From: Desulfoplanes formicivorans
Lineage (GTDB): Bacteria > Desulfobacterota > Desulfovibrionia > Desulfovibrionales > Desulfomicrobiaceae
Length of the DNA stretch: 62,254 nucleotides
Direction of reading: 5' to 3'
Assembly (NCBI RefSeq): GCF_001748225.1
Contig: NZ_BDFE01000022.1
Location: 1 to 62,254, forward strand
Notes under the pieces: model-generated
Seen by the model: only the letters and a program-made list of their open reading frames with translations
The model's database searches: none
Told to the model about the DNA's origin: nothing
Made by a program: the position numbers and the translations under genes
Part shown: positions 1 to 62,254 of the stretch, piece after piece
How the letters are laid out: each line of letters opens with the position of its first letter
Numbering within the stretch: the stretch's first letter is position 1

Positions 1-15
1 TAGCCGGGAATAATT

Positions 16-1308
16 TTGTGCTCACATCATGAAATTATCCGTTTAAGTCTTTCCGTTTACTGTGAGCGACATTTTTACTTTTTGCAGGCAAATCTTATAT
101 GGGTCTTGCTGGTAGGATTTCTTTTTCAACTGATAATACTTCCATCCCTACCGAATCTGCATGCCGGACATGGACTTATCAAAGGGGGCGATTGGACACG
201 CTTTCACCGTCTTGCGACGGAAACAGCAAAAAAAATAGAACGTAATGGTTGGCATGCCTGGGAATTACGCCCGCAGGGCCAGGCTCCCGCAGGTATTGCA
301 GCTGCTCTTTATTGTGTAACAGACATTTACAAGCCATGGATTTTTCTACCACTCAACGCAACCTTGTTTGCCCTTGGCGCAGTTTGCTTATTTGAGATTT
401 TTTCTTTGCTTGTTCCCCGCCAGCTTGCATTACTAGGCATATTCCCACTCGTTCTGTTTCCAAGTGCAATCATCATTTACGCCCAAATTCACAAAGATGT
501 TTTTTCAATTGCTGGCATATTAATACTTATCTGGATCTGGACACGCTTTACCCACTACCCAAAAACAAACTGGCGTTTCATCTTGAACCAAATGGTAATC
601 ACCGCTGTTGGATGTTTACTGGTATGGACTGTTCGCCCCTATCTATTGCAACCTGTGTTAGCCAGCTCACTCTTGGCCACTATGGTGGTTGGATTTCTAA
701 CACGCAAAAAACGGAATCTTCTCTGGTGGACAGGAATCATACTCTGCCTGCTCATTCAGACCAGCTACATGCACATGCGGGTTACTACCCCACGGGTGAA
801 GAACCTCCTGGCTACATCTGACTATATTACAAAACTCGTAGCTACTTTAGATGCCAGACGAGTTGGCTTTGCGACAGGCTATCCTAATGCCAAAAGCAAA
901 ATTGATACTGACGTACGCTTTCACTCCCTGACAGACATTATCTCTTATTCACCACGCGCTCTGCAAATAGGCCTATTTTCGCCGTTTTATTCCATGTGGT
1001 CAGCGCATCATGGTCATTCATTGGAGGCGAATCTCATACGACAAGTGAGCGGTATGGAAATGATCCTAACTTATATACTTTTCATAGGGGTTGGTCTGCT
1101 CTTGTGCCTGAACAAAGATCATCGCCTTACTCTCGTAGTTGTTATTCTCATGCCACTCACATTAATTCTAGTGTTGTCATTGGTCGTCTGCAATATTGGC
1201 ACCCTCTACCGCATGCGTTATGGCGATTTACAAATCTTGAATGGTTTGGGCGTCTTGGGTTGGGGTTTATGGTTACAACGACGGGTAGAGGCCAGAAAAA
1301 ACAATTAA
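16..1308 (+). CDS. Polytopic membrane protein of a surface-polysaccharide locus
   Basis: The product is about 430 residues with roughly nine hydrophobic segments spread over its length and short charged loops; I see no nucleotide-sugar-binding or catalytic motif that I can name. It lies directly upstream of glycosyltransferase and sugar-nucleotide genes, so a role in glycan assembly or polymerisation (a Wzy-like or GT39-like membrane enzyme) is an inference from context only. The frame opens right after a stop at position 1, and the first usable start is a TTG at 16 behind a weak GGGA; there is no in-frame ATG near the N-terminus, so the start is uncertain. Base composition is clearly more AT-rich than the core of the window, which suggests transfer. 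A hairpin with a T-run follows the stop codon closely. Confidence 0.6.
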   Translation: MCSHHEIIRLSLSVYCERHFYFLQANLIWVLLVGFLFQLIILPSLPNLHAGHGLIKGGDWTRFHRLATETAKKIERNGWHAWELRPQGQAPAGIAAALYCVTDIYKPWIFLPLNATLFALGAVCLFEIFSLLVPRQLALLGIFPLVLFPSAIIIYAQIHKDVFSIAGILILIWIWTRFTHYPKTNWRFILNQMVITAVGCLLVWTVRPYLLQPVLASSLLATMVVGFLTRKKRNLLWWTGIILCLLIQTSYMHMRVTTPRVKNLLATSDYITKLVATLDARRVGFATGYPNAKSKIDTDVRFHSLTDIISYSPRALQIGLFSPFYSMWSAHHGHSLEANLIRQVSGMEMILTYILFIGVGLLLCLNKDHRLTLVVVILMPLTLILVLSLVVCNIGTLYRMRYGDLQILNGLGVLGWGLWLQRRVEARKNN

Positions 1309-1317
1309 AATCCCGTC

Positions 1318-1348
1318 AAAAAAAACGTAAGAATAATTCACGTTTTTT
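1318..1348. terminator. Bidirectional intrinsic terminator after the membrane-protein gene
   Basis: AAAAAACGT (1320-1328) pairs with ACGTTTTTT (1340-1348), and the loop itself contains GAAT/ATTC. Flanking A and T tracts allow termination on either strand. It lies 10 bases after the stop at 1308 and separates that gene from the glycosyltransferase downstream. Confidence 0.7.
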
Positions 1349-1444
1349 CAAAATCATGAGCATAAGGCACGTAATACATCCCTTGCCTATCGCAGGATCA
1401 GTCCACCTGATTGCGGTTCCGATTCAGATTTTGGTTGCTCTATG

Positions 1445-1470
1445 AATTCCACACAAAACGTCGAATAACC
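1445..1470 (-). repeat. Solo terminal inverted repeat of an ISL3-family element
   Basis: These 26 bases are the reverse complement, with a single mismatch (T for G at 1466), of 61594-61619, the left end of the ISL3-type element at the far side of the window. The shared core begins AATTCCACACAAAACGTCGA. In this orientation the body of the element would lie to the left, yet 16-1308 encodes a membrane protein and no transposase is present, so this is an isolated end left by a deletion. It stops only 18 bases before the TTG start of the next gene. Confidence 0.75.
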
Positions 1471-1488
1471 CAAAAAAGAGAGCATTCA

Positions 1489-2625
1489 TTGAAGCGGTTA
1501 CTTTTTATTGTTTCTGAAGATTGGTATTTTTTATCCCACCGGCTGCATTTGGCCAAGGCAGCAATAAACGCCGGGTATGAAGTAGGACTTATTTCCAGGG
1601 TTTCCAGTTATCGAGACATTATTGAATCTGCAGGCATCAAAGTTATTGACTGGCAGATATCACGCAGATCAAGCAATCCATTTCATGAACTTTCGACCTT
1701 ATTTGATCTTTGGAGAGGTATTCGTTTATTTCGGCCCGATATTGTTCATGCAGTAGCATTAAAACCTGTTATTTATGCTTCCATTGCATGTTTTTTATCT
1801 GGAATCCAATCAAGAGTATCCGCGTTGGGAGGACTCGGATTTGTTTTTAGTTCTTCTAACAAATATGCTGCATTTTTAAGACCATTTATCATTTTTTTGT
1901 TCAAGATCGCTTTGCGCGGAAAAAAGTCTATCCTCATATTGCAAAATCCTGATGATGCAGAAATATTAACAACTGCAGGAGTCATTGCAGAAAATCGCAT
2001 CCGCATGATTAGAGGCGCTGGTGTTGATACACAGTTATTTTCTCCAGCGAACCATTTCCCGGACAAGCCCCTTGTCATCTTACCGGCTCGAATGCTTTGG
2101 GCTAAAGGCATTGGCGAATTCGTAAACGCTGCACGTCGAGTGCGAATTCAAAGGCCAGATGTGCGTTTTGTTCTTGTTGGCGCGCCTGATGATCAGAATT
2201 TGGAAAGTGTTTCAATTGAACAATTGCAAGAATGGGTACGTGATGGAATTGTTGAGTGGTGGGGCCGCTGTGAAAACATGCCCGAGGTGTACCGCCAGGC
2301 AACAATCGTCTGTTTACCTACGTCTTACGGGGAAGGACTGCCCAAAGCATTGCTTGAAGCAGCCAGCTGTGAAATACCTATTGTGACGTATGACGTTCCT
2401 GGCTGTCGGGAAGTGGTCCAGGATGGCAACAATGGCTTCCTGGTTCCCCTGAAAAACGAGGAGATGCTGTTTGCTTCATTAATGAAGCTGATTGAAGACC
2501 CTGAGTTGTGCAAACGCATGGGAATTGCGGGTCGTAAAATGGTGCTTGACCACTTTTCACAGGAACAGGTGGCAGAAGAAACCATGCGTGTTTGGGAAGA
2601 ACTGTTGCAGGAAGGCGCGAAATGA
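1489..2625 (+). CDS. Glycosyltransferase family 4 (GT-B fold)
   Basis: A retaining GT4 glycosyltransferase of about 378 residues that likely adds one sugar to a lipid-linked surface glycan at the inner face of the cytoplasmic membrane. The N-terminal half begins KRLLFIVSEDWYFLSHRL, typical of capsule/LPS GT4 enzymes. The C-terminal half carries the donor-site region with ARMLWAKGIGEF, then PTSYGEGLPKALLEAA, the E-x7-E signature of the family. I chose TTG at 1489 because homologues that I recall begin at this point and because the frame upstream runs through an insertion-sequence remnant; a GAGAG lies just before it. The stop overlaps the next start as ATGA, so it is translationally coupled to the epimerase. 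The low GC of its first half resembles the upstream membrane gene. Confidence 0.88.
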   Translation: MKRLLFIVSEDWYFLSHRLHLAKAAINAGYEVGLISRVSSYRDIIESAGIKVIDWQISRRSSNPFHELSTLFDLWRGIRLFRPDIVHAVALKPVIYASIACFLSGIQSRVSALGGLGFVFSSSNKYAAFLRPFIIFLFKIALRGKKSILILQNPDDAEILTTAGVIAENRIRMIRGAGVDTQLFSPANHFPDKPLVILPARMLWAKGIGEFVNAARRVRIQRPDVRFVLVGAPDDQNLESVSIEQLQEWVRDGIVEWWGRCENMPEVYRQATIVCLPTSYGEGLPKALLEAASCEIPIVTYDVPGCREVVQDGNNGFLVPLKNEEMLFASLMKLIEDPELCKRMGIAGRKMVLDHFSQEQVAEETMRVWEELLQEGAK

Positions 2626-3581
2626 AACAGGTGCTGCTAACCGGCGCAAACGGGTTCATCGGGCAGGTGCTGGTACGCATGCTCAAGGACAAAGGGTGCC
2701 GAGTCACTGCTCTCTTGCGCAAAGAGTATAAAGGTGCGTGGGACGATGCCTTGTACGGAGATATTCGTACCCCCCTTTCCTTTCCGGAATTACCCTCATG
2801 CGACACCGTCTTTCATCTTGCAGGCAAGGCCCATGCCCTGAGCGAGCATGCAGGCGAAGAAGACGAATACCATACCGTGAACACCCAAGGCACCCGCCAT
2901 GTTCTTGAGCTGGCAAAAAAAATGGGCGCCACCCGTTTTATCTATTTCAGCTCTATCAAGGCCATGGGAGAGATCGGGCATAATGACAACGAGACAAGCC
3001 CGTGCAATCCCAAGACCCCATACGGCATATCCAAATATGAAGCAGAGCAGCTTGTCCTCTTTGCCGGATACGTGTCCCATCCCGTGGTAATCCGCCCGAC
3101 CATGGTCTACGGACCGGGAGCCAAAGGCTATCTGCCGCAACTGATCCGATTTATTCAAAAAGGAATCTTCCCCCCTCTTTCGCCCTCCCTTACCAATAAA
3201 CGATCCATGGTACATGTAAACGATCTGGTGCAGGCCGCGATACTGGCGGCTGAGGACCAGGCAGCATCAGGTCAGGTGTTCATTGTTTCCGATGGCAAAC
3301 AGTACAGCACGTATGACATCTATGCGGCCATCAATCAGGCTTTGGGCAAAAAACTGCCCGGCTGGAGCCTTCCCCAAAGTGTACTTTGCGTTGCCGCACG
3401 CATTGGTGACGGGATCGGACGATTGCGCGGGCGCAGATTCTTATTTGATTCCGATGTATTGCATAAAATGACGGGCTCGGCCTGGTACGATACGAGTAAA
3501 AGCATGAAGGAACTAGGATTTACTCCCCAATGGGACCTGCCATCGGCCCTACCGGAAATTCTTGAAGGAATGAAACCATGA
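2622..3581 (+). CDS. NAD-dependent epimerase/dehydratase of the extended SDR family
   Basis: A sugar-nucleotide epimerase or reductase of 319 residues. The N-terminal Rossmann motif is TGANGFIGQVL (residues 8-18), and the active site has Ser/Thr in YFSSIKAMGE and YxxxK in YGISKYEAE. PTMVYGPGAKGY is the usual substrate-loop signature. The ATG at 2622 overlaps the upstream stop by four bases and was preferred over an upstream in-frame start inside the glycosyltransferase. Its own end overlaps the following WbpL-like gene, so the three form a coupled operon. Pairing of such an SDR with a WbpL-type transferase is common in O-antigen clusters, where the SDR makes the 4-epimerised or 4-keto-reduced UDP-HexNAc that is loaded onto undecaprenyl phosphate; exact substrate not deducible. 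Confidence 0.88.
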   Translation: MKQVLLTGANGFIGQVLVRMLKDKGCRVTALLRKEYKGAWDDALYGDIRTPLSFPELPSCDTVFHLAGKAHALSEHAGEEDEYHTVNTQGTRHVLELAKKMGATRFIYFSSIKAMGEIGHNDNETSPCNPKTPYGISKYEAEQLVLFAGYVSHPVVIRPTMVYGPGAKGYLPQLIRFIQKGIFPPLSPSLTNKRSMVHVNDLVQAAILAAEDQAASGQVFIVSDGKQYSTYDIYAAINQALGKKLPGWSLPQSVLCVAARIGDGIGRLRGRRFLFDSDVLHKMTGSAWYDTSKSMKELGFTPQWDLPSALPEILEGMKP

Positions 3582-4555
3582 CGGGTGGACTCATTGGGTG
3601 TGGAGCGTTTATCTGTGGATTGCTGGGAGCATGGACTGTTGCACGGTATGCAGAAAAGTTATGCCTCATGGACGTCCCAAGTTCCCGTAGTTCCCATTCC
3701 TGCCCAACGCCCAAAGGCGGTGGTGTGGGCATCCTGGCGGCATTTGTCCTTTTTTCCCTTGTGGGCTCTTTGTCACGCATCGCCGTGTGTGGGGCCACAA
3801 TCCTGGCCCTGATCAGTTTCCAAGGAGACAAACAGGAACTCACCCCCACATTTCGTCTTCTGGTCCAGTTTACCTGTGCCTTCCTGGCCCTGTGGGGGAT
3901 AGAGTGCGAATCTGGCTTGCACCTTTCCTGGGGTGCCCGGGTGCTTCTTGTTCCCGCATTTGTGATTTTTATCGTGGGCACGGCCAATTTCTACAATTTC
4001 ATGGACGGTATCAACGGGATCGCCGGAATGACCGGGATAGTCGGATTTGCCGGGCTCACCTGGTGGGCCTTTTCCATGGGCAGGACAGATATCGGCACGG
4101 CAAGCCTGGCCCTGGCCGGAGGATGCGCGGGATTTTTACCCATGAATGTGCCCCAAGCCAGGGTGTTCATGGGCGATATCGGCAGCGTGCTCCTTGGCTT
4201 CTGCTTCGGGCTGTTCGTGGTGGGGCTGGCCGAGAGTTTTCTTGACTTTGTGGTGCTGTGCTCGCTTTTGTTCACATTCTACGCCGATGAACTCTGCACC
4301 ATGCTCCAGCGATTCAAGCAGGGAGATTCTTTTTTCCAACCCCACAGAAAACATCTGTACCAGGTTCTGGTCAACGAAATGGGGACAGCACATTGGAAGG
4401 TAAGCCTGAGCTATGGTGTGGTACAGGCACTGATCTTCGGGATGATCCTCTTTCTTTCACGATATGGACTTTTTGCCGTATGCACGGCCCTGATCCTGTG
4501 TTTTGGAATCTGGGTCCTTGTGGATGCCAGAATCAAACACAAGGCATGGGGTTAA
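3578..4555 (+). CDS. WbpL/WecA-like undecaprenyl-phosphate sugar-1-phosphate transferase
   Basis: A polytopic membrane enzyme of 325 residues from the MraY/WecA superfamily, expected to move a HexNAc-1-phosphate from a UDP donor to undecaprenyl phosphate and so start glycan assembly. Recognisable parts are DVPSSRSSHSCPTPKGGG near residue 35, NFYNFMDGINGIAG near residue 140, and ARVFMGDIGSVLLGF, the third conserved cytoplasmic loop. One thing is odd: at the position where relatives have an Asp-Asp pair (GFxDDR) this protein has SFQGDK, so the first Asp is Gly. That pair is reported as needed for metal binding or catalysis in WecA/MraY. The protein is otherwise intact, so it may be impaired, or the alignment at that loop may be atypical. 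Confidence 0.85.
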   Translation: MTGGLIGCGAFICGLLGAWTVARYAEKLCLMDVPSSRSSHSCPTPKGGGVGILAAFVLFSLVGSLSRIAVCGATILALISFQGDKQELTPTFRLLVQFTCAFLALWGIECESGLHLSWGARVLLVPAFVIFIVGTANFYNFMDGINGIAGMTGIVGFAGLTWWAFSMGRTDIGTASLALAGGCAGFLPMNVPQARVFMGDIGSVLLGFCFGLFVVGLAESFLDFVVLCSLLFTFYADELCTMLQRFKQGDSFFQPHRKHLYQVLVNEMGTAHWKVSLSYGVVQALIFGMILFLSRYGLFAVCTALILCFGIWVLVDARIKHKAWG

Positions 4556-5014
4556 AAGTACACTAGAGTACGCAGGGCACAGTACACAGAACGCAGAAAA
4601 AACAGGTCCATCTGAAATAGGTACTCGTTGCCTTCCTTCACGGTAAAAAAGAAAGGGAACCGCAAAGGACGCCAAGAAAAAATTTTATGCCCTCTGGTGA
4701 TCAGTCTTTTTGCCTTTTCTGGCGTCATTCCCTACCTGGTAATGACGTGATCATGTAGATAGACAACAGATTACCGTCCAGGAGGAATTTGTATTTTCGT
4801 CTTTTTTTCAATAAGTTGCGATTTATCGTTCATAACCATACAACACCTCCCAGGGATAATACCCTACCTCCCGACCCTACCCTGTTCCCTAGGGCAGCCA
4901 GGGTTTTTCTTTTTTTCGAATCGGTGTATGCGAGATCCTCGCTGGGGAAAACAGTTCCCATACTTGTGATCCCTTTGTCTTTGCCGCTCATCACGCCTAT
5001 CTCACGGGAAGCAC
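4556..5014. other. Non-coding interval between the WbpL-like and CapD-like genes
   Basis: This 459-base stretch holds repeat copy A in its first third. The rest, 4690-5014, has no credible gene: open frames there have no ribosome site or recognisable product. It presumably contains the promoter of the CapD-like gene, but I could not pick convincing -35/-10 boxes. Confidence 0.6.
4557..4690 (+). repeat. Copy A of a dispersed intergenic repeat
   Basis: Two parts are visible: a GTAC/GCAC-rich tract (4557-4600) and CTTCACGGT with an A-run, GGGAACCGC and AAGGACGCCAAG (4637-4680). Both parts recur in reverse orientation at 20153-20450; for example GTACGCAGGGCACAG at 4568-4582 is the exact reverse complement of 20374-20388. 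The second part resembles a motif that I recall as frequent in environmental proteobacterial genomes (AACCACGAAGGACGC...). Confidence 0.7.
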
Positions 5015-7027
5015 ATGTTTCAGCAATTCAAAAATCTGCATTTCTACATGGTCCTGGCCACGGACATCCTACTCTTCGCGGCATCCCTGTTCCTGGCCAT
5101 GCTGCTGCGTTTCAATTTCCAACTGGAACCGCAGTATCTGAGGCAGATACTCACCCTGCTTTCCGTCCTGCTCCCTGTCAAAACCGTTATTTTCTTTGTC
5201 TTTGGTCTGTACCGGGGCATGTGGCGGTACACGGATCTGCGGGATTCCTGGCAGCTGTTCAAAGCCGTTATCCTCTCCCAGATGATTGCCATCACCCTGT
5301 TGTCCATGTGGGTGCGACTTGCAGGCTTTTCCAGGTCGGTGTTCATACTTGATGCCCTGCTCACCTTTGTGCTGACAGGGGGCATGCGCGTGGCCATCAG
5401 GACCATGTTCCTGCATATGGGACATTTCAGCACCGCCACTCTGCTGTCACCGCGCATCTATCGTAAACGGCGGTCCAGGCTGCGCAGGGTGCTCATTGTG
5501 GGGGCTGGAGATGCCGGAGAGAAAACCCTTCGGGAGATCATTGACACCCCTGAAATAGCCTATGAAGTGGTGGGCTTTCTGGACGACCGCAAGGACAAGC
5601 ATAACCGCAGCCTGCATGGGGTGCCTGTGCTGGGTCCGGTTCATTTGCTCCGTCAGGTGGTCCGCACCAGGCAGGTGGAAGAGGTGCTCATTGCCATTCC
5701 CTCGGCCAGAGGGACGCAAATGCGCCAGATTATCGATGCCTGCAAGGCATCCGGTCTGACCTACCGAACCCTGCCCCGGTTGGGGGATCTCATCAACGGA
5801 CAGGTTACCATCCAGCAGTTCCGTGAGGTCAGGTACGAGGATCTCCTGGGACGCGATCCCATCCGCATCCACAATGAATCCATTTCCTCCTGCCTGACAA
5901 ACAAGGTGGTCCTGATCACGGGCGCAGGCGGGTCCATTGGTTCGGAACTGGTGCGGCAGATCATCCGGTTTGATCCCGGCCTGGTCATCCTTGTCGAACG
6001 AAGCGAGGCCGGACTCTATGCCATGGAAATGGAACTGGTGCACAGGCACGCATTTTCCAACTATGTGACGGTTCTTGGCCGGGTTCAGGATAAGGTGCTC
6101 ATGGATCGGGTCATGGCTCGCTACCAACCCCAAGTGGTCTTTCACGCGGCCGCCTACAAACACGTGCCCTTGGTTGAATGCAACCCCTGGGAGGCTGTTT
6201 TCAACAACGTTCTGGGCTCCCAGGTGACCATGGACGCGGCAGAAAAACACGGGGTGGAACGCTTTGTCATTGTGTCCACAGACAAGGCAGTGCGTCCCAC
6301 CAATGTCATGGGAACCACCAAACGGATCACCGAGCTGCTCATGCAGTCCCGGCCCATAACCTCCACCCGGTTCATGGCGGTGCGTTTTGGCAATGTGGTG
6401 GGATCATCAGGTTCGGTCATCCCCCTGTTCAAAAAGCAGATCCGAAACGGCGGCCCTGTCACCGTGACCCACCCAGAGATGACCCGGTATTTCATGACCA
6501 TTCCCGAGGCGTGTCAGCTCATTCTCCAGGCTGCCACCATGGGCTGGGGCGGGGAAATCTTCATCCTCAAGATGGGCACACCCGTGAAAATCGCGGACAT
6601 GGCCCGGGACCTGATCCGCCTCTCGGGCAAGGAGCCTGATGTTGACATCGAGATCCGGTATACAGGGGTTCGTCCTGGCGAAAAATTGTACGAAGAGCTC
6701 ATCACCCATGGCGAAGGCGTGGTAAAGACCGATCACAGCGATATCATGGTCCTTCGCCCTGAAGACGATGGCGAAGTGCTCTCCCCGGACTACCGGCCAC
6801 GCTTGGAACGCCAATTGGCCGAGCTGCTTGAAATCGCCCTGGAGTATGACAGTAGCAAACTCAAACGCCAGCTCCACGCCATGGTCCCGGAATATACCCC
6901 CCAACCGGCTCCCTGCGTGCTGGATGATCTTCCCCCTAATGCTCGCCCTGATGCTCTCCCTGACGCTCCCATGGGAAAAAGACAGATGGTGGCCACCGCT
7001 CCTGCTGCAACCTCCAAAAAGCAATAA
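5015..7027 (+). CDS. CapD/WbpM-family UDP-sugar 4,6-dehydratase, membrane-anchored
   Basis: A 670-residue nucleoside-diphosphate-sugar dehydratase like WbpM and PglF, which convert UDP-GlcNAc to a 4-keto-6-deoxy intermediate for rare sugars such as bacillosamine or FucNAc. Four hydrophobic segments fill the first 140 residues. A CoA-binding-like Rossmann domain follows (VLIVGAGDAGEKTLREI, near residue 160). The catalytic SDR domain begins at VLITGAGGSIGSELVRQI near residue 300 and includes FHAAAYKHVPLVE, STDKAVRPTNVMG and TRYFMTIPEACQLI. Tyr of the usual YxxxK is replaced by Met-Gly-Thr-Thr-Lys, as is normal for this subfamily. The last 70 residues are Pro/Ala-rich and poorly conserved. The gene stands alone behind a repeat-bearing spacer. 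Confidence 0.92.
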   Translation: MFQQFKNLHFYMVLATDILLFAASLFLAMLLRFNFQLEPQYLRQILTLLSVLLPVKTVIFFVFGLYRGMWRYTDLRDSWQLFKAVILSQMIAITLLSMWVRLAGFSRSVFILDALLTFVLTGGMRVAIRTMFLHMGHFSTATLLSPRIYRKRRSRLRRVLIVGAGDAGEKTLREIIDTPEIAYEVVGFLDDRKDKHNRSLHGVPVLGPVHLLRQVVRTRQVEEVLIAIPSARGTQMRQIIDACKASGLTYRTLPRLGDLINGQVTIQQFREVRYEDLLGRDPIRIHNESISSCLTNKVVLITGAGGSIGSELVRQIIRFDPGLVILVERSEAGLYAMEMELVHRHAFSNYVTVLGRVQDKVLMDRVMARYQPQVVFHAAAYKHVPLVECNPWEAVFNNVLGSQVTMDAAEKHGVERFVIVSTDKAVRPTNVMGTTKRITELLMQSRPITSTRFMAVRFGNVVGSSGSVIPLFKKQIRNGGPVTVTHPEMTRYFMTIPEACQLILQAATMGWGGEIFILKMGTPVKIADMARDLIRLSGKEPDVDIEIRYTGVRPGEKLYEELITHGEGVVKTDHSDIMVLRPEDDGEVLSPDYRPRLERQLAELLEIALEYDSSKLKRQLHAMVPEYTPQPAPCVLDDLPPNARPDALPDAPMGKRQMVATAPAATSKKQ

Positions 7028-7081
7028 CCCGCCTTGCTGGCTCAAACCCCTGCCATGACCAACGGTCACGGCAAGACAACC

Positions 7082-7621
7082 TCATTCCTCCACGCGGAAT
7101 TCACATTCAACCCGAAGCCCTCCGGGATGATCCGCACCCGGCACCTCAAGCCCCTTCAGGCGGCGGGCAAAGGCGTGCATGAACCGGACAAACTCCCTGG
7201 TTCCGGTCACCCTGACCACGTGCGCGTCGTGCACCTGCAGGTGCGAACCCAGGTCAAGCACAATGAGGGCCTGTCCCGGACCAGGAGGGCGGGCTGGTTC
7301 CCATAGTTCCATGACCCGTTGCCGAATAATGCGAAGCAGATCATCTGCCTGGTGGGCCTCCCGGCCGATCCGATCGGTGGCAGGCATCCTGCCACCTGAA
7401 ACCTTGATCGTAGGACCAGGCAACGCGGTCACAACCAGATCCCCGCCCTTCCGGGTGACCCTGTTCACGTGAAGGGGGCTTAAGTCCACAATCAGATCAG
7501 GATGTTGTGCAGGCGTTTGCAACACCTCGCCCATGATCAAGGCGGCAAGGATCATGTGCACCAGGCAGGCAAGGCCCAGGGCCCAGGCCATTCTCCATGT
7601 CTTAAGACGAGTGATGCCCAT
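7082..7621 (-). CDS. Small membrane-anchored protein with a TolA/TonB-like C-terminal domain
   Basis: About 179 residues. An N-terminal hydrophobic segment (near residues 10-30) would anchor it in the inner membrane. The C-terminal 80 residues read like a TonB/TolA C-terminal fold: an Arg-rich helix (IIRQRVMELWEP), a beta strand (QALIVLDLGSHLQV), then VHDAHVVRVTGTREFVRFM. The start ATG at 7621 follows AAGGGGA and overlaps the upstream HD gene by 20 bases, so the two are coupled. There is no ExbB/ExbD or outer-membrane receptor nearby, and the usual Pro-rich linker is very short, so energy transduction is doubtful. The domain call rests on pattern resemblance; a profile search would settle it. 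Confidence 0.6.
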   Translation of the reverse strand: MGITRLKTWRMAWALGLACLVHMILAALIMGEVLQTPAQHPDLIVDLSPLHVNRVTRKGGDLVVTALPGPTIKVSGGRMPATDRIGREAHQADDLLRIIRQRVMELWEPARPPGPGQALIVLDLGSHLQVHDAHVVRVTGTREFVRFMHAFARRLKGLEVPGADHPGGLRVECEFRVEE

Positions 7622-8282
7622 TTCCCCTTGACCACCAGGTCTTGTCGGGACGGTCAAACCACCATCGGTCGATTTCAGCACGCATGATGGCATCTGCCAG
7701 TTCCCTGGCTTCCTGGGTACGCAAACGAGGCAGGGCTCCCTTGAGCCATTTGGCTGCAAACCGGTTCCCCAGATCCGCCTCTTCCTTCAGATTGAGGATG
7801 AAATCCAGCTGATCCGCGTCCTGGGCAATACAGGCCTCCACGGTTTCCACACCTTCCAGCTCCTTCCACTGGTCAAGCATCTCCTCCTCAAGCCCGGTCC
7901 CTTCAGTGGCATGATGCAGGGCCTTTTCCACATCACAGGTATTGTAGATGCGGTTGACGTAGTTGAAATCACCAATCCGGGCCTCGTGCAGATCGTGGAA
8001 CAGGCACAAGCACACCGTGCGCCCCACATCCGCCTTCATGCGCTTGGCCAGGACATACCCGATCACCGCAGTCCTGAAGGAATGTTCTGCCACGTTTTCC
8101 TGCCCGGTACCCAGAAATTGATATCCTGTTCTGGGGGTCTTCCTGAGCATGCCGGCTTCCAACAGAAAATCCGCAACCCGGGAAAGATCTCCCATGGCTG
8201 ACGTGCGGGAGGGTGCCTCCTCTTCCTGATGCGTTTCCTCTACCCTGTCATGGTGTGCTGCATTCTGGTCTTTGTTGTACAT
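7602..8282 (-). CDS. HD-domain phosphohydrolase, YfbR/HDDC2-like 5'-nucleotidase
   Basis: A metal-dependent HD hydrolase of about 226 residues related to the 5'-deoxynucleotidases YfbR and HDDC2, which dephosphorylate dNMPs. The HD signature is clear: ENVAEHSFRTAVIG supplies the first His, CLFHDLHEARIGDF gives His-Asp, and AQDADQLDFILN gives the distal Asp. Start choice is uncertain: ATG at 8282 gives a charged, poorly conserved 29-residue leader; ATG at 8195 (GDLSRVADFLLEAG) would begin at the conserved domain and has GAGGAGG about 20 bases upstream. It is coupled to the TolA-like gene downstream; no common function is evident. Confidence 0.8.
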   Translation of the reverse strand: MYNKDQNAAHHDRVEETHQEEEAPSRTSAMGDLSRVADFLLEAGMLRKTPRTGYQFLGTGQENVAEHSFRTAVIGYVLAKRMKADVGRTVCLCLFHDLHEARIGDFNYVNRIYNTCDVEKALHHATEGTGLEEEMLDQWKELEGVETVEACIAQDADQLDFILNLKEEADLGNRFAAKWLKGALPRLRTQEARELADAIMRAEIDRWWFDRPDKTWWSRGNGHHSS

Positions 8283-8410
8283 GGTTTGAGTGCTAATGGT
8301 TCCTGGTTGTTTGAGCAAGGGGTTTGCCCGGGGGGGCTCACCCGCGAACCCCCTTGGATTGGACGTGGCTTGCGCCCTTGTCGGGCCCAAATGCCCTCTT
8401 TCCCCGAGGC

Positions 8411-8446
8411 AAACAAAAAAAAGCGGCCAAAGGGCCGCTTTTTTTG
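8411..8446. terminator. Intrinsic terminator downstream of ndk-proC
   Basis: AAGCGGCC (8421-8428) and GGCCGCTT (8433-8440) form a perfect 8-bp stem with an AAAG loop, flanked by an A-run on the left and a T-run on the right. It lies 35 bases beyond the proC stop, so it ends the ndk-proC transcript on the minus strand. Confidence 0.9.
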
Positions 8447-8480
8447 TGTACTTGTGACAATGGACATCCAGCAGATCACT

Positions 8481-9275
8481 CTAACCGAGCTCCCTGCTTC
8501 TGTCATGGGCCGCCTTGACAGCCTTGTACAGGGCATGCTTGCAGGCCCGCTTTTCCAACTCATTGAGCCCGGCAATGGTGGTGCCCCCCGGGGAGGTGAC
8601 CATTTCCTTGAGCTGGGTGATGTGCATCTCGCTTGTGGCGGCCATGGTTGCCGAACCCGTCACAAGCCCCTTGACCATGTCTGTTGCCTGCTGCCGACCA
8701 AGGCCAAGACTCACGCCCGCATCAATGAGTCCCTCCATGAAATGGAACACATAGGCAGGTCCCGAACCCACAAGGCCGGTAAAAACGTCAAAAAGACGCT
8801 CTTCAAGCTCATAGGCAGAACCCATATGCCCGAGCAGGTTCATGACAAAGGTCTTGTTGGCCTCGGTAAGACCTTCATCCTCCAGGCACACGGCAAAGAC
8901 CCCCTGACCCACCAGGGCCGGGGTGTTGGGCATGACCCGGATAACCGGACAGACATGATCGGTCAGCTCTTTGAGCCGATCCATGGTCACCCCGGCAGCA
9001 ATGGAAATCAGACAGATATCTGGCCCGAGATGTTCCCGCATATCCGCCAGGACAACAGGAACCAGATGAGGTTTGACCGCCAGCAGCACATAGGTTGACC
9101 GCTGGCACACCTCCTGGGGATGGGCACACGGGATCAGCCCGCAGGCGGCACGCAGGGATTCCAGTCGCTTGCTGGAGGGATCAAATCCATACAGGGTCAC
9201 TTCAGCCAGATCCCCGGCACCCATGGCCAAAGCCCCGCCCATGTTGCCCGTTCCGATGATCCCAAGATGTTCCAT
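8481..9275 (-). CDS. proC: Pyrroline-5-carboxylate reductase
   Basis: The last step of proline synthesis: cytosolic reduction of 1-pyrroline-5-carboxylate to L-proline with NAD(P)H. The 264-residue length is normal. The N-terminal Rossmann motif is LGIIGTGNMGGALA (residues 4-17). Further signatures are VIRVMPNTPALVGQG in the middle, the dimerisation-domain motif GLVGSGPAYVFHFMEGLIDA, and VTSPGGTTIAGLNELE near the C-terminus. It starts four bases after the ndk stop and is co-transcribed with it; a strong terminator follows. proB and proA are not in the window. Confidence 0.96.
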   Translation of the reverse strand: MEHLGIIGTGNMGGALAMGAGDLAEVTLYGFDPSSKRLESLRAACGLIPCAHPQEVCQRSTYVLLAVKPHLVPVVLADMREHLGPDICLISIAAGVTMDRLKELTDHVCPVIRVMPNTPALVGQGVFAVCLEDEGLTEANKTFVMNLLGHMGSAYELEERLFDVFTGLVGSGPAYVFHFMEGLIDAGVSLGLGRQQATDMVKGLVTGSATMAATSEMHITQLKEMVTSPGGTTIAGLNELEKRACKHALYKAVKAAHDRSRELG

Positions 9276-9278
9276 GAG

Positions 9279-9698
9279 TTAACCCACGATCTCCAGCTGG
9301 CTGAAAAAGTAGGGAATCTCCTGAGCAGCTGTTTCAGGAGCATCAGATCCGTGACAGGAATTCTTTTCAATATCCAGAGCAAAGGTCTTGCGGATGGTTC
9401 CTTCGGCCGCTTCGGCAGGATTGGTGGCACCCATGACCTCGCGATACTTGGCAATGGCGTTTTCACCCTCCAGCACGGAGACAACACAGGGTCCGGAACA
9501 CATGTAGGCAACCAGGCTGTCGAAAAAAGGGCGATCCTTGTGCACGGCATAAAAGCCTTCGGCCTGTTCCTTGGTCATGTGGATCATTTTCATGGCAACG
9601 ATCTTAAGACCGGCATCCTGAATCATCTTCAGGATGGCCCCTTGCAGATTCCGTTGGACGGCATCGGGTTTCACAATGGAAAAAGTGCGTTCTATCAT
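9279..9698 (-). CDS. ndk: Nucleoside diphosphate kinase
   Basis: A cytosolic kinase that transfers the gamma phosphate of ATP to NDPs through a phosphohistidine. At 139 residues it has the usual length. Visible are [14 protein letters not shown] at the N-terminus, [13 protein letters not shown] in the middle and the active-site histidine in [12 protein letters not shown] near residue 115. AAGGAGG stands six bases before the ATG at 9698; an adjacent ATG at 9701 is possible. It leads the ndk-proC pair, which is read on the minus strand. Confidence 0.97.
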
Positions 9699-9791
9699 CA
9701 TGTTCCTCCTTGTAGACAAATGGTTGAAATGGGTACGCGATGGCGCTTGTTACCCTTGGACTTCTCAAAGTGCAAGTCAGCTGACCAGGCG

Positions 9792-11057
9792 TTATGGCAG
9801 CAGATCCGCCAACCGGACCAGGTGCACGTCCGGATCACGCAGATGCTCCCACGCCTTAAAGGCATCAAGGGTTTCGGGATAGGGATGTCCTATGGCTATG
9901 CAGGCTCCCCGTTTTCGGGCCAGGCTCTGGGCCTTGCGCAGCTGGAACAAGATGGCCTTTTCATCCCTGACATTGTCCAGGAACACATGCCTTCGCAAAT
10001 ACGGGACATGGTATCTGGAGGTTACCTCTTCCCCACAGCTGCCTGCCGTTGTCAGGCTGTCCAGAAAAAACAGGTGACGATCCCTGAACACCTTCATGAC
10101 CGTTTCCATGCCTTTTCTGTCCCGGGTGAATCGCGATCCCATGTGATTGTTCGCGCCACTGACTCCGGGAATCCGGGCCAGATCCTGCAGCACGGTCTGG
10201 GTGACAACCTGAGGGGACATGTCCACGAACAGGGCTCCGGGCCCGGGATTGGCCTTGGGATAACTTTCCGGCTGCATGGGCAGATGCAAAATGATCTCTT
10301 TTCCATGCTTCCGGGCAAGTTTGGCCACTTCCGGCGAATGGGGCTCATGGGGCATGACCGAAAAGGTAACAGGAAAAGAGAGGTCCACCAGACGTTTTCC
10401 CGCATCCAGGGACCGACCCAGATCGTCCACAACAATGACCATGCACGCGTCTTTTTGCCCGGGGGATCGGGGTGCACGTGCTGGTTCACCAAACTCAATG
10501 ACATGGGTTGGCAGATCACCCACCAGAAGCGTCACCTGTTTTGCGCGGGCATCATAGCGCATGTGGCCGTCGCGCACCAGATCGTGGATGTTCTCCCGCA
10601 ATGAGGCGAGCAACGCATCCATATCCCTTGGCAGGGCCAGTTCCAGATGCTGGAAATGGTACTCGTGCCCATGGCGATACCTGGTCTCCACATTGCCGTG
10701 CACAATGCCCACAGGATCATACCCGTACACCACCAGGGTCTGGATCAAAGCCAGATCAAGCTCCTTGACCCGCGTCTCAAGGGTTCGGGTTTCCTCTTCG
10801 TACTGCAAAGAAGGCCGGGGTTTGATCACCGGGATTCGTGCAGGGCGCGGTGTCACCTTTTTTGCCGTGGCTTGGGGCACGGCAGGCTGGGAGACAACTT
10901 TCTGTTCGGGAAGGCGAAGGGCCACCACTGCGGCCAGTCCGGTCAGGGCCAGCACAATGACCCACAGGGTCACGTGATAGCGCAAAAACCAGTGCACAGG
11001 CGGATCTGTCTTTTTTCTGGTCCTGGATGTTCGGGGGGATTTTTTTGTGGACGCCAT
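9792..11057 (-). CDS. Divergent polysaccharide deacetylase (YibQ family)
   Basis: A 421-residue protein with an N-terminal cytoplasmic basic stretch (KKSPRTSRTRKK), one membrane span near residues 27-48, and a periplasmic C-terminal divergent polysaccharide deacetylase domain from about residue 205. Domain signatures are ACMVIVVDDLGRSLDAG (the metal-binding Asp pair), IILHLPMQPESYPKANPG and GANNHMGSRFTRD, then AIGHPYPETLDAF at the end. YibQ-type proteins often occur beside CtpA and EnvC-like genes, as here, which points to a role in envelope or peptidoglycan maintenance; the true substrate is not established. A terminator lies between it and ctpA, so it has its own promoter or depends on readthrough. 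Confidence 0.9.
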   Translation of the reverse strand: MASTKKSPRTSRTRKKTDPPVHWFLRYHVTLWVIVLALTGLAAVVALRLPEQKVVSQPAVPQATAKKVTPRPARIPVIKPRPSLQYEEETRTLETRVKELDLALIQTLVVYGYDPVGIVHGNVETRYRHGHEYHFQHLELALPRDMDALLASLRENIHDLVRDGHMRYDARAKQVTLLVGDLPTHVIEFGEPARAPRSPGQKDACMVIVVDDLGRSLDAGKRLVDLSFPVTFSVMPHEPHSPEVAKLARKHGKEIILHLPMQPESYPKANPGPGALFVDMSPQVVTQTVLQDLARIPGVSGANNHMGSRFTRDRKGMETVMKVFRDRHLFFLDSLTTAGSCGEEVTSRYHVPYLRRHVFLDNVRDEKAILFQLRKAQSLARKRGACIAIGHPYPETLDAFKAWEHLRDPDVHLVRLADLLP

Positions 11058-11073
11058 GGGGCAGAAACCTTGT

Positions 11074-11110
11074 AAAAAAGCCGGAGGCCGTCAAGAACAC
11101 GGCCTCCGGC
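11074..11110 (-). terminator. Intrinsic terminator downstream of ctpA
   Basis: A 12-bp perfect stem, GCCGGAGGCCGT (11080-11091) with ACGGCCTCCGGC (11099-11110), seven-base loop, followed on the minus strand by six T. It lies 35 bases past the ctpA stop and just before the deacetylase start. Confidence 0.9.
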
Positions 11111-11144
11111 AGGTTGGTACTTGCAAGCAGATGCGAATCAGGCG

Positions 11145-12452
11145 TTATTCCCCGTGAATCTGGCTGATCCGGGGAAGCTGTTTGACAAATTCCAGAGCCA
11201 GTCGCAGCTGATTGTCCCGTGCCAGCATGGCTTTGGCCTTTTGCTTGTCCTGCTCCTGCAAGACAGCATGGTCGGTGGTCGAGGACCCGTTCTTCCTGCC
11301 ATTGGGATTTTCCAGGTGTCTGGCAAAATCCTCTTCCCTAAACTCCAAAAGTTCCTGGTCCTCATCCGCTGCCTGGGAGGGCACAAAGGCGTACTCAATG
11401 TCGGGAACAATGCCCTCGGCCTGGATGGACCGGCCATTGGGGGTATAATACAGGGCAATGGTCAGCTTGATGCCCGAGCCATCGGCCATGGGGATAATGG
11501 TCTGCACCGACCCCTTGCCAAAGGATTTCTCACCCATGATCAGGGCGCGTTTTTGATCCTGCAGGGCGCCGGCAACAATTTCGGATGCCGAAGCTGATCC
11601 CGAATTGATGAGCACCACCATGGGGCAGGTGATGTCAGAACGCTGATCATGGGCCATGAACTCCCGGCGCGAGTCGGCATCGCGGCCCTGGGTGTACACG
11701 ATGAGCCCCTTGGACAGAAACACATCAGCCACATCAACCGCCTGGCTCAAAATGCCTCCGGGATTGGACCGAAGATCCATGATCAATCCGCGCAGCTCAT
11801 GGTTGCGGGTATAGTTGTTTAAAGCCTTGCGCATGTCCTGCACGGTATTGGCCTTGAAATCCGTCAGGCGCAGGTACAGATATCCAGGCGCAAGCTCCTG
11901 GGTCTTGACACTGATGGCCGGGATGATCCCCCGAATAATTTTGACCTTTTCAGGCCGGGAACTGTCCTTGTGCAAAATGGTCAGGGTGACCGGGGTGCCC
12001 TTGGGCCCACGAATGCGGTTCACCGCCTCCATGAGGGTGATATCAAGAGCCGACTCGCCATCGATTTCAAAGATGATGTCCCCGGCCTTGAGGCCCGCCT
12101 TGTAGGCCGGCGTGTCCTCAATGGGGGCGATCACGGTCAGCCGCTTTTCCTTGATCCCGATCTGGATGCCGATGCCACCGAACTTGCCCGAAAGATCCTG
12201 CTGGGTAACCTCGAAATCCTCCTTGCTCATGTAGGTGGAATGGGGATCGAGCTCCTGGAGCATGCCCTCGATGGCCCCATTGATCAGGGCATTGCGATCG
12301 ATCTTGTTGACATAGTTTTCCTCCACCATGTCGAGTACCTGGCTGAATCGCCTGAGAGATTCATAGGGATCGCTCTCGGCCAGGCTCGAGCCCGACGTCA
12401 CCAACAACGTTCCCAAAAGCAGGGCCGTGCCCACCATATGACTCAACCGCAT
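11145..12452 (-). CDS. ctpA: Carboxy-terminal processing serine protease (peptidase S41)
   Basis: An exported S41 protease of 435 residues that trims or degrades periplasmic proteins, often peptidoglycan hydrolases and their regulators. After an N-terminal signal sequence ending near SSLAES there is a helical region, a PDZ domain (about residues 90-165, with GGIGIQIG and AGLKAGDIIFEIDG), and the catalytic domain. The Ser-Lys dyad is Ser288 in SGSASASE and Lys313 in SFGKGSVQT. ATG at 12452 has GGAGG at good spacing and was preferred to ATG at 12479. Downstream of the EnvC-like gene on the same strand, matching the common envC-ctpA-yibQ order. A strong terminator follows. Confidence 0.95.
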   Translation of the reverse strand: MRLSHMVGTALLLGTLLVTSGSSLAESDPYESLRRFSQVLDMVEENYVNKIDRNALINGAIEGMLQELDPHSTYMSKEDFEVTQQDLSGKFGGIGIQIGIKEKRLTVIAPIEDTPAYKAGLKAGDIIFEIDGESALDITLMEAVNRIRGPKGTPVTLTILHKDSSRPEKVKIIRGIIPAISVKTQELAPGYLYLRLTDFKANTVQDMRKALNNYTRNHELRGLIMDLRSNPGGILSQAVDVADVFLSKGLIVYTQGRDADSRREFMAHDQRSDITCPMVVLINSGSASASEIVAGALQDQKRALIMGEKSFGKGSVQTIIPMADGSGIKLTIALYYTPNGRSIQAEGIVPDIEYAFVPSQAADEDQELLEFREEDFARHLENPNGRKNGSSTTDHAVLQEQDKQKAKAMLARDNQLRLALEFVKQLPRISQIHGE

Positions 12453-12574
12453 GAGATCCTCCGAACTGTTTATATTCATGCACGACCTGACTTTGAAGGT
12501 CATTTGCAACGCTCAACCATCAGATACAACAAGACGTGACTACAAAACCTGGTCCATGAGCTTGCAGCCTCGTG

Positions 12575-13717
12575 TCACGCAGGTTCCAACCAATGCAAAG
12601 GATTAATGGCTTTTTGACCAAAACGCAATTCAAAATACAAACCAGTCCCTTTGATGCGCGGGTAATACCCGCATTGACCGATGATTTCACCCTTTTCGAT
12701 TTTCTGACCCACCCGGACACGGGATTGGGACAAAAAGGCGTACAGGGAATAATAATCCTTGCCGTGAAAAACAATGATCACCCGACCGAATCCGCGCAAC
12801 TGATCATCATAAACCACCTTGCCCCAGGACACGGCACGCACGCTGTCATCCTTGTTGACTGCCAGACTCAGCCCCCTGTGGGGCGGCTGGGCCTTGGGGT
12901 GAAAGCCCTTGACCAGACGACCTTTGGCCGGCCAGGGCAGGTGTCCCTTGAGCTTGGGAAAGGATCTGGTGTCAAGGATCTGCAATTTGTAATGCAGGTC
13001 CTTGATGGTCTGGGCAATGGATGCCAGTTCCTCCTTGAGATCAAGCTCTTGGGAGCGGATCTTTTTCACCTGGGACAAAAACCCCAGCCGCTTTGCCAGC
13101 AGATCCTCCTGCACGGCCCGAAGCTCCTCATCCTTGGCCTGGGCCGCCCGGCTGGCCTCTTCAAAGTGTTTGAGATCTTCAAGGGCCTGGGTTTCAGCCT
13201 TTTGAAGGGCAAACAACTTGGTTCCGGTCTGCCCGTAAAGTGCTGAAAGCCAGGTGGATTCCCGCTGAGCCCTAGCCCAGGAATCACCCTGATCAAACCG
13301 CTTGCTGGCCTGCCCGGTGAGAAAAACCGGCCACAAGGTTCGAAGCAGGCTGGCGGCTTCCTCATGGAGCCTTTCCCGCGTTGCCCTGGACGCTTCATAG
13401 CGTTTTTGCATGACCGCCTTGCGATCCTCAAGATCCTTGAGTTCCCTGCGATTGGCCTCAAGCTGTGTTTCCAATGTCCGTATCTGGTCTTCCACCCGGG
13501 CCAGATTCTTGAACAGCTTGCGCTCCTTGGCCGACAACCGGGTCAGGGCCTCTTTTTTTTCCGACGCCCTGGTGGTTTCCCGGGCAATATTCTCCTTAAT
13601 GGCTGTGGCCGAAGCCCCCAGGCAGACCCGGCAAAAACAGACAACCGCGCCAAGGCCCATGCACAGACAAACCATGAGCTGCAACTGTTTTTTCCAGCAA
13701 AAAACCGTATGCACCAT
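12575..13717 (-). CDS. EnvC-like coiled-coil protein with a degenerate LytM (M23) domain
   Basis: A 380-residue exported protein: signal-like hydrophobic segment (residues 10-34), a long coiled coil rich in Arg, Glu and Leu (about 40-245), and a C-terminal LytM/M23 fold (about 262-375). Of the metal and catalytic residues of active LytM enzymes only His280 remains (HRGLSL, with Ser where Asp is expected); the YAHL His is Phe328, and the HxH pair is Gly359 and Tyr361 (GLYFELR). It should thus be catalytically dead, as is known for EnvC, which activates periplasmic amidases during cell division. ATG at 13717 follows GGAAGG by eleven bases and starts one base past the end of the upstream nuclease-like gene. 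ctpA lies downstream. Confidence 0.9.
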   Translation of the reverse strand: MVHTVFCWKKQLQLMVCLCMGLGAVVCFCRVCLGASATAIKENIARETTRASEKKEALTRLSAKERKLFKNLARVEDQIRTLETQLEANRRELKDLEDRKAVMQKRYEASRATRERLHEEAASLLRTLWPVFLTGQASKRFDQGDSWARAQRESTWLSALYGQTGTKLFALQKAETQALEDLKHFEEASRAAQAKDEELRAVQEDLLAKRLGFLSQVKKIRSQELDLKEELASIAQTIKDLHYKLQILDTRSFPKLKGHLPWPAKGRLVKGFHPKAQPPHRGLSLAVNKDDSVRAVSWGKVVYDDQLRGFGRVIIVFHGKDYYSLYAFLSQSRVRVGQKIEKGEIIGQCGYYPRIKGTGLYFELRFGQKAINPLHWLEPA

Positions 13718-13718
13718 G

Positions 13719-14378
13719 TCAAGACGTTCCTTCCAGAAACGGGCCAAGCGGGCAGGAAGCACACAAGGGTTTGCTCTTTTTGCACCAGTCCTTCCCCACC
13801 CTGACCAGCAGGGCATGAAATTCATTGAACAGCCGAATGTCAGGAGTGAGCACATCCATGAAAAACGCCCGCAATTCCTCATGAGAAATCTCCTCGGGCA
13901 CCAGGCCATGGCGGTGGCAGATACGAGCCGTATAGGCATCAACCACAAAGGTGGGTTGCTCCAGGGCGTAGAGGAGAATGGAGTCGGCTGTTTCAGGACC
14001 GATGCCATGGACCCCCAGCAGGGCAGAGCGCAGCTGGTCCATGTCCCGGGAGCGTAAAAGATCCATGTTGAAGCGGCACGACGAACGCAAAAAAGCGAGA
14101 AAATGATGCAGACGTTTGGATTTGAGCCGGTAGTACCCGGCCGGGCGGATCATCTCGGCCAATTCTTCCAGGGACAGGGCATACATGGTGGCAGCATCCA
14201 TGACCCCTGCATGCTTGAGGTTCGCAATGGCCTTGGCAACATTGGACCAGTTGGTATTCTGGGTCAGGATGGCGCCAACAGCGATTTCAAAGGGCGTTTC
14301 TCCGGGCCACCAATGACTGGGACCAAGCTTGTCCAGCATGGCCCCGTACATGTTCATCAAAAGGGATTTGCGTTGCAT
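13719..14378 (-). CDS. Endonuclease III-related HhH-GPD DNA glycosylase
   Basis: A 219-residue base-excision-repair glycosylase of the endonuclease III-related branch (COG2231, with MagIII-type enzymes). Seen are AVGAILTQNTNWSNV near residue 33, the helix-hairpin-helix GVHGIGPETADSIL (residues 122-135) and the catalytic Asp147 in FVVDAYTARI. The lysine that gives endonuclease III its lyase activity is Glu129 here, so a monofunctional glycosylase is likely. The C-terminal cluster region keeps Cys199, Cys206 and Cys209, but the fourth Cys is missing (Leu), so a complete 4Fe-4S cluster of the classical type is doubtful. Substrate unknown; alkylated purines would be the guess from MagIII. One base separates it from the EnvC-like gene. 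Confidence 0.88.
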   Translation of the reverse strand: MQRKSLLMNMYGAMLDKLGPSHWWPGETPFEIAVGAILTQNTNWSNVAKAIANLKHAGVMDAATMYALSLEELAEMIRPAGYYRLKSKRLHHFLAFLRSSCRFNMDLLRSRDMDQLRSALLGVHGIGPETADSILLYALEQPTFVVDAYTARICHRHGLVPEEISHEELRAFFMDVLTPDIRLFNEFHALLVRVGKDWCKKSKPLCASCPLGPFLEGTS

Positions 14379-14405
14379 GGAGACACGAGAATGGGGTGTG
14401 GGTGC

Positions 14406-14433
14406 AACCCGGAATGGACACCCTATCCGGGTT
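14406..14433. other. Hairpin downstream of prmA
   Basis: AACCCGGA (14406-14413) and TCCGGGTT (14426-14433) form an 8-bp stem with a 12-base loop in the spacer between prmA and the glycosylase. There is no T-run, so it may only be an RNA-stabilising element or a weak terminator. Confidence 0.35.
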
Positions 14434-14566
14434 CATGGGGTTATGGACAATGAATGCGCAAACAGGCTGCGTGGCTGGAGCCTACGCCGTTTCCCAAACC
14501 ATTGTCAAAGGCGGGTTTCCCCTTATCCGGAACGGACCAGGGTGGGTGAGGATGCAAAGATAATCG

Positions 14567-15430
14567 TCAGGCAAAGACAAGACAGGCCCAGTCCCCCCGG
14601 GTCATGACAGAGGGAGTGTCCAGGCCCTGATCCTCATAGGCTGCCAGTACCCGGGCTAACTGCGATTGGAGCAGTCCCGAAAGAACCAGACATCCTCCAG
14701 ACCGCAGCCGAGCGGTCAGGGCCGGGGCAAGGCTTATCAGAGGAGCAGCCAGGATATTGGCCAGAATCAGGTCGAACCCGGAGTCGGCTTGCACACAGTC
14801 AATGGTGCCCACAAAGGCGGAAAATGCCGGCCCCACATGATTGAGCACCTTGTTTTCGTGGATGTTTTCAAGGGTCAGGGGATCAAGATCAAACCCAAGC
14901 CCTGTCAAACCAAGCTTGGTGCAGGCAATGCCCAAAATGCCCGAACCGGTTCCGGCATCCAGAAACCGGTCCCCCTCCTGTATCCTGCCCGAGGCATGAA
15001 GATCAACAAGGGCTTCCAGACACAGGCTTGTGGTGGCGTGATGTCCCGTGCCAAAGGCCATCTGCGGGTTGATGACAAGGGGCTCAAGGCCGTCATTGAT
15101 GGGTTCAGCCCAGGGAGGCTGCACCCGAAAGCGATGGGCAATGTCGATCTGGGTGAAAAAACGTTTCCACGCGCTGGCCCATTGCTCCTTTTTCACCCCG
15201 CCTGTTTGGGGCTCGATTTCCGGCCAGCGGGCCGTCAGGGTCTGCAAAAGATGCGTGGCGTCCAGGGGATTTTCAAAATAAAGATAAAACGTACGCTGGG
15301 TAGCCGAGGCACCCCCTGCTTCCTGCCAGCCATGGGGGCAATGGGTGACCAGAAGCGGAGTAACCTCTTCCACCAGGGACTCGGGCAGGGTAAACCCGAC
15401 CATATGCAGTTGTTGGGTATCAGTTTCCAC
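14567..15430 (-). CDS. prmA: Ribosomal protein L11 methyltransferase
   Basis: A SAM-dependent methyltransferase of about 287 residues that methylates ribosomal protein L11. The N-terminal substrate-binding domain contains the Trp-rich stretch EQWASAWKRFFTQ, and the catalytic domain has FGTGHHATTSLCLEAL, FLDAGTGSGILGIAC (SAM motif I) and the acceptor-loop equivalent LILANILAAPL. The start is uncertain: GTG at 15430 overlaps the end of the ABC permease by 11 bases with an AGG before it; ATG at 15403 has no clear ribosome site. The position after an amino-acid importer operon probably reflects readthrough rather than a shared function. Confidence 0.92.
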   Translation of the reverse strand: METDTQQLHMVGFTLPESLVEEVTPLLVTHCPHGWQEAGGASATQRTFYLYFENPLDATHLLQTLTARWPEIEPQTGGVKKEQWASAWKRFFTQIDIAHRFRVQPPWAEPINDGLEPLVINPQMAFGTGHHATTSLCLEALVDLHASGRIQEGDRFLDAGTGSGILGIACTKLGLTGLGFDLDPLTLENIHENKVLNHVGPAFSAFVGTIDCVQADSGFDLILANILAAPLISLAPALTARLRSGGCLVLSGLLQSQLARVLAAYEDQGLDTPSVMTRGDWACLVFA

Positions 15431-16115
15431 GGGCCTGGTATTTGGCGAGCTGACGTTCCAGCCGCCTGCTGGTTGCGGTGAGCACGTAACAGATGATGAA
15501 ATAAAGAACCGCAATGGTGATGAAAATCTCCGTAGGAGCGATCAGTGTGCGGTTGTTCACCTGGGTGGCCGTGCGGGTGAGTTCGTTGACCCCGATGATG
15601 TAGGCTAGGGAGGTATCCTTGGTCAGGCTCACGAACTGGTTCACAAAGGACGGGATCATGTTCCGCAGGGACTGGGGCAGGATGATGTGGACCATGGTCT
15701 GGAAATGGGAAAGTCCGGTTCCCCGGGCCGCCTCGGTTTGTCCCTTGGGCAGGGCCAAAACCCCGGCCCTAACGATCTCGGCGATATAGGCCCCGGTAAA
15801 CACGATAAATGCGATGAGGGCGCTGGTGGCCTCGGGCAGGGTATGCCCAAGGACAATGGGAGCCAGGAAATAGAACCAGAAAATGACCATGAGAAGCGGT
15901 GTACCGCGGACGATCTCGATATACACCACAGCCGGCCACTTGATCCATTTTTTCCGGGAAAGACGCATCAGACCGAAGAGAAGGCCCAGCCAGAAAGCAC
16001 CGAATATGCCTCCAAGGGCCAGGAGGATGGACATGGCCAAACCGCCCAGCGGCCCCTCGGGATAGGCCCCGATGAGAAAATAATCGAAATTATTCCAGAC
16101 AATATCCCAATTCAA
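15420..16115 (-). CDS. Polar amino-acid ABC importer permease (GltK-like)
   Basis: An inner-membrane permease subunit of 231 residues of the His/Glu/Gln family. It has five or so hydrophobic helices and the cytoplasmic EAA loop EAARGTGLSHFQTMVHIILPQ that contacts the ATPase. IEIVRGTPLLMVIFWFYF near residue 85 is the usual family motif. It is the last transporter gene of the operon read from 18633 down to 15420 and most resembles the C-terminal half of the fused permease at 56054-57841 (both carry KDTSLAYIIGV). Confidence 0.93.
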   Translation of the reverse strand: MNWDIVWNNFDYFLIGAYPEGPLGGLAMSILLALGGIFGAFWLGLLFGLMRLSRKKWIKWPAVVYIEIVRGTPLLMVIFWFYFLAPIVLGHTLPEATSALIAFIVFTGAYIAEIVRAGVLALPKGQTEAARGTGLSHFQTMVHIILPQSLRNMIPSFVNQFVSLTKDTSLAYIIGVNELTRTATQVNNRTLIAPTEIFITIAVLYFIICYVLTATSRRLERQLAKYQARGN

Positions 16116-16180
16116 AACTGTTTCCTTTTGCTAAAAAATCTTGAAAAATGACGGATGCGACGCAAAAAGTCCCCTGCCCA

Positions 16181-16882
16181 TCAATAGTGCATGGAACGCA
16201 AAACCTTTTTGTCGTATACATTCATGCACACGGAAACCACCAGGGAAATCATGATGTACAGACAGGTGGAAATGGTGAACGCCTCGAACCCGTGAAAGGT
16301 GTAGGATTCGATCTGTCGGGCCATGTAGGTGAGTTCTGCCACGCCAATGGTCATGACCAAAGACGAGTTCTTGATGATGTTCAGACACTGGGAAATAAGG
16401 GGGGGAATGATGATCCTGAAGGCCTGGGGCAGGATGACATAGCCCATGGACTGAAGAAAACTGAGACCTGCGGCTCGGGATGCCTCCAGCTGGGTCTTGG
16501 GAATGGAAAAAATGCCCGAGCGGATCTCTTCGGCCACAAAGGCCGAGGAATACACGGTCAGGGAAATGACCCCGGCCCAGAACTCGAAATCCTGGGCATA
16601 GAGCCACTCGTTGACCGAGGTGGGAAGCACGGCTTCGGACCCGAAATACCAGAAAAAAATCTGAACCAGAAGCGGGGTGTTTCTGAAAAATTCCGTATAG
16701 GCCATGCTGATCCATTCCAGGGGTTTGACCTTGGAAAGGCGGAACACGGCAATGACCGTGCCCAGAAAAATGGCCAGCACAATGGAGACGGCCGAGATCT
16801 CAAGGGTGGTGACAAACCCTTCCCTGAGCCACTGGGCGTACTCCCCGCTCATGACAAGATGCCAGTCGAATTGGTAGTTCAA
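16181..16882 (-). CDS. Polar amino-acid ABC importer permease (GltJ-like)
   Basis: The second 233-residue permease subunit of this importer. Family motifs are YTEFFRNTPLLVQIFFWYFG and the EAA loop EASRAAGLSFLQSMGYVILPQ. The heterodimer with the 15420-16115 product would form the channel. It resembles the N-terminal half of the fused permease in the second importer (shared FFRNTPLLVQ, FWYF and KNSSLxMxxGVAEL). It is separated from the binding-protein gene by a spacer with two hairpins. Confidence 0.93.
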   Translation of the reverse strand: MNYQFDWHLVMSGEYAQWLREGFVTTLEISAVSIVLAIFLGTVIAVFRLSKVKPLEWISMAYTEFFRNTPLLVQIFFWYFGSEAVLPTSVNEWLYAQDFEFWAGVISLTVYSSAFVAEEIRSGIFSIPKTQLEASRAAGLSFLQSMGYVILPQAFRIIIPPLISQCLNIIKNSSLVMTIGVAELTYMARQIESYTFHGFEAFTISTCLYIMISLVVSVCMNVYDKKVLRSMHY

Positions 16883-16928
16883 CGTTTTGCTCGTTTTGCT
16901 TCGTGTGTGTGGATGATGAAGACCATGG

Positions 16929-17004
16929 CCCCGGACAATCGGCCGATCAATGATCAGCCAGGGCGTCCGGGGTCATGAAGGAATGTGCCGGAGAGCCCGG
17001 CACA
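16929..17004 (-). other. Two intercistronic hairpins after the binding-protein gene
   Basis: CCCCGGAC (16929-16936) pairs with GTCCGGGG (16965-16972), and TGTGCCGG (16984-16991) pairs with CCGGCACA (16997-17004). Neither has a downstream T-run on the minus strand. Hairpins here commonly protect the binding-protein part of the mRNA and lower expression of the permeases; that role is inferred. Confidence 0.6.
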
Positions 17005-17021
17005 GATGATCATTGTATCTG

Positions 17022-17849
17022 CTAGTAGGGCCAGATCTCCATTTTCCAGTTCAAGGGGAGATAGTATTTGGAATCAGGACCAAACCATTTGTTGTAAATC
17101 TTCTGGTATTCCCCTGAATTCCACAGGTCCACCAGGGTTCTGTTGACCAGATCGCGAAAATCCGAATCATTTTCAGGAAGACCAAGCCCATAGGGTTCGG
17201 GAGAGATGAAATCGCCGGCAATCACATAATCCTCGGGATTGGGGGCGCTGTTTTTGAGACCAAGAAGGATGGTGGAGTCGGTGGTGACAGCCGCAACCTT
17301 GCCCTGACGCAGGGCCAGAAAAGCCTGGGGATAGCCTTCGAAAGAGAGAACCTTGCACTTGGGCTGGGCCTGCTTGATGTTCTTTTCCGAGGTGGAACCC
17401 TTGGCAGTCCCGACCTTTTTACCAGCCAGGTCGGCCACGCTCGTGATGCCGCTGTCCTTTTTGACCAGGATCTTCTGACCGTCCATGAAATAGGTGATGG
17501 AAAAGTCGATGCTGTCTTCACGGGCGAACTTGTGGGTCATGGTGGCAGCGGCCAGATCAATGGATCCCTGGGTCAGCATGGGGATGCGGGTGGCCGATGT
17601 CACGGGTTTGAGTTTCAGTTCCACGCCCAGCTTCTGGGCAATGGCCCGGCAGATGTCCACGTCAAAACCCACCAGCTGGTTGGTATCTGGATCAACAAAC
17701 CCAAAGGGAACAACAGCGTCCTTGACCCCGGCAATGAGTGCACCGCGCTGTTTGATCTTTTCGATGTTGCCGGCATTGGCGCTGGCCATGAAAACGCCCA
17801 GCATGAGCACAAGAGCCAAAACACATGTTTTTTTCCAATTGCTACCCAT
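17022..17849 (-). CDS. Periplasmic polar amino-acid-binding protein of an ABC importer
   Basis: A 275-residue family-3 solute-binding protein with a signal peptide (KKTCVLALVLMLGVFMASANA, described in parts: basic KK, hydrophobic core, cut after ANA). Ligand-binding features are GFDVDICRAIAQKLG, the Arg in TSATRIPMLTQGSID and FSITYFMDGQKILVKK. GGAGG lies ahead of ATG at 17849, which was chosen over an in-frame start 12 bases upstream. Substrate is probably Glu, Gln, Asp or a similar amino acid. It is clearly paralogous to the protein at 54724-55548: both share STILLG, EPYGxGLPENDS and a C-terminus ending in E-(I/M)-W-P. Confidence 0.94.
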   Translation of the reverse strand: MGSNWKKTCVLALVLMLGVFMASANAGNIEKIKQRGALIAGVKDAVVPFGFVDPDTNQLVGFDVDICRAIAQKLGVELKLKPVTSATRIPMLTQGSIDLAAATMTHKFAREDSIDFSITYFMDGQKILVKKDSGITSVADLAGKKVGTAKGSTSEKNIKQAQPKCKVLSFEGYPQAFLALRQGKVAAVTTDSTILLGLKNSAPNPEDYVIAGDFISPEPYGLGLPENDSDFRDLVNRTLVDLWNSGEYQKIYNKWFGPDSKYYLPLNWKMEIWPY

Positions 17850-17904
17850 ACGTTCCTCCATAGTTGTTGATGTGCTGGTTGGTATGACGAAAATGAATTG
17901 CGGG

Positions 17905-18633
17905 CTAGAGAATCTCCTTTAAAAAGGCTTTGGTGCGGTCGTGTTGCGGATTGGTGAAAAAATGCTCCGGGGTCCCCTGCTCCAGGATCTCACCGCCATC
18001 CATGAAAATGACCCGATCAGCCACCTCGCGGGCAAAGCTCATTTCATGGGTCACGCAGAGCATGGTCATGCCTTCCCGGGCCAGATCCTTCATGACATTG
18101 AGCACCTCGTTGATCATTTCCGGGTCCAGGGCCGAGGTGGGCTCGTCAAAGAGCATGACCTTGGGCTTCATGGCCAGGGCCCGGGCAATGGCCACACGCT
18201 GCTGCTGACCACCCGACAGTTCCACGGGATATTTGTGGGCCTGATCGCTGATACCCACCCGATCGAGCAGTTCCAGTGCCGTGGCCTCGGCCTCGGCCTT
18301 GGAAACCCCCTTGACCTTGATGGGCGCCAGGGTAACGTTTTTGAGAACCGAAATGTGCGGGTACAGATTGAACTGCTGGAAAACGATACCGATTTCCGAA
18401 CGCAAATGGTTCAGGTTGACCGTCTTCTGGGTGATGTCCTTGCCTTCCATGTAGATGGCGCCCTTGTCGATCTCTTCAAGACGATTCACGCACCGAACCA
18501 TGGTGCTCTTGCCGGAGCCGCTCGGACCACAGATGACGAGCACATCCCCTTTTTCAACTTCTTCATTGATGTTCTTGAGGACATGGAAATCCCCATACCA
18601 TTTGTGAACGTTGCGAAATTCTATCATTGCCAT
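17905..18633 (-). CDS. ATPase of a polar amino-acid ABC importer (GlnQ-like)
   Basis: A cytoplasmic ABC ATPase of 242 residues. Walker A is GPSGSGKST (residues 36-44), the signature is [15 protein letters not shown], Walker B is [15 protein letters not shown] and the switch His is in VTHEMSFA. It is first in the operon ATPase, binding protein, permease, permease (minus strand), preceded by a 231-base gap after argD that should carry the promoter. It shares most of its sequence with the ATPase at 53757-54485, so the two importers arose by duplication or belong to one paralogous family. Confidence 0.95.
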
Positions 18634-18864
18634 GTAAAGTACCTGCTTGGTCGTTCAAAAAGAAAAAGGACCTGGCCACGCCGAACTCTTCCAGCTACAG
18701 AGCATGGAACCCTAGGCGATTTTAACGGTTTTGTCAAACGAAGGACAGGTTTGCCTTGTCTCTACCCCTTTCACCAGGCGACATCAAGGGGAGTTACCCT
18801 TTTTTCCCTGGCCCAACGCACAAAATCAACAAATTTGTCATATAACCGCCCGGCCTCGTAAAGA

Positions 18865-20070
18865 TCATGCCCCGCCGTGGGAGGCCCCAAGAACGGCTTG
18901 CAGACCATCCACAAACCGCTGCAACGCTTCCCTGGTCACCACCAGAGGCGGCAGGAGCCTGAGCACGCGTTCCTGGGTCAAATTGAGCACAAAGCCTGCC
19001 TGGAGCAACTGGTTCCAAACCGCCTGGCCCGGGAAAGCAAGTTCGATGCCGATCATCAGACCTCGTCCACGCACGTCCACGATTTTGTGGGGCAAGGCCT
19101 CCTTGAGGGCAAGGCATTCCCCAAGCATCCACGCGCCCAATTCCCGGGACCGCTCCACAAGTCCTTCCTGTTCCATGACCTCAAGAACCCTGGTGGCCAC
19201 GGCCGAGACAAAGGCTCCCCCACCAAAGGTGGTCCCATGGCTGCCCGGACCAAAGGCTTGGGCCACCTCCTGGGAACAGAAAACCGCGCCCATGGGCAGG
19301 CCGTTGGCCAGGGCCTTGGCAGCGGTAAAGATATCCGGGGTGATCCCGGAGGCTTGGTGAGCCCAGAAATGCCCGGTTCGCCCCATGCCCGACTGGATTT
19401 CGTCCACAATAAGCAGGATGTCCTTGCTGTCGCACAGTTCTCTGACCTGCTGCAGATACGCATGGGAAAGGGGCCGGATGCCGCCTTCGCCCTGGATGAC
19501 TTCCACCATCACGGCAGCAGTCCTGGGAGTGATCGCCTTGTTGAGGGCGGCAAGGTCCTCAAAGGGAACGGTCGTGAATCCCGGAGGAAGCGGTCCGAAC
19601 CCCCGCTTGATCTTGTCCTGTCCCGTTGCCGTAAGGGTGGCCAGGGTCCGGCCGTGAAAGGAACGTTCAAGGGTAATGATCTCGTACGCCTCGCGGCCGC
19701 GCACTTCCTGCATATACCGCCGGGCCATCTTGATGGCACCCTCATTGGCCTCTGCTCCTGAATTGCAAAAGAAAACCCGGTCCATACCTGTTAAGGGAAG
19801 GAGCTTTTCCGCCAGGGCAATCTGTTCTTCCTGATAAAACAGATTGCTCACATGAACCAGTTTTTCTGCCTGGGTACGCATGACATCCACAATGGCCGGA
19901 TGGCTGTGACCCAGGTTGCACACGGCAATACCGGCCAGCAGGTCAAGATACTTGTTGCCGTCAAAATCAATCAAAGTGGTGCCCTTGGCGGACTTCACGG
20001 CCAGGGGATACCGCCCGTAGGTCTGACACATGACCCGGGCCTCACGTTTTCTGAGTTCCTCATATTCCAT
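18865..20070 (-). CDS. argD: Acetylornithine aminotransferase
   Basis: A PLP-dependent class III aminotransferase of 401 residues; in arginine synthesis it converts N-acetylglutamate semialdehyde to N-acetylornithine, and may also serve lysine synthesis as a succinyldiaminopimelate aminotransferase. Seen are DLLAGIAVCNLGHSHPAI near the N-terminus, FFCNSGAEANEGAIKMARRY, ERSFHGRTLATLTATGQ, LIVDEIQSGMGRTG and the PLP lysine in FTAAKALANGLPMGA. ATG at 20070 has GGAG at suitable spacing; a TTG 18 bases upstream is less likely. dut lies upstream beyond a repeat-filled gap. argJ is at 34929-36113, so the pathway genes are scattered. Confidence 0.93.
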   Translation of the reverse strand: MEYEELRKREARVMCQTYGRYPLAVKSAKGTTLIDFDGNKYLDLLAGIAVCNLGHSHPAIVDVMRTQAEKLVHVSNLFYQEEQIALAEKLLPLTGMDRVFFCNSGAEANEGAIKMARRYMQEVRGREAYEIITLERSFHGRTLATLTATGQDKIKRGFGPLPPGFTTVPFEDLAALNKAITPRTAAVMVEVIQGEGGIRPLSHAYLQQVRELCDSKDILLIVDEIQSGMGRTGHFWAHQASGITPDIFTAAKALANGLPMGAVFCSQEVAQAFGPGSHGTTFGGGAFVSAVATRVLEVMEQEGLVERSRELGAWMLGECLALKEALPHKIVDVRGRGLMIGIELAFPGQAVWNQLLQAGFVLNLTQERVLRLLPPLVVTREALQRFVDGLQAVLGASHGGA

Positions 20071-20449
20071 TCTTCCATCTCCATTCAATGGCTATAGATC
20101 CTCATTACGGATCAACAATATGCTACCACAACCGTATCAAATGCGGCGTACTGTACTAAAGTGCACAGTGCACAGCAGTGAACAGTACACAGTGCGCAGT
20201 AAAAAACAAAGAGATATTTTCAAAGAGAAGTACAAAATCAAATACCAAAAACACTAGTATTATCCTTCGCGTTCCTTGGCGTCCTTCGTGGTTCCCCTTT
20301 TTTTTAACCGCGAAGAGATCCAAAGACACAAGGGGGGGGCAAAAATTTTTCAATAACCACCACATGTTTTTATCTGTGCCCTGCGTACTGCGCACTGCGT
20401 ACTTGAGTGTACTGCGCACTGAGCACTCATGTGTACTGCGCACTCTCTA
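20071..20449. other. Repeat-filled gap between dut and argD
   Basis: This 379-base spacer contains no credible gene. Most of it is repeat copy B (see that entry). Two frames in it give peptides like GNHEGRQGTRRIIL, which are translations of the repeat and not proteins. Any promoter of argD must lie in the last 80 bases, where I could not assign boxes. Confidence 0.65.
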
Positions 20450-20450
20450 T
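20153..20450 (-). repeat. Copy B of a dispersed intergenic repeat
   Basis: Three blocks are visible: a GTGCACAGT-type tract (20158-20201), a central block with CCTTCGCG, CTTGGCGTCCTTCGTGGTTC, a T-run and AACCGCGAAG (20263-20315), and a TGCGCACTGCGTAC-type tract (20374-20447) with several near-copies of GTACTGCGCACT. Central and last blocks match copy A (4557-4690) in reverse complement and the last block matches copy C (52111-52148). Confidence 0.75.
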
Positions 20451-20923
20451 CACATCTCTCCCGTATGCCCGAAACCGCCATCACCCCGGGCGGTCCTGCC
20501 CAGTTCACTGACAGGCAGGATAGAGGTGTGAAAAAACGGCAAAAACACAAGCTGGGCGATCCGCTGCCCCCGAAGAACCCGGTGCTGCTTTTGGGAGGTG
20601 TTCAGCAGGGAGACCTTGATCTCTCCCCGATAATCCGGGTCAATCACCCCCACGCCCTGACTGACGGTCAACCCGTGCTTGGCACCAAGCCCGCTTCTGG
20701 AAAACACAAATCCCGCAATGCCCGGCCGGGTAATCTCGATGGCAATGCCCGCCGGGAACAGATACCGCTCTCCGGGATCAAGAACAATCTCCTGCTCAGC
20801 CATACACGCCCGCAGGTCCAAACCGGCCGAGACATCCGTGGCATACCCGAAATTTTCAGGGGTGCATGCGTTGGAAAGAAACCGAACACGAACTTCCAGA
20901 TGGGGAGATGTTTTTGTATCCAC
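20450..20923 (-). CDS. dut: Deoxyuridine 5'-triphosphate nucleotidohydrolase (dUTPase)
   Basis: A trimeric dUTPase of 157 residues that hydrolyses dUTP to dUMP and pyrophosphate, keeping uracil out of DNA and feeding thymidylate synthesis. All five family motifs are present in order: ATDVSAGLDLRA, FPAGIAIEI, SRSGLGAKHGLTVSQGVGVIDPDYRGEIKV (given here only for its key parts SRSGLG and GVIDPDYRGE), GQRIAQLVFLP and RGDGGFGHTG. GTG at 20923 was chosen because GGAG stands five bases before it and because the upstream 35 codons have no family resemblance. The final motif has Asp where RGxGGFGSTG proteins vary, which is harmless. Confidence 0.93.
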   Translation of the reverse strand: MDTKTSPHLEVRVRFLSNACTPENFGYATDVSAGLDLRACMAEQEIVLDPGERYLFPAGIAIEITRPGIAGFVFSRSGLGAKHGLTVSQGVGVIDPDYRGEIKVSLLNTSQKQHRVLRGQRIAQLVFLPFFHTSILPVSELGRTARGDGGFGHTGEM

Positions 20924-21220
20924 AATGACTCCTTGTCTTGGCAAAAGAGATGCTTCCATGTATGCATGCACGAACAAGGGATAGCCCGCCGCGCACGAGC
21001 CTGCCGGCTGCCCCATGGCCATGATCATGAAAAAATTGTATTATCTGAATAATCCCGCATACCGTCAACACCCAAATTCCGACTACGGTGCTTGCCTACG
21101 ACGTTGCCCCGCATCAGCCCGGGGTACCCTGTTAGCCACAAGTACCCACTGCTTGGGCCAAGCCGGTGTTTGAGCCTGAACGCACATCAACTGCAAACCG
21201 CTCCTGCAAGGAGGCTTTTC
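20924..21220. other. Divergent intergenic region between dut and glgP
   Basis: Nearly 300 bases separate the two divergent start codons. It should contain both promoters. I see no open frame with a ribosome site, no hairpin with a T-run and no repeat; an AATTGTATTATCTGAATAAT stretch near 21034-21053 is the most AT-rich part and the best place to look for a promoter. Confidence 0.4.
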
Positions 21221-23782
21221 ATGCATCCATTGCAAAAATACAGCGTCATCCCGCGCCTGCCCGAATCCCTTTCATCCCTGTGGGATCTGGCCTATAATTT
21301 TCTGTTCAGCTGGAAAAACGAAATCCAGGAATTCTTCGCCCAGATGGATCCGGATCTCTGGGCCCAAAGCCATCACAATCCAGTCTGGTTTTTGAACCAT
21401 CTTCCCCAGGCCGTGCTGGAAGAACTGGCCAAGGACACCTTCTTTCTGGACCGGTTGGAAGAACTGACCCTGCTCCAGGAACGCTACAATTCCGACACCT
21501 CCACAACCATTCCCCTGCACTCGCCGGACAAGGGACCGGTTGTGGCCTATTTCAGCGCGGAATATGGTGTCTCCCTTGCCCTGCCCATCTATTCGGGCGG
21601 TCTGGGCATCCTGGCCGGGGACCATCTCAAGTCCGCCAGCGATCTGAACATCCCCCTGGTGGCCGTGGGCCTGTGCTACCAGCAGGGCTACTTCAACCAG
21701 TATCTAACCCATGACGGCTGGCAGCAGGAACGCTATCCGTACAACGATTTCGACCAGATGCCCCTTTCCCTGGTCAGAGGCGACAACAACTCCCCCCTGT
21801 ACATCAGCTTGAACATGCAGGGACTGGAACTCACCTTCCAGATCTGGCAGGCCCGCATCGGACGGATTTTTCTTTACCTTTTGGACACCAATGTCCCGAA
21901 CAACCCACAGGAATTCAAAAATATTACCGCCCAGCTCTACGGCGGGGACCTGCAGATGCGCATCCGCCAGGAAATCCTGCTGGGTATTGGCGGCATCAAG
22001 GCCCTGCACGCCATGGGACTGCACCCCAAGGTCATTCACATGAACGAAGGCCATTCGGCCTTTGCCGGGCTTGAACGCATCCGCATCTTCATGCACGAGC
22101 ATCAGCTGTCCTTTGAAGCCGCCCTGGAACTGGTGGCCTCAAGCAGCGTGTTCACCACCCACACGCCGGTCCCTGCGGGAAACGATCGTTTCCCGCCCAA
22201 TCTGATGCAGCAATATTTCGAAGGGTATGCCAATGATCTCGGCCTGGCCTTCAAGGTCTTCCTGGCCCTGGGACGTGAAAACCCGCGTGACGACACCGAA
22301 ACCTTTTGCATGACCGTGCTTGCCCTCAAGCTCTCCCGGTTCAACAACGGAGTGAGCAAGCTGCATGGCAAGGTCTCGCGCTCCATGTGGAAAAAGGTCT
22401 GGCCCCAGTATCCCGTGGAGGACGTGCCCATCAAGTCCATTACCAACGGCATTCACATCCAGACCTGGATCGCCCCGGACATTGCCTATCTCATGCGTCG
22501 GTACATGGGCAGCACCTGGCAGGACAATCCCCATACCGACCGCATCTGGTCCAAGGCACTGACCATTCCCGATGCCGAACTCTGGAGAACCCATGAGCGC
22601 CTCAGAGAACGCCTTGTGGATTTCGCCCGCAAACGGCTCAAGCAGCAGGTCATGGCCAGGGGTGGACGGCGCATGGAACTGCAGATCGCCGAAGAGGTCC
22701 TTGATCCCCAGACATTGACCATCGGATTTGCCAGGCGGTTTGCCTCGTACAAACGGGCCTATCTGCTCTTGCGGGACAAGGACCGGCTCCTCTCCCTGCT
22801 GGACAACTCCAAGGCACCCATCCAGTTCGTCATTGCGGGCAAGGCCCATCCCCGGGACAACGAAGGCAAAAAAATCATCCAGCAGCTGGTCCAGCTGTGC
22901 AAGGAGACCGAATGCCGGGGCCGCATCGTGTTCATTGAGGACTATGACATGGAAATCGCCAGTTATCTGGTCCAGGGATGCGACGTCTGGCTGAACACAC
23001 CGCGCCGGCCCCTGGAGGCGTGCGGGACCAGCGGCATGAAGGCCATGATCAACGGGGCATTGAACATGAGCACCTTGGACGGATGGTGGGCCGAGGCCTA
23101 CCGACCCGACAACAGTCTGGGGTGGGCCATCGGTCAGGGCGAAGAATACGCGGACAATGAATACCAGGATTTTGTGGAATCCCAGATCATGTTCAACATC
23201 CTGGAAAAGGATATTGTCCCCCTGTTCTATGCCAAGGACAAGGGCAACCTTCCCAGGGAATGGATCAAAAAAATGAAGGCCCAGTTTGCGGCCCTGGGCT
23301 CCGTGTACAATGGGCACCGCATGGTGGAGGAATACGCGCGCAAGGCCTATATGCCGGCATTTACCAATTACACGCGCCTCACCGAGGACAATTTTGCCGC
23401 GGCCAAGGATCTCTCGGCATGGCGCATGGATCTGATGACCAAATGGTCCAATCTGCGCATCAGGAATGTCCAGTCCACCACGGAACTCGAACTCTATGTG
23501 GATGAACAGATCGAGGTCACGGCCGAAATCCAGATCAACGGATTGCGGCCCCAGGATATCCAGGTGGAAATCTACGCAGGTCCCCTTGACCATGAGGGAG
23601 GTTTTACGGCACGAAAAACCGCTCCCATGCAACCAGCAGGAGAACTGGGTGATGGATGGCAGTTGTACCGGGGTACGGTGTCACCCATGCATTCGGGCAA
23701 ATTCGGGTACACCGTGCGTATTCTGCCTTCCCATCCCCTTTTGCTCGATCCCCATTCTCTGGGCCTGATCCACTGGGCATAG
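21221..23782 (+). CDS. glgP: Alpha-glucan phosphorylase
   Basis: A PLP-dependent phosphorylase of 853 residues that releases glucose-1-phosphate from glycogen or maltodextrin. It belongs to the thermophile/deltaproteobacterial branch with an N-terminal DUF3417 domain (about residues 10-120, WDLAYNFLFSWKNEIQEF) ahead of the catalytic part. Key segments are YFSAEYGVSLALPIYSGGLG, HMNEGHSAFAGLERI, TTHTPVPAGNDRF, NGIHIQTWIAP and the PLP lysine at residue 607 in GTSGMKAMINGAL. The last 100 residues form a C-terminal beta domain. AAGGAGG precedes ATG at 21221. No other glycogen gene is nearby, so partners lie elsewhere. Confidence 0.95.
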   Translation: MHPLQKYSVIPRLPESLSSLWDLAYNFLFSWKNEIQEFFAQMDPDLWAQSHHNPVWFLNHLPQAVLEELAKDTFFLDRLEELTLLQERYNSDTSTTIPLHSPDKGPVVAYFSAEYGVSLALPIYSGGLGILAGDHLKSASDLNIPLVAVGLCYQQGYFNQYLTHDGWQQERYPYNDFDQMPLSLVRGDNNSPLYISLNMQGLELTFQIWQARIGRIFLYLLDTNVPNNPQEFKNITAQLYGGDLQMRIRQEILLGIGGIKALHAMGLHPKVIHMNEGHSAFAGLERIRIFMHEHQLSFEAALELVASSSVFTTHTPVPAGNDRFPPNLMQQYFEGYANDLGLAFKVFLALGRENPRDDTETFCMTVLALKLSRFNNGVSKLHGKVSRSMWKKVWPQYPVEDVPIKSITNGIHIQTWIAPDIAYLMRRYMGSTWQDNPHTDRIWSKALTIPDAELWRTHERLRERLVDFARKRLKQQVMARGGRRMELQIAEEVLDPQTLTIGFARRFASYKRAYLLLRDKDRLLSLLDNSKAPIQFVIAGKAHPRDNEGKKIIQQLVQLCKETECRGRIVFIEDYDMEIASYLVQGCDVWLNTPRRPLEACGTSGMKAMINGALNMSTLDGWWAEAYRPDNSLGWAIGQGEEYADNEYQDFVESQIMFNILEKDIVPLFYAKDKGNLPREWIKKMKAQFAALGSVYNGHRMVEEYARKAYMPAFTNYTRLTEDNFAAAKDLSAWRMDLMTKWSNLRIRNVQSTTELELYVDEQIEVTAEIQINGLRPQDIQVEIYAGPLDHEGGFTARKTAPMQPAGELGDGWQLYRGTVSPMHSGKFGYTVRILPSHPLLLDPHSLGLIHWA

Positions 23783-23879
23783 GACAACGTGACCATGGCA
23801 AGGACACACGGCCCCGGGCTGCACCGGCAGGCTTCGAGTCTGACATGTTTTTATCCTCTATCCTTTTTCCCGTACTCGC

Positions 23880-24650
23880 ATGGCCTTGAAAAAATTGCGC
23901 GCTGACCGGATTCTGGTCGACCAGGGAACGGCTCCCCATCAGGATGCGGCCATGCGCCTTGTCATGGCCGGGCTCATCTTGCGGGTGCTTCCCAATGGGG
24001 AAAAGGTACCTGTTGTCAAACCCGGCGAACAATTCCCTTTGGGCACCCGCCTGGAAAAAAAGGGAGAATCCAGGTTTGTCAGCCGGGGAGGCTACAAGCT
24101 GCTCACGGCCCTGGATCATTTTGCACCCGATATTGCCGGGGTTGTGGCCCTGGATGCGGGTGCTTCTACGGGCGGGTTTACCGACTGTTTGCTGCAGCAC
24201 GGGGCGGCACGCGTGTACGGCGTTGACGTCGGATACGGCCAGCTCCACTGGAAACTCAGGCAGGACCCGCGCGTCGTGGTCATGGAACGGGTCAACCTGC
24301 GCACCGCTCCGGCAGATCTTATTGGCGAACCCGTTGACCTCATTGTTATTGACTGCTCGTTCATCTCCCTCAAGCTCATCCTCCCCCCCTGCCTGCAATA
24401 TTTGCGGCCAGGAGGTGAAGTCATTGCCCTTGTCAAACCCCAGTTCGAGGTCCAGGCGCATCAGACCGATCGCGGGGTGGTCAGATCCCGCAAGGATCAG
24501 GAAAGGGTTGTGGCTTCCATTATGGACTTTGCAGCCACCCGGCTTTGTCTCACGCCCATGGGCTTTATCCCGGCCATGATCAAGGGTCCCAAGGGCAATC
24601 AGGAATACCTCGTCTACCTCAAACACAATCCCACCGAACCCGATGGATAA
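23880..24650 (+). CDS. tlyA: TlyA-family rRNA 2'-O-methyltransferase
   Basis: A SAM-dependent rRNA methyltransferase (256 residues) of the TlyA/hemolysin A family; TlyA of mycobacteria methylates 16S and 23S rRNA ribose. An N-terminal S4 domain (KLRADRILVDQG... to about residue 65) is followed by the Rossmann FtsJ-like domain with SRGGYKLLTAL, ALDAGASTGGFTDCLL (SAM motif I), VDLIVIDCSFISLKLILP and LVKPQFEV. The Lys-Asp-Lys-Glu set expected for 2'-O transfer seems present. It opens a compact plus-strand run; its stop overlaps the following gene by eight bases. Confidence 0.92.
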   Translation: MALKKLRADRILVDQGTAPHQDAAMRLVMAGLILRVLPNGEKVPVVKPGEQFPLGTRLEKKGESRFVSRGGYKLLTALDHFAPDIAGVVALDAGASTGGFTDCLLQHGAARVYGVDVGYGQLHWKLRQDPRVVVMERVNLRTAPADLIGEPVDLIVIDCSFISLKLILPPCLQYLRPGGEVIALVKPQFEVQAHQTDRGVVRSRKDQERVVASIMDFAATRLCLTPMGFIPAMIKGPKGNQEYLVYLKHNPTEPDG

Positions 24651-25239
24651 CACCCCCTTTCTCACGGACCAACGCAGGCAACGGATCGAAGAAGTCCTGG
24701 CCAAGCGCCAGAAGGATCTGACCCTTATCATCAACAATGTGCACGATCCCCACAATGTGGCCGCGATCCTGCGCAGCTGCGACGCCTTTGGGGTGTACGG
24801 CGTTCATCTCTATTATACCAAAGAACGGTTCCCGGCCGTTGGCAAACGCTCTTCGGCCTCGGCCCGCAAATGGATCGCCCGGACCAGACACCAGGACGCC
24901 GGGAAAATGATCAGCGGGCTCCGCAGCAAGGGATACCAATGCCTGGGCACGGGGTTTGGCCCCACGGCCAGGCCCGTGCACGAGTGGGATTTCACCAAGC
25001 CCACGGCCATTGTCCTGGGCAACGAGCATCGGGGCATGGACCAAGACATCAAAATGCACGTTCCCGACGAAATCTACATCCCCATGGTAGGCATGGTCCA
25101 AAGCCTTAACGTGTCCGTGGCAGCAGCCATTATCCTCTATGAGGCATGGAGACAGCGCAAGGCAGCGGGCATGTTCGACCAACCCTCCTTTTCCAAGGCC
25201 GAACTGGAACAATTACGGGCCCAATGGGCCAGCAAATGA
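24643..25239 (+). CDS. TrmH/SpoU-family RNA 2'-O-methyltransferase
   Basis: A SPOUT-fold methyltransferase of 198 residues. The N-terminal motif NVHDPHNVAAILRSCDAFGV, then AIVLGNEHRGMD and VQSLNVSVAAAIILYEAW form the three conserved SPOUT motifs, including the knotted SAM site. Best match is TrmH, which methylates the ribose of G18 in tRNA, but other SpoU targets in rRNA cannot be excluded from sequence alone. It overlaps tlyA by eight bases and is followed 16 bases later by aroC, so translation is coupled in an RNA-modification pair. Confidence 0.88.
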   Translation: MDNTPFLTDQRRQRIEEVLAKRQKDLTLIINNVHDPHNVAAILRSCDAFGVYGVHLYYTKERFPAVGKRSSASARKWIARTRHQDAGKMISGLRSKGYQCLGTGFGPTARPVHEWDFTKPTAIVLGNEHRGMDQDIKMHVPDEIYIPMVGMVQSLNVSVAAAIILYEAWRQRKAAGMFDQPSFSKAELEQLRAQWASK

Positions 25240-25255
25240 CAAGCAGGAAACACCC

Positions 25256-26308
25256 ATGAGCGGGAATACCTTTGGCACCATCTTCCGCGTGACAACCTTT
25301 GGCGAATCCCACGGACCGGGTCTTGGCGGCATTGTTGACGGATGCCCTGCCGGGATCAAGCTGGACGAGGCAATCATCCAAAAGGCCCTTGACCGTCGCA
25401 AACCCGGCCAGGGTTACGGGGCAACGTCCAGAAAGGAAGACGACAAGGTCTCCCTGCTTTCCGGCGTTTTCCAGGGAAAGACCACCGGAACTCCCATTGG
25501 TTTTTTCGTGGCCAATACCAACCAGCGTTCCGGGGATTATTCCAGGCTCAAGGACATCTACCGTCCCGGACACGGCGACTATACCTATGACGCCAAATAC
25601 GGTTTCAGGGACTACCGGGGCGGTGGCAGATCCTCGGGACGGGAAACCGTTGCCCGGGTGGCTGCTGGGGCCATTGCCCAGCAGGTGCTTGCCCGTCAGT
25701 CCATCCGGGTCATGGCCTACACCGTGGAACTGGGAGGGATCCCTGCACGGGAGACAATACTGGACCAGATTGAAACACGCCCGTTTTTTGCGGCCGATCC
25801 AGACATGGTTGCAGCCTGGGAAGAGCGGATTGATACGGTGAGAAAACAGGGGGATACTCTGGGCGGGATTGTTGAAATCCGGGTCCAGGGCGTTCCTGCC
25901 GGGCTGGGAGAGCCGGTTTTCGACAAGCTCGACGCATGCCTGGCCCAGGGTGTGATGAGCGTGGGCGCGGTCAAGGGAGTGAGTGTGGGCGCAGGGTTTG
26001 AGGCGGCCAGGATGCTTGGCAGTGAAAACAACGATCCCCTCTCGCCTGAAGGTTTTCTGTCCAATCATGCCGGCGGCATCCTGGCCGGCATATCCAGTGG
26101 CCAGGATATTCTTGTACGCGCGGCCATCAAGCCCATTCCCTCCATTGCCCGAAAGCAACGCACCATTGACCGCACCAACCAGGAGCAGACCATCTGCATT
26201 GGCGGTCGTCACGATATCTGCGCCATCCCCCGGGTGGTGCCGGTCCTCAAGGCCATGGTGGCCCTGACCCTGACGGATATGCTTCTTCGACACAGGGCTG
26301 GGGCGTGA
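25256..26308 (+). CDS. aroC: Chorismate synthase
   Basis: The last shikimate-pathway enzyme (350 residues): a flavin-dependent anti-1,4-elimination converting 5-enolpyruvylshikimate-3-phosphate to chorismate. Signatures: RVTTFGESHGPGLGGIVDG at the N-terminus, YRPGHGDYTYDAKYG in the middle, FRDYRGGGRSSGRETVARVAA, and NHAGGILAGISSGQDI late. ATG at 25256 is preceded by AGCAGGAAA and begins at the conserved GNTFGTIFRV; an upstream in-frame start inside the methyltransferase gene was rejected. It overlaps the next gene as GTGA. Confidence 0.97.
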   Translation: MSGNTFGTIFRVTTFGESHGPGLGGIVDGCPAGIKLDEAIIQKALDRRKPGQGYGATSRKEDDKVSLLSGVFQGKTTGTPIGFFVANTNQRSGDYSRLKDIYRPGHGDYTYDAKYGFRDYRGGGRSSGRETVARVAAGAIAQQVLARQSIRVMAYTVELGGIPARETILDQIETRPFFAADPDMVAAWEERIDTVRKQGDTLGGIVEIRVQGVPAGLGEPVFDKLDACLAQGVMSVGAVKGVSVGAGFEAARMLGSENNDPLSPEGFLSNHAGGILAGISSGQDILVRAAIKPIPSIARKQRTIDRTNQEQTICIGGRHDICAIPRVVPVLKAMVALTLTDMLLRHRAGA

Positions 26309-27099
26309 TCATGGACCCATTCATCCTCAAGAAACTGGTCTCCCGGTTGTTCTTTCCGGTGCCCCTGTGTCTGGAGCTTCTGATTCTGGGAATCATCCTC
26401 ATGCTGGCCAGGCGGGCCAGGAAAACCGCTCTTTTTCTTGTAGGCAGCAGCGGAGGACTCTTGCTCCTGCTCAGCCTTGAGGGGCCTTCCTGCCTGTTGC
26501 TGCACCCCCTTGAAACCATGTATCCTCCGGCGTTCACGTCCCCTGCATCCTGTGAAACACGCCCCCGCATTGACTGGATCGTGGTCCTTGGAGGCGGAAC
26601 CGTACCCGCCCTTGACCGGCCCCCCCATACCCGGCTGGAAACCAACTCCCTGTCCCGGGTCATTGAAGGCGTCAGGCTGGCCCGGATTTTTCCCGAGGCG
26701 CGCATGGTCTTTACCGGAGCAGGCACCCCGGGAGATACCGACTCCACGGCCGGGATCATGGCCCAGACCGCCGTCAGCCTGGGCGTGGCCTCCTCCCGGA
26801 TCACCATTGTGGGCCAGGCCATGGACACGCCTGACGAAGCACGTTTGTGCTCCCGACTCATACCGGCAAACCAGCGCCTGATCCTGGTCACTTCAGCATC
26901 CCACATCCACCGGGCCCTGCGCTTGTTTCTCAAACAGGGGCTCTGCCCCATCCCGGCACCAACCAGCTTTCAGTGCCCCACATCATCCAGCCTGTCCTAT
27001 CTGGACTTCATCCCCTCGGCCAGTAACCTGAAGCGTTCGGAACGGGCCATCTACGAGTACATGGGCCTTATGTGGTCCTCGCTACGCGGTCTCATCTGA
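26305..27099 (+). CDS. ElyC/SanA/YdcF-like DUF218 membrane protein
   Basis: A 264-residue protein with two N-terminal membrane spans (about residues 18-35 and 43-60) and a DUF218 domain facing the periplasm: DWIVVLGGG, SRVIEGVRLARIFPEARMVFTGAG, DEARLCS and LVTSASHIHRALRLF. ElyC of E. coli affects envelope biogenesis at the lipid-carrier step; biochemical activity of the domain is not settled. The GTG at 26305 overlaps the aroC stop; an ATG two codons later is possible. A GC-rich hairpin covers its stop codon. Confidence 0.85.
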   Translation: MIMDPFILKKLVSRLFFPVPLCLELLILGIILMLARRARKTALFLVGSSGGLLLLLSLEGPSCLLLHPLETMYPPAFTSPASCETRPRIDWIVVLGGGTVPALDRPPHTRLETNSLSRVIEGVRLARIFPEARMVFTGAGTPGDTDSTAGIMAQTAVSLGVASSRITIVGQAMDTPDEARLCSRLIPANQRLILVTSASHIHRALRLFLKQGLCPIPAPTSFQCPTSSSLSYLDFIPSASNLKRSERAIYEYMGLMWSSLRGLI

Positions 27100-27120
27100 C
27101 GCAGCCCGCCGGGCTGCGTC
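27098..27120 (+). terminator. Hairpin at the end of the tlyA-aroC-elyC run
   Basis: GACGCAGCCC (27098-27107) and GGGCTGCGTC (27111-27120) form a perfect 10-bp stem with a three-base loop that begins inside the stop codon. There is no T-run after it, so it may be a weak or Rho-assisted end. Confidence 0.5.
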
Positions 27121-27267
27121 GATTGTATGGCCTGGTGGTGGTCAAGGGGAGTGACCCGGTGCATCAAACCGACCCGAGCCGCGTTTGCCATGAACGCATT
27201 TTCGCATTTGTCTTTGGTTCCCAAACGTCGTATGCCCCCTGTTCTTCGAACCAACCAAGGAGAGTCC

Positions 27268-28008
27268 ATGTTTCTGACCGATCTCAAGGACCAGCGCTGG
27301 AAAGTGACCCTGGATGCAAACGGGATTGTCTATTTTTATGTTCAGGATATGATAGGCAGAGAGCCCAGGGTGGAGATACCGGCCCGGGAACTGGCCCGGT
27401 ATTACGAGCTTGAGTCCGAGGCCAAACAAGACTTTGTACAGACGTTGGGTCGCAGGATAGGCATCCCCTTCTGGCCCATGTTTGTTGACAGGATCATTGA
27501 ACCGGAACGACAATTTGCCACGCAACTCGGTCTGTTCGGGAGGATGGCCAACAAGGACATTCTGGAAGAGGACCTGCTGGATCTCATTGTGCCCCTGCCA
27601 AAGGATCAGGCCCTTGAGCAACATCCCCACCTGATCCCGGACGAGACTGCCTGCCAGGAGTACGAAGCCCTGGCTGCCCGGATACAGGAAGCCATCTGTT
27701 CCAGCGCGGTATGCGCCATGGCCTGCCCTCTTTTCAGGGACGACGAGTACAAGACCTCCGTGTATGTGACCAAGGCCCAGCTGGAAATTGAATCCTGCGT
27801 CATCTGCAACAGCCCGGCCACGGCCGTGGGCGTGTTTCAGCCCCGACAGAGTGACGAAGACATCATCATCCTTCACGGCCTGTGCAAACGGTGCAAGCCC
27901 AAGGAGCCATGCTCGCCCAAACAGATCGAAAAAATCGGCCAGGCCATTGACGCCCTTGAAAAACAGGGACGTATCCAGAAAATCCAATGCCCCCTGCCTG
28001 AAGCCTAA
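27268..28008 (+). CDS. Cysteine-rich protein of unknown function
   Basis: I do not recognise a named family for this 246-residue soluble protein. AAGGAGAG stands before ATG at 27268. The first 120 residues are ordinary and Cys-free (RWKVTLDANGIVYFYVQDM is near the N-terminus). The second half has ten cysteines: C129, C144, C149, C153, C177, C180, C206, C209, C215 and C241. C177-x2-C180 with C206-x2-C209 looks like a zinc ribbon or rubredoxin-like knuckle; the C144/C149/C153 group could be a second metal site. It stands alone, with its own start after the elyC hairpin and convergent to ybaK. Function unknown; metal or Fe-S binding is the only thing the sequence suggests. Confidence 0.75.
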   Translation: MFLTDLKDQRWKVTLDANGIVYFYVQDMIGREPRVEIPARELARYYELESEAKQDFVQTLGRRIGIPFWPMFVDRIIEPERQFATQLGLFGRMANKDILEEDLLDLIVPLPKDQALEQHPHLIPDETACQEYEALAARIQEAICSSAVCAMACPLFRDDEYKTSVYVTKAQLEIESCVICNSPATAVGVFQPRQSDEDIIILHGLCKRCKPKEPCSPKQIEKIGQAIDALEKQGRIQKIQCPLPEA

Positions 28009-28031
28009 CCTTTCCCCCTCCATCACCAAAA

Positions 28032-28063
28032 ACAAAGCCGGTCTGCATGCAGGCCGGCTTTGT
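28032..28063 (-). terminator. Terminator between convergent genes, mainly serving ybaK
   Basis: ACAAAGCCGG (28032-28041) pairs with CCGGCTTTGT (28054-28063), and the loop contains CTGCATGCAG, itself a palindrome. On the minus strand it is followed by GTTTTTGG; on the plus strand there is no T-run, so it chiefly ends ybaK, although the stem could also block readthrough from the plus-strand gene. Confidence 0.75.
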
Positions 28064-28082
28064 GCGTTCAGGAGTCAGTGGA

Positions 28083-28583
28083 TCACATTCCCACCCGGAC
28101 CAGGGTAGGATCAAGCAAACGCACGATCTCCCCGGGTTCCATTTCCAGGATGAACCCCCTTTTGCCTCCGTTGATATACACGGTTGCAAGATCAAGAAGC
28201 TCCTCTTCCATGAATACGGGCATGGCCCGCCTGGCTCCAAAAGGGGAACAGCCGCCCATCTGGTAGCCCGAATGTTTTTGAGCCGTGTGGGGTGTGCAGG
28301 GAGCAACCGTCTTGACTCCGAGATACCGGGCCATTTTTCTGGTGACCACCTCTTTGTCCCCGGGCATGATGACGATAAAGGGATGAAGGCTCACATCCTC
28401 GAAAATCAGGGTCTTGGCCACGCTGTGCAGGTCAATGCCCAGACGTTGGGCGCATTGTCTGCTAACGCCCCCCTCACGGGCAAAATCATACACATGGGGA
28501 ATGAACCGACCCTGGTTCTGATCAAGAAACCGTATGGCTGGGGTGACAGGAAAGTGTTTTTTGTTCCTTTTGGTGTGTGTCAT
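28083..28583 (-). CDS. ybaK: Cys-tRNA(Pro)/Cys-tRNA(Cys) deacylase, YbaK/EbsC type
   Basis: A trans-editing factor of 166 residues that hydrolyses mischarged Cys-tRNA(Pro). Seen: TPAIRFLDQNQGRF at the N-terminus, SVAKTLIFEDVSLHPFIVIMPG in the middle (substrate-pocket Lys), GYQMGGCSPFGARRAMPVFM, then YINGGKRGFILEMEP and a short C-terminal tail. These are the family signatures of YbaK, rather than ProX or the INS domain of ProRS. Start ATG at 28583 encodes a basic stretch, MTHTKRNKKH. Located between a terminator and the TRAP operon; no functional link seen. Confidence 0.92.
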   Translation of the reverse strand: MTHTKRNKKHFPVTPAIRFLDQNQGRFIPHVYDFAREGGVSRQCAQRLGIDLHSVAKTLIFEDVSLHPFIVIMPGDKEVVTRKMARYLGVKTVAPCTPHTAQKHSGYQMGGCSPFGARRAMPVFMEEELLDLATVYINGGKRGFILEMEPGEIVRLLDPTLVRVGM

Positions 28584-28643
28584 ACGTTTGTTTTCTCCAG
28601 GAATACCTGCAACATCCCTGAGCAGACGGGTTGCATATTACCT

Positions 28644-28665
28644 GAAAACAGGGCCGGCATGCCCT
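28644..28665 (-). terminator. Probable terminator after dctM
   Basis: AGGGC (28650-28654) and GCCCT (28661-28665) frame a short loop, with GTTTTC following on the minus strand, directly after the dctM stop at 28667. The stem is only five pairs, so the call is moderate. Confidence 0.45.
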
Positions 28666-28666
28666 C

Positions 28667-29956
28667 CTAAAAGATGTTCAGAATCCCGGGCCAGAGAATC
28701 AAAAGGGCCAGACAGGCCAGATAGCAGGGTAGAAAAATGGCCACTCCCCGAAACACATGGGCAAGGGGCACGTCCCCGGCCATGGCCGAAACAATAAAGG
28801 TGTTCACCCCCACCGGCGGGGTGATCGCCCCCATGGTCGTGACCACGGTGACCACCACGGCAAACCACAAGGGATCATATCCCAGGGTGGCTGCCACCGG
28901 GAAAAAAATGGGGATGGTAATGATGAGCAGGGCCAGGGCATCCATGATGGCTCCACCCAGAATATACAAAAGGCAGATGAGTCCCAAAATGACAAGGGGA
29001 GGAAAGGCCAGTTCAGCCACCTGGGAGGCCAGGGTAAAGGGGATGCGGGTTACGGCCAGAAACCGGCCGAAAATGACCGCGCCCAGGACAATGGTCATGA
29101 TCATGCACGAAATACTCAAAGTATCCCTGATGGAATTGACCAACCGCTTCCAGGTCAGGTTCCCTCCCGCCCAGCTGACCGCCAGGGCCAGGGCCGCACC
29201 TGCAGCACCCGCCTCGGACGGAGTGAACAGGCCGGCCACAAGACCGCCCATGACCAGGGCGAACAGGACGACCATCTCCAGGGAACCTTTGAGGGAACGA
29301 AACTTTTCTCCCCAGCCGGTGGAAGGGCCTGCCGGACCAAGGTCCGGATGTTTTTTGCAGACCATGACAATGCGCATGATGAAAAATACCACCAGGAGCA
29401 CCCCGGGTACCAGGGCGGCCCAGAAAAGCGCGGCAATGGACTGCCCGGTCTGCAACCCGATGACAATAAGGACGATACTAGGAGGAATGACCGCCCCAAG
29501 GGTCGAAGCTGCAGCAACTGTACCCGTGCTTAAGATGGGGTCATACCCGTACTTCTTCATCTGGGGCAGGGCCACGGAACTCATGGTGGCGGCCGTGGCC
29601 GTATTGGAACCGGAAATGGCGGCAAATCCGGCACAGGCAAGCACCGTGGCCATGGCCACGCCGCCGTGTACCGGGCCCATCCAGGCGTAGGCCGCACGGT
29701 ACAGGCGGCCGTTGAGCCCTGAGTAAAAGCAAATCTGGCCCATGAGGATGAACAGGGGGATGACCGTCAACCCGTACGAGGAAAAGACCTTCCATGTCTC
29801 GTCACCCAGCATGCCCAATGCAGCGTGAACATCCAGGACAGCCCAGAACCCGCAAAACCCCACAATGCCCATGGCAAAGCCCACGGGAATGCGCAAAAGA
29901 AAGATCATGGCCACAAGAACACCAATACCCACCAACCCGAACATGGTCAGACTCAT
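28667..29956 (-). CDS. dctM: TRAP transporter large permease (DctM)
   Basis: The 429-residue large membrane subunit of a TRAP importer, with about 12 hydrophobic segments. Family-typical stretches are RIPVGFAMGIVGFCGFW at the start, IPLFILMGQICFYSG, AAISGSNTATAATMSSVALPQMKKYGYDP (key part ISGSNTATAATM), AVIPPSIVLIVIGLQTG and VVVTVVTTMGAITPPVGVN near the end. TRAP systems import C4-dicarboxylates, sialic acid, taurine and similar anions with an ion gradient. The start overlaps the dctQ stop by four bases. Last gene in dctP-dctQ-dctM. Confidence 0.94.
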   Translation of the reverse strand: MSLTMFGLVGIGVLVAMIFLLRIPVGFAMGIVGFCGFWAVLDVHAALGMLGDETWKVFSSYGLTVIPLFILMGQICFYSGLNGRLYRAAYAWMGPVHGGVAMATVLACAGFAAISGSNTATAATMSSVALPQMKKYGYDPILSTGTVAAASTLGAVIPPSIVLIVIGLQTGQSIAALFWAALVPGVLLVVFFIMRIVMVCKKHPDLGPAGPSTGWGEKFRSLKGSLEMVVLFALVMGGLVAGLFTPSEAGAAGAALALAVSWAGGNLTWKRLVNSIRDTLSISCMIMTIVLGAVIFGRFLAVTRIPFTLASQVAELAFPPLVILGLICLLYILGGAIMDALALLIITIPIFFPVAATLGYDPLWFAVVVTVVTTMGAITPPVGVNTFIVSAMAGDVPLAHVFRGVAIFLPCYLACLALLILWPGILNIF

Positions 29957-30474
29957 GACGCACCTCCCCGGCTTCTGTCCCCCACAAGCAGAACCAATTC
30001 CACAAAGATCTGAAGGACCAGGGCGATGACGCCTAGGCAGACCACCAGAACAAAGGGATAATAGATGATCTGCAGAGTCTCGGAAACCTCCTCGAACTCA
30101 CGGATGGACAAGGCCAGATCCCAGGTCTGCCAGGCCACAAGTCCGAAAAAGGCCAGGCAGATCAGGGAAGTCAGCACGTCAAGACCAAGACGCATCCGTG
30201 CGGGAAACCTGTCCTGGAACATGGAGATGACAATATGTCCCTTGCCCGCCTGCGTCCCGGACAGGGCCAATGCGCCCACCATGGCCCCCAAAAATCCCAT
30301 GAGTTCAAAGGTTCCCTTGACGGGATGACCAAAGAAACGAAGAACCATGTTGGAGCAGGCCAGAAAAACCATGCCCATGAGACAGAGCCCTGCCAGACAC
30401 AACAGGGTGGTATTGAGCCATTGAACCATTGTTTGCATGCGCTGCATCATACTCGCTTGGGTAACGATGTTCAT
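29953..30474 (-). CDS. dctQ: TRAP transporter small permease (DctQ)
   Basis: The 173-residue small membrane subunit with four hydrophobic helices. NMVLRFFGHPVKGTFELMGFLGA contains the conserved small-subunit motif (RxxG...xWxxE; key residues Arg, Gly, Glu-Leu). ATG at 30474 was chosen because it falls 15 bases after the dctP stop, although its ribosome site (GGGTGG) is weak; an upstream in-frame extension overlaps dctP and shows no family match. It joins DctM through a four-base overlap, so the pair is coupled. Confidence 0.9.
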   Translation of the reverse strand: MNIVTQASMMQRMQTMVQWLNTTLLCLAGLCLMGMVFLACSNMVLRFFGHPVKGTFELMGFLGAMVGALALSGTQAGKGHIVISMFQDRFPARMRLGLDVLTSLICLAFFGLVAWQTWDLALSIREFEEVSETLQIIYYPFVLVVCLGVIALVLQIFVELVLLVGDRSRGGAS

Positions 30475-30488
30475 AACGGTCAACCACC

Positions 30489-31499
30489 CTATGGCTGGTA
30501 CGTATCCCTGAGGCGATACAGATCGGCCAGCACGGCCTCGGCATCCACGCCCTTGTCCGTGGCCTTGGCCTTCCACTCTTCGATCAGGGGAGCGAGCTTT
30601 TCCTGCATGAGGGCATGCTGCTCCCGGTCAAGGGTAATGGTCTCAACCCCATAGGTCTTTTGGGACCAGGCCAGGGAATCAAGAACATGCTCATCCATGT
30701 ACCTGCCGGTCCACACCGACTGTTCCAGAATCAGATCGTCCAGTACCTTTTGAACCGCAACAGGCAGCCGGTCAAAGGCACGCTTGTTCATGATCACGGC
30801 AAAGGGGTAGACCTGAAAATCCGTGCGAGTCACATAGGGGCAGTACTCGGCAAAATTCATGTCCTGCATCACCTCAAGGGACGACATGAGCCCCTTGACC
30901 AGCCCCTTTTGCAATGCCTCGGGTGTTTCGGGCATGGGCATGGAAACCGGAGTGGCCCCGAGGCGATCCAGCACTCGTGAGGCCATGCCCGAGGCGCGCA
31001 GTTCCAGCCCTGTAAAGTCCGTAATCGACCTGACCGGTACCCGGCTCATGATATTGGTAGGCGCGGACGTGAACAGGGCCAGAACCTTGACTTTGGCAAA
31101 CTCTTTGGGCGTGTGCATGCGATAGAGCTCGTACAGGACCCGGGAAGCCACGGCAGACGAGGCAAACCCCACGGGCAGCTCGGCCACCGTGGTCATGGGA
31201 AAAACCCCTGGCTGATAGGACATGCACAAGCATCCGATATCGGCCTGGCCCTTCATGACCCCCCGAAGCATGTTCTTGGCCCCAAGAAGGGTCCCTCCAG
31301 GATAGGTCTCGATGCTCACCTGACCGTCTGTTCGCTTTTCCACTTCCTTTTTCCACCGCTCCATCTGCACGCAGGGAAAGGTGGAAGCGGGCGGAAAATT
31401 GGCGTAACGCAGGGTGATGGGCCCTGCCAAAGCAGGTGATGCGCCCAGACATCCGAACACCAGACAACACACGCCAATGGCCAAAATCATCCGGAACAT
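30489..31499 (-). CDS. dctP: TRAP transporter solute-binding protein (DctP)
   Basis: A 336-residue periplasmic binding protein. The signal peptide runs over the first 25 residues (basic-poor, hydrophobic core, ALA before GPITLRYANF). The family motif around the anion-binding Arg is near LELRASGMASRVLDRLGATP, preceded by FTGLELR. PMPETPEALQKGLVKG follows, as usual. GGAGGAG stands before ATG at 31499. It begins the dctPQM operon. A strong terminator-like hairpin lies only 54 bases upstream of this start on the same strand, so the leader may be attenuated. Substrate not deducible. Confidence 0.92.
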   Translation of the reverse strand: MFRMILAIGVCCLVFGCLGASPALAGPITLRYANFPPASTFPCVQMERWKKEVEKRTDGQVSIETYPGGTLLGAKNMLRGVMKGQADIGCLCMSYQPGVFPMTTVAELPVGFASSAVASRVLYELYRMHTPKEFAKVKVLALFTSAPTNIMSRVPVRSITDFTGLELRASGMASRVLDRLGATPVSMPMPETPEALQKGLVKGLMSSLEVMQDMNFAEYCPYVTRTDFQVYPFAVIMNKRAFDRLPVAVQKVLDDLILEQSVWTGRYMDEHVLDSLAWSQKTYGVETITLDREQHALMQEKLAPLIEEWKAKATDKGVDAEAVLADLYRLRDTYQP

Positions 31500-31836
31500 A
31501 ACTCCTCCACGAAGGTTTCGCCCCATGCACCGATACCCGGCGGCATAAAAAAGGGCCGCCGGAATGCTCTTCCTGCGGCCCATGTGACGGCGTTTATGGT
31601 TGTTGATCATGCCATACCGTACACTCGACCACAGGACGCACGCCACCACCACAAACGGGTGTTCATGAAAACAGCATGCTGGGTGGTTGAGTATATGGCC
31701 ATAAAAGGTGTATAGCTGGGCAATAAAAGCCGTGTCAACCGTAAAAAAAGGGGGCTAAACATTTCCTGCATGTTTTGGCTTGACGGTCGGGGATTGATGT
31801 TTATTTCTTTTTGTAACACAAAAAAGGAGGTGCACT
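31500..31836. other. Divergent control region between dctP and hsp20
   Basis: This 337-base gap should hold the promoters of both operons. Besides the hairpin at 31547-31581, I see a TTGACG at 31780-31785 with TATTTC about 16 bases later, a weak candidate for the hsp20 promoter, and a clear AAAGGAGG ribosome site at 31823-31830. A small minus-strand frame here (31607-31819) has no ribosome site or recognisable product. Confidence 0.4.
31547..31581 (-). terminator. Strong terminator-like hairpin in the dctP leader
   Basis: GGGCCGC (31553-31559) pairs with GCGGCCC (31575-31581); inside it GGAA and TTCC extend the stem past one mismatch. On the minus strand it is followed by six T (31547-31552). 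No recognisable minus-strand gene lies between it and the divergent hsp20 start, so it is either an attenuator of the dctPQM operon or the end of an unrecognised small RNA. Confidence 0.75.
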
Positions 31837-32250
31837 ATGGTTATAGATTTCAGCACTTACTATGATTTACCCGCACAGATTGACAGAATATTCGAAGAAA
31901 TGCGCAAGCCACTTTATTTTACCCAACGCAGATTGTCCTATCCGCCAGTGAATATATGTGAAGATGATCGCAATATTTATGTATCTTCCGAAATTCCTGG
32001 TGTTGAGATAGGCGATATCGACCTTACTCTTACAGACGGAAGCCTGGTTATTAAAGGTGAAAGAAAATCAGAATCCGGAAAATACTTCCGCCAGGAACGC
32101 GCTACAGGAAATTTCCAGCGCATCATCACCTTGAACGTCCCGGTCAATCAGGGCAAGGTATCCGCAACCATGAAAAACGGGGTGCTCAGCATTGTTTTGC
32201 CCAAGGCGGAAGAGGCCCAGCCCAAGAAAATCGATATCACGGTATCCTAA
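31837..32250 (+). CDS. Hsp20/alpha-crystallin small heat-shock protein
   Basis: A 137-residue cytosolic holdase chaperone. The alpha-crystallin domain covers about residues 40-137: PPVNICEDDRNIYVSSEIPGV, LVIKGERK and ATMKNGVLSIVLPKAE, the last being the conserved A-x-x-x-N-G-V-L motif. The N-terminal arm is YYDLPAQIDRIFEEM. A strong AAAGGAGG ribosome site precedes the ATG. It pairs with a second hsp20 gene 11 bases downstream, and a terminator follows both, giving a two-gene heat-shock operon; such pairs probably form mixed oligomers, an inference. Confidence 0.95.
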   Translation: MVIDFSTYYDLPAQIDRIFEEMRKPLYFTQRRLSYPPVNICEDDRNIYVSSEIPGVEIGDIDLTLTDGSLVIKGERKSESGKYFRQERATGNFQRIITLNVPVNQGKVSATMKNGVLSIVLPKAEEAQPKKIDITVS

Positions 32251-32261
32251 GGGAGGTTCCC

Positions 32262-32624
32262 ATGACTCAAGACATTGCCAAACAAGACACACTCCCTCGT
32301 TTCAATCCCGATTCAGACATCCTTGAACGCGAAGACGGGTTCCACATCTTCATGGATCTGCCCGGAGTGGCCAAGGAGGATCTGGTCATCGACCTCAAGG
32401 AAAACGAGCTGGAGATTTCCGGAAAGGCCACCTATGAGGACCATGAAACAGCCAAGGACGTGCACATGGAATTTGGCAGCGGAACCTATGTGCGCCGGTT
32501 CACCATCTCGGACGCCGTGGATGCTGAAAAAATCAAGGCAACCATGAAAAACGGGGTGCTGGAACTGTATCTGCCCAAGGCCGAAAAGGCCAAACCCAAG
32601 AAAATCGAAATCCTTGCCCAATAA
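32262..32624 (+). CDS. Second Hsp20/alpha-crystallin small heat-shock protein
   Basis: A 120-residue relative of the preceding chaperone with a much shorter N-terminal arm. The domain starts at SDILEREDGFHIFMDLPGV and contains LEISGKATYE, GTYVRRFTISDAVD and ATMKNGVLELYLPKAEKAKPKKIEI, of which ATMKNGVLELYLPKAE is the signature. GGGAGG lies before the ATG at 32262. The two genes share KNGVL and KPKKI endings, so they are tandem duplicates that have diverged in the arm. Confidence 0.95.
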   Translation: MTQDIAKQDTLPRFNPDSDILEREDGFHIFMDLPGVAKEDLVIDLKENELEISGKATYEDHETAKDVHMEFGSGTYVRRFTISDAVDAEKIKATMKNGVLELYLPKAEKAKPKKIEILAQ

Positions 32625-32627
32625 CCC

Positions 32628-32656
32628 CAAAGGGCCGGTCAATGACCGGCCCTTTG
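32628..32656 (+). terminator. Terminator after the hsp20 pair
   Basis: CAAAGGGCCGGTCA (32628-32641) and TGACCGGCCCTTTG (32643-32656) make a near-perfect 14-base inverted repeat beginning three bases after the stop. Only the stem strength and CTTTGATG tail support termination. Confidence 0.75.
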
Positions 32657-32755
32657 ATGTATCTGATTGCCACCAGGCAGCAGGCAGAATGATCCTCAAG
32701 AGACATTCCTGCATTCCAGGCCATGCATCATGGTAACGACCCCGCGCATGGCGCC

Positions 32756-33778
32756 TCAGTTCGTTTCAGAAAGGGTCATCTCCCCACACAGATTCTGCCC
32801 CATCATCCTTTTGACCCTGTCCGGATCATATCCCTGACCAAACAGATAGATAAGCTTGGTCAGGGCGGCCTCGGCTGTCAGGTCGAATCCGCTCACAAGG
32901 CCTGCCCGGTCCAGGGCGTGGCCGGTTGCGTATCCCCCCTGATCCACCATGCCCTGCAGACATTGGGTACAGTTGACAATGACCATACCCCGGGAAACAG
33001 CATCCTCCAACGCCTTCATGAACGACCGGTTCTTGCTCGGGCCGTTGCCCATACCGTAGGTTTCCATGACCAGCCCCTGGAGTGGAGCCTCGAGCATGGC
33101 GGTGATCATATCGATGGAAATGCCCGGAAAAAACCGCAAGGCACCAACCCGTGCGCTCTCCAGGGTTGCGGCTAGCTCAGGTTTGCCACAACCGGGTCTC
33201 CGGACCAGCTCGTGGTTGATCCGGATTTTAATGCCCACGGTGCCCAAGGGAGGAAAATTGGGGGAATCAAAAGCCTGCAAACCAGAACCATTGACCTTGA
33301 CCGAGCGGCACCCCCGAAGCAGCCGGTTGCCGAAATACAGGCAGACCTCAGGCACGGGATGCTGAGCAATGATCATCATGGCCGTGATCAGGTTGTCCCG
33401 GCCATCGCTACGCACTTCACACAAAGGAATCTGCGACCCGGTCAGGATGACCGGTTTGTCGATTCCCTGGAGCATGAAGGCCAGGGCCGACGCGCTGTAG
33501 GCCATGGTGTCCGTGCCGTGCAAAACAATGAACCCGTCATAGTCGTCATAATGGGCCAGGATATCCCGGGCTATGAGCAGCCAGTGTTCAGGGCCCATGT
33601 TCGAGGAGTCGAGCAGGGGATCGTATTCATGAATGTCATACACGGGCATGACCCGGTTCCCAAGTTCGGGAAACCCGGCCAACAGGGATTTCAGATATCC
33701 TGGTGCCGGTGCATAGCCCTCCCTGGTCCGGCGCATGCCAATGGTCCCGCCGGTATAGGCGATGTACACCCGTTTCAT
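32756..33778 (-). CDS. ansA: Type I (cytoplasmic) L-asparaginase
   Basis: Hydrolyses L-asparagine to aspartate and ammonia. The 340-residue protein has no signal peptide, which fits the type I cytosolic enzyme. The catalytic Thr pair lies in AYTGGTIGM (residues 8-16) and in VLHGTDTMAYSASALAF near residue 88; ILTGSQIPLCEVRSDGRDNL gives the following conserved segment. Its stop is 32756 and its start overlaps the tatD stop as ATGA-like four bases, so ansA is the last gene of a tatD-linked unit. Confidence 0.94.
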   Translation of the reverse strand: MKRVYIAYTGGTIGMRRTREGYAPAPGYLKSLLAGFPELGNRVMPVYDIHEYDPLLDSSNMGPEHWLLIARDILAHYDDYDGFIVLHGTDTMAYSASALAFMLQGIDKPVILTGSQIPLCEVRSDGRDNLITAMMIIAQHPVPEVCLYFGNRLLRGCRSVKVNGSGLQAFDSPNFPPLGTVGIKIRINHELVRRPGCGKPELAATLESARVGALRFFPGISIDMITAMLEAPLQGLVMETYGMGNGPSKNRSFMKALEDAVSRGMVIVNCTQCLQGMVDQGGYATGHALDRAGLVSGFDLTAEAALTKLIYLFGQGYDPDRVKRMMGQNLCGEMTLSETN

Positions 33779-34635
33779 ACCATGTCCTCACAATGGCCTC
33801 GGTCCTTTCCCTCAGATTCCACCCCGAAAAATCGCAGGGCATTCTTCCCGCAGGCGGTCCAGACCTCTTCCACGGGGAGATCCTTGATTTCAGCGATCTT
33901 TTGGGCCGTGAATACCACCAGAGCCGGTTCGTTGCGCTTGCCGCGATAGGGATCGGCCGCCAGATATGGACAATCCGTTTCAACAAACATCCGATCAAGA
34001 GGAATGGCGCGAACCGCTTCCATGAGTCGAATGTTCTTCTTGTAGGTCACTGTCCCTGGAATGGACAAATGCCAACCGTGGGAAAGAAGCTCCAGGGCAA
34101 GATCGCGGGATTGGCCAAAGCAGTGCCATTGCAGGGGATAGTCATGAAACCCCATGTCCAGCAAAATGGCCAGGGTGTCTTCTTCCGCATCCCGGGAATG
34201 AATGGCCACGGGCAGTTCCAGATGGCGGGCAAGCTCAAGCTGCTCTCGAAACAATTGTTGCTGCCGGTCCTTCAAGGTCGCATCCCAATAGTAATCAAGG
34301 CCGATTTCTCCCAGGGCGCGCAGTCTGGCATCCTTGCGGAACAATTGCTCCATGCGGGGAATATCTTCGAATTTGACCGTGCCCGCATCTTCAGGATGCA
34401 GCCCCATGAGAAAGACCACGTCCTTATGTCGGGCAAACCGGGAGACCCCCGCAAGATACGGATCCGGTCCCAGAAACACCGTGGCCACACCGGCCAGCCC
34501 GGATTCCCGGGCCCGCACGAGGACCTCGTCAAGATCCTCGTCAAACTCGGCAGCATCAAGATGGGCATGGGCGTCCATACCCGTGCGGGGAAGCCCCAGG
34601 GACTGGGGCAAAGGACGGTTTTTTTTCTTCCCCAT
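33775..34635 (-). CDS. TatD-family metal-dependent hydrolase/DNase
   Basis: A 286-residue TIM-barrel hydrolase. Metal ligands are seen in MDAHAHLDAAEF (His-x-His), GEIGLDYYWDAT (Glu), LPVAIHSRDAEEDT (His), WHCFGQS (His) and FVETDCPYLAADPYRGKRNEP (Asp, in ETDCPYLAADP). TatD proteins are 3'-5' DNases in several bacteria. The first 20 residues, with MGKKKNRPL, precede the family start and might be an extension; a Met at residue 20 (MDAHAHLD) is the usual N-terminus. Between trm112 and ansA with tight spacing. Confidence 0.92.
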   Translation of the reverse strand: MGKKKNRPLPQSLGLPRTGMDAHAHLDAAEFDEDLDEVLVRARESGLAGVATVFLGPDPYLAGVSRFARHKDVVFLMGLHPEDAGTVKFEDIPRMEQLFRKDARLRALGEIGLDYYWDATLKDRQQQLFREQLELARHLELPVAIHSRDAEEDTLAILLDMGFHDYPLQWHCFGQSRDLALELLSHGWHLSIPGTVTYKKNIRLMEAVRAIPLDRMFVETDCPYLAADPYRGKRNEPALVVFTAQKIAEIKDLPVEEVWTACGKNALRFFGVESEGKDRGHCEDMV

Positions 34636-34638
34636 ACC

Positions 34639-34836
34639 TTAAGCGTTCCTCTTGCCGGCCTGCCAATCCGCAAGGTCCACGGCCTCGTCCACGAGCATGA
34701 CCGGAATCTCTTCGCGGATGGGATAGACCTTGCTGCAGGCATGACAGATGAGCCCGTCCTCGGGTTCGGTCAGCTCCAGTTCTTTCTTGCAGATGGGGCA
34801 GGCCAGGATATCGAGCAGTTCCTTGTTCAGTGCCAT
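34639..34836 (-). CDS. Trm112-family zinc-ribbon protein (YcaR-like)
   Basis: A 65-residue protein with two knuckles, CPICKK and CHACSK, joined by a short hairpin, then VYPIREEIPVMLVDEA, the standard Trm112 layout. Bacterial members of this family are small zinc-binding proteins thought to activate methyltransferases; partners here are unknown. CGGAGGAA precedes the ATG at 34836, and an in-frame N-terminal extension to 34914 was rejected because it lacks family resemblance. Three bases separate its stop from the tatD start. Confidence 0.93.
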   Translation of the reverse strand: MALNKELLDILACPICKKELELTEPEDGLICHACSKVYPIREEIPVMLVDEAVDLADWQAGKRNA

Positions 34837-34928
34837 GGAGTTCCTCCGTGCGTAAATGGGAATGATATACAAAAACAGGACAGACGCGCAGCCGGGACCG
34901 TCAAAAAAGGACAACGTGCCTTGACTGG

Positions 34929-36113
34929 TTAGGTCCTGTAATCGGCATTGATCCTGATATATTCTTCAGTCAGGTCCGAGGCCAAAAGCTCGTATGAACC
35001 CCGTCCGGTTCCCAAAGAAATGGATACCACGATCTCATCTCTCTTCAAGACCGGTGCCAGGATGCTGTCCCAGTCGCCTTCCACAGGACGACCCTTGGAA
35101 AAAATCGTTGTATCTCCGATGGCCACTGATACCTGGTTTGGATCAAATGTTGCCCCGGAACGCCCCACAGCAGCCACAATCCGTCCCCAATTGGGGTCCT
35201 GGCCGTACAGGGCCGTCTTGACCAGGGGCGAATGGCCAACCACACGGGCCACGGTTTCGGCCTGGGGCTTGCTCTTGGCGCCAGACACCCGGATGCGCAA
35301 GACCTTGGTTCCGCCTTCGGCATCCTGGACAATGCGAAAGGCCAGTTCCCGGCACAAATCGATCAGTCCTGCGGCCAAAAGCCGTTTGTCCGACCGGGAG
35401 ACCGCCTCCACATGGGACTGTCCATTGGCCAGGGCCAAAACACAGTCATTGGTGCTGGTATCCCCGTCCACGGTGACGGCGTTGAAACTCTCGTCAACAG
35501 CGGTGCGCAGGGTCTGCTGCCACCAGAGAGGATCCACCCGGGCATCACAGACGATAAACCCGAGCATGGTGGCCATGTTGGGACAGATCATGCCCGCGCC
35601 CTTGCACATGCCCAAAAGACGGACCGTACCGCCTTCCAGGGAGACGGTTGCCGTAACCAGCTTGGGAAAGGTGTCCGTGGTCATGATGGCCTTGGCCATG
35701 TCCAGAGCTGAGCTGTGCCCGACGTTGTCCACCAGGGCCTTGGCGCCACGCTCAAAGCGATCCATGGGCAGCTGATCACCGATAACCCCGGTGGATGCCA
35801 CCAGGATCTCCGTGGGATCAATGCCCAGAGGGGTTCCCACCATTGTTCGGGTGGCCAGACACCGTTTTTCCCCTTCCTCTCCGGTACAGGCATTGGCCTG
35901 ACCCGCATTGACCAGAATGGCCCGGGCCACGGGCGAACCTGCCAGGGTTTTTTGGGAAACTACCACAGGGGCGGCCTGAAATGCGTTGGTAGTGAACACC
36001 CCGGCCGCATGGGCCGGACAATCGCTCACAACCAGGCTCAGGTCACAGCGATTCCGGTATTTGAATCCAGCTTCCACAGCAGCAAACCGGTATCCCTTGG
36101 GCACATCAAACAT
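34929..36113 (-). CDS. argJ: Bifunctional ornithine acetyltransferase/N-acetylglutamate synthase
   Basis: ArgJ (394 residues) recycles acetyl groups in arginine synthesis, transferring from N-acetylornithine to glutamate. It is made as a precursor that cuts itself before a Thr: NMATMLGF near residue 185 contains the A-T-M-L site. Other signatures are LVNAGQANACTGEEG, STGVIGDQLPMDR, VDGDTSTNDCVLALANG and GQDPNWGRIVAAVGRSG. AAGGAGAGA stands before ATG at 36113; the longer in-frame extension to 36380 was rejected. It has its own promoter region beyond the secA terminator. Confidence 0.97.
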   Translation of the reverse strand: MFDVPKGYRFAAVEAGFKYRNRCDLSLVVSDCPAHAAGVFTTNAFQAAPVVVSQKTLAGSPVARAILVNAGQANACTGEEGEKRCLATRTMVGTPLGIDPTEILVASTGVIGDQLPMDRFERGAKALVDNVGHSSALDMAKAIMTTDTFPKLVTATVSLEGGTVRLLGMCKGAGMICPNMATMLGFIVCDARVDPLWWQQTLRTAVDESFNAVTVDGDTSTNDCVLALANGQSHVEAVSRSDKRLLAAGLIDLCRELAFRIVQDAEGGTKVLRIRVSGAKSKPQAETVARVVGHSPLVKTALYGQDPNWGRIVAAVGRSGATFDPNQVSVAIGDTTIFSKGRPVEGDWDSILAPVLKRDEIVVSISLGTGRGSYELLASDLTEEYIRINADYRT

Positions 36114-36170
36114 GTTGTCTCTCCTTGATGAAAACAGTGTCTCCCGGACACGCGACCATCCCCTGGTCGC

Positions 36171-36207
36171 AAAAAACGCCCGATCATGCGAATATGACCG
36201 GGCGTTT
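36171..36207 (-). terminator. Terminator downstream of secA
   Basis: AAACGCCCG (36174-36182) pairs with CGGGCGTTT (36199-36207), with partly pairing ATCAT/ATATGA inside, and runs into TTTTTT on the minus strand. It lies 46 bases after the secA stop. Confidence 0.8.
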
Positions 36208-36252
36208 GTACTCGCTAACCCTTCAGAGCACAAGGCGGGAAAACCATCCTGC

Positions 36253-38757
36253 TTACCGCCCGCAGCAATGCTTGTACTTCTTGCCGCTCCCGCAGGGACA
36301 GGGATCATTGCGCCCCACCTTGGGGGCAGAGCGACGTTTGGGCGTCTTTTTTTCCTGGGCGGATTCTTCCCCGCCGGCATACTGCAGATCCTTTTGCTCC
36401 TCGTGCTTGAACTCCTCTTCCCGAACCGTCTGCACCTGCAGCCTGGTCAGAGGCTGGAAGGTATTCTCCTTGATCCTGAAAAGCAGATCCTGGAACAGGC
36501 TGAACCCTTCGCGCTTGTATTCCTGTTTGGGATCCTTCTGACCGTATCCCCGAAGCCCGATCCCCTCCTTGAGGTGATCCATGTTCAGAAGATGTTCCTT
36601 CCAGTTGCGATCCAGGCTGTCCAGCAGAAAGAACCGCAAAATCTCGGCATACTGGTCCCCGGCATCCTTTTTCAGGTCGGCAAGCAGGGATTTGATCCCT
36701 TCCACGGCTTTTTCGCGAGGAGGCAGTTCCTTGGAATGATCGGCACGGCGCAGGTTGAAAATCTCGTCAAGCTTGCTGCGAACCATGGCCCGGATCTCGG
36801 CATCCGAGGCGTCCTTGTTACTTGGATCAACAGGGGCATACACCTCGTCCAGAACATCTTCCATGAACTCGTCGATGACCTGCTCCATGTCATCGGTGGT
36901 CATGAGGTCCCGGCGCAGGGAATAGATGACCGTACGCTGCTGGTTCATGACATCGTCATATTCCAGAAGCTGCTTGCGGATGTCGAAGTTGTGTCCCTCG
37001 ACCTTGCGCTGGGCGTTTTCAATGGCCCGGGAGATCATGGCGTTTTCAATGGATTGGCCTTCTTCCATGCCCAGCTTGTCCATGAGCCCGGCAATGCGGT
37101 CCGAACCAAAAAGCCTGAGCAGATCGTCATCCAGGGCCAGGAAAAACCGGGACGATCCCGGATCGCCCTGACGGCCGCTTCGTCCACGCAGCTGATTGTC
37201 AATACGCCTGGACTCGTGCCGTTCCGTCCCCAGAATGTGCAATCCGCCCACTTCCCGGACACCCTCTCCAAGAACGATATCCGTACCACGACCGGCCATG
37301 TTGGTGGCGATGGTTACCTTGCCCTTCTGACCGGCCTCGGCCACGATCTCGGCCTCTTTTTCGTGCTGTTTGGCGTTGAGCACGGAATGGGGAATATGCA
37401 GCTTCTTGAGCTGACTGGAAATGAGCTCTGATTTTTCAATGGATGTTGTTCCCACCAGCACAGGCTGTCCCTTGCGATGCAACTTGCTGATTTCCTGGAC
37501 AATGGCCGCGTACTTCTCGTCCTGGTTGCGGTAGACCGCATCAGGAAAGTCCTTGCGCTGCATGGGTTTGTTGGTGGGGACGACCATGACGTCCAGATCA
37601 TAAATCTGCCGGAATTCAACCGCTTCGGTATCAGCCGTACCTGTCATACCGGCAAGTTTGTCATACATGCGAAAATAATTCTGAAAGGTGATGGAGGCCA
37701 GGGTCTGGTTCTCGGCCTCCACCTTGACGTGTTCCTTGGCCTCCAATGCCTGGTGCAACCCGTCGCTGTACCGCCGGCCCGGCATGAGACGGCCGGTGAA
37801 TTCGTCCACAATGACCACCTGACCGTCCTTGACAATGTAATCCACGTCACGGGCAAACATGGCATGGGCCTTGAGCGCCTGGAGAATGTGGTGCTGCAGG
37901 GTGATGTTGGCCGGATCAAACAGGTTGTCCACCTTGAGGATCTCTTCGCACCTAGCCACACCCTCGTCCGTGAGCATGGCGGTCTTGGCCTTTTCGTCCA
38001 CGGTGTAATGGGTCTCTTTCTTGAGCAGAGGGATGATCGCGTTGATGCGTCCGTACAGAGAGGTGGATTCCTCGCCGGGCCCGGAAATGATCAGCGGTGT
38101 TCTGGCCTCGTCAATGAGAATGGAGTCCACTTCGTCCACAATGGCGTAGTGCAGATCGCGCTGCACCAGCTGTTCCTTGTAGAACTTCATGTTGTCGCGA
38201 AGATAATCAAACCCGAACTCGTTGTTCGTCCCGTAGGTGATGTCTGCATTGTACGCTTCCTTACGCTGGGCATCGTCAAGGCCATGAACAATGACCCCAA
38301 CGGACAGGCCGAGGAAATTGTACAGCTGGCCCATCCACTGGGCATCACGCTTGGCCAGATAGTCGTTCACCGTGACCAGATGCACGCCCTTGCCCACAAG
38401 AGCATTCAGGACAACGGGCAGGGTGGCCACCAGGGTTTTCCCCTCACCGGTCTTCATTTCCGCAATCTTTCCCTGGTGCAGGATGATTCCCCCCACCAGC
38501 TGGCAGTCAAAATGGCGCATGTTCAGCACCCGCTTGCCTGCTTCGCGCACCAGAGCATACACCTCGGGGAGGAGGTCATCCAGGGATCTGCCCTGGGCAA
38601 CCTCCTCTTTCCAGGCAGCGATCCTGGCCGGAAATTCCTGATCTTCAAGACCGGTAACCGTGGACTCAAGCTGATTGATCCGTTCCACCAGGGGACGAAG
38701 CTTCCTTAAAAACCGCTCGTTTTTCGATCCAAAGACTTTTTTGACAATTCCAAACAT
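36253..38757 (-). CDS. secA: Preprotein translocase ATPase SecA
   Basis: The 834-residue motor of the Sec pathway. In order: DEAD-motor NBD1 with [15 protein letters not shown] (Walker A), [16 protein letters not shown] and [21 protein letters not shown]; the preprotein-binding insert; NBD2 with [19 protein letters not shown] and [23 protein letters not shown]; the helical scaffold; and a C-terminal zinc-binding SEC-C tail, [18 protein letters not shown], which binds SecB or ribosomes. ATG at 38757 gives the normal start [15 protein letters not shown]; the ribosome site before it is weak. Single gene with its own terminator. Confidence 0.98.
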
Positions 38758-39048
38758 GATAGATGTATTGTGGGTTAAATGATGAGACCGGCTCGGTCCA
38801 TGCCGCAGGTGCACCCTTCACCAAAAAACCGGATGCATGTGACATGTTCGGGCACCGGGGGCCCAAGGATCAACATGAACTTGTGGCAGGGGATGCTGCC
38901 AGTCAAACCGCCAGACGTCCCCTCAAGCCGGTGCTGGCACGGGGTGTTTTATCCGGTCTTGCGAACAGGACGCCCGGATTGATGAGTTCATGTGGCCTGG
39001 CGTCTTGCCGGGAACAAGGCGTCTAAACCAAATCCCGGTTGTTTACAA

Positions 39049-40290
39049 TCACCCATTCACGGCACTCGCGCCCGCCATCCATCCAGTGGAAAAGGCGGCC
39101 ATGAGATTGAAGCCTCCGGTATCGGCCTGAATGTCCAGAACCTCTCCGGCACACAAGAGGCCAGAACAGATCTTGGATCGCATGGTCTTGGGATCGATCT
39201 CTTTGGTTGCGATACCCCCGGCCGTGACAATGGCCTCTCGCAGAGGGCGATGACCCGTGACATCCAGACGAAATTCCTTGAGCCAGTTGCGCAGTTTTTT
39301 GCGCATCCCGGACGTAATCTGATGGGCAGGCACATCCGGATCAAAACCGAGTTCATCCAGGCACACGGGAATGAGCGATGCGGGCAAAAGCCCCTTGAGC
39401 AGGGTCCTGGTCTTTTTCTTCCCAAAGGTATCCATGTCGCGCAGCAGCCGGGCATCGAGCTGCTTGTGATCCAGGGCGGGTTTGAGATCAATGGTGAGTT
39501 GCACGTCTTTACCTGCTCCCAGTCCCTGCACCATGGCGTGACTCAGGCTCAGGATGATCGGTCCTGACACCCCGAAATGGGTGAAGAGCATCTCACCAAA
39601 CAGGGAATCGGTTTTTTTGCCGTCCATCCACACGGTCACCTGGACGTTTTTAAGGGCCAATCCCTGCAATCGCTTGGCCAGATCCCCGGCCGTGACCACA
39701 GGAACCAGGGCCGGCCGGATGGGCACAATGGTGTGCCCGGCCATGGCCGCAAGGCGGTATCCGTCTCCGGTGGAACCGGTTGCCGGATAGGAGGCCCCTC
39801 CGGTTGTCAGGATGGTTGCAGCGGCCCTGATCTCCTGCCCGGACTGGGTGATCACCCCGCGACAGAAGGAGTCCTCAATGAGCAGGGCCTTGACCGGCAC
39901 TGAGGTTCTGATGACCCCGCCAAGGCGGGTAAAAGAGCGAGCCAGGGCGGCGATGATGTCTGCAGCCTTGTCGCTTTGGGGGAACATGCGCCCTCCCCGT
40001 TCGGTCTTCAGCCGAACCTGATTCTCCTCCAGCAGGGCGATCAGGTCCGGGGTGTAAAAACGGGAAAAGCATTGATAGAGAAATTTGCCGCTGGGGAAAA
40101 AATGGTCAATGGCCTCTTTCATGGGAGCCGTATTGCACACATTGCACCGCCCCTTGCCCGTAATGGCCAGCTTGCGCCCGACCCGATCCTTTTTCTCGAG
40201 AATGGTGACCGGATGTCCCTGACGGGCCGCGGCAATCCCGGCCATGAGCCCGGCGGCCCCGCCGCCGATAATGATAATGGATGGTGTCAT
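39049..40290 (-). CDS. NAD(P)/FAD-dependent oxidoreductase, HI0933/BaiN-like flavoprotein
   Basis: A 413-residue flavoprotein of the HI0933/YhiN family. The dinucleotide-binding motif IIIIGGGAAGLMAGIAAARQG starts at residue 4 (key part GGGAAGLMAG), followed by GRKLAITGKGRCNVCNTA, TTGGASYPATGSTGDGY and, at the end, LLCAGEVLDIQADTGGFNLMAAFSTG. The family includes BaiN-type enzymes, but the reaction for most members is unknown, so no specific substrate is proposed. ATG at 40290 was chosen at the start of the Rossmann motif, without a visible ribosome site. 291 non-coding bases separate it from secA. Confidence 0.85.
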   Translation of the reverse strand: MTPSIIIIGGGAAGLMAGIAAARQGHPVTILEKKDRVGRKLAITGKGRCNVCNTAPMKEAIDHFFPSGKFLYQCFSRFYTPDLIALLEENQVRLKTERGGRMFPQSDKAADIIAALARSFTRLGGVIRTSVPVKALLIEDSFCRGVITQSGQEIRAAATILTTGGASYPATGSTGDGYRLAAMAGHTIVPIRPALVPVVTAGDLAKRLQGLALKNVQVTVWMDGKKTDSLFGEMLFTHFGVSGPIILSLSHAMVQGLGAGKDVQLTIDLKPALDHKQLDARLLRDMDTFGKKKTRTLLKGLLPASLIPVCLDELGFDPDVPAHQITSGMRKKLRNWLKEFRLDVTGHRPLREAIVTAGGIATKEIDPKTMRSKICSGLLCAGEVLDIQADTGGFNLMAAFSTGWMAGASAVNG

Positions 40291-40428
40291 GAAGTGTGGT
40301 GGTTGGAACAATAAAATGGTTCAGAAGACCGTGCGCACAAAGCAGTGGACAGCAAAAGAGCCCTCAAACCTTATGACCGGCCGTGGTTGTGCCCTGGAGA
40401 CGCGTACTCTCCCTTGTGCCAGGATGCC

Positions 40429-40896
40429 TCACCCTCTGCTGGCCAGTTCACGGGCCGTGTCCCGCTTGACCGCGCGTTCCTTGAGATCCTGTCTGCGATC
40501 GTGGAGCTTCTTGCCCCGGCCCAGGGCGAGTTCCAGTTTGATCCGTCCGTTCTTGAAATAGATTTTCGTCGGCACTACGGTCAGCCCTTTTTGCTCCACC
40601 TTTTTCATCAACCCCTCTATTTCCCGCTTGTGCAAAAGAAGCTTGCGCGGCCGATCCGGGCGATGCTGGGCGTATCCCGCATTTTCATACTCGGCAATGT
40701 GCACGCCCACAAGAAAGGCCTCCCCGTGTTCGAATTGCACGTACCCGTCCATGAAGCTGATCCGTCCCTCGCGCAGGGATTTGACCTCGGAACCGGTCAA
40801 GACCATGCCGGCTTCAACAAATTCCACCAGCTCGTAGAGATGACGGGCCTTCCTGTTCTGTCCGATGATTTTTATCTTGCCTGATTGTTTTGTCAT
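40429..40896 (-). CDS. smpB: SsrA-binding protein SmpB
   Basis: The partner of tmRNA in trans-translation (155 residues): it brings SsrA to stalled ribosomes. Signatures are [21 protein letters not shown] at the start (key part [12 protein letters not shown]), [36 protein letters not shown] and the C-terminal basic tail [22 protein letters not shown]. It lies downstream of ptsI on the same strand. I searched for the ssrA gene in the nearby spacers and could not identify it. Confidence 0.97.
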
Positions 40897-40950
40897 GAAT
40901 TTGCATGCGTGCCCTGGGCACTGCCTCCCGAATACTACGCACTTGCTTTG

Positions 40951-42723
40951 CTATCTGTTCCCATCCAGCAACGAGGTGTAAAACATGAGCTCGTCGGGGA
41001 ACCGTCGAAAAATCATCTCCCTGACCAGGACATTGCTTCCGGCCACGGAATCGCTTTCCAGCACTTCCTTTAAGAGATACTTGCAGTCTTCCATGGTCAC
41101 CTGGCGAATGATCCGCTTGATCCCGGGAATGGCCTGTGGCGTCAGGCTGATGCTGTCCACCTGCATGCCCATGAGAATGGGCACGCAAAAGGGGTCGGCC
41201 GCCATCTCACCGCACACGCTGACCTCGATCCCGGCCTGATGGGCGGCATCAATGACCGACTTGATACTTTTGACCACGGCCGGGTGCAGGGGCTGGTACA
41301 GATAGTCCACATGTTTGTTGGTGCGGTCAATGCCCAGACAATACTGGATGAGATCGTTGGTTCCGATGGAAAAGAAATCCACTTCCTCGGCCAGGGAATC
41401 GGCCACTGTCACGGCTGCAGGCACCTCGACCATGATCCCCAGGGGAATGTCGGGGTTGTAGGCAACCCCTTCCTTGCGCAGCTCCTCCTTGACCTGGAAG
41501 TAAAAGGACTTGACTTCCTTGAGCTCCTGAAGCCCGGTGATCATGGGAAACATGATGGACACATTGCCCGCAATTCCGGCACGAAGAATGGCCCGAAGCT
41601 GGGTTCTGAAAATTTCCTTGTGGGACATGCAAAAGCGCACCGCCCGAAGCCCCATGGCCGGATTGGCCTCCTCCAGGGAACCAAAAAAGGAGATCTTGTC
41701 CGCACCCAGATCCAGCGTGCGAATAACCACCTTGGACGGGGCCACCAATGCGGCCAGATCGCTGTAAATTTCGGTCAGCTCTTTTTCATCGGGAAAGGAG
41801 GGCCGATTCATGTAATTGTACTCGGTCCTGTACAGCCCGATTCCTTCCCCCCCATTGTCCAGGACCGAGGTGACTTCTTCAAAAAGCTCGATATTGGCAT
41901 GAACGTTGACCCGGTATCCGTCCCGTGTTTCCCCGGGAAGATGGCAGACACGGGAAAGACTGCGCTGATACTCCTCGAACCGGTATTGGAGATCCGTGTA
42001 CTTGCCCAGTTCGTCTTCGGTGGGCTGGATAAGGATGCGCCCGTTGAATCCGTCAAGGATGACGATCTGATCGTCCTCAATGATGCCTTCCAGTTCCTCC
42101 ACACCCACGACCGCCGGAATCTGCAGGGACCTGGCCAGAATCCCGGCATGGGACGTCTTGCCCCCCATGGCCGTGGCAAAGGCCATGATCTTGTTCACTT
42201 CCAGCTCAATGGTATCGGCTGCCGTCAGGTCATGGGCCATGAGAATGACCCTGTGGCTCACCCCGGTCATCTCCTGGTCCTGCCCGGCCAACTGATTCAT
42301 GACCCGCTGGGAAACCAGCCTGACATCCTGCATGCGCGCCCGAATGTACTCGTCGTCAATGGCGCTGAACATCTTTTCAACATCGGCCACGGCCTTTTCA
42401 AGGGCCCATTCCGCATTGATCCGCAGGTCGGCAATGTAGTTCATGGCGCTTTGGCTGAGCTTGCGGTCCTTTAGAATCATCAAATATGAATCAATGAGGG
42501 CGCCATGTTCCTGAAGCTCACGGGGAACATTGATGCGGATCCTCTCGAGCTCTTCAAACGCAAGACCAATGGCGGTTTGCAGCCGTGCCTGTTCCTGGGC
42601 AACAAGTTCTTCCCTGATAGTCTGGCGGGGGGCCTGGGACATCCTGTTCTTGTTCAGGAAAAAAGCCCTGCCTATGGCAATTCCCGAAGATACGGGTATG
42701 CCGGTCAGTACGCGTTTTGCCAT
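40951..42723 (-). CDS. ptsI: PTS enzyme I (phosphoenolpyruvate-protein phosphotransferase)
   Basis: Enzyme I (590 residues) takes phosphate from PEP and passes it to HPr. The phospho-His is in GGKTSHAGILARSLQIPAVVG (key part GGKTSHAGILAR) near residue 190; the PEP-binding barrel has LYRTEYNYMNR, MFPMITGLQELKEV, IGTNDLIQYCLGIDR and SVCGEMAAD. The start ATG overlaps the ptsH stop as TGATG. It is the last PTS gene of the segment; the chain IID-HPr-EI without IIA, IIB or IIC suggests a mainly regulatory PTS or missing partners elsewhere. Confidence 0.97.
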   Translation of the reverse strand: MAKRVLTGIPVSSGIAIGRAFFLNKNRMSQAPRQTIREELVAQEQARLQTAIGLAFEELERIRINVPRELQEHGALIDSYLMILKDRKLSQSAMNYIADLRINAEWALEKAVADVEKMFSAIDDEYIRARMQDVRLVSQRVMNQLAGQDQEMTGVSHRVILMAHDLTAADTIELEVNKIMAFATAMGGKTSHAGILARSLQIPAVVGVEELEGIIEDDQIVILDGFNGRILIQPTEDELGKYTDLQYRFEEYQRSLSRVCHLPGETRDGYRVNVHANIELFEEVTSVLDNGGEGIGLYRTEYNYMNRPSFPDEKELTEIYSDLAALVAPSKVVIRTLDLGADKISFFGSLEEANPAMGLRAVRFCMSHKEIFRTQLRAILRAGIAGNVSIMFPMITGLQELKEVKSFYFQVKEELRKEGVAYNPDIPLGIMVEVPAAVTVADSLAEEVDFFSIGTNDLIQYCLGIDRTNKHVDYLYQPLHPAVVKSIKSVIDAAHQAGIEVSVCGEMAADPFCVPILMGMQVDSISLTPQAIPGIKRIIRQVTMEDCKYLLKEVLESDSVAGSNVLVREMIFRRFPDELMFYTSLLDGNR

Positions 42724-43007
42724 CAGCGATCCTCTCCGAAACGGTCCTCGAAAAGACGAACAATGTGGGTCACGGCCTCGCGGGCATCATGCCCCCGGGC
42801 CTTGATGCACAAATCCGTGCCCCTGGGAGCGGCCAGGCTCAAAATATCCAGAATGGATTTGGCATCGATTTCCCGATCGTCCAGGGCAATCTTCACGGCG
42901 GCAGCGTATTTCTGGGCGGCCTGGGCTATCTGGGCTGCAGGTCGGGCATGAATCCCGAGTTCATTGCGCACACTTATGATTTGTTCCTGAACAACAGCAT
43001 CACACAC
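42723..43007 (-). CDS. ptsH: PTS phosphocarrier protein HPr
   Basis: A small phosphocarrier (94 residues). The phospho-His is in ELGIHARPAAQIAQAAQKY, and a Ser equivalent to the HPr-kinase site lies in DAKSILDILSLAA, so regulation by an HPr kinase is possible. GTG at 43007, with GGAG seven bases before it, was chosen because an earlier ATG would add an unlike N-terminus of 21 residues. Transcribed between IID and ptsI on the minus strand. Confidence 0.93.
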   Translation of the reverse strand: MCDAVVQEQIISVRNELGIHARPAAQIAQAAQKYAAAVKIALDDREIDAKSILDILSLAAPRGTDLCIKARGHDAREAVTHIVRLFEDRFGEDR

Positions 43008-43209
43008 GTAACCACTCCGAATATCTTCTTCCACCGCCAGCACCAAGTGCAGCGCATGATTGCATGCCATACGGTGTTTTTTTACAATCGGGTTCAACGA
43101 CCTGTCAGTACGGCCACTGGTTTGTACCCGGCATGACGTTGATGGGCCTTCCGGGTTCCCGGACCGCGTCCAAAGCAAGCTCCCCCCTATGGCGTTGCCA
43201 TAAACAGGC
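43008..43209. other. Spacer between PTS IID and ptsH
   Basis: This 202-base gap is unusually long for a compact operon. It has no convincing gene. It may contain an internal promoter for ptsH-ptsI, but I could not assign boxes. Confidence 0.35.
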
Positions 43210-43977
43210 TTACCACGGCAATGGCATGTCCTCCAGGTACGGGACGAGAACGGGCACGGCCCAAAGCAGAGCCGCCAGGGCGATCATGATGGCGTCACGG
43301 GCCCGATAAAACAGAGTGGCCAGACAGGCCACCAGCAACACCATGCCTGTTCCGGTCATCCAGGAAACCGGGGTCATTCTTCCTGGCCAGACAACGATCC
43401 AGAAAACAAAAAGGAGCAGGACATTCAGGGCCTTGATCCGACCAGACCAGTCAATCAGATTCCATGACCTGAGCCGGGTCAGAAAGGCTATCCCCTCACT
43501 GACCCCCTTCCAGAAGGTATAGAGCTTGAATGCCTCAAGGATCCCCATCCACAAAAGGGCCCAGCCAAGGGCCAACCAGGGCAAGCCGGCCGCAAGCAGG
43601 ATCATGGTCGACAAGGACCAGAGCACATAGATGCTTCCTCCAAACAGGGAATCGCCCACGGCCGACAGGGTAAAGGCGATGGTGCCCTTCATCTGGGAAA
43701 GGGCCTTGGGAGGAAGCAGGCCTTTATGGATCTTTTGCTCGATGTAGAAAAACAGGCCAACCAGCAGGGGGGTCCAGCAGGGATGGGTGTTGTAGACCTT
43801 GAGATATCTTTTTCTGGCTTTTTGCAGGTCATCGGCCGAGGCATACAGAAAGCGCAGACCCGGGTCCATGGCATAGGAAAGGCCGATATTCTGCATCCCC
43901 CGGGTGTTGATACACCCGCCGACCAGATAGGTGCGCAGAAACATGCGCACGAATACGCTGGCTTCCCTACAGGCCAT
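43210..43977 (-). CDS. PTS mannose/fructose/sorbose-family IID component
   Basis: A 255-residue membrane subunit of the mannose-class PTS. The N-terminal motif YLVGGCINTRGMQNIGLSYAMDPGLRFLY (key part GMQNIGLSYAMDPGLR) is typical of IID, followed by TPLLVGLFFYIEQKI and LSAVGDSLFGGSIYV. GGAG stands before the ATG at 43977, which overlaps the end of rsmI by 11 bases. IIC, IIA and IIB are not adjacent; without IIC a IID cannot form the usual permease, so this is an orphan that needs partners elsewhere or has a regulatory use. Desulfovibrionales genomes that I recall carry a IID at this same place. Confidence 0.9.
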   Translation of the reverse strand: MACREASVFVRMFLRTYLVGGCINTRGMQNIGLSYAMDPGLRFLYASADDLQKARKRYLKVYNTHPCWTPLLVGLFFYIEQKIHKGLLPPKALSQMKGTIAFTLSAVGDSLFGGSIYVLWSLSTMILLAAGLPWLALGWALLWMGILEAFKLYTFWKGVSEGIAFLTRLRSWNLIDWSGRIKALNVLLLFVFWIVVWPGRMTPVSWMTGTGMVLLVACLATLFYRARDAIMIALAALLWAVPVLVPYLEDMPLPW

Positions 43978-44872
43978 GATCACTCCGGTCCGGGCCATGA
44001 GACCCGGCATCCGATGTTGTCCGGCCATGCACCACCTGCTGCATGGCATACACATCCTTGGCCGACCAGCCACTGACCCGGGCTGCTACCCGTTTGGCCA
44101 CGGCGCGCGGTTTCCCGCCCTGGGCAAGTTCCTCGCGCAGGATATCACGAACACGGGATTCGTCGGATCGCGTCCGGGATACATCGGCAGGGCCGATGAC
44201 CACGGTACACTCGCCCCTGATATCCATGGTCGCCAAACGCTCAAGATCCTGATCATTGTCCAAGGATCCCGTGATGCACTCCTCGTGGGTTTTGGTCAAC
44301 TCCCTGGCCACGCAGTACAACCGCCCGCCCAGGACCTCACGGGCCACTCCCAGAGACACAGCAAGCCGATTCTTGCGCTCAAAAAAAACAAGGGTTGTTT
44401 GAACGTCGGCAAACGGAGTCAGGGTTGCACGGATATCGTTTGGCTTGCGGGGTAGGAACCCCAGAAAGGTAAACGGCGTCGAGGGCAAACCGCAGGTCAT
44501 GAGCGCGGCAATGGGTGCACAGGGTCCAGGCACCGGAGAAACAGGAAATCCGGCCTGTCTGCAGGCCCTGACGATGACGTATCCCGGGTCGGCAATAAGG
44601 GGGGTGCCCGCATCGGATATCAGGGCCACATCCCTACCCTGGGCCAGGGTTTCCAGAACCAGGGGGATACGCGAGTTTTCATTGTGATCAAACGAACTGA
44701 CCATGCGTCCATGGTCAATGCCCAGGCGCTGGCACAGCAACCCGGCACGCCTTGTATCCTCGGCAAGGATGAGTCCTGCCGATTCCAATGTTTTGACCGC
44801 CCTCGGGGACATGTCACCAGGGTTGCCAAGGGGTGTGGCCACCACCCATAATTTCGCTTGCGTCAATGACAT
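43967..44872 (-). CDS. rsmI: 16S rRNA (cytidine1402-2'-O)-methyltransferase
   Basis: RsmI (301 residues) methylates the ribose of C1402 in 16S rRNA. Seen are [19 protein letters not shown] (key part ATPLGN), LILAEDTRRAGLL, SDAGTPLIADPGYVIVRAC, VSPVPGPCAPIAAL and TFLGFLPRKPNDI. The family is related to tetrapyrrole methylases, which these motifs reflect. ATG at 44872 (after GAGAAAA) gives the normal start; the 58-base overlap with yraN is notable but both frames are well conserved. Confidence 0.94.
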   Translation of the reverse strand: MSLTQAKLWVVATPLGNPGDMSPRAVKTLESAGLILAEDTRRAGLLCQRLGIDHGRMVSSFDHNENSRIPLVLETLAQGRDVALISDAGTPLIADPGYVIVRACRQAGFPVSPVPGPCAPIAALMTCGLPSTPFTFLGFLPRKPNDIRATLTPFADVQTTLVFFERKNRLAVSLGVAREVLGGRLYCVARELTKTHEECITGSLDNDQDLERLATMDIRGECTVVIGPADVSRTRSDESRVRDILREELAQGGKPRAVAKRVAARVSGWSAKDVYAMQQVVHGRTTSDAGSHGPDRSDHGL

Positions 44873-45218
44873 TTTTCTCGTGTTCCACCTCCACATGGTC
44901 CGGATGCATGCGGAGTCCGACCAGATCGAACCGGGACGGCGTCTCCCACATGGCCTTTGCGCTCAAATAGGCACAGGCAGCCCTGACCAGCCGGGTCTTC
45001 TTGCGAACATCCACGGCTTCGCCCGGCTCACCCAACGAGCCGGATCCGCGGGATTTGACCTCAACAAAAACCAGTTCTCCGCCGCGAGAGCAGATAATAT
45101 CGATTTCTCCCTGCCTGGTTCGCCAATTGCGCTCAAGAATGCAATACCCATGTTCAACCAGATAGCTGCAGGCGACATCCTCTCCATACCGTCCTACTTC
45201 TCCAGCCCCGGAAGACAT
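44814..45218 (-). CDS. yraN: YraN-family (UPF0102) endonuclease-like protein
   Basis: A 134-residue member of UPF0102 with the restriction-endonuclease-like fold. [26 protein letters not shown] has the E-x-D and E-x-K active-site pattern of that fold (GEIDIIC...VFVEVK). Natural function is not settled; genes of this family sit beside rnhB and rsmI in many genomes. AAGGAGA stands eight bases before ATG at 45218; the in-frame extension to 45284 overlaps rnhB without family match. It overlaps rnhB by 25 bases. Confidence 0.92.
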
Positions 45219-45829
45219 AATGCTTTCTCCTTGGAACAAGATCGCGGTGCGACCCCCCGAAAGGTCGTCCTGTGCATGGGACAAGGCCCCTTTCCCGCCA
45301 GAAGGGCCTGGTGAGCCCTGGTGCCGTACCCCTTGTGCTCGGCAAACCCATATCCGGGATACCGGCGATCCAGATGGACCATGAGCCGGTCCCTGAAGGT
45401 CTTGGCCAGGACCGAGGCAGCAGAAATGCAGGGCACCTTGGCATCGCCGCCGATAACAGATTCCTGGGGGAGAGAAAAGGGGATTTTCTGGTTCCCGTCA
45501 ACCAGAACATAGGCAGGCACGGTCCGCAGGGTACACACGGCCCGACGCATGGCAACAAGGGAGGCACGCAGGATGTTGATGGATTCGATTTCCCTGGGCC
45601 AGGACAATCCCAGGGACCAGGCAACAGCCTGATCCCTGATGAGAGGTTCAAGACGCTGTCGCCCGGCAAGGGTGAGCTGCTTGGAGTCCGTCAATCCGGG
45701 GAGATCGTAGTCAGCAGGAAGAATCACGGCCGCAGCCACAACCGGACCGGCAAGGCATCCCCGACCGGCCTCGTCCACCCCGGCCACCTGCTCAGGAGGC
45801 GGGATTGTCGGGCTGACAAAAAGATTCAT
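45194..45829 (-). CDS. rnhB: Ribonuclease HII
   Basis: RNase HII (211 residues) cleaves RNA of RNA-DNA hybrids, including single ribonucleotides in DNA. The active-site region [22 protein letters not shown] (key part [13 protein letters not shown]) provides Asp and Glu; [11 protein letters not shown] and [20 protein letters not shown] provide the further acidic and Lys residues, and [11 protein letters not shown] matches the C-terminal motif. It begins a new unit downstream of the rplS terminator and is followed by yraN and rsmI. Confidence 0.95.
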
Positions 45830-46036
45830 GGGAAAGAATTGGAGTTATGAACAGGAACGGGTCAGATACTGATCCGTGATCTGCATGGGCTTGATTGTTC
45901 CTCGACCCCATTGGCGATATCATATCGGGCAACGATCCCGGACCCGGCCGAAAAGTACGCCTGTTGCCCCCGTCCATGGTGCATGTCGGCTTTTGGAAAG
46001 CGGACTGCGCACTCCAGCCTTCTGTTGTGCAGGAGC

Positions 46037-46069
46037 AAAAAAAAGGGCCTGGAGGCAACCCCCAGACCC
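46037..46069 (-). terminator. Terminator after rplS
   Basis: GGGCCTGGAGG (46045-46055) pairs with CCCCCAGACCC (46059-46069) allowing two mismatches, and eight T follow on the minus strand. It lies 13 bases beyond the rplS stop and separates the ribosomal operon from rnhB. Confidence 0.85.
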
Positions 46070-46081
46070 GATCCGGTAATG

Positions 46082-46432
46082 CTAGTTCCAGCTGTTCTTG
46101 CTCTTGATCCGGGCGGCTTTTCCCTTGAGCTTGCGCAGGTAGTAGATCCGTCCCTGACGAACCTTGCCCTCGCTCACCACCTCAATGCGGTCGATGGCCG
46201 GCGAGTGCAGGGGGAAAACCCTTTCAACACCCACGCCGTCGGAAATTTTGCGAACCACAAAGCTGGCATTGGTCTTGCCACGGTTGAGCCGCAGAACTGT
46301 TCCCTGGAAAACCTGGGTCCGTTCCTTTTCCCCCTCAATGATGCGCACGTGAACCCGAACCGTGTCGCCGGCCTTGAAGGCGGGCACGTCATAGCGCATG
46401 TGTTCTCTTTCAATCGCTCTGATTCTATCCAT
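46082..46432 (-). CDS. rplS: 50S ribosomal protein L19
   Basis: L19 (116 residues) lies at the 30S-50S interface. The protein reads [20 protein letters not shown] at the N-terminus, with [34 protein letters not shown] typical of L19 (key part [19 protein letters not shown]) and [19 protein letters not shown] later. It follows trmD at a distance of 143 bases in the conserved rpsP-khpA-rimM-trmD-rplS order, and a strong terminator follows. Confidence 0.98.
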
Positions 46433-46575
46433 AATGATGTTCTCCTTGATGCCTTCATTGCCAAAGGGACCCGTGTATCCTGTGCAAAGAGGTCTCCGGC
46501 AACGAGCGGAATCCGCAGAAAGTATGTGTTACCCGTACCCAAAAGGGCACGTCAATGCCGACAAACAGCAGTCAT

Positions 46576-47850
46576 TCAGTACACATCGCCCAAAAGCCGA
46601 TCAATCATGATCGACGCGGCCGAGCGTACCGAGAGATGATTGTACTTCGATAAAAATCGAACCGGCCGAGTCAGCCCGTCAGCCTTGTCAATAACCGAAT
46701 CAGCCAGTCCCGAACCTGTTCCCAGGACCAGAAGAACCGGCCGCTTGTCCAGAACCGGTTGCAAATCCGCAAGGGGCATGCTCCCCTCGCGGGCGCTGGT
46801 GGCCGCCACAAACGGGATCTCTCCGGTCAATTCCCGAACATGATCAATGGCACCGTCCAGATCGTCGCGCACCGTGACCTTGTTCAAGGCCTCTTTCCTG
46901 TCGGGATTGAAGCCTGCGCCCCCGCCCCGGGACCAGTGATTAATGATCCTGCCCGCCAGGACCCGCTGATCTTGAAGGGGGGTACACACGATATATCCTC
47001 CCAGACCATAGGTCGCGGAAACGCGCGCTATATCGTGAACATCCAGGTTTGTCAAAGAGGTTGTGACCTCCTTGCCCTCCTTGTTCAAAGCCGGATAATG
47101 CACAAGGGCCACATACAGATTTCTCCCTCGCAACACCCGTGGCTGATTCCGCAAAAAAGCGACATCGTCCCTGCTCAGGGGAGCCGTGCTCAGCATTTCC
47201 GGCCTGAAGGCAAGGGTCGCCTCAAGGGAGCGCCTTCTTCGCCAGGCCGCAATTTTGCCGTGATCCCCGGACCGGAGAATCTCCGGAACCTTCAGCCCGG
47301 CATACTCCTCTGGCCGGGTATAATGGGGATATTCAAGCAGCCCTGAAGTAAAACTTTCCTCGTCCACGGACTCGTCATGCTGCATGAATCCGGGAAGCAG
47401 TCGGGCAACGGCCTCCAGCAGACACATGGCCGCGGATTCCCCGCCATTGAGTACGAAATCACCCAGGGAAACCGGTTCCAAGGGATGCAATTGCTCAATC
47501 CGTGCGTCAATCCCTTCATACCGCCCGCACACCAATGTCAGCTCGGGTTCCCTGGCCAGCTCACGGGCAAAATCCTGGGTCAGGGGTCTGCCCTTGGGTG
47601 AAAGCATGAGGGTCCGCGGCTGGCCGGGAATACTTCTGAGGGTCCGAAGGAGGGGATCAACCATCATGACCATGCCCGGCCCGCCCCCATAAACCCGGTC
47701 ATCCGTATTGTGATGCTTGTCCTGGGAAAAGTCCCTGGGCGAGATCACGTTCACCGATACAAGACCCTTGGCAATATTTCGTGAAACAAGGCCACAGGAC
47801 AGAGGCGAGGAAAAGTACTGGGGAAAGATGGAAATGATGTTGAACTTCAT
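46576..47850 (-). CDS. trmD: TrmD tRNA (guanine37-N1)-methyltransferase fused to a C-terminal RNA methyltransferase domain
   Basis: The 424-residue protein is nearly twice the length of plain TrmD. Residues 1-240 are TrmD: FPQYFSSPLSCGLVSRNIAKG, DRVYGGGPGMVMMVDPL, LVCGRYEGIDARIEQ and SLGDFVLNGGESAAMCLLEAVARLLPG (key part SLGDFVLNGGE). Residues about 245-424 hold a second SPOUT-type domain (LYVALVHYPALNKEG, ARVSATYGLGGYIVCTPL, LVLGTGSGLADSVID and LSVRSAASIMIDRLL), the Methyltrn_RNA_4-like SAM-dependent RNA methyltransferase found alone in Aquifex and fused in Desulfovibrio as I recall. So one protein may modify two RNA sites. ATG overlaps the rimM stop by four bases. Confidence 0.94.
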   Translation of the reverse strand: MKFNIISIFPQYFSSPLSCGLVSRNIAKGLVSVNVISPRDFSQDKHHNTDDRVYGGGPGMVMMVDPLLRTLRSIPGQPRTLMLSPKGRPLTQDFARELAREPELTLVCGRYEGIDARIEQLHPLEPVSLGDFVLNGGESAAMCLLEAVARLLPGFMQHDESVDEESFTSGLLEYPHYTRPEEYAGLKVPEILRSGDHGKIAAWRRRRSLEATLAFRPEMLSTAPLSRDDVAFLRNQPRVLRGRNLYVALVHYPALNKEGKEVTTSLTNLDVHDIARVSATYGLGGYIVCTPLQDQRVLAGRIINHWSRGGGAGFNPDRKEALNKVTVRDDLDGAIDHVRELTGEIPFVAATSAREGSMPLADLQPVLDKRPVLLVLGTGSGLADSVIDKADGLTRPVRFLSKYNHLSVRSAASIMIDRLLGDVY

Positions 47851-48440
47851 AAATAGATGTCCAAAAGGCCCGGGGGAGGATCGATGACAATGCGGTTGGC
47901 CTGCACGTCAACGGAGCGCACAAACTCGTTTTCGGCCGGAAAGAGCACTTCCCGTCCGCCATCCGTGACAATGGACCAGACTTCACGACCCGAACAGCTT
48001 TGCACCCCATCCAGACGACCGAGCAAATCCCCGGAACCGAGAAAGACCTCGCATCCCACCAGCTGATGACAGAAATACTCGCCTTCTTCCAATGGCGGCA
48101 GATCCCGGGCACGCATCAGAATATCAGCGCCGGTCCACCTTGCGGCCTCGTCCCTCATTCCGTTGAACCGGTCCAGTCTGAGAATGATCCGTCTGCCGTG
48201 AGGCTGCCATGCCGTAACGGCAAAGGGCTTGGGCTTGTGCCCGGGTTGCTGCAGATAGATGCGGGCAACACGGTCCAAGAGAAAAGGGGAGTCTGCATAG
48301 ATGTCTATGCACAGCTCCCCCTTGAGACCGTGAGGTCTGAGCACTTTGCCGATATGGACCAGGGTGATCTTATCCATGGTTGCCATGGGACAGGTTGCCC
48401 TGCTGCCGATAAAGGCGGGTGCATCCCTGTTCCCGTCCAT
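47847..48440 (-). CDS. rimM: Ribosome maturation factor RimM
   Basis: RimM helps assemble the 30S head and binds S19. The N-terminal RimM domain has IGKVLRPHGLKGELCIDIYADSP (key part GKVLRPHGLKGEL), and the C-terminal PRC barrel has YFCHQLVGCEVFLGSGDLLGRLDGV, then VLFPAENEFVRSVDV and GLLDIYL. Start is uncertain: ATG at 48440 (197 residues, ten bases after khpA) or the ATGs at 48386 and 48377 that begin closer to the conserved VHIGKVLRPHG. None has a strong ribosome site. The end overlaps trmD. Confidence 0.93.
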   Translation of the reverse strand: MDGNRDAPAFIGSRATCPMATMDKITLVHIGKVLRPHGLKGELCIDIYADSPFLLDRVARIYLQQPGHKPKPFAVTAWQPHGRRIILRLDRFNGMRDEAARWTGADILMRARDLPPLEEGEYFCHQLVGCEVFLGSGDLLGRLDGVQSCSGREVWSIVTDGGREVLFPAENEFVRSVDVQANRIVIDPPPGLLDIYL

Positions 48441-48449
48441 CCGGAAACA

Positions 48450-48683
48450 TTATTCCAGAATTTCGAGGACAGCCCTCTTGTTGGACTTTGTGGATGCCGC
48501 CCCCAATATGGTGCGCATGGCCCTAGCCGTACGTCCCTGCTTGCCGATCACCTTGCCCAGATCTTCCTTGGCCACCTTGAGTTCGAGCACTGACGTCTGC
48601 TCGCCTTCCACCTCGGAGACCACGACCTGGTCGGGATAATCAACCAGCGACTTTGCAATGTACTCGATAAGTCCCTTCAACAT
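48450..48683 (-). CDS. khpA: KH-domain RNA-binding protein KhpA
   Basis: A 77-residue single-KH protein. [21 protein letters not shown] opens it, and [18 protein letters not shown] is the KH GxxG loop with its following helix. GGAGGTGGTT precedes ATG at 48683. Members act as RNA chaperones, in some bacteria with KhpB/Jag. It sits in the standard place between rpsP and rimM. Confidence 0.95.
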
Positions 48684-48769
48684 AACCACCTCCGCCGCAA
48701 GCTCACGTTGTACCGGTCCGGTTCACATCCAGCCCATGCTCTGCATTGCACGCAATGATCATCCTGGCT

Positions 48770-48797
48770 AAAAAAGACCGCATTCCGGGAAACGGTC
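48770..48797 (-). terminator. Possible terminator or attenuator between rpsP and khpA
   Basis: GACCG (48776-48780) pairs with CGGTC (48793-48797) with extra TTCC/GGAA contacts inside; six T follow on the minus strand (48770-48775). It would partly separate rpsP from khpA-rimM-trmD-rplS. The stem is short. Confidence 0.5.
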
Positions 48798-48904
48798 ATC
48801 CTGTATATATAGCGCGAAAAAAGAACAAAGAGCAAGAGGCTGCAAGGGATCTCCATGGTCAGACCTGAAAATCCCCTTGAAAACCAGCGATAGCCTGGAG
48901 GTTA

Positions 48905-49141
48905 CTAGCCGTTTTTCTGCAGCAGGGACTTGACCGTGTTAGACGGCTTGGCACCCTGTTCCAGCCAGTAGGTAATCCGCTCGTTGTCCAGCTTGACCTC
49001 GGGGGGTTCGGTCATGGGATTGTAGTATCCCAGAAATTCCAGGGGGCGACCGTCCCTGCGGGTTCTGCTGTCAAGGGCGACGATCCTGTAAAAGGGTTTC
49101 TTCTTGGAGCCCATGCGGGTCAAACGGATTTTAACTGCCAT
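48905..49141 (-). CDS. rpsP: 30S ribosomal protein S16
   Basis: S16 (78 residues), essential in 30S assembly. [40 protein letters not shown] contains all family signatures (key part [18 protein letters not shown]). It follows ffh by 186 bases and leads the ribosomal and RNA-modification operon. The spacer before it has a GGGACA/TGTCCC inverted repeat (49262-49279) without a T-run. Confidence 0.98.
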
Positions 49142-49327
49142 GATGGTGTATCCTCTTCATGAATGGGGTTTAAAAAGCCACACGCTGTTGTCCATATTCC
49201 CAAATGGAGCTGTTGTGGAATGTACGCACGTTGAGACTGCAAGGTGTTGTCACTTCATACAGGGACAACATGATGTCCCATGATGCACTCTCTGAAATGC
49301 GTCAATCCTTCAAACGCATGCGGTGCA

Positions 49328-50737
49328 TTATTTCTTGCTCTTGCGCTTCATCTGCTTGAGCTTCTTGCGCTTGAGACGTTTTTGCTTGATCTGGGCGCTG
49401 GTGTTTTTGGGCATGCCTGGAATCGCCTTGCCCTGTTTCTGCTTGCCCATCATCTTTTTCATCATTTTCTGCATCTGCTCGAAATTCTTGAGCAGAGCCG
49501 TAACGTCGGCAACGCTTGTCCCGCTTCCCGCGGCAATGCGCTTTTTCCGACTCAGGGTGATCAGCTTGTGATCTTCGCGCTCGGCCAGGGTCATGGAGCT
49601 GATAATGGCGTCAATGCGAGTCAGCTCCTTTTCGGGCATTTTCACGTTCTGAAGCTGCTTGCGCATCTGCCCCATGCCCGGGATCATCTTCATGATCCCT
49701 TCCAGGGATCCGAGCTTCCGGATTTTTTTCATCTGGGAACGGAAGTCCTCCAGATTGAACTCGGACCGCTTGAACTTCTTTTCGAGCTCGGCAGCTTCCT
49801 TGGCGTCAATGGCTTCCTGGGCCTTTTCAATCAGGGTGAGCACATCGCCCATGCCCAGGATACGCGAAGCCACCCGGTCGGGATGGAAGACTTCAAGATC
49901 CGAAAGCTTCTCTCCCATACCCACGAACTTGATGGGCTTGCCCGTGACCGACTTGATGGACAGGGCCGCACCACCCCGGGCATCACCCTCCATCTTAGTC
50001 AGCACAACACCGGTGACGTCGAGCAGCTCGTTGAACCGCGCGGCCACATTCACGGCGTCCTGACCGGTCATGGAGTCGGCCACAAAAAGGATTTCCTGGG
50101 GCTTGCAGGTTTCCTTGATGGCTTGAAGCTCCTGCATGAGCAGCTCGTCGATGTGCAACCGACCGGCCGTATCCAGCAGAACCACGTCACAGGCCTGTTT
50201 CTTGGCCTCTTCAATGGCCTGGGAACAGATGTCCACGGGATTCATGTCTGCGGTAGACGCAAATGCGGGAACCCCAAGCTCATTTGCCAGCTTGTGCAGC
50301 TGATCAATGGCTGCAGGGCGGTAGACGTCGGCCGGCACCAGAAAAGGCTTGCGCTTTTGGCGGCGCAGGTACAAGGCCAGCTTGGCCGAAGTGGTGGTCT
50401 TACCCGAACCCTGAAGACCGGCCATCATGATGACCAGAGGAGGCTTGGTCCCAAGATCGAGTCCCGAGGTCGTTCCGCCCAAAAGCTCGATCATCTCCTC
50501 GTGGACAATCTTGACCACCTGCTGCCCCGGAGTCAGGCTTTCAAGAACCTCCTGACCCTGGGCCCGGTCCTTGATCCGCTCGATGAAATCCTTGACAACG
50601 GAAAAATGAACATCCGCCTCGAGCAGAGCCAACCTGACCTCACGGAGCCCGTCCTTGATGTTCTTGGCATCCAGACGGCCGTGGCCCTTGAACCGCTTGA
50701 ACGCGGCATTGAGTCTATCGCTTAAGCTATCAAACAT
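49328..50737 (-). CDS. ffh: Signal recognition particle protein Ffh
   Basis: The SRP54 GTPase (469 residues) that guides nascent membrane proteins to FtsY and the translocon. N domain first, then G domain with MAGLQGSGKTTTSAKLALYL (G1), DTAGRLHIDELLM (G3), TKMEGDARGGAALSIK (G4/G5) and FVGMGEKLSDLEVF. The C-terminal Met-rich M domain (MKKIRKLGSLEGIMKMIPGMGQM and MQKMMKKMMGKQKQG, quoted in parts) binds 4.5S RNA and signal sequences, and ends in a Lys/Arg-rich tail. A long open frame on the opposite strand is only a shadow. The 4.5S RNA gene was not seen in the window. Confidence 0.98.
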   Translation of the reverse strand: MFDSLSDRLNAAFKRFKGHGRLDAKNIKDGLREVRLALLEADVHFSVVKDFIERIKDRAQGQEVLESLTPGQQVVKIVHEEMIELLGGTTSGLDLGTKPPLVIMMAGLQGSGKTTTSAKLALYLRRQKRKPFLVPADVYRPAAIDQLHKLANELGVPAFASTADMNPVDICSQAIEEAKKQACDVVLLDTAGRLHIDELLMQELQAIKETCKPQEILFVADSMTGQDAVNVAARFNELLDVTGVVLTKMEGDARGGAALSIKSVTGKPIKFVGMGEKLSDLEVFHPDRVASRILGMGDVLTLIEKAQEAIDAKEAAELEKKFKRSEFNLEDFRSQMKKIRKLGSLEGIMKMIPGMGQMRKQLQNVKMPEKELTRIDAIISSMTLAEREDHKLITLSRKKRIAAGSGTSVADVTALLKNFEQMQKMMKKMMGKQKQGKAIPGMPKNTSAQIKQKRLKRKKLKQMKRKSKK

Positions 50738-50833
50738 TCGCGTTTAATCCTTGCCTGCAAAAAAAGAAGTTGATCCGAATAAAGGAGATGCTGGCGCAAG
50801 TCAAGCGGAATCCCTTTTGCCGGAACCACGGGA

Positions 50834-52036
50834 TCATCCCAGATAAGCGTCCACAGCCCGCTTGAAAGCCTCGCCCGAACGGACAATGACATCTTCCGGT
50901 ACGCAAAAGGCGAGCCTGAACCCGCCAGGAAATCCGAATCCCGAGCCGGGCACGGCCAGAATGTTTTCTTTCATGAGGGCGTTGACAAATCCGGTGTCGT
51001 CCAGACTGCCGCCAGGAACCCGGGGAAAGAAATAAAAAGCGCCTTTGGGCATGACATAAGAAATTCGGGCGTCATCCAGAACCTTGGCCATGGCGCTTCG
51101 CCGTTTGTCGTACACCCCAAGGTCCACGCCCTGTCCCAGGGCCCGACCCAGCAGCTTCTGGCCGATGGCCGGAGCGTTGACAAATCCCAGAATCCGATTG
51201 GTCAGAATGAGCCCGCCCACCAGAGTTGATACATCTTCCATGGCCGGGTTGACAGCAACATATCCCACACGCTCTCCGGCAAGGGAGAGACTTTTGGAAA
51301 AGGAACCGACAACAACACTGTGAGTATACCTGGGAAGCACCGGAGGAACCACTTCATTGTCGTAGACAAGGAACCGGTAGGGTTCATCCGAGACAAGATA
51401 GACCGGACGCCCCACCTTGCGGGTATGGGCCTTGAGAAGAGTTGCCAGACGGTCGAGTTCTTCCCGGGAATACACCTGACCGGTGGGATTGTTGGGCGAA
51501 TTGATCAGTACGGCCCGAGTCTTTTCGCACAAGGCCGCACCAATGCCTTCAAGGTCGAGCCCAAAGGTGGAGCTGTCACAGGCAACCGGTTTGAGCGTGC
51601 CCCCATGATTTGCCACATAAAACCCATACTCAACAAAATAGGGTGCCGGGCAGATCACCTCATCGCCCGGCTCGAGCACGGCCTTGAACAATGCGTTCAG
51701 TCCTCCGGCTGCCCCGCAGGTCAGCACAATGTGGTCGGGACCAAGCTCGGGACACTCCTGTTCCCTGGCAAGATGAGCAGCAAGGGTTTGGCGAACGTCC
51801 AGGTAGCCGGCATTGGGCATATAGCCAAAGGCAAAGGGAGAAGCAGCCTGATCGGCAATATGGCGCAATCCGTCGGCAACGGCCTTGGGAGGCGCCAGGT
51901 CCGGATTGCCCAGGCTGAAATCATAAACATTATCCTGGCCGTATTGCTGCTTCAGAACAATCCCTGCCTCGAACATCTTCCGTATCCAGGAAGAATGCTC
52001 GATATAATTGGCTACCTGCTTTGACAACGTGCGCAT
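50834..52036 (-). CDS. Class I/II pyridoxal-phosphate aminotransferase
   Basis: A 400-residue fold-type I aminotransferase. Conserved pieces are VYDFSLGNPDLAPPKAVADGL, LTCGAAGGLNALFKAVLEPGDEVICPAPYF, INSPNNPTGQVYSREEL, YLVSDEPYRFLVYD and the PLP lysine in VVGSFSKSLSLAGERVGYV. This is the AspC/DapL-like subgroup; substrate (aspartate, alanine, aromatic or other) cannot be decided from sequence. AAGGAG lies before ATG at 52036; an in-frame extension to 52387 overlaps repeat copy C and was rejected. Confidence 0.9.
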   Translation of the reverse strand: MRTLSKQVANYIEHSSWIRKMFEAGIVLKQQYGQDNVYDFSLGNPDLAPPKAVADGLRHIADQAASPFAFGYMPNAGYLDVRQTLAAHLAREQECPELGPDHIVLTCGAAGGLNALFKAVLEPGDEVICPAPYFVEYGFYVANHGGTLKPVACDSSTFGLDLEGIGAALCEKTRAVLINSPNNPTGQVYSREELDRLATLLKAHTRKVGRPVYLVSDEPYRFLVYDNEVVPPVLPRYTHSVVVGSFSKSLSLAGERVGYVAVNPAMEDVSTLVGGLILTNRILGFVNAPAIGQKLLGRALGQGVDLGVYDKRRSAMAKVLDDARISYVMPKGAFYFFPRVPGGSLDDTGFVNALMKENILAVPGSGFGFPGGFRLAFCVPEDVIVRSGEAFKRAVDAYLG

Positions 52037-52110
52037 GCAAACTCCTTTGCAAATGATATGGAATATATATGATTCAGATGGAAAACTGCAAAATAATAAG
52101 GGGACCGAGT

Positions 52111-52148
52111 CCTGCGCCCTGCGCACTGCGTACTGCGCACTTCCGTAC
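52111..52148 (-). repeat. Copy C (partial) of a dispersed intergenic repeat
   Basis: The stretch CCTGCGCCCTGCGCACTGCG followed by TACTGCGCAC matches the last block of copy B (20374-20447); shared near-words are GCGCACTGCGTACT and TACTGCGCACT. The central CTTCGCGGTT block is missing. It lies between the divergent-looking ends of the aminotransferase start and the sigma-54 regulator stop. Confidence 0.6.
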
Positions 52149-52157
52149 CTTCCCCCG

Positions 52158-53561
52158 CTATTCGATCTCCAGCCCCTGCTTGCGGTACTCGTTGAGCTTG
52201 TTCCGAAGGGTGCGTACCGAGATGCCCAAAAGCCTGGAGGCCTGGGTCCTGTTGCCAGCGGTCTGATCAAGACTGCGCAGGATGAGTCGTCGCTCCATTT
52301 CCTGCAAGGTGACCACGCCATCGCTTCCGGCCATGATCGCGTCCGACCCGTCTGTTTCAGCACGCTGCTGGTTTGCGGCAGGAACATCCATGGTTTCGTC
52401 CAAAGGCCACTCCTCGCCTTCCAGAAGAAAATGGCACGGTCTCACAGGCCCGCCTGCAGCCAGCAACACGGCCCGTTCCATAAGATTTTGCAACTCACGA
52501 ACATTGCCCGGCCAGGGATATTCCATGAGCCAGGATGCGGCCTCCGGGGCGAACCCGGACGGGGTAAAACCGTATTCCCGGCAATATTTTTTGAGAAAAA
52601 ACTCCCCAAGGGCCATGATATCCTGGCCCCGTTCCCGCAAGGGGGGAAGCTTCAAGGGGATGACATTCAATCTGTAATAAAGGTCCTGACGAAATTCCTT
52701 GTTGCGGACACTTTCCTCGATATCCCTATTGGTCGTGGCCAAAACCCGCACATCAACCCTGATGGTTTCGGTTCCCCCGACCCGATCGATTTCCCCTTCC
52801 TGGAGAACCCGCAAGAGTTTGGCCTGCAGGCCGATATCCATTTCGGAAATCTCGTCCAGCAGCAGGGTTCCTCCGTGAGCCAGCTCAAATTTGCCCGGCT
52901 TTTTCTGAATGGCCCCGGTAAAGGCCCCCTTTTCATGACCAAACAATTCGGACTCGAGCAGATGTTCGGGCAGGGCCGCGCAGTTCACGGCAACAAACGG
53001 CCGGTCGCGCCTGTCCGAAGCCTCGTGCAGGTACCGGGCAAACATTTCCTTGCCGGTTCCGGATTCGCCGGAAATGAGGACCGCGGCTCTGGAAGGCGCC
53101 ACCTGACGGGCCAGGGCAAGAACACGACGAATGGCCGGATGAGAGCCGATGATCTTTCGGGCTGGAAGGGCGGGAGTGCGTGAACCCCCGGCCGGGGAAG
53201 AAGGCTGGGGACCAGCAGGAAACATGGCCAGCACCTTTTCCCTGTCTGGCGGCGTGGACCAATAGTCGGTGGCGCCGGCCTCCAGGGCTTTGTGAGCATC
53301 TTCCACCGAGCCTTTGCGGGCAAACACTATAATCTTGAGATTACCCCTGTCCCGGGGCATAGATGCAAGGAGCCTGAAGGTATCGCACGTGCCAAGGCCC
53401 TGCTCGATGAACATCACGCAAGGCCTTGCGTTGCGCAAAGCCTTGAGGGCCGCGTCCTGATCTTCGGCCATGAGCACGGAAATCCCCTGCTCCTTGAGCA
53501 CGGAAAAAACCGGAGTGACGTACTCCGGACGCGAGACAAACAGAACATGCTTGGCAGACAT
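52158..53561 (-). CDS. Sigma-54-dependent regulator with a degenerate receiver domain
   Basis: A bacterial enhancer-binding protein of 467 residues. Residues 1-115 have a receiver fold (KHVLFVSRPEYVTPVFSVLKEQG, EQGLGTCDTFRLL, ATDYWSTP) but lack the acidic pocket (Ser-Arg-Pro-Glu), and Glu53 stands where the phospho-Asp should be; the conserved Lys is Thr. The AAA+ domain (about 140-375) is complete: GESGTGKE (Walker A), ELFGHEKGAFTGA (sigma-54 contact), LLLDEISEMD and NVIPLKLPPLRERGQDI. A Fis-type helix-turn-helix ends it (RTQASRLLGISVRTLRNKL). Domain order matches FlrC/NtrC regulators. It runs divergently from the second ABC importer, which it may control. Starts at 53573 are also possible; ribosome sites are weak. 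Confidence 0.92.
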   Translation of the reverse strand: MSAKHVLFVSRPEYVTPVFSVLKEQGISVLMAEDQDAALKALRNARPCVMFIEQGLGTCDTFRLLASMPRDRGNLKIIVFARKGSVEDAHKALEAGATDYWSTPPDREKVLAMFPAGPQPSSPAGGSRTPALPARKIIGSHPAIRRVLALARQVAPSRAAVLISGESGTGKEMFARYLHEASDRRDRPFVAVNCAALPEHLLESELFGHEKGAFTGAIQKKPGKFELAHGGTLLLDEISEMDIGLQAKLLRVLQEGEIDRVGGTETIRVDVRVLATTNRDIEESVRNKEFRQDLYYRLNVIPLKLPPLRERGQDIMALGEFFLKKYCREYGFTPSGFAPEAASWLMEYPWPGNVRELQNLMERAVLLAAGGPVRPCHFLLEGEEWPLDETMDVPAANQQRAETDGSDAIMAGSDGVVTLQEMERRLILRSLDQTAGNRTQASRLLGISVRTLRNKLNEYRKQGLEIE

Positions 53562-53756
53562 AACAAGAGCCATTATCCACAAAGGGCATGCTTGGCAATA
53601 TCAGGGTATCACCCTTGCTCTTGCCCATACAGACGGATTCTGCTATGAACTCGTATCTTTTTTTCAACTGCAAGCATAGTCACTTCTCCTTCCACTTCCG
53701 AATCGGCCTTCCGCCATCACGGGGAAACCGAAGCATCAACCCAAAGCGATTTCAAC
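53562..53756. other. Divergent control region between the sigma-54 regulator and ABC ATPase
   Basis: About 195 bases. It contains an inverted repeat AGGGT-ATC-ACCCT at 53603-53615, a possible operator. I looked for a sigma-54 -24/-12 (GG-N10-GC) and found none that fits on either strand. No -35/-10 pair could be assigned with confidence. Confidence 0.35.
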
Positions 53757-54485
53757 TTGATAGACATACGACACATCCACAAATGGTACGGCGACCACCA
53801 TGCCCTCAAGGATGTCTCCCTGAGGGTGGACAAGGGCGAGGTCTTTGTCATCTGCGGTCCCAGCGGATCAGGCAAGAGCACGCTCATCAGGTGCATCAAC
53901 CGTCTTGAACCCATCCAAAAGGGCACCATCATGGTAGACGGCGCTGATCTGTATGCCGAAGACCTGAATCTGACCCTGCTTCGGGCGGAAATCGGGTTTG
54001 TTTTCCAGCAGTTCAACCTCTATCCCCACATGACCGTACTCGAGAACATCACCCTGGCTCCGACCATGGTTCGCAAAATGGACAAGAAGGAAGCCAGGGA
54101 GATCGCCATGGACCTGCTGGGCAAAGTCAACATCCCGGACAAGGCTGACGCCTATCCCGGTCAGCTCTCGGGCGGGCAACAGCAGCGCGTGGCCATTGCC
54201 CGCGGCCTGGCCATGCAACCCAAGATCATGCTTTTTGACGAGCCCACATCGGCCTTGGACCCGGAAATGATTAACGAGGTTCTTGATGTCATGAAAACCC
54301 TGGCCAAAGAGGGCATGACCATGCTCTGCGTAACCCATGAAATGGGATTTGCCCGGGAAGTGGCCGACCAGGTCGTGTTCATGGATGAGGGAACGCTCAT
54401 TGAGCAGGATACGCCGGAACGGTTTTTTTCCAACCCCCAAAGCGATCGCGCCCAGGATTTCCTCAATAAGATCATCTCCCATTGA
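53757..54485 (+). CDS. ATPase of a second polar amino-acid ABC importer
   Basis: A 242-residue ABC ATPase of the GlnQ type: Walker [10 protein letters not shown] (residues 34-42), signature [15 protein letters not shown], Walker [16 protein letters not shown] and His in VTHEMGFA. A TTG start at 53757 is used since no ATG precedes the family start and the first coding residues IDIRHIHKWYG match the paralogue at 17905-18633 ([11 protein letters not shown]). No convincing ribosome site is visible, so the exact start is open. Followed 238 bases later by its binding protein. Confidence 0.93.
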   Translation: MIDIRHIHKWYGDHHALKDVSLRVDKGEVFVICGPSGSGKSTLIRCINRLEPIQKGTIMVDGADLYAEDLNLTLLRAEIGFVFQQFNLYPHMTVLENITLAPTMVRKMDKKEAREIAMDLLGKVNIPDKADAYPGQLSGGQQQRVAIARGLAMQPKIMLFDEPTSALDPEMINEVLDVMKTLAKEGMTMLCVTHEMGFAREVADQVVFMDEGTLIEQDTPERFFSNPQSDRAQDFLNKIISH

Positions 54486-54517
54486 CGCATGTCTGACAGA
54501 TGGGTCAAAACTTGCAT

Positions 54518-54540
54518 AGACTGGCCCGTGCCGGGCCCAG
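54518..54540 (+). other. GC-rich hairpin between ATPase and binding-protein genes
   Basis: CTGGCCCG (54521-54528) and CGGGCCCAG (54532-54540) pair with one bulge. It stands 36 bases after the ATPase stop and lacks a T-run; it may weaken readthrough so that the binding protein depends on its own promoter. Confidence 0.4.
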
Positions 54541-54607
54541 ACTGTACACCGGATGCAAGTCTCGCCAGCGTTTCCGGGAAAGGACAAGGGAGAACCAGTT
54601 AACACAT

Positions 54608-54637
54608 TTGCAAGAAATCTCTTGGCTTGTGTACAAT
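54608..54637 (+). promoter_or_regulatory. Possible sigma-70 promoter for the binding-protein gene
   Basis: TTGCAA (54608-54613) and TACAAT (54632-54637) are 18 bases apart, giving a four-of-six -35 and a five-of-six -10. The ATG of the binding protein is 86 bases further, with an AAGGAGATG ribosome site. Confidence 0.4.
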
Positions 54638-54723
54638 TATGTTCATATCGGCCCGCTTTCGTGGAAAACCCGGTTTTCGGGAAACATAGCAAACTGTTTC
54701 ACTCTCAACCAAGGAGATGCACG

Positions 54724-55548
54724 ATGCGTAGTCTGAAGATCCTCACCCTTGTTGCGGCCATGTTCTTGTGCGCCCAGATGTCCTTTGCCGGAACGACCTA
54801 CGACAAGGTCATGAAAGCCAAGGTCATCCGTGCCGGAATCATGACCAATTCCATTCCCGGCGCGTACTACGACGCCGACAACAACTGGGTCGGTTTTGAC
54901 GTGGATATCGCCCAGGAAATCGCCAACCGCCTGGGTTGCAAGCTCGACCGGGTCAAGGTGACCGACAAGACCAGAATCTCCTTTTTGCAGCAGGGCCGGA
55001 TCGACATGTCCGTGGCCAACATGACCCACAAACGTGAACGTGACAAATCCATTGACTTTTCCATCACCTATTTCTTTGACGGTCAGAAAGTTCTGGCCAA
55101 GAAAGGCAAATTCAAGAGCCTGAAAGACATGGTCGGCCAGAAAATCGCCACCACCCAGGGCACCACATCCGAGATCAACATCAGAAACCTGCTCAAGGAA
55201 CTGGGCGATCCCAATCCCAACGCCCATGTCAAATCCTTTCCCGACTACGCCTCTGCCTTTGCCGCTCTGCAGATGGGCAGCGTTGCCGGTTTCACCACCG
55301 ATTCCACCATCCTTCTTGGCTACGCAGCCAAGGAACCCGGCAAGTACGAACTGGTTGGCGATTTCTTCAGCAACGAGCCCTACGGTATTGGTCTGCCTGA
55401 AAACGATTCCAAATGGCGCGACACCATCAACTTCACCATCCAGGACATGTGGAAGGACGGCACCTACATGAAGATTTACAACAAGTGGTACGGTCCCGAC
55501 ACACCGTACGCCTTCCCCATGACCGAAGAAATCGAAATGTGGCCGTAA
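54724..55548 (+). CDS. Periplasmic polar amino-acid-binding protein of the second importer
   Basis: A 274-residue family-3 binding protein. Signal peptide with RSLKILTLVAAMFLCAQMSFA and a cut after SFA. Ligand-binding features: AYYDADNNWVGFDVDIAQEIA, KTRISFLQQGRIDMS and FSITYFFDGQKVLAKKG. Start ATG at 54724 follows AAGGAGATGCACG; an upstream in-frame extension lacks a signal-like N-terminus. Paralogue of 17022-17849 with shared TTDSTILLG, EPYG(I/L)GLPENDS and the C-terminal EMWP. A hairpin follows the stop. Confidence 0.94.
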   Translation: MRSLKILTLVAAMFLCAQMSFAGTTYDKVMKAKVIRAGIMTNSIPGAYYDADNNWVGFDVDIAQEIANRLGCKLDRVKVTDKTRISFLQQGRIDMSVANMTHKRERDKSIDFSITYFFDGQKVLAKKGKFKSLKDMVGQKIATTQGTTSEINIRNLLKELGDPNPNAHVKSFPDYASAFAALQMGSVAGFTTDSTILLGYAAKEPGKYELVGDFFSNEPYGIGLPENDSKWRDTINFTIQDMWKDGTYMKIYNKWYGPDTPYAFPMTEEIEMWP

Positions 55549-55571
55549 GATCATGAAATAGTCCCATGACA

Positions 55572-55610
55572 AACTCCGGCAGCTTGAAATGAGTTCGGGC
55601 TGCCGGAGTT
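55572..55610 (+). terminator. Hairpin after the binding-protein gene
   Basis: AACTCCGGCAGC (55572-55583) and GCTGCCGGAGTT (55599-55610) form a perfect 12-bp stem with a 15-base loop. ATTGTTGG after it is a weak T-tract. It may end or attenuate transcription so that the permease is made at a lower level; the analogous position in the first importer also has hairpins. Confidence 0.7.
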
Positions 55611-55685
55611 ATTGTTGGAGGCAATGACTCAAAATGCAGCGAGTCAAAACATTGCGAATATGATCGTTGTGTTCTGAGTGACTGA

Positions 55686-55730
55686 GGGAAGAGTGCCGGA
55701 TTGACAACAGGGGAAATCAGCCATGATGAG
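55686..55730 (+). pseudogene. Possible remnant of an IS4-type transposase N-terminus
   Basis: The frame reads GLTTGEISHDEVQHV and then meets a stop. I recall the string GEISHD(K/R/E)(I/V)TRFL from IS4-family transposases, but only about ten residues fit and both neighbours are broken by stops. Treat as a pointer for a translated search. Confidence 0.2.
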
Positions 55731-56053
55731 GTACAACACGTTTGACGCGTTGTCTGGCCGACCAAAAATGAGCATTCCAGCGTGCTAGCAATCGGATCAA
55801 CACGCCGATTTGGGGCAAAGATGAAACCTCGGCCCACCGAACTTCCCGGCTTTCCGATTTTGTCATAGTCCATATCGCCAGGGGCTTGAAAACGGCTTTG
55901 CCAAGACATGCAGATTCATGAAGGGCCAGCTCGCAGCAAAGAATTCGCTGTCATCTTTTTTCTTTGTCGAACAAGAGAATCCGCCGACCTTTTCACATTC
56001 CTTGAATTTCTTAGCTTTTTCAAATCTCTAAAATTTTAAAATCCTAAAAAATT

Positions 56054-57841
56054 ATGTTTCGTTACTGGCTTGAAAAAACCTGGGTCCAATACCTCCTTTT
56101 GTTCACCCTTCTTGGGGCCATGGTCTATTATTGGGGCTTTGTGTTCAATTTCGGCTATGATTTCCATTGGGACGTCTTGTACACGCCCAATGAAACCTAC
56201 GGCATGATTTTTGGCATCGAGCTCTTCAAGGGGCTGTGGACAACACTCAAGATCACCCTGATCAGTTCGGGCATTGCCCTGTTTCTCGGGACCCTGTTTG
56301 GCCTGGGACGCCTTTCCGCCTTCAAGCCCTTTTACATCTTTTCTTCCTCGTATGTAGAGTTCTTCCGCAACACCCCGCTGCTGGTTCAACTTTTTTTCTG
56401 GTATTTTGCCCTGCCCATGGGTCTTCCCGAGGCCTGGCGGGAATGGGTCTTTGAACACAATTTCGAATTCTGGTCCGCGACCATCGGACTGTCCGTGTAT
56501 ACGGGCGCGTTCATGGCCGAGGTTATTCGGGCCGGCATGCAGTCCATCCCCAAAGGACTTCTGGAAGCCGCTTATTCCTCGGGACTCACGTATTTCCAGG
56601 CCCTTCGGACGATCATCCTTCCCCTGGCCTTTCGGGCGATCATCCCCCCCCTTGGCAGCGAATTCCTGAACAACATGAAAAACTCCTCCCTGGCCATGGT
56701 CGTTGGTGTGGCCGAACTCTGCTGGCAGTCCCAGCAGGTGGAATCCCTGACATTCAGGGGGTTTGAAGCAACAACAGCCGCAAGTGCCCTTTATCTTGGT
56801 CTTTCCCTGGGCATTTCCGCCATTTTGAACACGGTCAACCTGCGTCTTCGCATCAATGATGGGCATACCCGCAAAAAGGGTTTGGCCATTTTTTTCGGCA
56901 ACATCCTGTTCTGGCCTTTTGAAAAGCTCTGGAGTGTGCTGGCCTTTTCCGCCGGCGTCATGGGCAAACGCAGAACCGGTCTGACGTATACCGGGACCAT
57001 GCTCGTCTGGAAAAAAGCGCGCACCCTGCTGGTCAAAGGCATCATCCTTGCGGGAAAATGGAGTTTTATCGCCTTTTTGGCATTTTTGCTCTACGAACTT
57101 GTTCTGGGGCTGAGTCATTTCAAATGGTCGGTTATCCGGGACAACCTGCACGCCCTGCTCATATGGAAATTTCCCAGCAACGACCCCAACGACGTGCTCT
57201 GGGGCATTGGCGGTCTTTCCGCTTCCATTGCCATGGCGGTCATTTCCATTTCAGTGAGCTTTTTTATCGGTCTGTTCGTTGGCCTGGGACGAGTCTCCAA
57301 AAATGTCGTCTTCAGAATCCCCTGTACCCTGTACATTGAAATCATCAGGGGCAATCCTCTCATCCTGGTCATTTTCTGGGTTTACTTTTTCATCCCCATC
57401 TTTATCAAATCCTATTTGGACGTGTTCTGGTCCGCCACCATTGCCCTGACCATCTTTACAGGAGCGTATCTGGCGGAAATCGTACGCGCGGGCATCCAGA
57501 ACATCCCCAGGGGACAGATAGAAGCGGCCTACGGCACGGGGCTGAGCTACGCATCCACCATGATCCACATCGTCCTGCCCCAGGCCCTCAAGCAGATGAT
57601 CCCTGCCATTGTGGGCCAGTTCATTGCCATCTTCAAGGACACCTCCCTGGCCTATATCATCGGTGTCCTGGAGTTGACCTTTGTGGCCCAGGGCCTTAAC
57701 AGCCGACTCATGATCTACCCCTTTGAAATCTACGCCACGGTCGCCGCCCTCTATTTCGCCTGCTGCTACTCCATGAGCATTGTAGCCAACCGGCTGGAAA
57801 GAAAACTCACGCCCGGAGGGGATGCGAGGATGGTTATGTAG
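56054..57841 (+). CDS. Fused double permease of a polar amino-acid ABC importer
   Basis: A 595-residue protein holding two complete HisM-type permeases in one chain. The N-terminal half has FFRNTPLLVQLFFWYFALP and an EAA loop, EAAYSSGLTYFQALRTIILP (about residues 175-195). The C-terminal half begins after a 100-residue linker with extra hydrophobic segments and has IEIIRGNPLILVIFWVYFF and a second EAA loop, EAAYGTGLSYASTMIHIVLPQ, about residues 495-515. In the first importer the same two subunits are separate genes (16181-16882 and 15420-16115). No frameshift or stop interrupts the join. No ribosome site precedes the ATG, and 505 bases separate it from the binding-protein gene. Confidence 0.93.
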   Translation: MFRYWLEKTWVQYLLLFTLLGAMVYYWGFVFNFGYDFHWDVLYTPNETYGMIFGIELFKGLWTTLKITLISSGIALFLGTLFGLGRLSAFKPFYIFSSSYVEFFRNTPLLVQLFFWYFALPMGLPEAWREWVFEHNFEFWSATIGLSVYTGAFMAEVIRAGMQSIPKGLLEAAYSSGLTYFQALRTIILPLAFRAIIPPLGSEFLNNMKNSSLAMVVGVAELCWQSQQVESLTFRGFEATTAASALYLGLSLGISAILNTVNLRLRINDGHTRKKGLAIFFGNILFWPFEKLWSVLAFSAGVMGKRRTGLTYTGTMLVWKKARTLLVKGIILAGKWSFIAFLAFLLYELVLGLSHFKWSVIRDNLHALLIWKFPSNDPNDVLWGIGGLSASIAMAVISISVSFFIGLFVGLGRVSKNVVFRIPCTLYIEIIRGNPLILVIFWVYFFIPIFIKSYLDVFWSATIALTIFTGAYLAEIVRAGIQNIPRGQIEAAYGTGLSYASTMIHIVLPQALKQMIPAIVGQFIAIFKDTSLAYIIGVLELTFVAQGLNSRLMIYPFEIYATVAALYFACCYSMSIVANRLERKLTPGGDARMVM

Positions 57842-58138
57842 GGGCGGCAGGTCTTCAGGGCGCAAACGAGAACATACGGGATAATGCGTCATCTTTTGGT
57901 GAAACAAATTGCTATTCTTTTCTTGTGAATGCGTTTCCACGCAACAATGAAAAATGAAGAATTCTACATGAATCAGACGACTACACTTATTTAAATTTGC
58001 AGAAAACTGACTGCCACGCACGGAATGTGTTCAGCCGTATCACTTTTCACACATCAACATGCAGCGATTCCCGGTCCCCTTGCAGACGAGAATCGCTGTT
58101 CAAGTTATGGGCACATCGGTTCGGGAGTCATAACAACA
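57842..58138. other. Spacer between the ABC permease and the LPS genes
   Basis: These 297 bases contain no convincing gene. A hairpin CAGCGATTC (58062-58070) with GAATCGCTG (58090-58098) lies 40 bases ahead of the first glycosyltransferase; it could act in transcription of the glycan genes but has no JUMPstart-like sequence. Confidence 0.4.
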
Positions 58139-59287
58139 ATGAATCGTCCCAGAATTGCCATCATGCTCCCCAAACTCAGCCATTATGGCGGAGTGGAGGG
58201 TTTTGCCTGGCGTCTTGCCGAAGCTCTTGGCCAAGAGTATGATGTTGATTTTATCTGCGCTCGACAGGAAACTGATCCGCCGGATGGAGTCACAGTGAGA
58301 TGCATTGGTCGGCCGTTTCTCGGCAAATGCGTCAAGATTCTCTGGTTTGCCTTGGGAGCAGAATTCGTCAGACGCAAGAGCAATTATGATCTTGCCATAG
58401 GACTTGGCAACACAATCTGTCAGGACATCCTGCGCATAAGCGGCGGGCCCACCCGGATTTTCTGGCAGCATTCCATACGGGCCTACCCCCAAGGCTTTGC
58501 CCGGACATGGAAAATGATCAGGCGGAGGTTCTCTCCGGCCAATAATCTTATTTTGGCCATTGAAAAACTTCAAATACACTTTTCCGGTCAGATCATAGCC
58601 AACTCTCACATGGTCAGGGATTGGCTTTTCAAAGCCTTTCCCGATCTCAACCAACATTGCGTGACGGTTGTCTACAACCGACCGGACCTGATCCGCTTTG
58701 CGCCGTGCACGTTGTCTCAAAAACAGAGCGCTCGAGCGAAATGGGATATTCCCCAAAATACACAAGTCATTGCCACGGCAGGTACCAATTTCATGCTTAA
58801 GGGTATCAGGCAGCTCATTGCCACCTTGGTCCATCTACCAGAAGACACCCTGCTTGTGGTCGCCGGTGGGCGTCATCCTGGCCGATACATCCGATACGCT
58901 CGACGACTTGGTGTCGCTCACCGGGTCCGATTTCTGGGCAGGGTGGACGACATGGTCACCTTGTATCAGGCCAGCAACTTGTTCGTGCTCTTGAGTTTTT
59001 ATGACGCCTGCTCCAATGCGGTTCTTGAAGCCTTGGCATCGGGACTACCCGTCATCTCTACAACAACCAACGGCAGCAGTTTCTTTTTACCTCCGGAGCG
59101 GACTGTTGACCCAGCAATCGATCCGAGTCAACTTGCCCAAAAAATGAAGCGAATCCTCGCACAAAACAAACCGTCGTCTTTCACATTTCCCGATCATGTC
59201 CCATCCGGTCTTGATCCGTATATTACCGCTGTCAAGGCCGCTCTTGCTCTTAAAAATCCAGCCACAAACACGGCGGAACCGTCATGA
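58139..59287 (+). CDS. Glycosyltransferase family 4, WaaG-like
   Basis: A 382-residue GT-B enzyme for LPS core or O-chain assembly. MLPKLSHYGGVEGFAWRLAEAL is the acceptor-side start (key part GGVEGFAWRLAEAL), IFWQHSIRAYPQGFARTWK a WaaG-like segment, and LFVLLSFYDACSNAVLEALASGLPVISTTTNG (key part SFYDACSNAVLEALASG) the donor-binding end with the E-x7-E feature. ATG at 58139 was chosen at the conserved start; its ribosome site, GGGAG, lies 12 bases away. The stop overlaps the following gene by four bases. Confidence 0.9.
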   Translation: MNRPRIAIMLPKLSHYGGVEGFAWRLAEALGQEYDVDFICARQETDPPDGVTVRCIGRPFLGKCVKILWFALGAEFVRRKSNYDLAIGLGNTICQDILRISGGPTRIFWQHSIRAYPQGFARTWKMIRRRFSPANNLILAIEKLQIHFSGQIIANSHMVRDWLFKAFPDLNQHCVTVVYNRPDLIRFAPCTLSQKQSARAKWDIPQNTQVIATAGTNFMLKGIRQLIATLVHLPEDTLLVVAGGRHPGRYIRYARRLGVAHRVRFLGRVDDMVTLYQASNLFVLLSFYDACSNAVLEALASGLPVISTTTNGSSFFLPPERTVDPAIDPSQLAQKMKRILAQNKPSSFTFPDHVPSGLDPYITAVKAALALKNPATNTAEPS

Positions 59288-60339
59288 AGATCAACGATCT
59301 TGCTTCCATACACCCCAAACGCATTCTTGTCTGCCAGCTCCGACAAATAGGAGACGTGATTTTGACGACACCACTCATCCACTTGCTCAAAAAACGATAC
59401 CAAGAAGCCTGCATATCCGTTTTTACCGAGAAAAAATGTGCTCCCGTTCTCTACAACAACCCGGATATTACCCATATTTGGGAATTGGATAAACAGCAAG
59501 GAATGATGCAAAGCCTAGCCTTATACTGGAAAATGGCTCGTCAGCACTATGATCTTGTCGTGGATTGCCAGCAGCTTCCCAGATGCCGTTTCGCCACTTG
59601 GTTAAGCCGAGCAAAGGTGCGATTGACCTATCAACCACCTTGGTACAACAGACTTTTTTACACGCATTGGTCCAAACCGGTAGATGGATATGCAGCAAAA
59701 TATAAAACCAGTTTTTTGGCTCCTCTTGGCATCAACTGGAACGGTGAGCCTCCACGAATCTATCTCACCGAATCAGAAAACAAATGGGCAGACAGCTTTT
59801 TCAAGGAGCATAATCTGCCACGACACGGGGGGCCGGTTCTCACCCTTGACCCCACACACAGACGGGCCTCCCGGTGCTGGCCAGCAAAGCATTATACGCA
59901 ACTTCTCCGATTGCTTGCCCATGAAATGCCCGATCTGACCATGATCCTTCTCTATGGCCCTGGAGAAAAAAGAGATGTTTATGAAATCGCGAAACAATCC
60001 GAAGTCCCTGAGCAATGTATCGTTTCCAACAACATGCTTTCCCTGCGAGAAATGGCAGCAATCATAGCCAAGGCTGACCTGCATGTGGGAAATTGTTCCG
60101 CACCCAGGCATATTGCTGTGGCAGTCGATACCCCATCCCTAGCCATTCTCGGCTCAACAAGTCATGCTTGGACATTTCCTGCCCCAGAACATACTGACAT
60201 CGCCATAGAAATCTCATGTCAGCCCTGTAATGAGGATACCTGCCCGCGGGGAACAACAGAATGTCTTAACGAGCTTCGTCCAGAAACCATTCTTAAAGCA
60301 ATCATCGATATACTTCATGATACATCAATATACACATAA
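59284..60339 (+). CDS. Glycosyltransferase family 9 (heptosyltransferase-like)
   Basis: A 351-residue GT9 enzyme like WaaF/WaaQ, which add heptose to the inner core from ADP-heptose. Seen are ILVCQLRQIGDVILTTPLIHLLKKRY (key part LRQIGDVILTTP), LVVDCQQLPRCRFAT, TLDPTHRRASRCWPAKHYTQLL (key part RRASRCWPAKHY) and ADLHVGNCSAPRHIAVAVDTPSLAILG (key part GNCSAPRHIAVAVDTP), all family positions; where most GT9 enzymes have NDSGPMH this one has GNCSAPRH. It is coupled to the preceding glycosyltransferase by an ATGA overlap. Confidence 0.92.
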   Translation: MKINDLASIHPKRILVCQLRQIGDVILTTPLIHLLKKRYQEACISVFTEKKCAPVLYNNPDITHIWELDKQQGMMQSLALYWKMARQHYDLVVDCQQLPRCRFATWLSRAKVRLTYQPPWYNRLFYTHWSKPVDGYAAKYKTSFLAPLGINWNGEPPRIYLTESENKWADSFFKEHNLPRHGGPVLTLDPTHRRASRCWPAKHYTQLLRLLAHEMPDLTMILLYGPGEKRDVYEIAKQSEVPEQCIVSNNMLSLREMAAIIAKADLHVGNCSAPRHIAVAVDTPSLAILGSTSHAWTFPAPEHTDIAIEISCQPCNEDTCPRGTTECLNELRPETILKAIIDILHDTSIYT

Positions 60340-60508
60340 AATATATGCAAAAACGACAAGTCAGCGAGGGTTATCACTATCTATGCATCATAATATCATT
60401 CACTCTTCCATTTATCAGTGTATCATTTCGCGTTTATCAACAAAATATTATATTTATAAAATAAAAAACATTCATACTACATAAACCAAATTCATTGCCA
60501 TACACCAT
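60340..60508. other. AT-rich spacer in the LPS gene block
   Basis: A 169-base, strongly AT-rich spacer (ATATTATATTTATAAAATAA near 60445-60470) without hairpin or open frame. It likely carries a promoter for the following gene. Confidence 0.35.
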
Positions 60509-61492
60509 ATGAAAGTAAATTTTGTTATTCCCAAAAAATATCGAAAGAAGGCTTGGCCTGAACTACTTGCTGGTACACCTCACCCTCGATATGTGCTCGA
60601 TGCACCGCATCGTATTGTTTCAGGTGTTGACGCATGGATTCTCCAAACCTGGGCTCTGCTCTGTACGTCAAATGTGCCCATAACCGTTGAGCTCGTAGAA
60701 TACGGAATACCCGGAGAAATTTCTGTATTTCATTATGACCATGCGACTCCAGCTAATGGCATTCATGAAGCATTTGCCATGGTCATTCGTGCTGACCGAC
60801 CTCCTGTTCCTTTGGCGGATATCGTTATCGAACAAAACCCCTGTGTTCAACTTACTGACACCTCGTTTTTTTTGCCTTCTTGGCCACAACCCGGGCTTAT
60901 TCCACGCGACCCGTCACGAAGGGCAAAATGTACGCAGTTGGCATATGTAGGCAGCCAAGAATACGTGCCAAACTATATGAAAACAGATACTTTCAAACAA
61001 AAATTGCGTGCCATTGGAGTAGAATTTTGTCGGATGCACAGCGGCGAATGGGTTGACTATTCACAGGTTGATATACTTGTAGCGGTACGTGACGTTCCCC
61101 AAAGCGTCCTCAACCGCAAGCCATATGCTAAACTGGTCAACGCATGGCTCGCAGGGATTCCAATCATTCTGGGAAAAGAACCTGCATACCAATCATTACG
61201 ACAAAGCAATCTTGACTTTTTTGAAGCACAGAATGAAGAAGAGGTGCTCGCAGCAGTGACTTCCCTTGTACAGAACGCTAAACTCTATCAAGCAATGCAA
61301 AACAACGCACACAAGAGGGCTCATGAATTTTCAATTTCTAAAATTGTTCAATCATGGTGTGATGTTCTCGAGATAGCCGCACATCAAACACGATCTTTCT
61401 CAATTTTTGAAAAATATTCTCGCTATGGTCTTTTTTTATATGGGAAATGTTCCGCTCAAGTATGGAAACGTATGCATGGTTGGAATGAATAA
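60509..61492 (+). CDS. Putative glycosyltransferase-like protein, family not recognised
   Basis: A 327-residue soluble protein. The C-terminal 130 residues resemble the donor half of a GT-B enzyme: RKPYAKLVNAWLAGIPIILGKEPAYQSLRQ, then FFEAQNEEEVLAAVTSLVQN and a terminal helix with KRAHEFSISKIVQSW, as in GT4 proteins where the C-terminal segment selects the nucleotide sugar. The N-terminal half (KVNFVIPKKYRKKAWPELL, PGEISVFHYDHATPANGIHEAFAMVIRAD) has no motif that I know. Codon use is very AT-rich, far from the core genes, suggesting recent acquisition. Placed after two LPS glycosyltransferases and before an insertion sequence. Confidence 0.6.
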   Translation: MKVNFVIPKKYRKKAWPELLAGTPHPRYVLDAPHRIVSGVDAWILQTWALLCTSNVPITVELVEYGIPGEISVFHYDHATPANGIHEAFAMVIRADRPPVPLADIVIEQNPCVQLTDTSFFLPSWPQPGLIPRDPSRRAKCTQLAYVGSQEYVPNYMKTDTFKQKLRAIGVEFCRMHSGEWVDYSQVDILVAVRDVPQSVLNRKPYAKLVNAWLAGIPIILGKEPAYQSLRQSNLDFFEAQNEEEVLAAVTSLVQNAKLYQAMQNNAHKRAHEFSISKIVQSWCDVLEIAAHQTRSFSIFEKYSRYGLFLYGKCSAQVWKRMHGWNE

Positions 61493-61593
61493 CGAGTTAT
61501 TAACTCGACTTTCGGAGTTAATCACTGACAACTAATTAAATGTTTTTATTGACAATAAATGATTTTTTCCCGGCGAAATTATCCATATTAGTT

Positions 61594-61619
61594 GGTTCTT
61601 CGACGTTTTGTGTGGAATT
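61594..61619 (+). repeat. Left terminal inverted repeat of an ISL3-family element
   Basis: The element begins GGTTCTTCGACGTTTTGTGT and its 26-base end matches, in reverse complement with one mismatch, the solo end at 1445-1470. The transposase start is 50 bases further. The outer end at 61594 would be flanked by a target duplication, probably of 8 bases (TATTAGTT at 61586-61593), but the right end is outside the window so this cannot be tested. Confidence 0.8.
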
Positions 61620-61668
61620 GACCGATCGTATCGAGTTTGGGTAGCCCTCCCCCTCAGGAGGATGAGTC

Positions 61669-62254
61669 ATGCTTGCTGAACAAATTTTTGCCTTGGGTCT
61701 TGGCCTTACACCGCCGTGGAAAGTTACGAGCCAACGTCTTGATACTGCCCATACACCAACCAAACTTCATCTGGAGATCGGTGCCGACCGTGGAGCGCTG
61801 TACCCGTGTCCGGAGTGTGGTGCCATGTGCAAGGCTCATGACTTCAAGGAGTACACGTGGCGGCATCTCACCTTTTTTCAGCACCATTGCTACCTCACCG
61901 CTCGAGTCCCAAGGATTAATTGTTCGGAACACGGCATCCGTCGGGTGGACGTTCCCTGGGCCAGAAAAGGCAGTCGTTTTACCTTGCTCTTTGAGCAGGT
62001 GGTCATGAGTCTTGTTCGCGAGATGCCGGTCAGTGCGGTTGCTCGTCACGTCGGGGTCACAGACAAACGATTATGGCGTATCGTTTACCACTATGTTTCC
62101 AAAGCCATTGAGACTCTGGATCTCAAAGATCTCAAGGCGATCGGGCTGGATGAAACAGCTTCCAAGCGTGGTCATAATTACATCACGGTCTTCATTGATC
62201 TGGATCGATCCGACAAACCCGTGATTTTTGCCACTCCAGGCAAAGGCAAGGAAT
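61669..62254 (+). CDS. ISL3-family transposase, truncated by the window end
   Basis: The frame from ATG at 61669 (after AGGAGGATGAGTC) is open to the last base, giving 195 residues. It has an N-terminal zinc knuckle (YPCPECGAMCKAHDF, with a later INCSEHG), a helix-turn-helix region (MPVSAVARHVGVTDKRLWRIVYHY) and the first part of the DDE domain with GLDETASKRGHNYITVFIDLD, which gives the first Asp. These are hallmarks of ISL3 transposases, which cut and paste the element. An overlapping ATG at 61662 reads into a stop, so it was not used. The gene appears intact as far as it goes. Confidence 0.9.
   Translation, partial: MLAEQIFALGLGLTPPWKVTSQRLDTAHTPTKLHLEIGADRGALYPCPECGAMCKAHDFKEYTWRHLTFFQHHCYLTARVPRINCSEHGIRRVDVPWARKGSRFTLLFEQVVMSLVREMPVSAVARHVGVTDKRLWRIVYHYVSKAIETLDLKDLKAIGLDETASKRGHNYITVFIDLDRSDKPVIFATPGKGKE

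Follow-up and report, generated by a model that had tools for sequence, protein, structure and literature searches.

The closest described relatives of the locus presented here are the ABC uptake porters of the polar amino acid type (PAAT, TC 3.A.1.3), with permeases of the GlnP/HisQM/ArtQ type such as 4yms. A 2013 survey of ABC uptake porters reported PAAT members with 5, 6, 8, 9, 10 and 11 predicted spans; 12 spans were not listed (PMC3654945). Proteins of 12 spans are known from the ferric systems, where they were formed from two 6-span units, as in FutB (PMC3654945). In the literature, we found no paper describing a fused permease in the polar amino acid family, and homologues are probably kept in the databases under generic permease names. 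Here we analyse such a permease from Desulfoplanes formicivorans. It is encoded in a stretch of 62,254 nucleotides (contig NZ_BDFE01000022.1), referred to as the window in this text.

The fused permease gene is an open reading frame of 595 aa at 56054–57841 (+) with an ATG start. Its leader (56000–56053) is very A+T rich, and a clear Shine-Dalgarno site is absent there. The Pfam domain BPD_transp_1 and the NCBIfam domain HEQRo_perm_3TM are each found twice in the protein. An N-terminal core of five spans (residues 53–266, 56210–56851 (+)) carries a BPD_transp_1 match at residues 76–266 and matches 4yms in fold, and a C-terminal core, also of five spans (residues 387–587, 57212–57814 (+)), holds the second matches to both domains at residues 387–479. 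Each half contains one EAA motif. The first EAA loop spans residues 171–190 (56564–56623 (+)) and bears a positive loop charge, the second spans residues 490–509 (57521–57580 (+)), and E171, G177, P190, E490, G496 and P509 are invariant in all 49 fused homologues compared. The continuous frame, the doubled domain matches and the invariant EAA residues confirm what an earlier reading of the nucleotide letters alone (the sequence-only reading) had claimed, namely that both permeases lie in one 595-residue chain with two EAA loops. Judged by its sequence, this ORF is a genuine fusion of two permease subunits, A followed by B.

The operon has the order ATPase, binding protein, fused permease. The ATPase gene (53757–54485 (+)) is of the GlnQ/HisP type (NCBIfam GlnQ, 328 bits); its product is 65.8% identical to the ATPase of an unfused system in the window, and the gene holds the same place in homologous loci with this region in view. 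The gene for the family 3 substrate-binding protein (54724–55548 (+), SBP_bac_3) likely starts at ATG 54724, preceded by an AAGGAG site, and encodes a protein with 49% identity to SBP1 of the unfused system. The locus thus has what is expected of a PAAT type I importer: the permease domains BPD_transp_1 and HEQRo (two each), one EAA loop per permease, and an operon that also encodes a GlnQ-type ATPase and a binding protein of family 3. In the gap between the binding-protein and permease genes we noticed a stable hairpin (55568–55612 (+); 101-nt fold of -37.2 kcal/mol, z -3.9). Comparable hairpins of differing sequence occupy this gap at 59 of the 78 fused loci and at 21 of the 27 unfused ones, in a comparison whose ATPase-gap control rested on 6 usable loci. 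By analogy with other ABC operons, the hairpin probably sets a higher level of the binding protein. No RNA families were found at 52000–58100. Upstream, 50834–53582 (-) on the opposite strand encodes a sigma-54 type regulator, which is divergent from the operon, and a PLP aminotransferase that scores above the cutoff of the PRK06836 family. A search for a sigma-54 promoter near the operon gave pattern matches across the window at chance level, no more.

We scanned for fused homologues using one genome per species and obtained 70 loci; the majority encode a fused protein close to full length, at 53–85% identity. They derive from Desulfovibrionaceae, Desulfoplanes, Desulfonatronovibrio, Halodesulfovibrio, Pseudodesulfovibrio, Desulfobulbaceae, Desulfocapsaceae and Syntrophales-type MAGs, and the fused permease was seen across Desulfovibrionales, Desulfobulbales and Syntrophales-type genomes. 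Within Desulfovibrionales, the order of the window, 84 of the 247 genomes sampled carry the fused form (hand count; a contig end truncates one gene). Among 297 genomes drawn from the whole phylum, three from outside the order hold the complete fused form. No fused form was detected in 349 genomes of Pseudomonadota (the phylum of locus L073) at E 1e-45, nor in a search of plasmids. The fused gene nearly always follows the same two genes, one for the ATPase and then one for the binding protein, and does so at every locus whose upstream region is in view. The protein is 587–603 residues long; an insert of about 28 residues near residue 134 of the N half extends it to 623 in one group of genomes (L138, L139 and L140, of the same order). 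A survey of Desulfobacterota, suggested as a check by the sequence-only reading, thus showed the fusion to be widespread in sulfate-reducing bacteria and their relatives, where it is old.

An AlphaFold2 model built on 49 fused homologues had a mean pLDDT of 83.6 and a pTM of 0.83, with weaker regions around residues 541–549, near 270 and near 310. Its N half aligned with 4yms at Z 19.9 and rmsd 2.1 over 214 residues (34% identity). The AlphaFold2 helices and the family-averaged hydropathy agree on the order of spans. An extra N-terminal span, TM0 (residues 12–30, 56087–56143 (+); model helix 9–30, family hydropathy peak 1.79), is followed by the five spans of the first core, the cytoplasmic part of the linker, a linker span, TM0' (residues 333–353, 57050–57112 (+); model helix 314–355, family-averaged hydropathy peak 2.10 at 333–349), and again five core spans. 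In the family data, loop charges alternate throughout, net positive on the cytoplasmic and net negative on the periplasmic side, and the pattern, which holds for all 13 loops, agrees with 12 spans and cytoplasmic N- and C-termini. We infer a 12-helix protein whose termini and EAA loops all lie in the cytoplasm; the predicted topology bears out the cytoplasmic location of the EAA loops that had been expected from the letters.

The linker (residues 267–386, 56852–57211 (+)) comprises a basic cytoplasmic stretch with a helix at residues 277–303, the span at 333–353 and a periplasmic segment. It had been described as a 100-residue linker adding hydrophobic segments, of which one proved to be a real membrane span and the other an amphipathic helix. 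Each half would then consist of a TM0 and five core spans. The N core would end in the cytoplasm and the basic linker would stay inside, with helix 277–303 probably lying on the membrane surface, until span 333–353 carries the chain out, so that the C core begins on the periplasmic side. According to sequence and model, the leading span in the linker would thus allow the C core to follow a cytoplasmic end, which suggests a reason for having such a span in each half: it lets the second core insert into the membrane in the correct orientation. The unfused A and B permeases are without a leading span, and their short starting tail is predicted to lie outside.

The hydrophobic stretches within helix 277–303 (FFGNILFWPF..LWSVLAF) could be taken for a thirteenth span, which would give another topology. 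However, family-averaged 19-residue hydropathy there is at most 1.3, the region 263–332 is strongly basic (12.9 K+R against 3.9 D+E), and the second EAA loop would end up outside, making this very improbable. One could also question the reading frame itself and take it for an artefact of sequencing or assembly, or for a read-through ORF in decay, since the window comes from a single draft genome and frameshifts occur in two homologous loci. Yet more than 90 near-full-length fused ORFs of 587–623 aa run through the linker in independent assemblies, including finished chromosomes, and dN/dS against the closest relative is 0.04–0.20 in all regions. The independent homologues rule out an artefact, and we give it practically no credence. 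The linker is under purifying selection by this measure: its dN/dS is 0.20 when set against the closest relative and 0.38 in the comparison with another genus of the family, while the cores have values of 0.04–0.11. Its length is 114–124 residues in 49 aligned fused homologues. This selection and the constant length make a stop or frameshift in the window most unlikely, and none was found in the linker, where the sequence-only reading had placed the decisive counter-evidence. As to the two frameshifted loci (L063:2805–2860 and L072:6651), the genes are otherwise well conserved, and the frameshifts may be assembly errors or decay. The cytoplasmic stretch of the linker is the least conserved part, with 34% column identity against 76–77% in the cores, as might be expected if the chain were made fused and then cut there, leaving two separate permeases in the working complex. 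But the length is nearly constant and the span is retained in the family average, and we consider such cleavage improbable. The uninterrupted chain of 12 spans remains our preferred reading. Somewhat less remote, though still unlikely, is a role beyond tethering for the cytoplasmic linker with its conserved length, which would use its surface helix and basic charge to sense the membrane or ionic state or to trans-inhibit the importer. If true, Desulfobacterota would possess a regulated amino-acid permease in a single chain that is peculiar to them.

The unfused importer in the window (15420–18633 (-)) lies about 38 kb from the fused one and has the same gene order: ATPase (17905–18633 (-), GlnQ 348 bits), binding protein (17022–17861 (-), SBP_bac_3), permease A (16181–16882 (-)) and permease B (15420–16115 (-)). 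In this genome, its A and B genes are the best other matches to the fused permease. The N half is 48% identical to A and 40% to B, the C half 50% to B and 33% to A, which confirms that the first importer has the same subunit types as separate genes. It differs from the fused system in these separate genes, in the absence of TM0 and in forming a clade of its own. Its orthologues, permease B included, are separate genes at 20 of the 20 loci of the order that we read. Open-frame lengths of 470–497 aa had hinted at a second, independent fusion in the unfused lineage, an idea that these 20 loci dispelled.

The sequence-only reading held that the fusion arose next to this unfused paralogue, and proposed a phylogeny of both halves against the separate subunits. 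In an IQ-TREE phylogeny of 97 permease sequences, every fused N half falls into one clade and every fused C half into another (100/99 each). In both halves, the same deep split sets Desulfovibrionales plus Desulfobulbales apart from a second group, consistent with a single fusion event. The fused N halves have the unfused A proteins as their sister group (94/89). Holding the fused C halves and the unfused B proteins together costs 7.6 log units (p-AU 0.298) and is neither supported nor rejected. A recent fusion in this lineage, made from the unfused importer of the window or by copying it, would agree with the subunit types and gene order common to both systems, with the sister position of N half and unfused A, and with a MAG (Thermodesulfobacteriota Prado116, L058:2–7465) in which fused and unfused importers adjoin. 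However, fused halves from across the phylum fall into single clades, AU tests reject placing the window's half with its own unfused subunit (N half, p-AU 5.4e-7; C half, 1.3e-44), and fused genes occur in 84 of the 247 genomes of the order. The AU tests and the distribution rule out a local origin, which we regard as extremely improbable. Among about 60 fused loci, L058 is the one with adjacent systems; this arrangement may go back to a tandem duplication or be due to chance. The separate clades, the AU rejection and the separate unfused orthologues at all 20 loci argue that the window holds two old paralogous systems and not a fusion event. By their phylogeny, the fused and unfused systems are separate old lineages, each extending across the order or the phylum, and their co-occurrence in the window is no evidence for a local origin. 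The fusion would have been a single event in an A/B system related to, but distinct from, the unfused one of the window, and would predate either the divergence of the sampled Desulfobacterota lineages or transfer between them.

Taken as a whole, the locus very probably encodes a polar-amino-acid type I importer with A and B permeases in one 12-span chain that goes back to a single ancient fusion. Both cytoplasmic EAA loops would dock on an ATPase homodimer, and the binding protein would deliver the substrate to the fused permease. The fusion would guarantee a 1:1 A–B pair and exclude A–A and B–B dimers. Of the earlier claim that the fusion fixes subunit order and stoichiometry, the order stands (A–B, as in the unfused genes), while the stoichiometry is most naturally read as 1:1, with the heterodimer contained in one chain. 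The nearest solved relatives of the binding protein are the reconstructed AncQR, the glutamate-binding 5eyf (E 2.5e-41), two reconstructed ancestral proteins and 2ia4/2vha, all of them distant, with no PDB match above about 154 bits. A 'TRI' arginine is present in the binding proteins of both importers, as in the glutamate-type 5eyf and 2ia4; that of the fused system's binding protein is absent from AncQR. In 2vha, this position contacts the acidic ligand. These residues incline us slightly towards an acidic amino acid as substrate. In L144, L059 and other Pseudodesulfovibrio-type loci (about seven), the fused operon has an L-serine dehydratase-like gene (identified by eye) immediately upstream, a possible hint that substrates there are of the serine type.

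Each half of the fused protein is a complete member of the PAAT permeases, alike in EAA loop, partner genes and fold. In contrast to these permeases, two different subunits are joined in one chain here, and an extra span precedes each core. A plasmid-borne importer of Deinococcus psychrotolerans (L151) has an unfused A with a TM0 and a B with a long N-terminal extension, and represents an unfused system carrying the extra spans that a fusion requires. However, its genes are separate, and the tree does not make it the sister of the fused clade. The ferric permeases FutB/FbpB (TC 3.A.1.10; 9j4r) likewise contain both type I halves in a single 12-span chain. The whole model aligned with the ferric permease chain of 9j4r (FbpBC) at Z 20.7 over 430 residues (model range 35–585). 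Yet they belong to an iron system, identity in the fold alignment is 14%, and 9j4r was not matched in a PDB search at E 1e-3. The fused permease thus works like FbpB/FutB but is not a member of that family, and the two fusions presumably had separate origins. It is a variant of a familiar transporter, and its natural single-chain A–B pair should be convenient for structures and for half-specific mutations. Permease fusion has occurred in the polar amino acid family, as it has in the ferric-iron importers.
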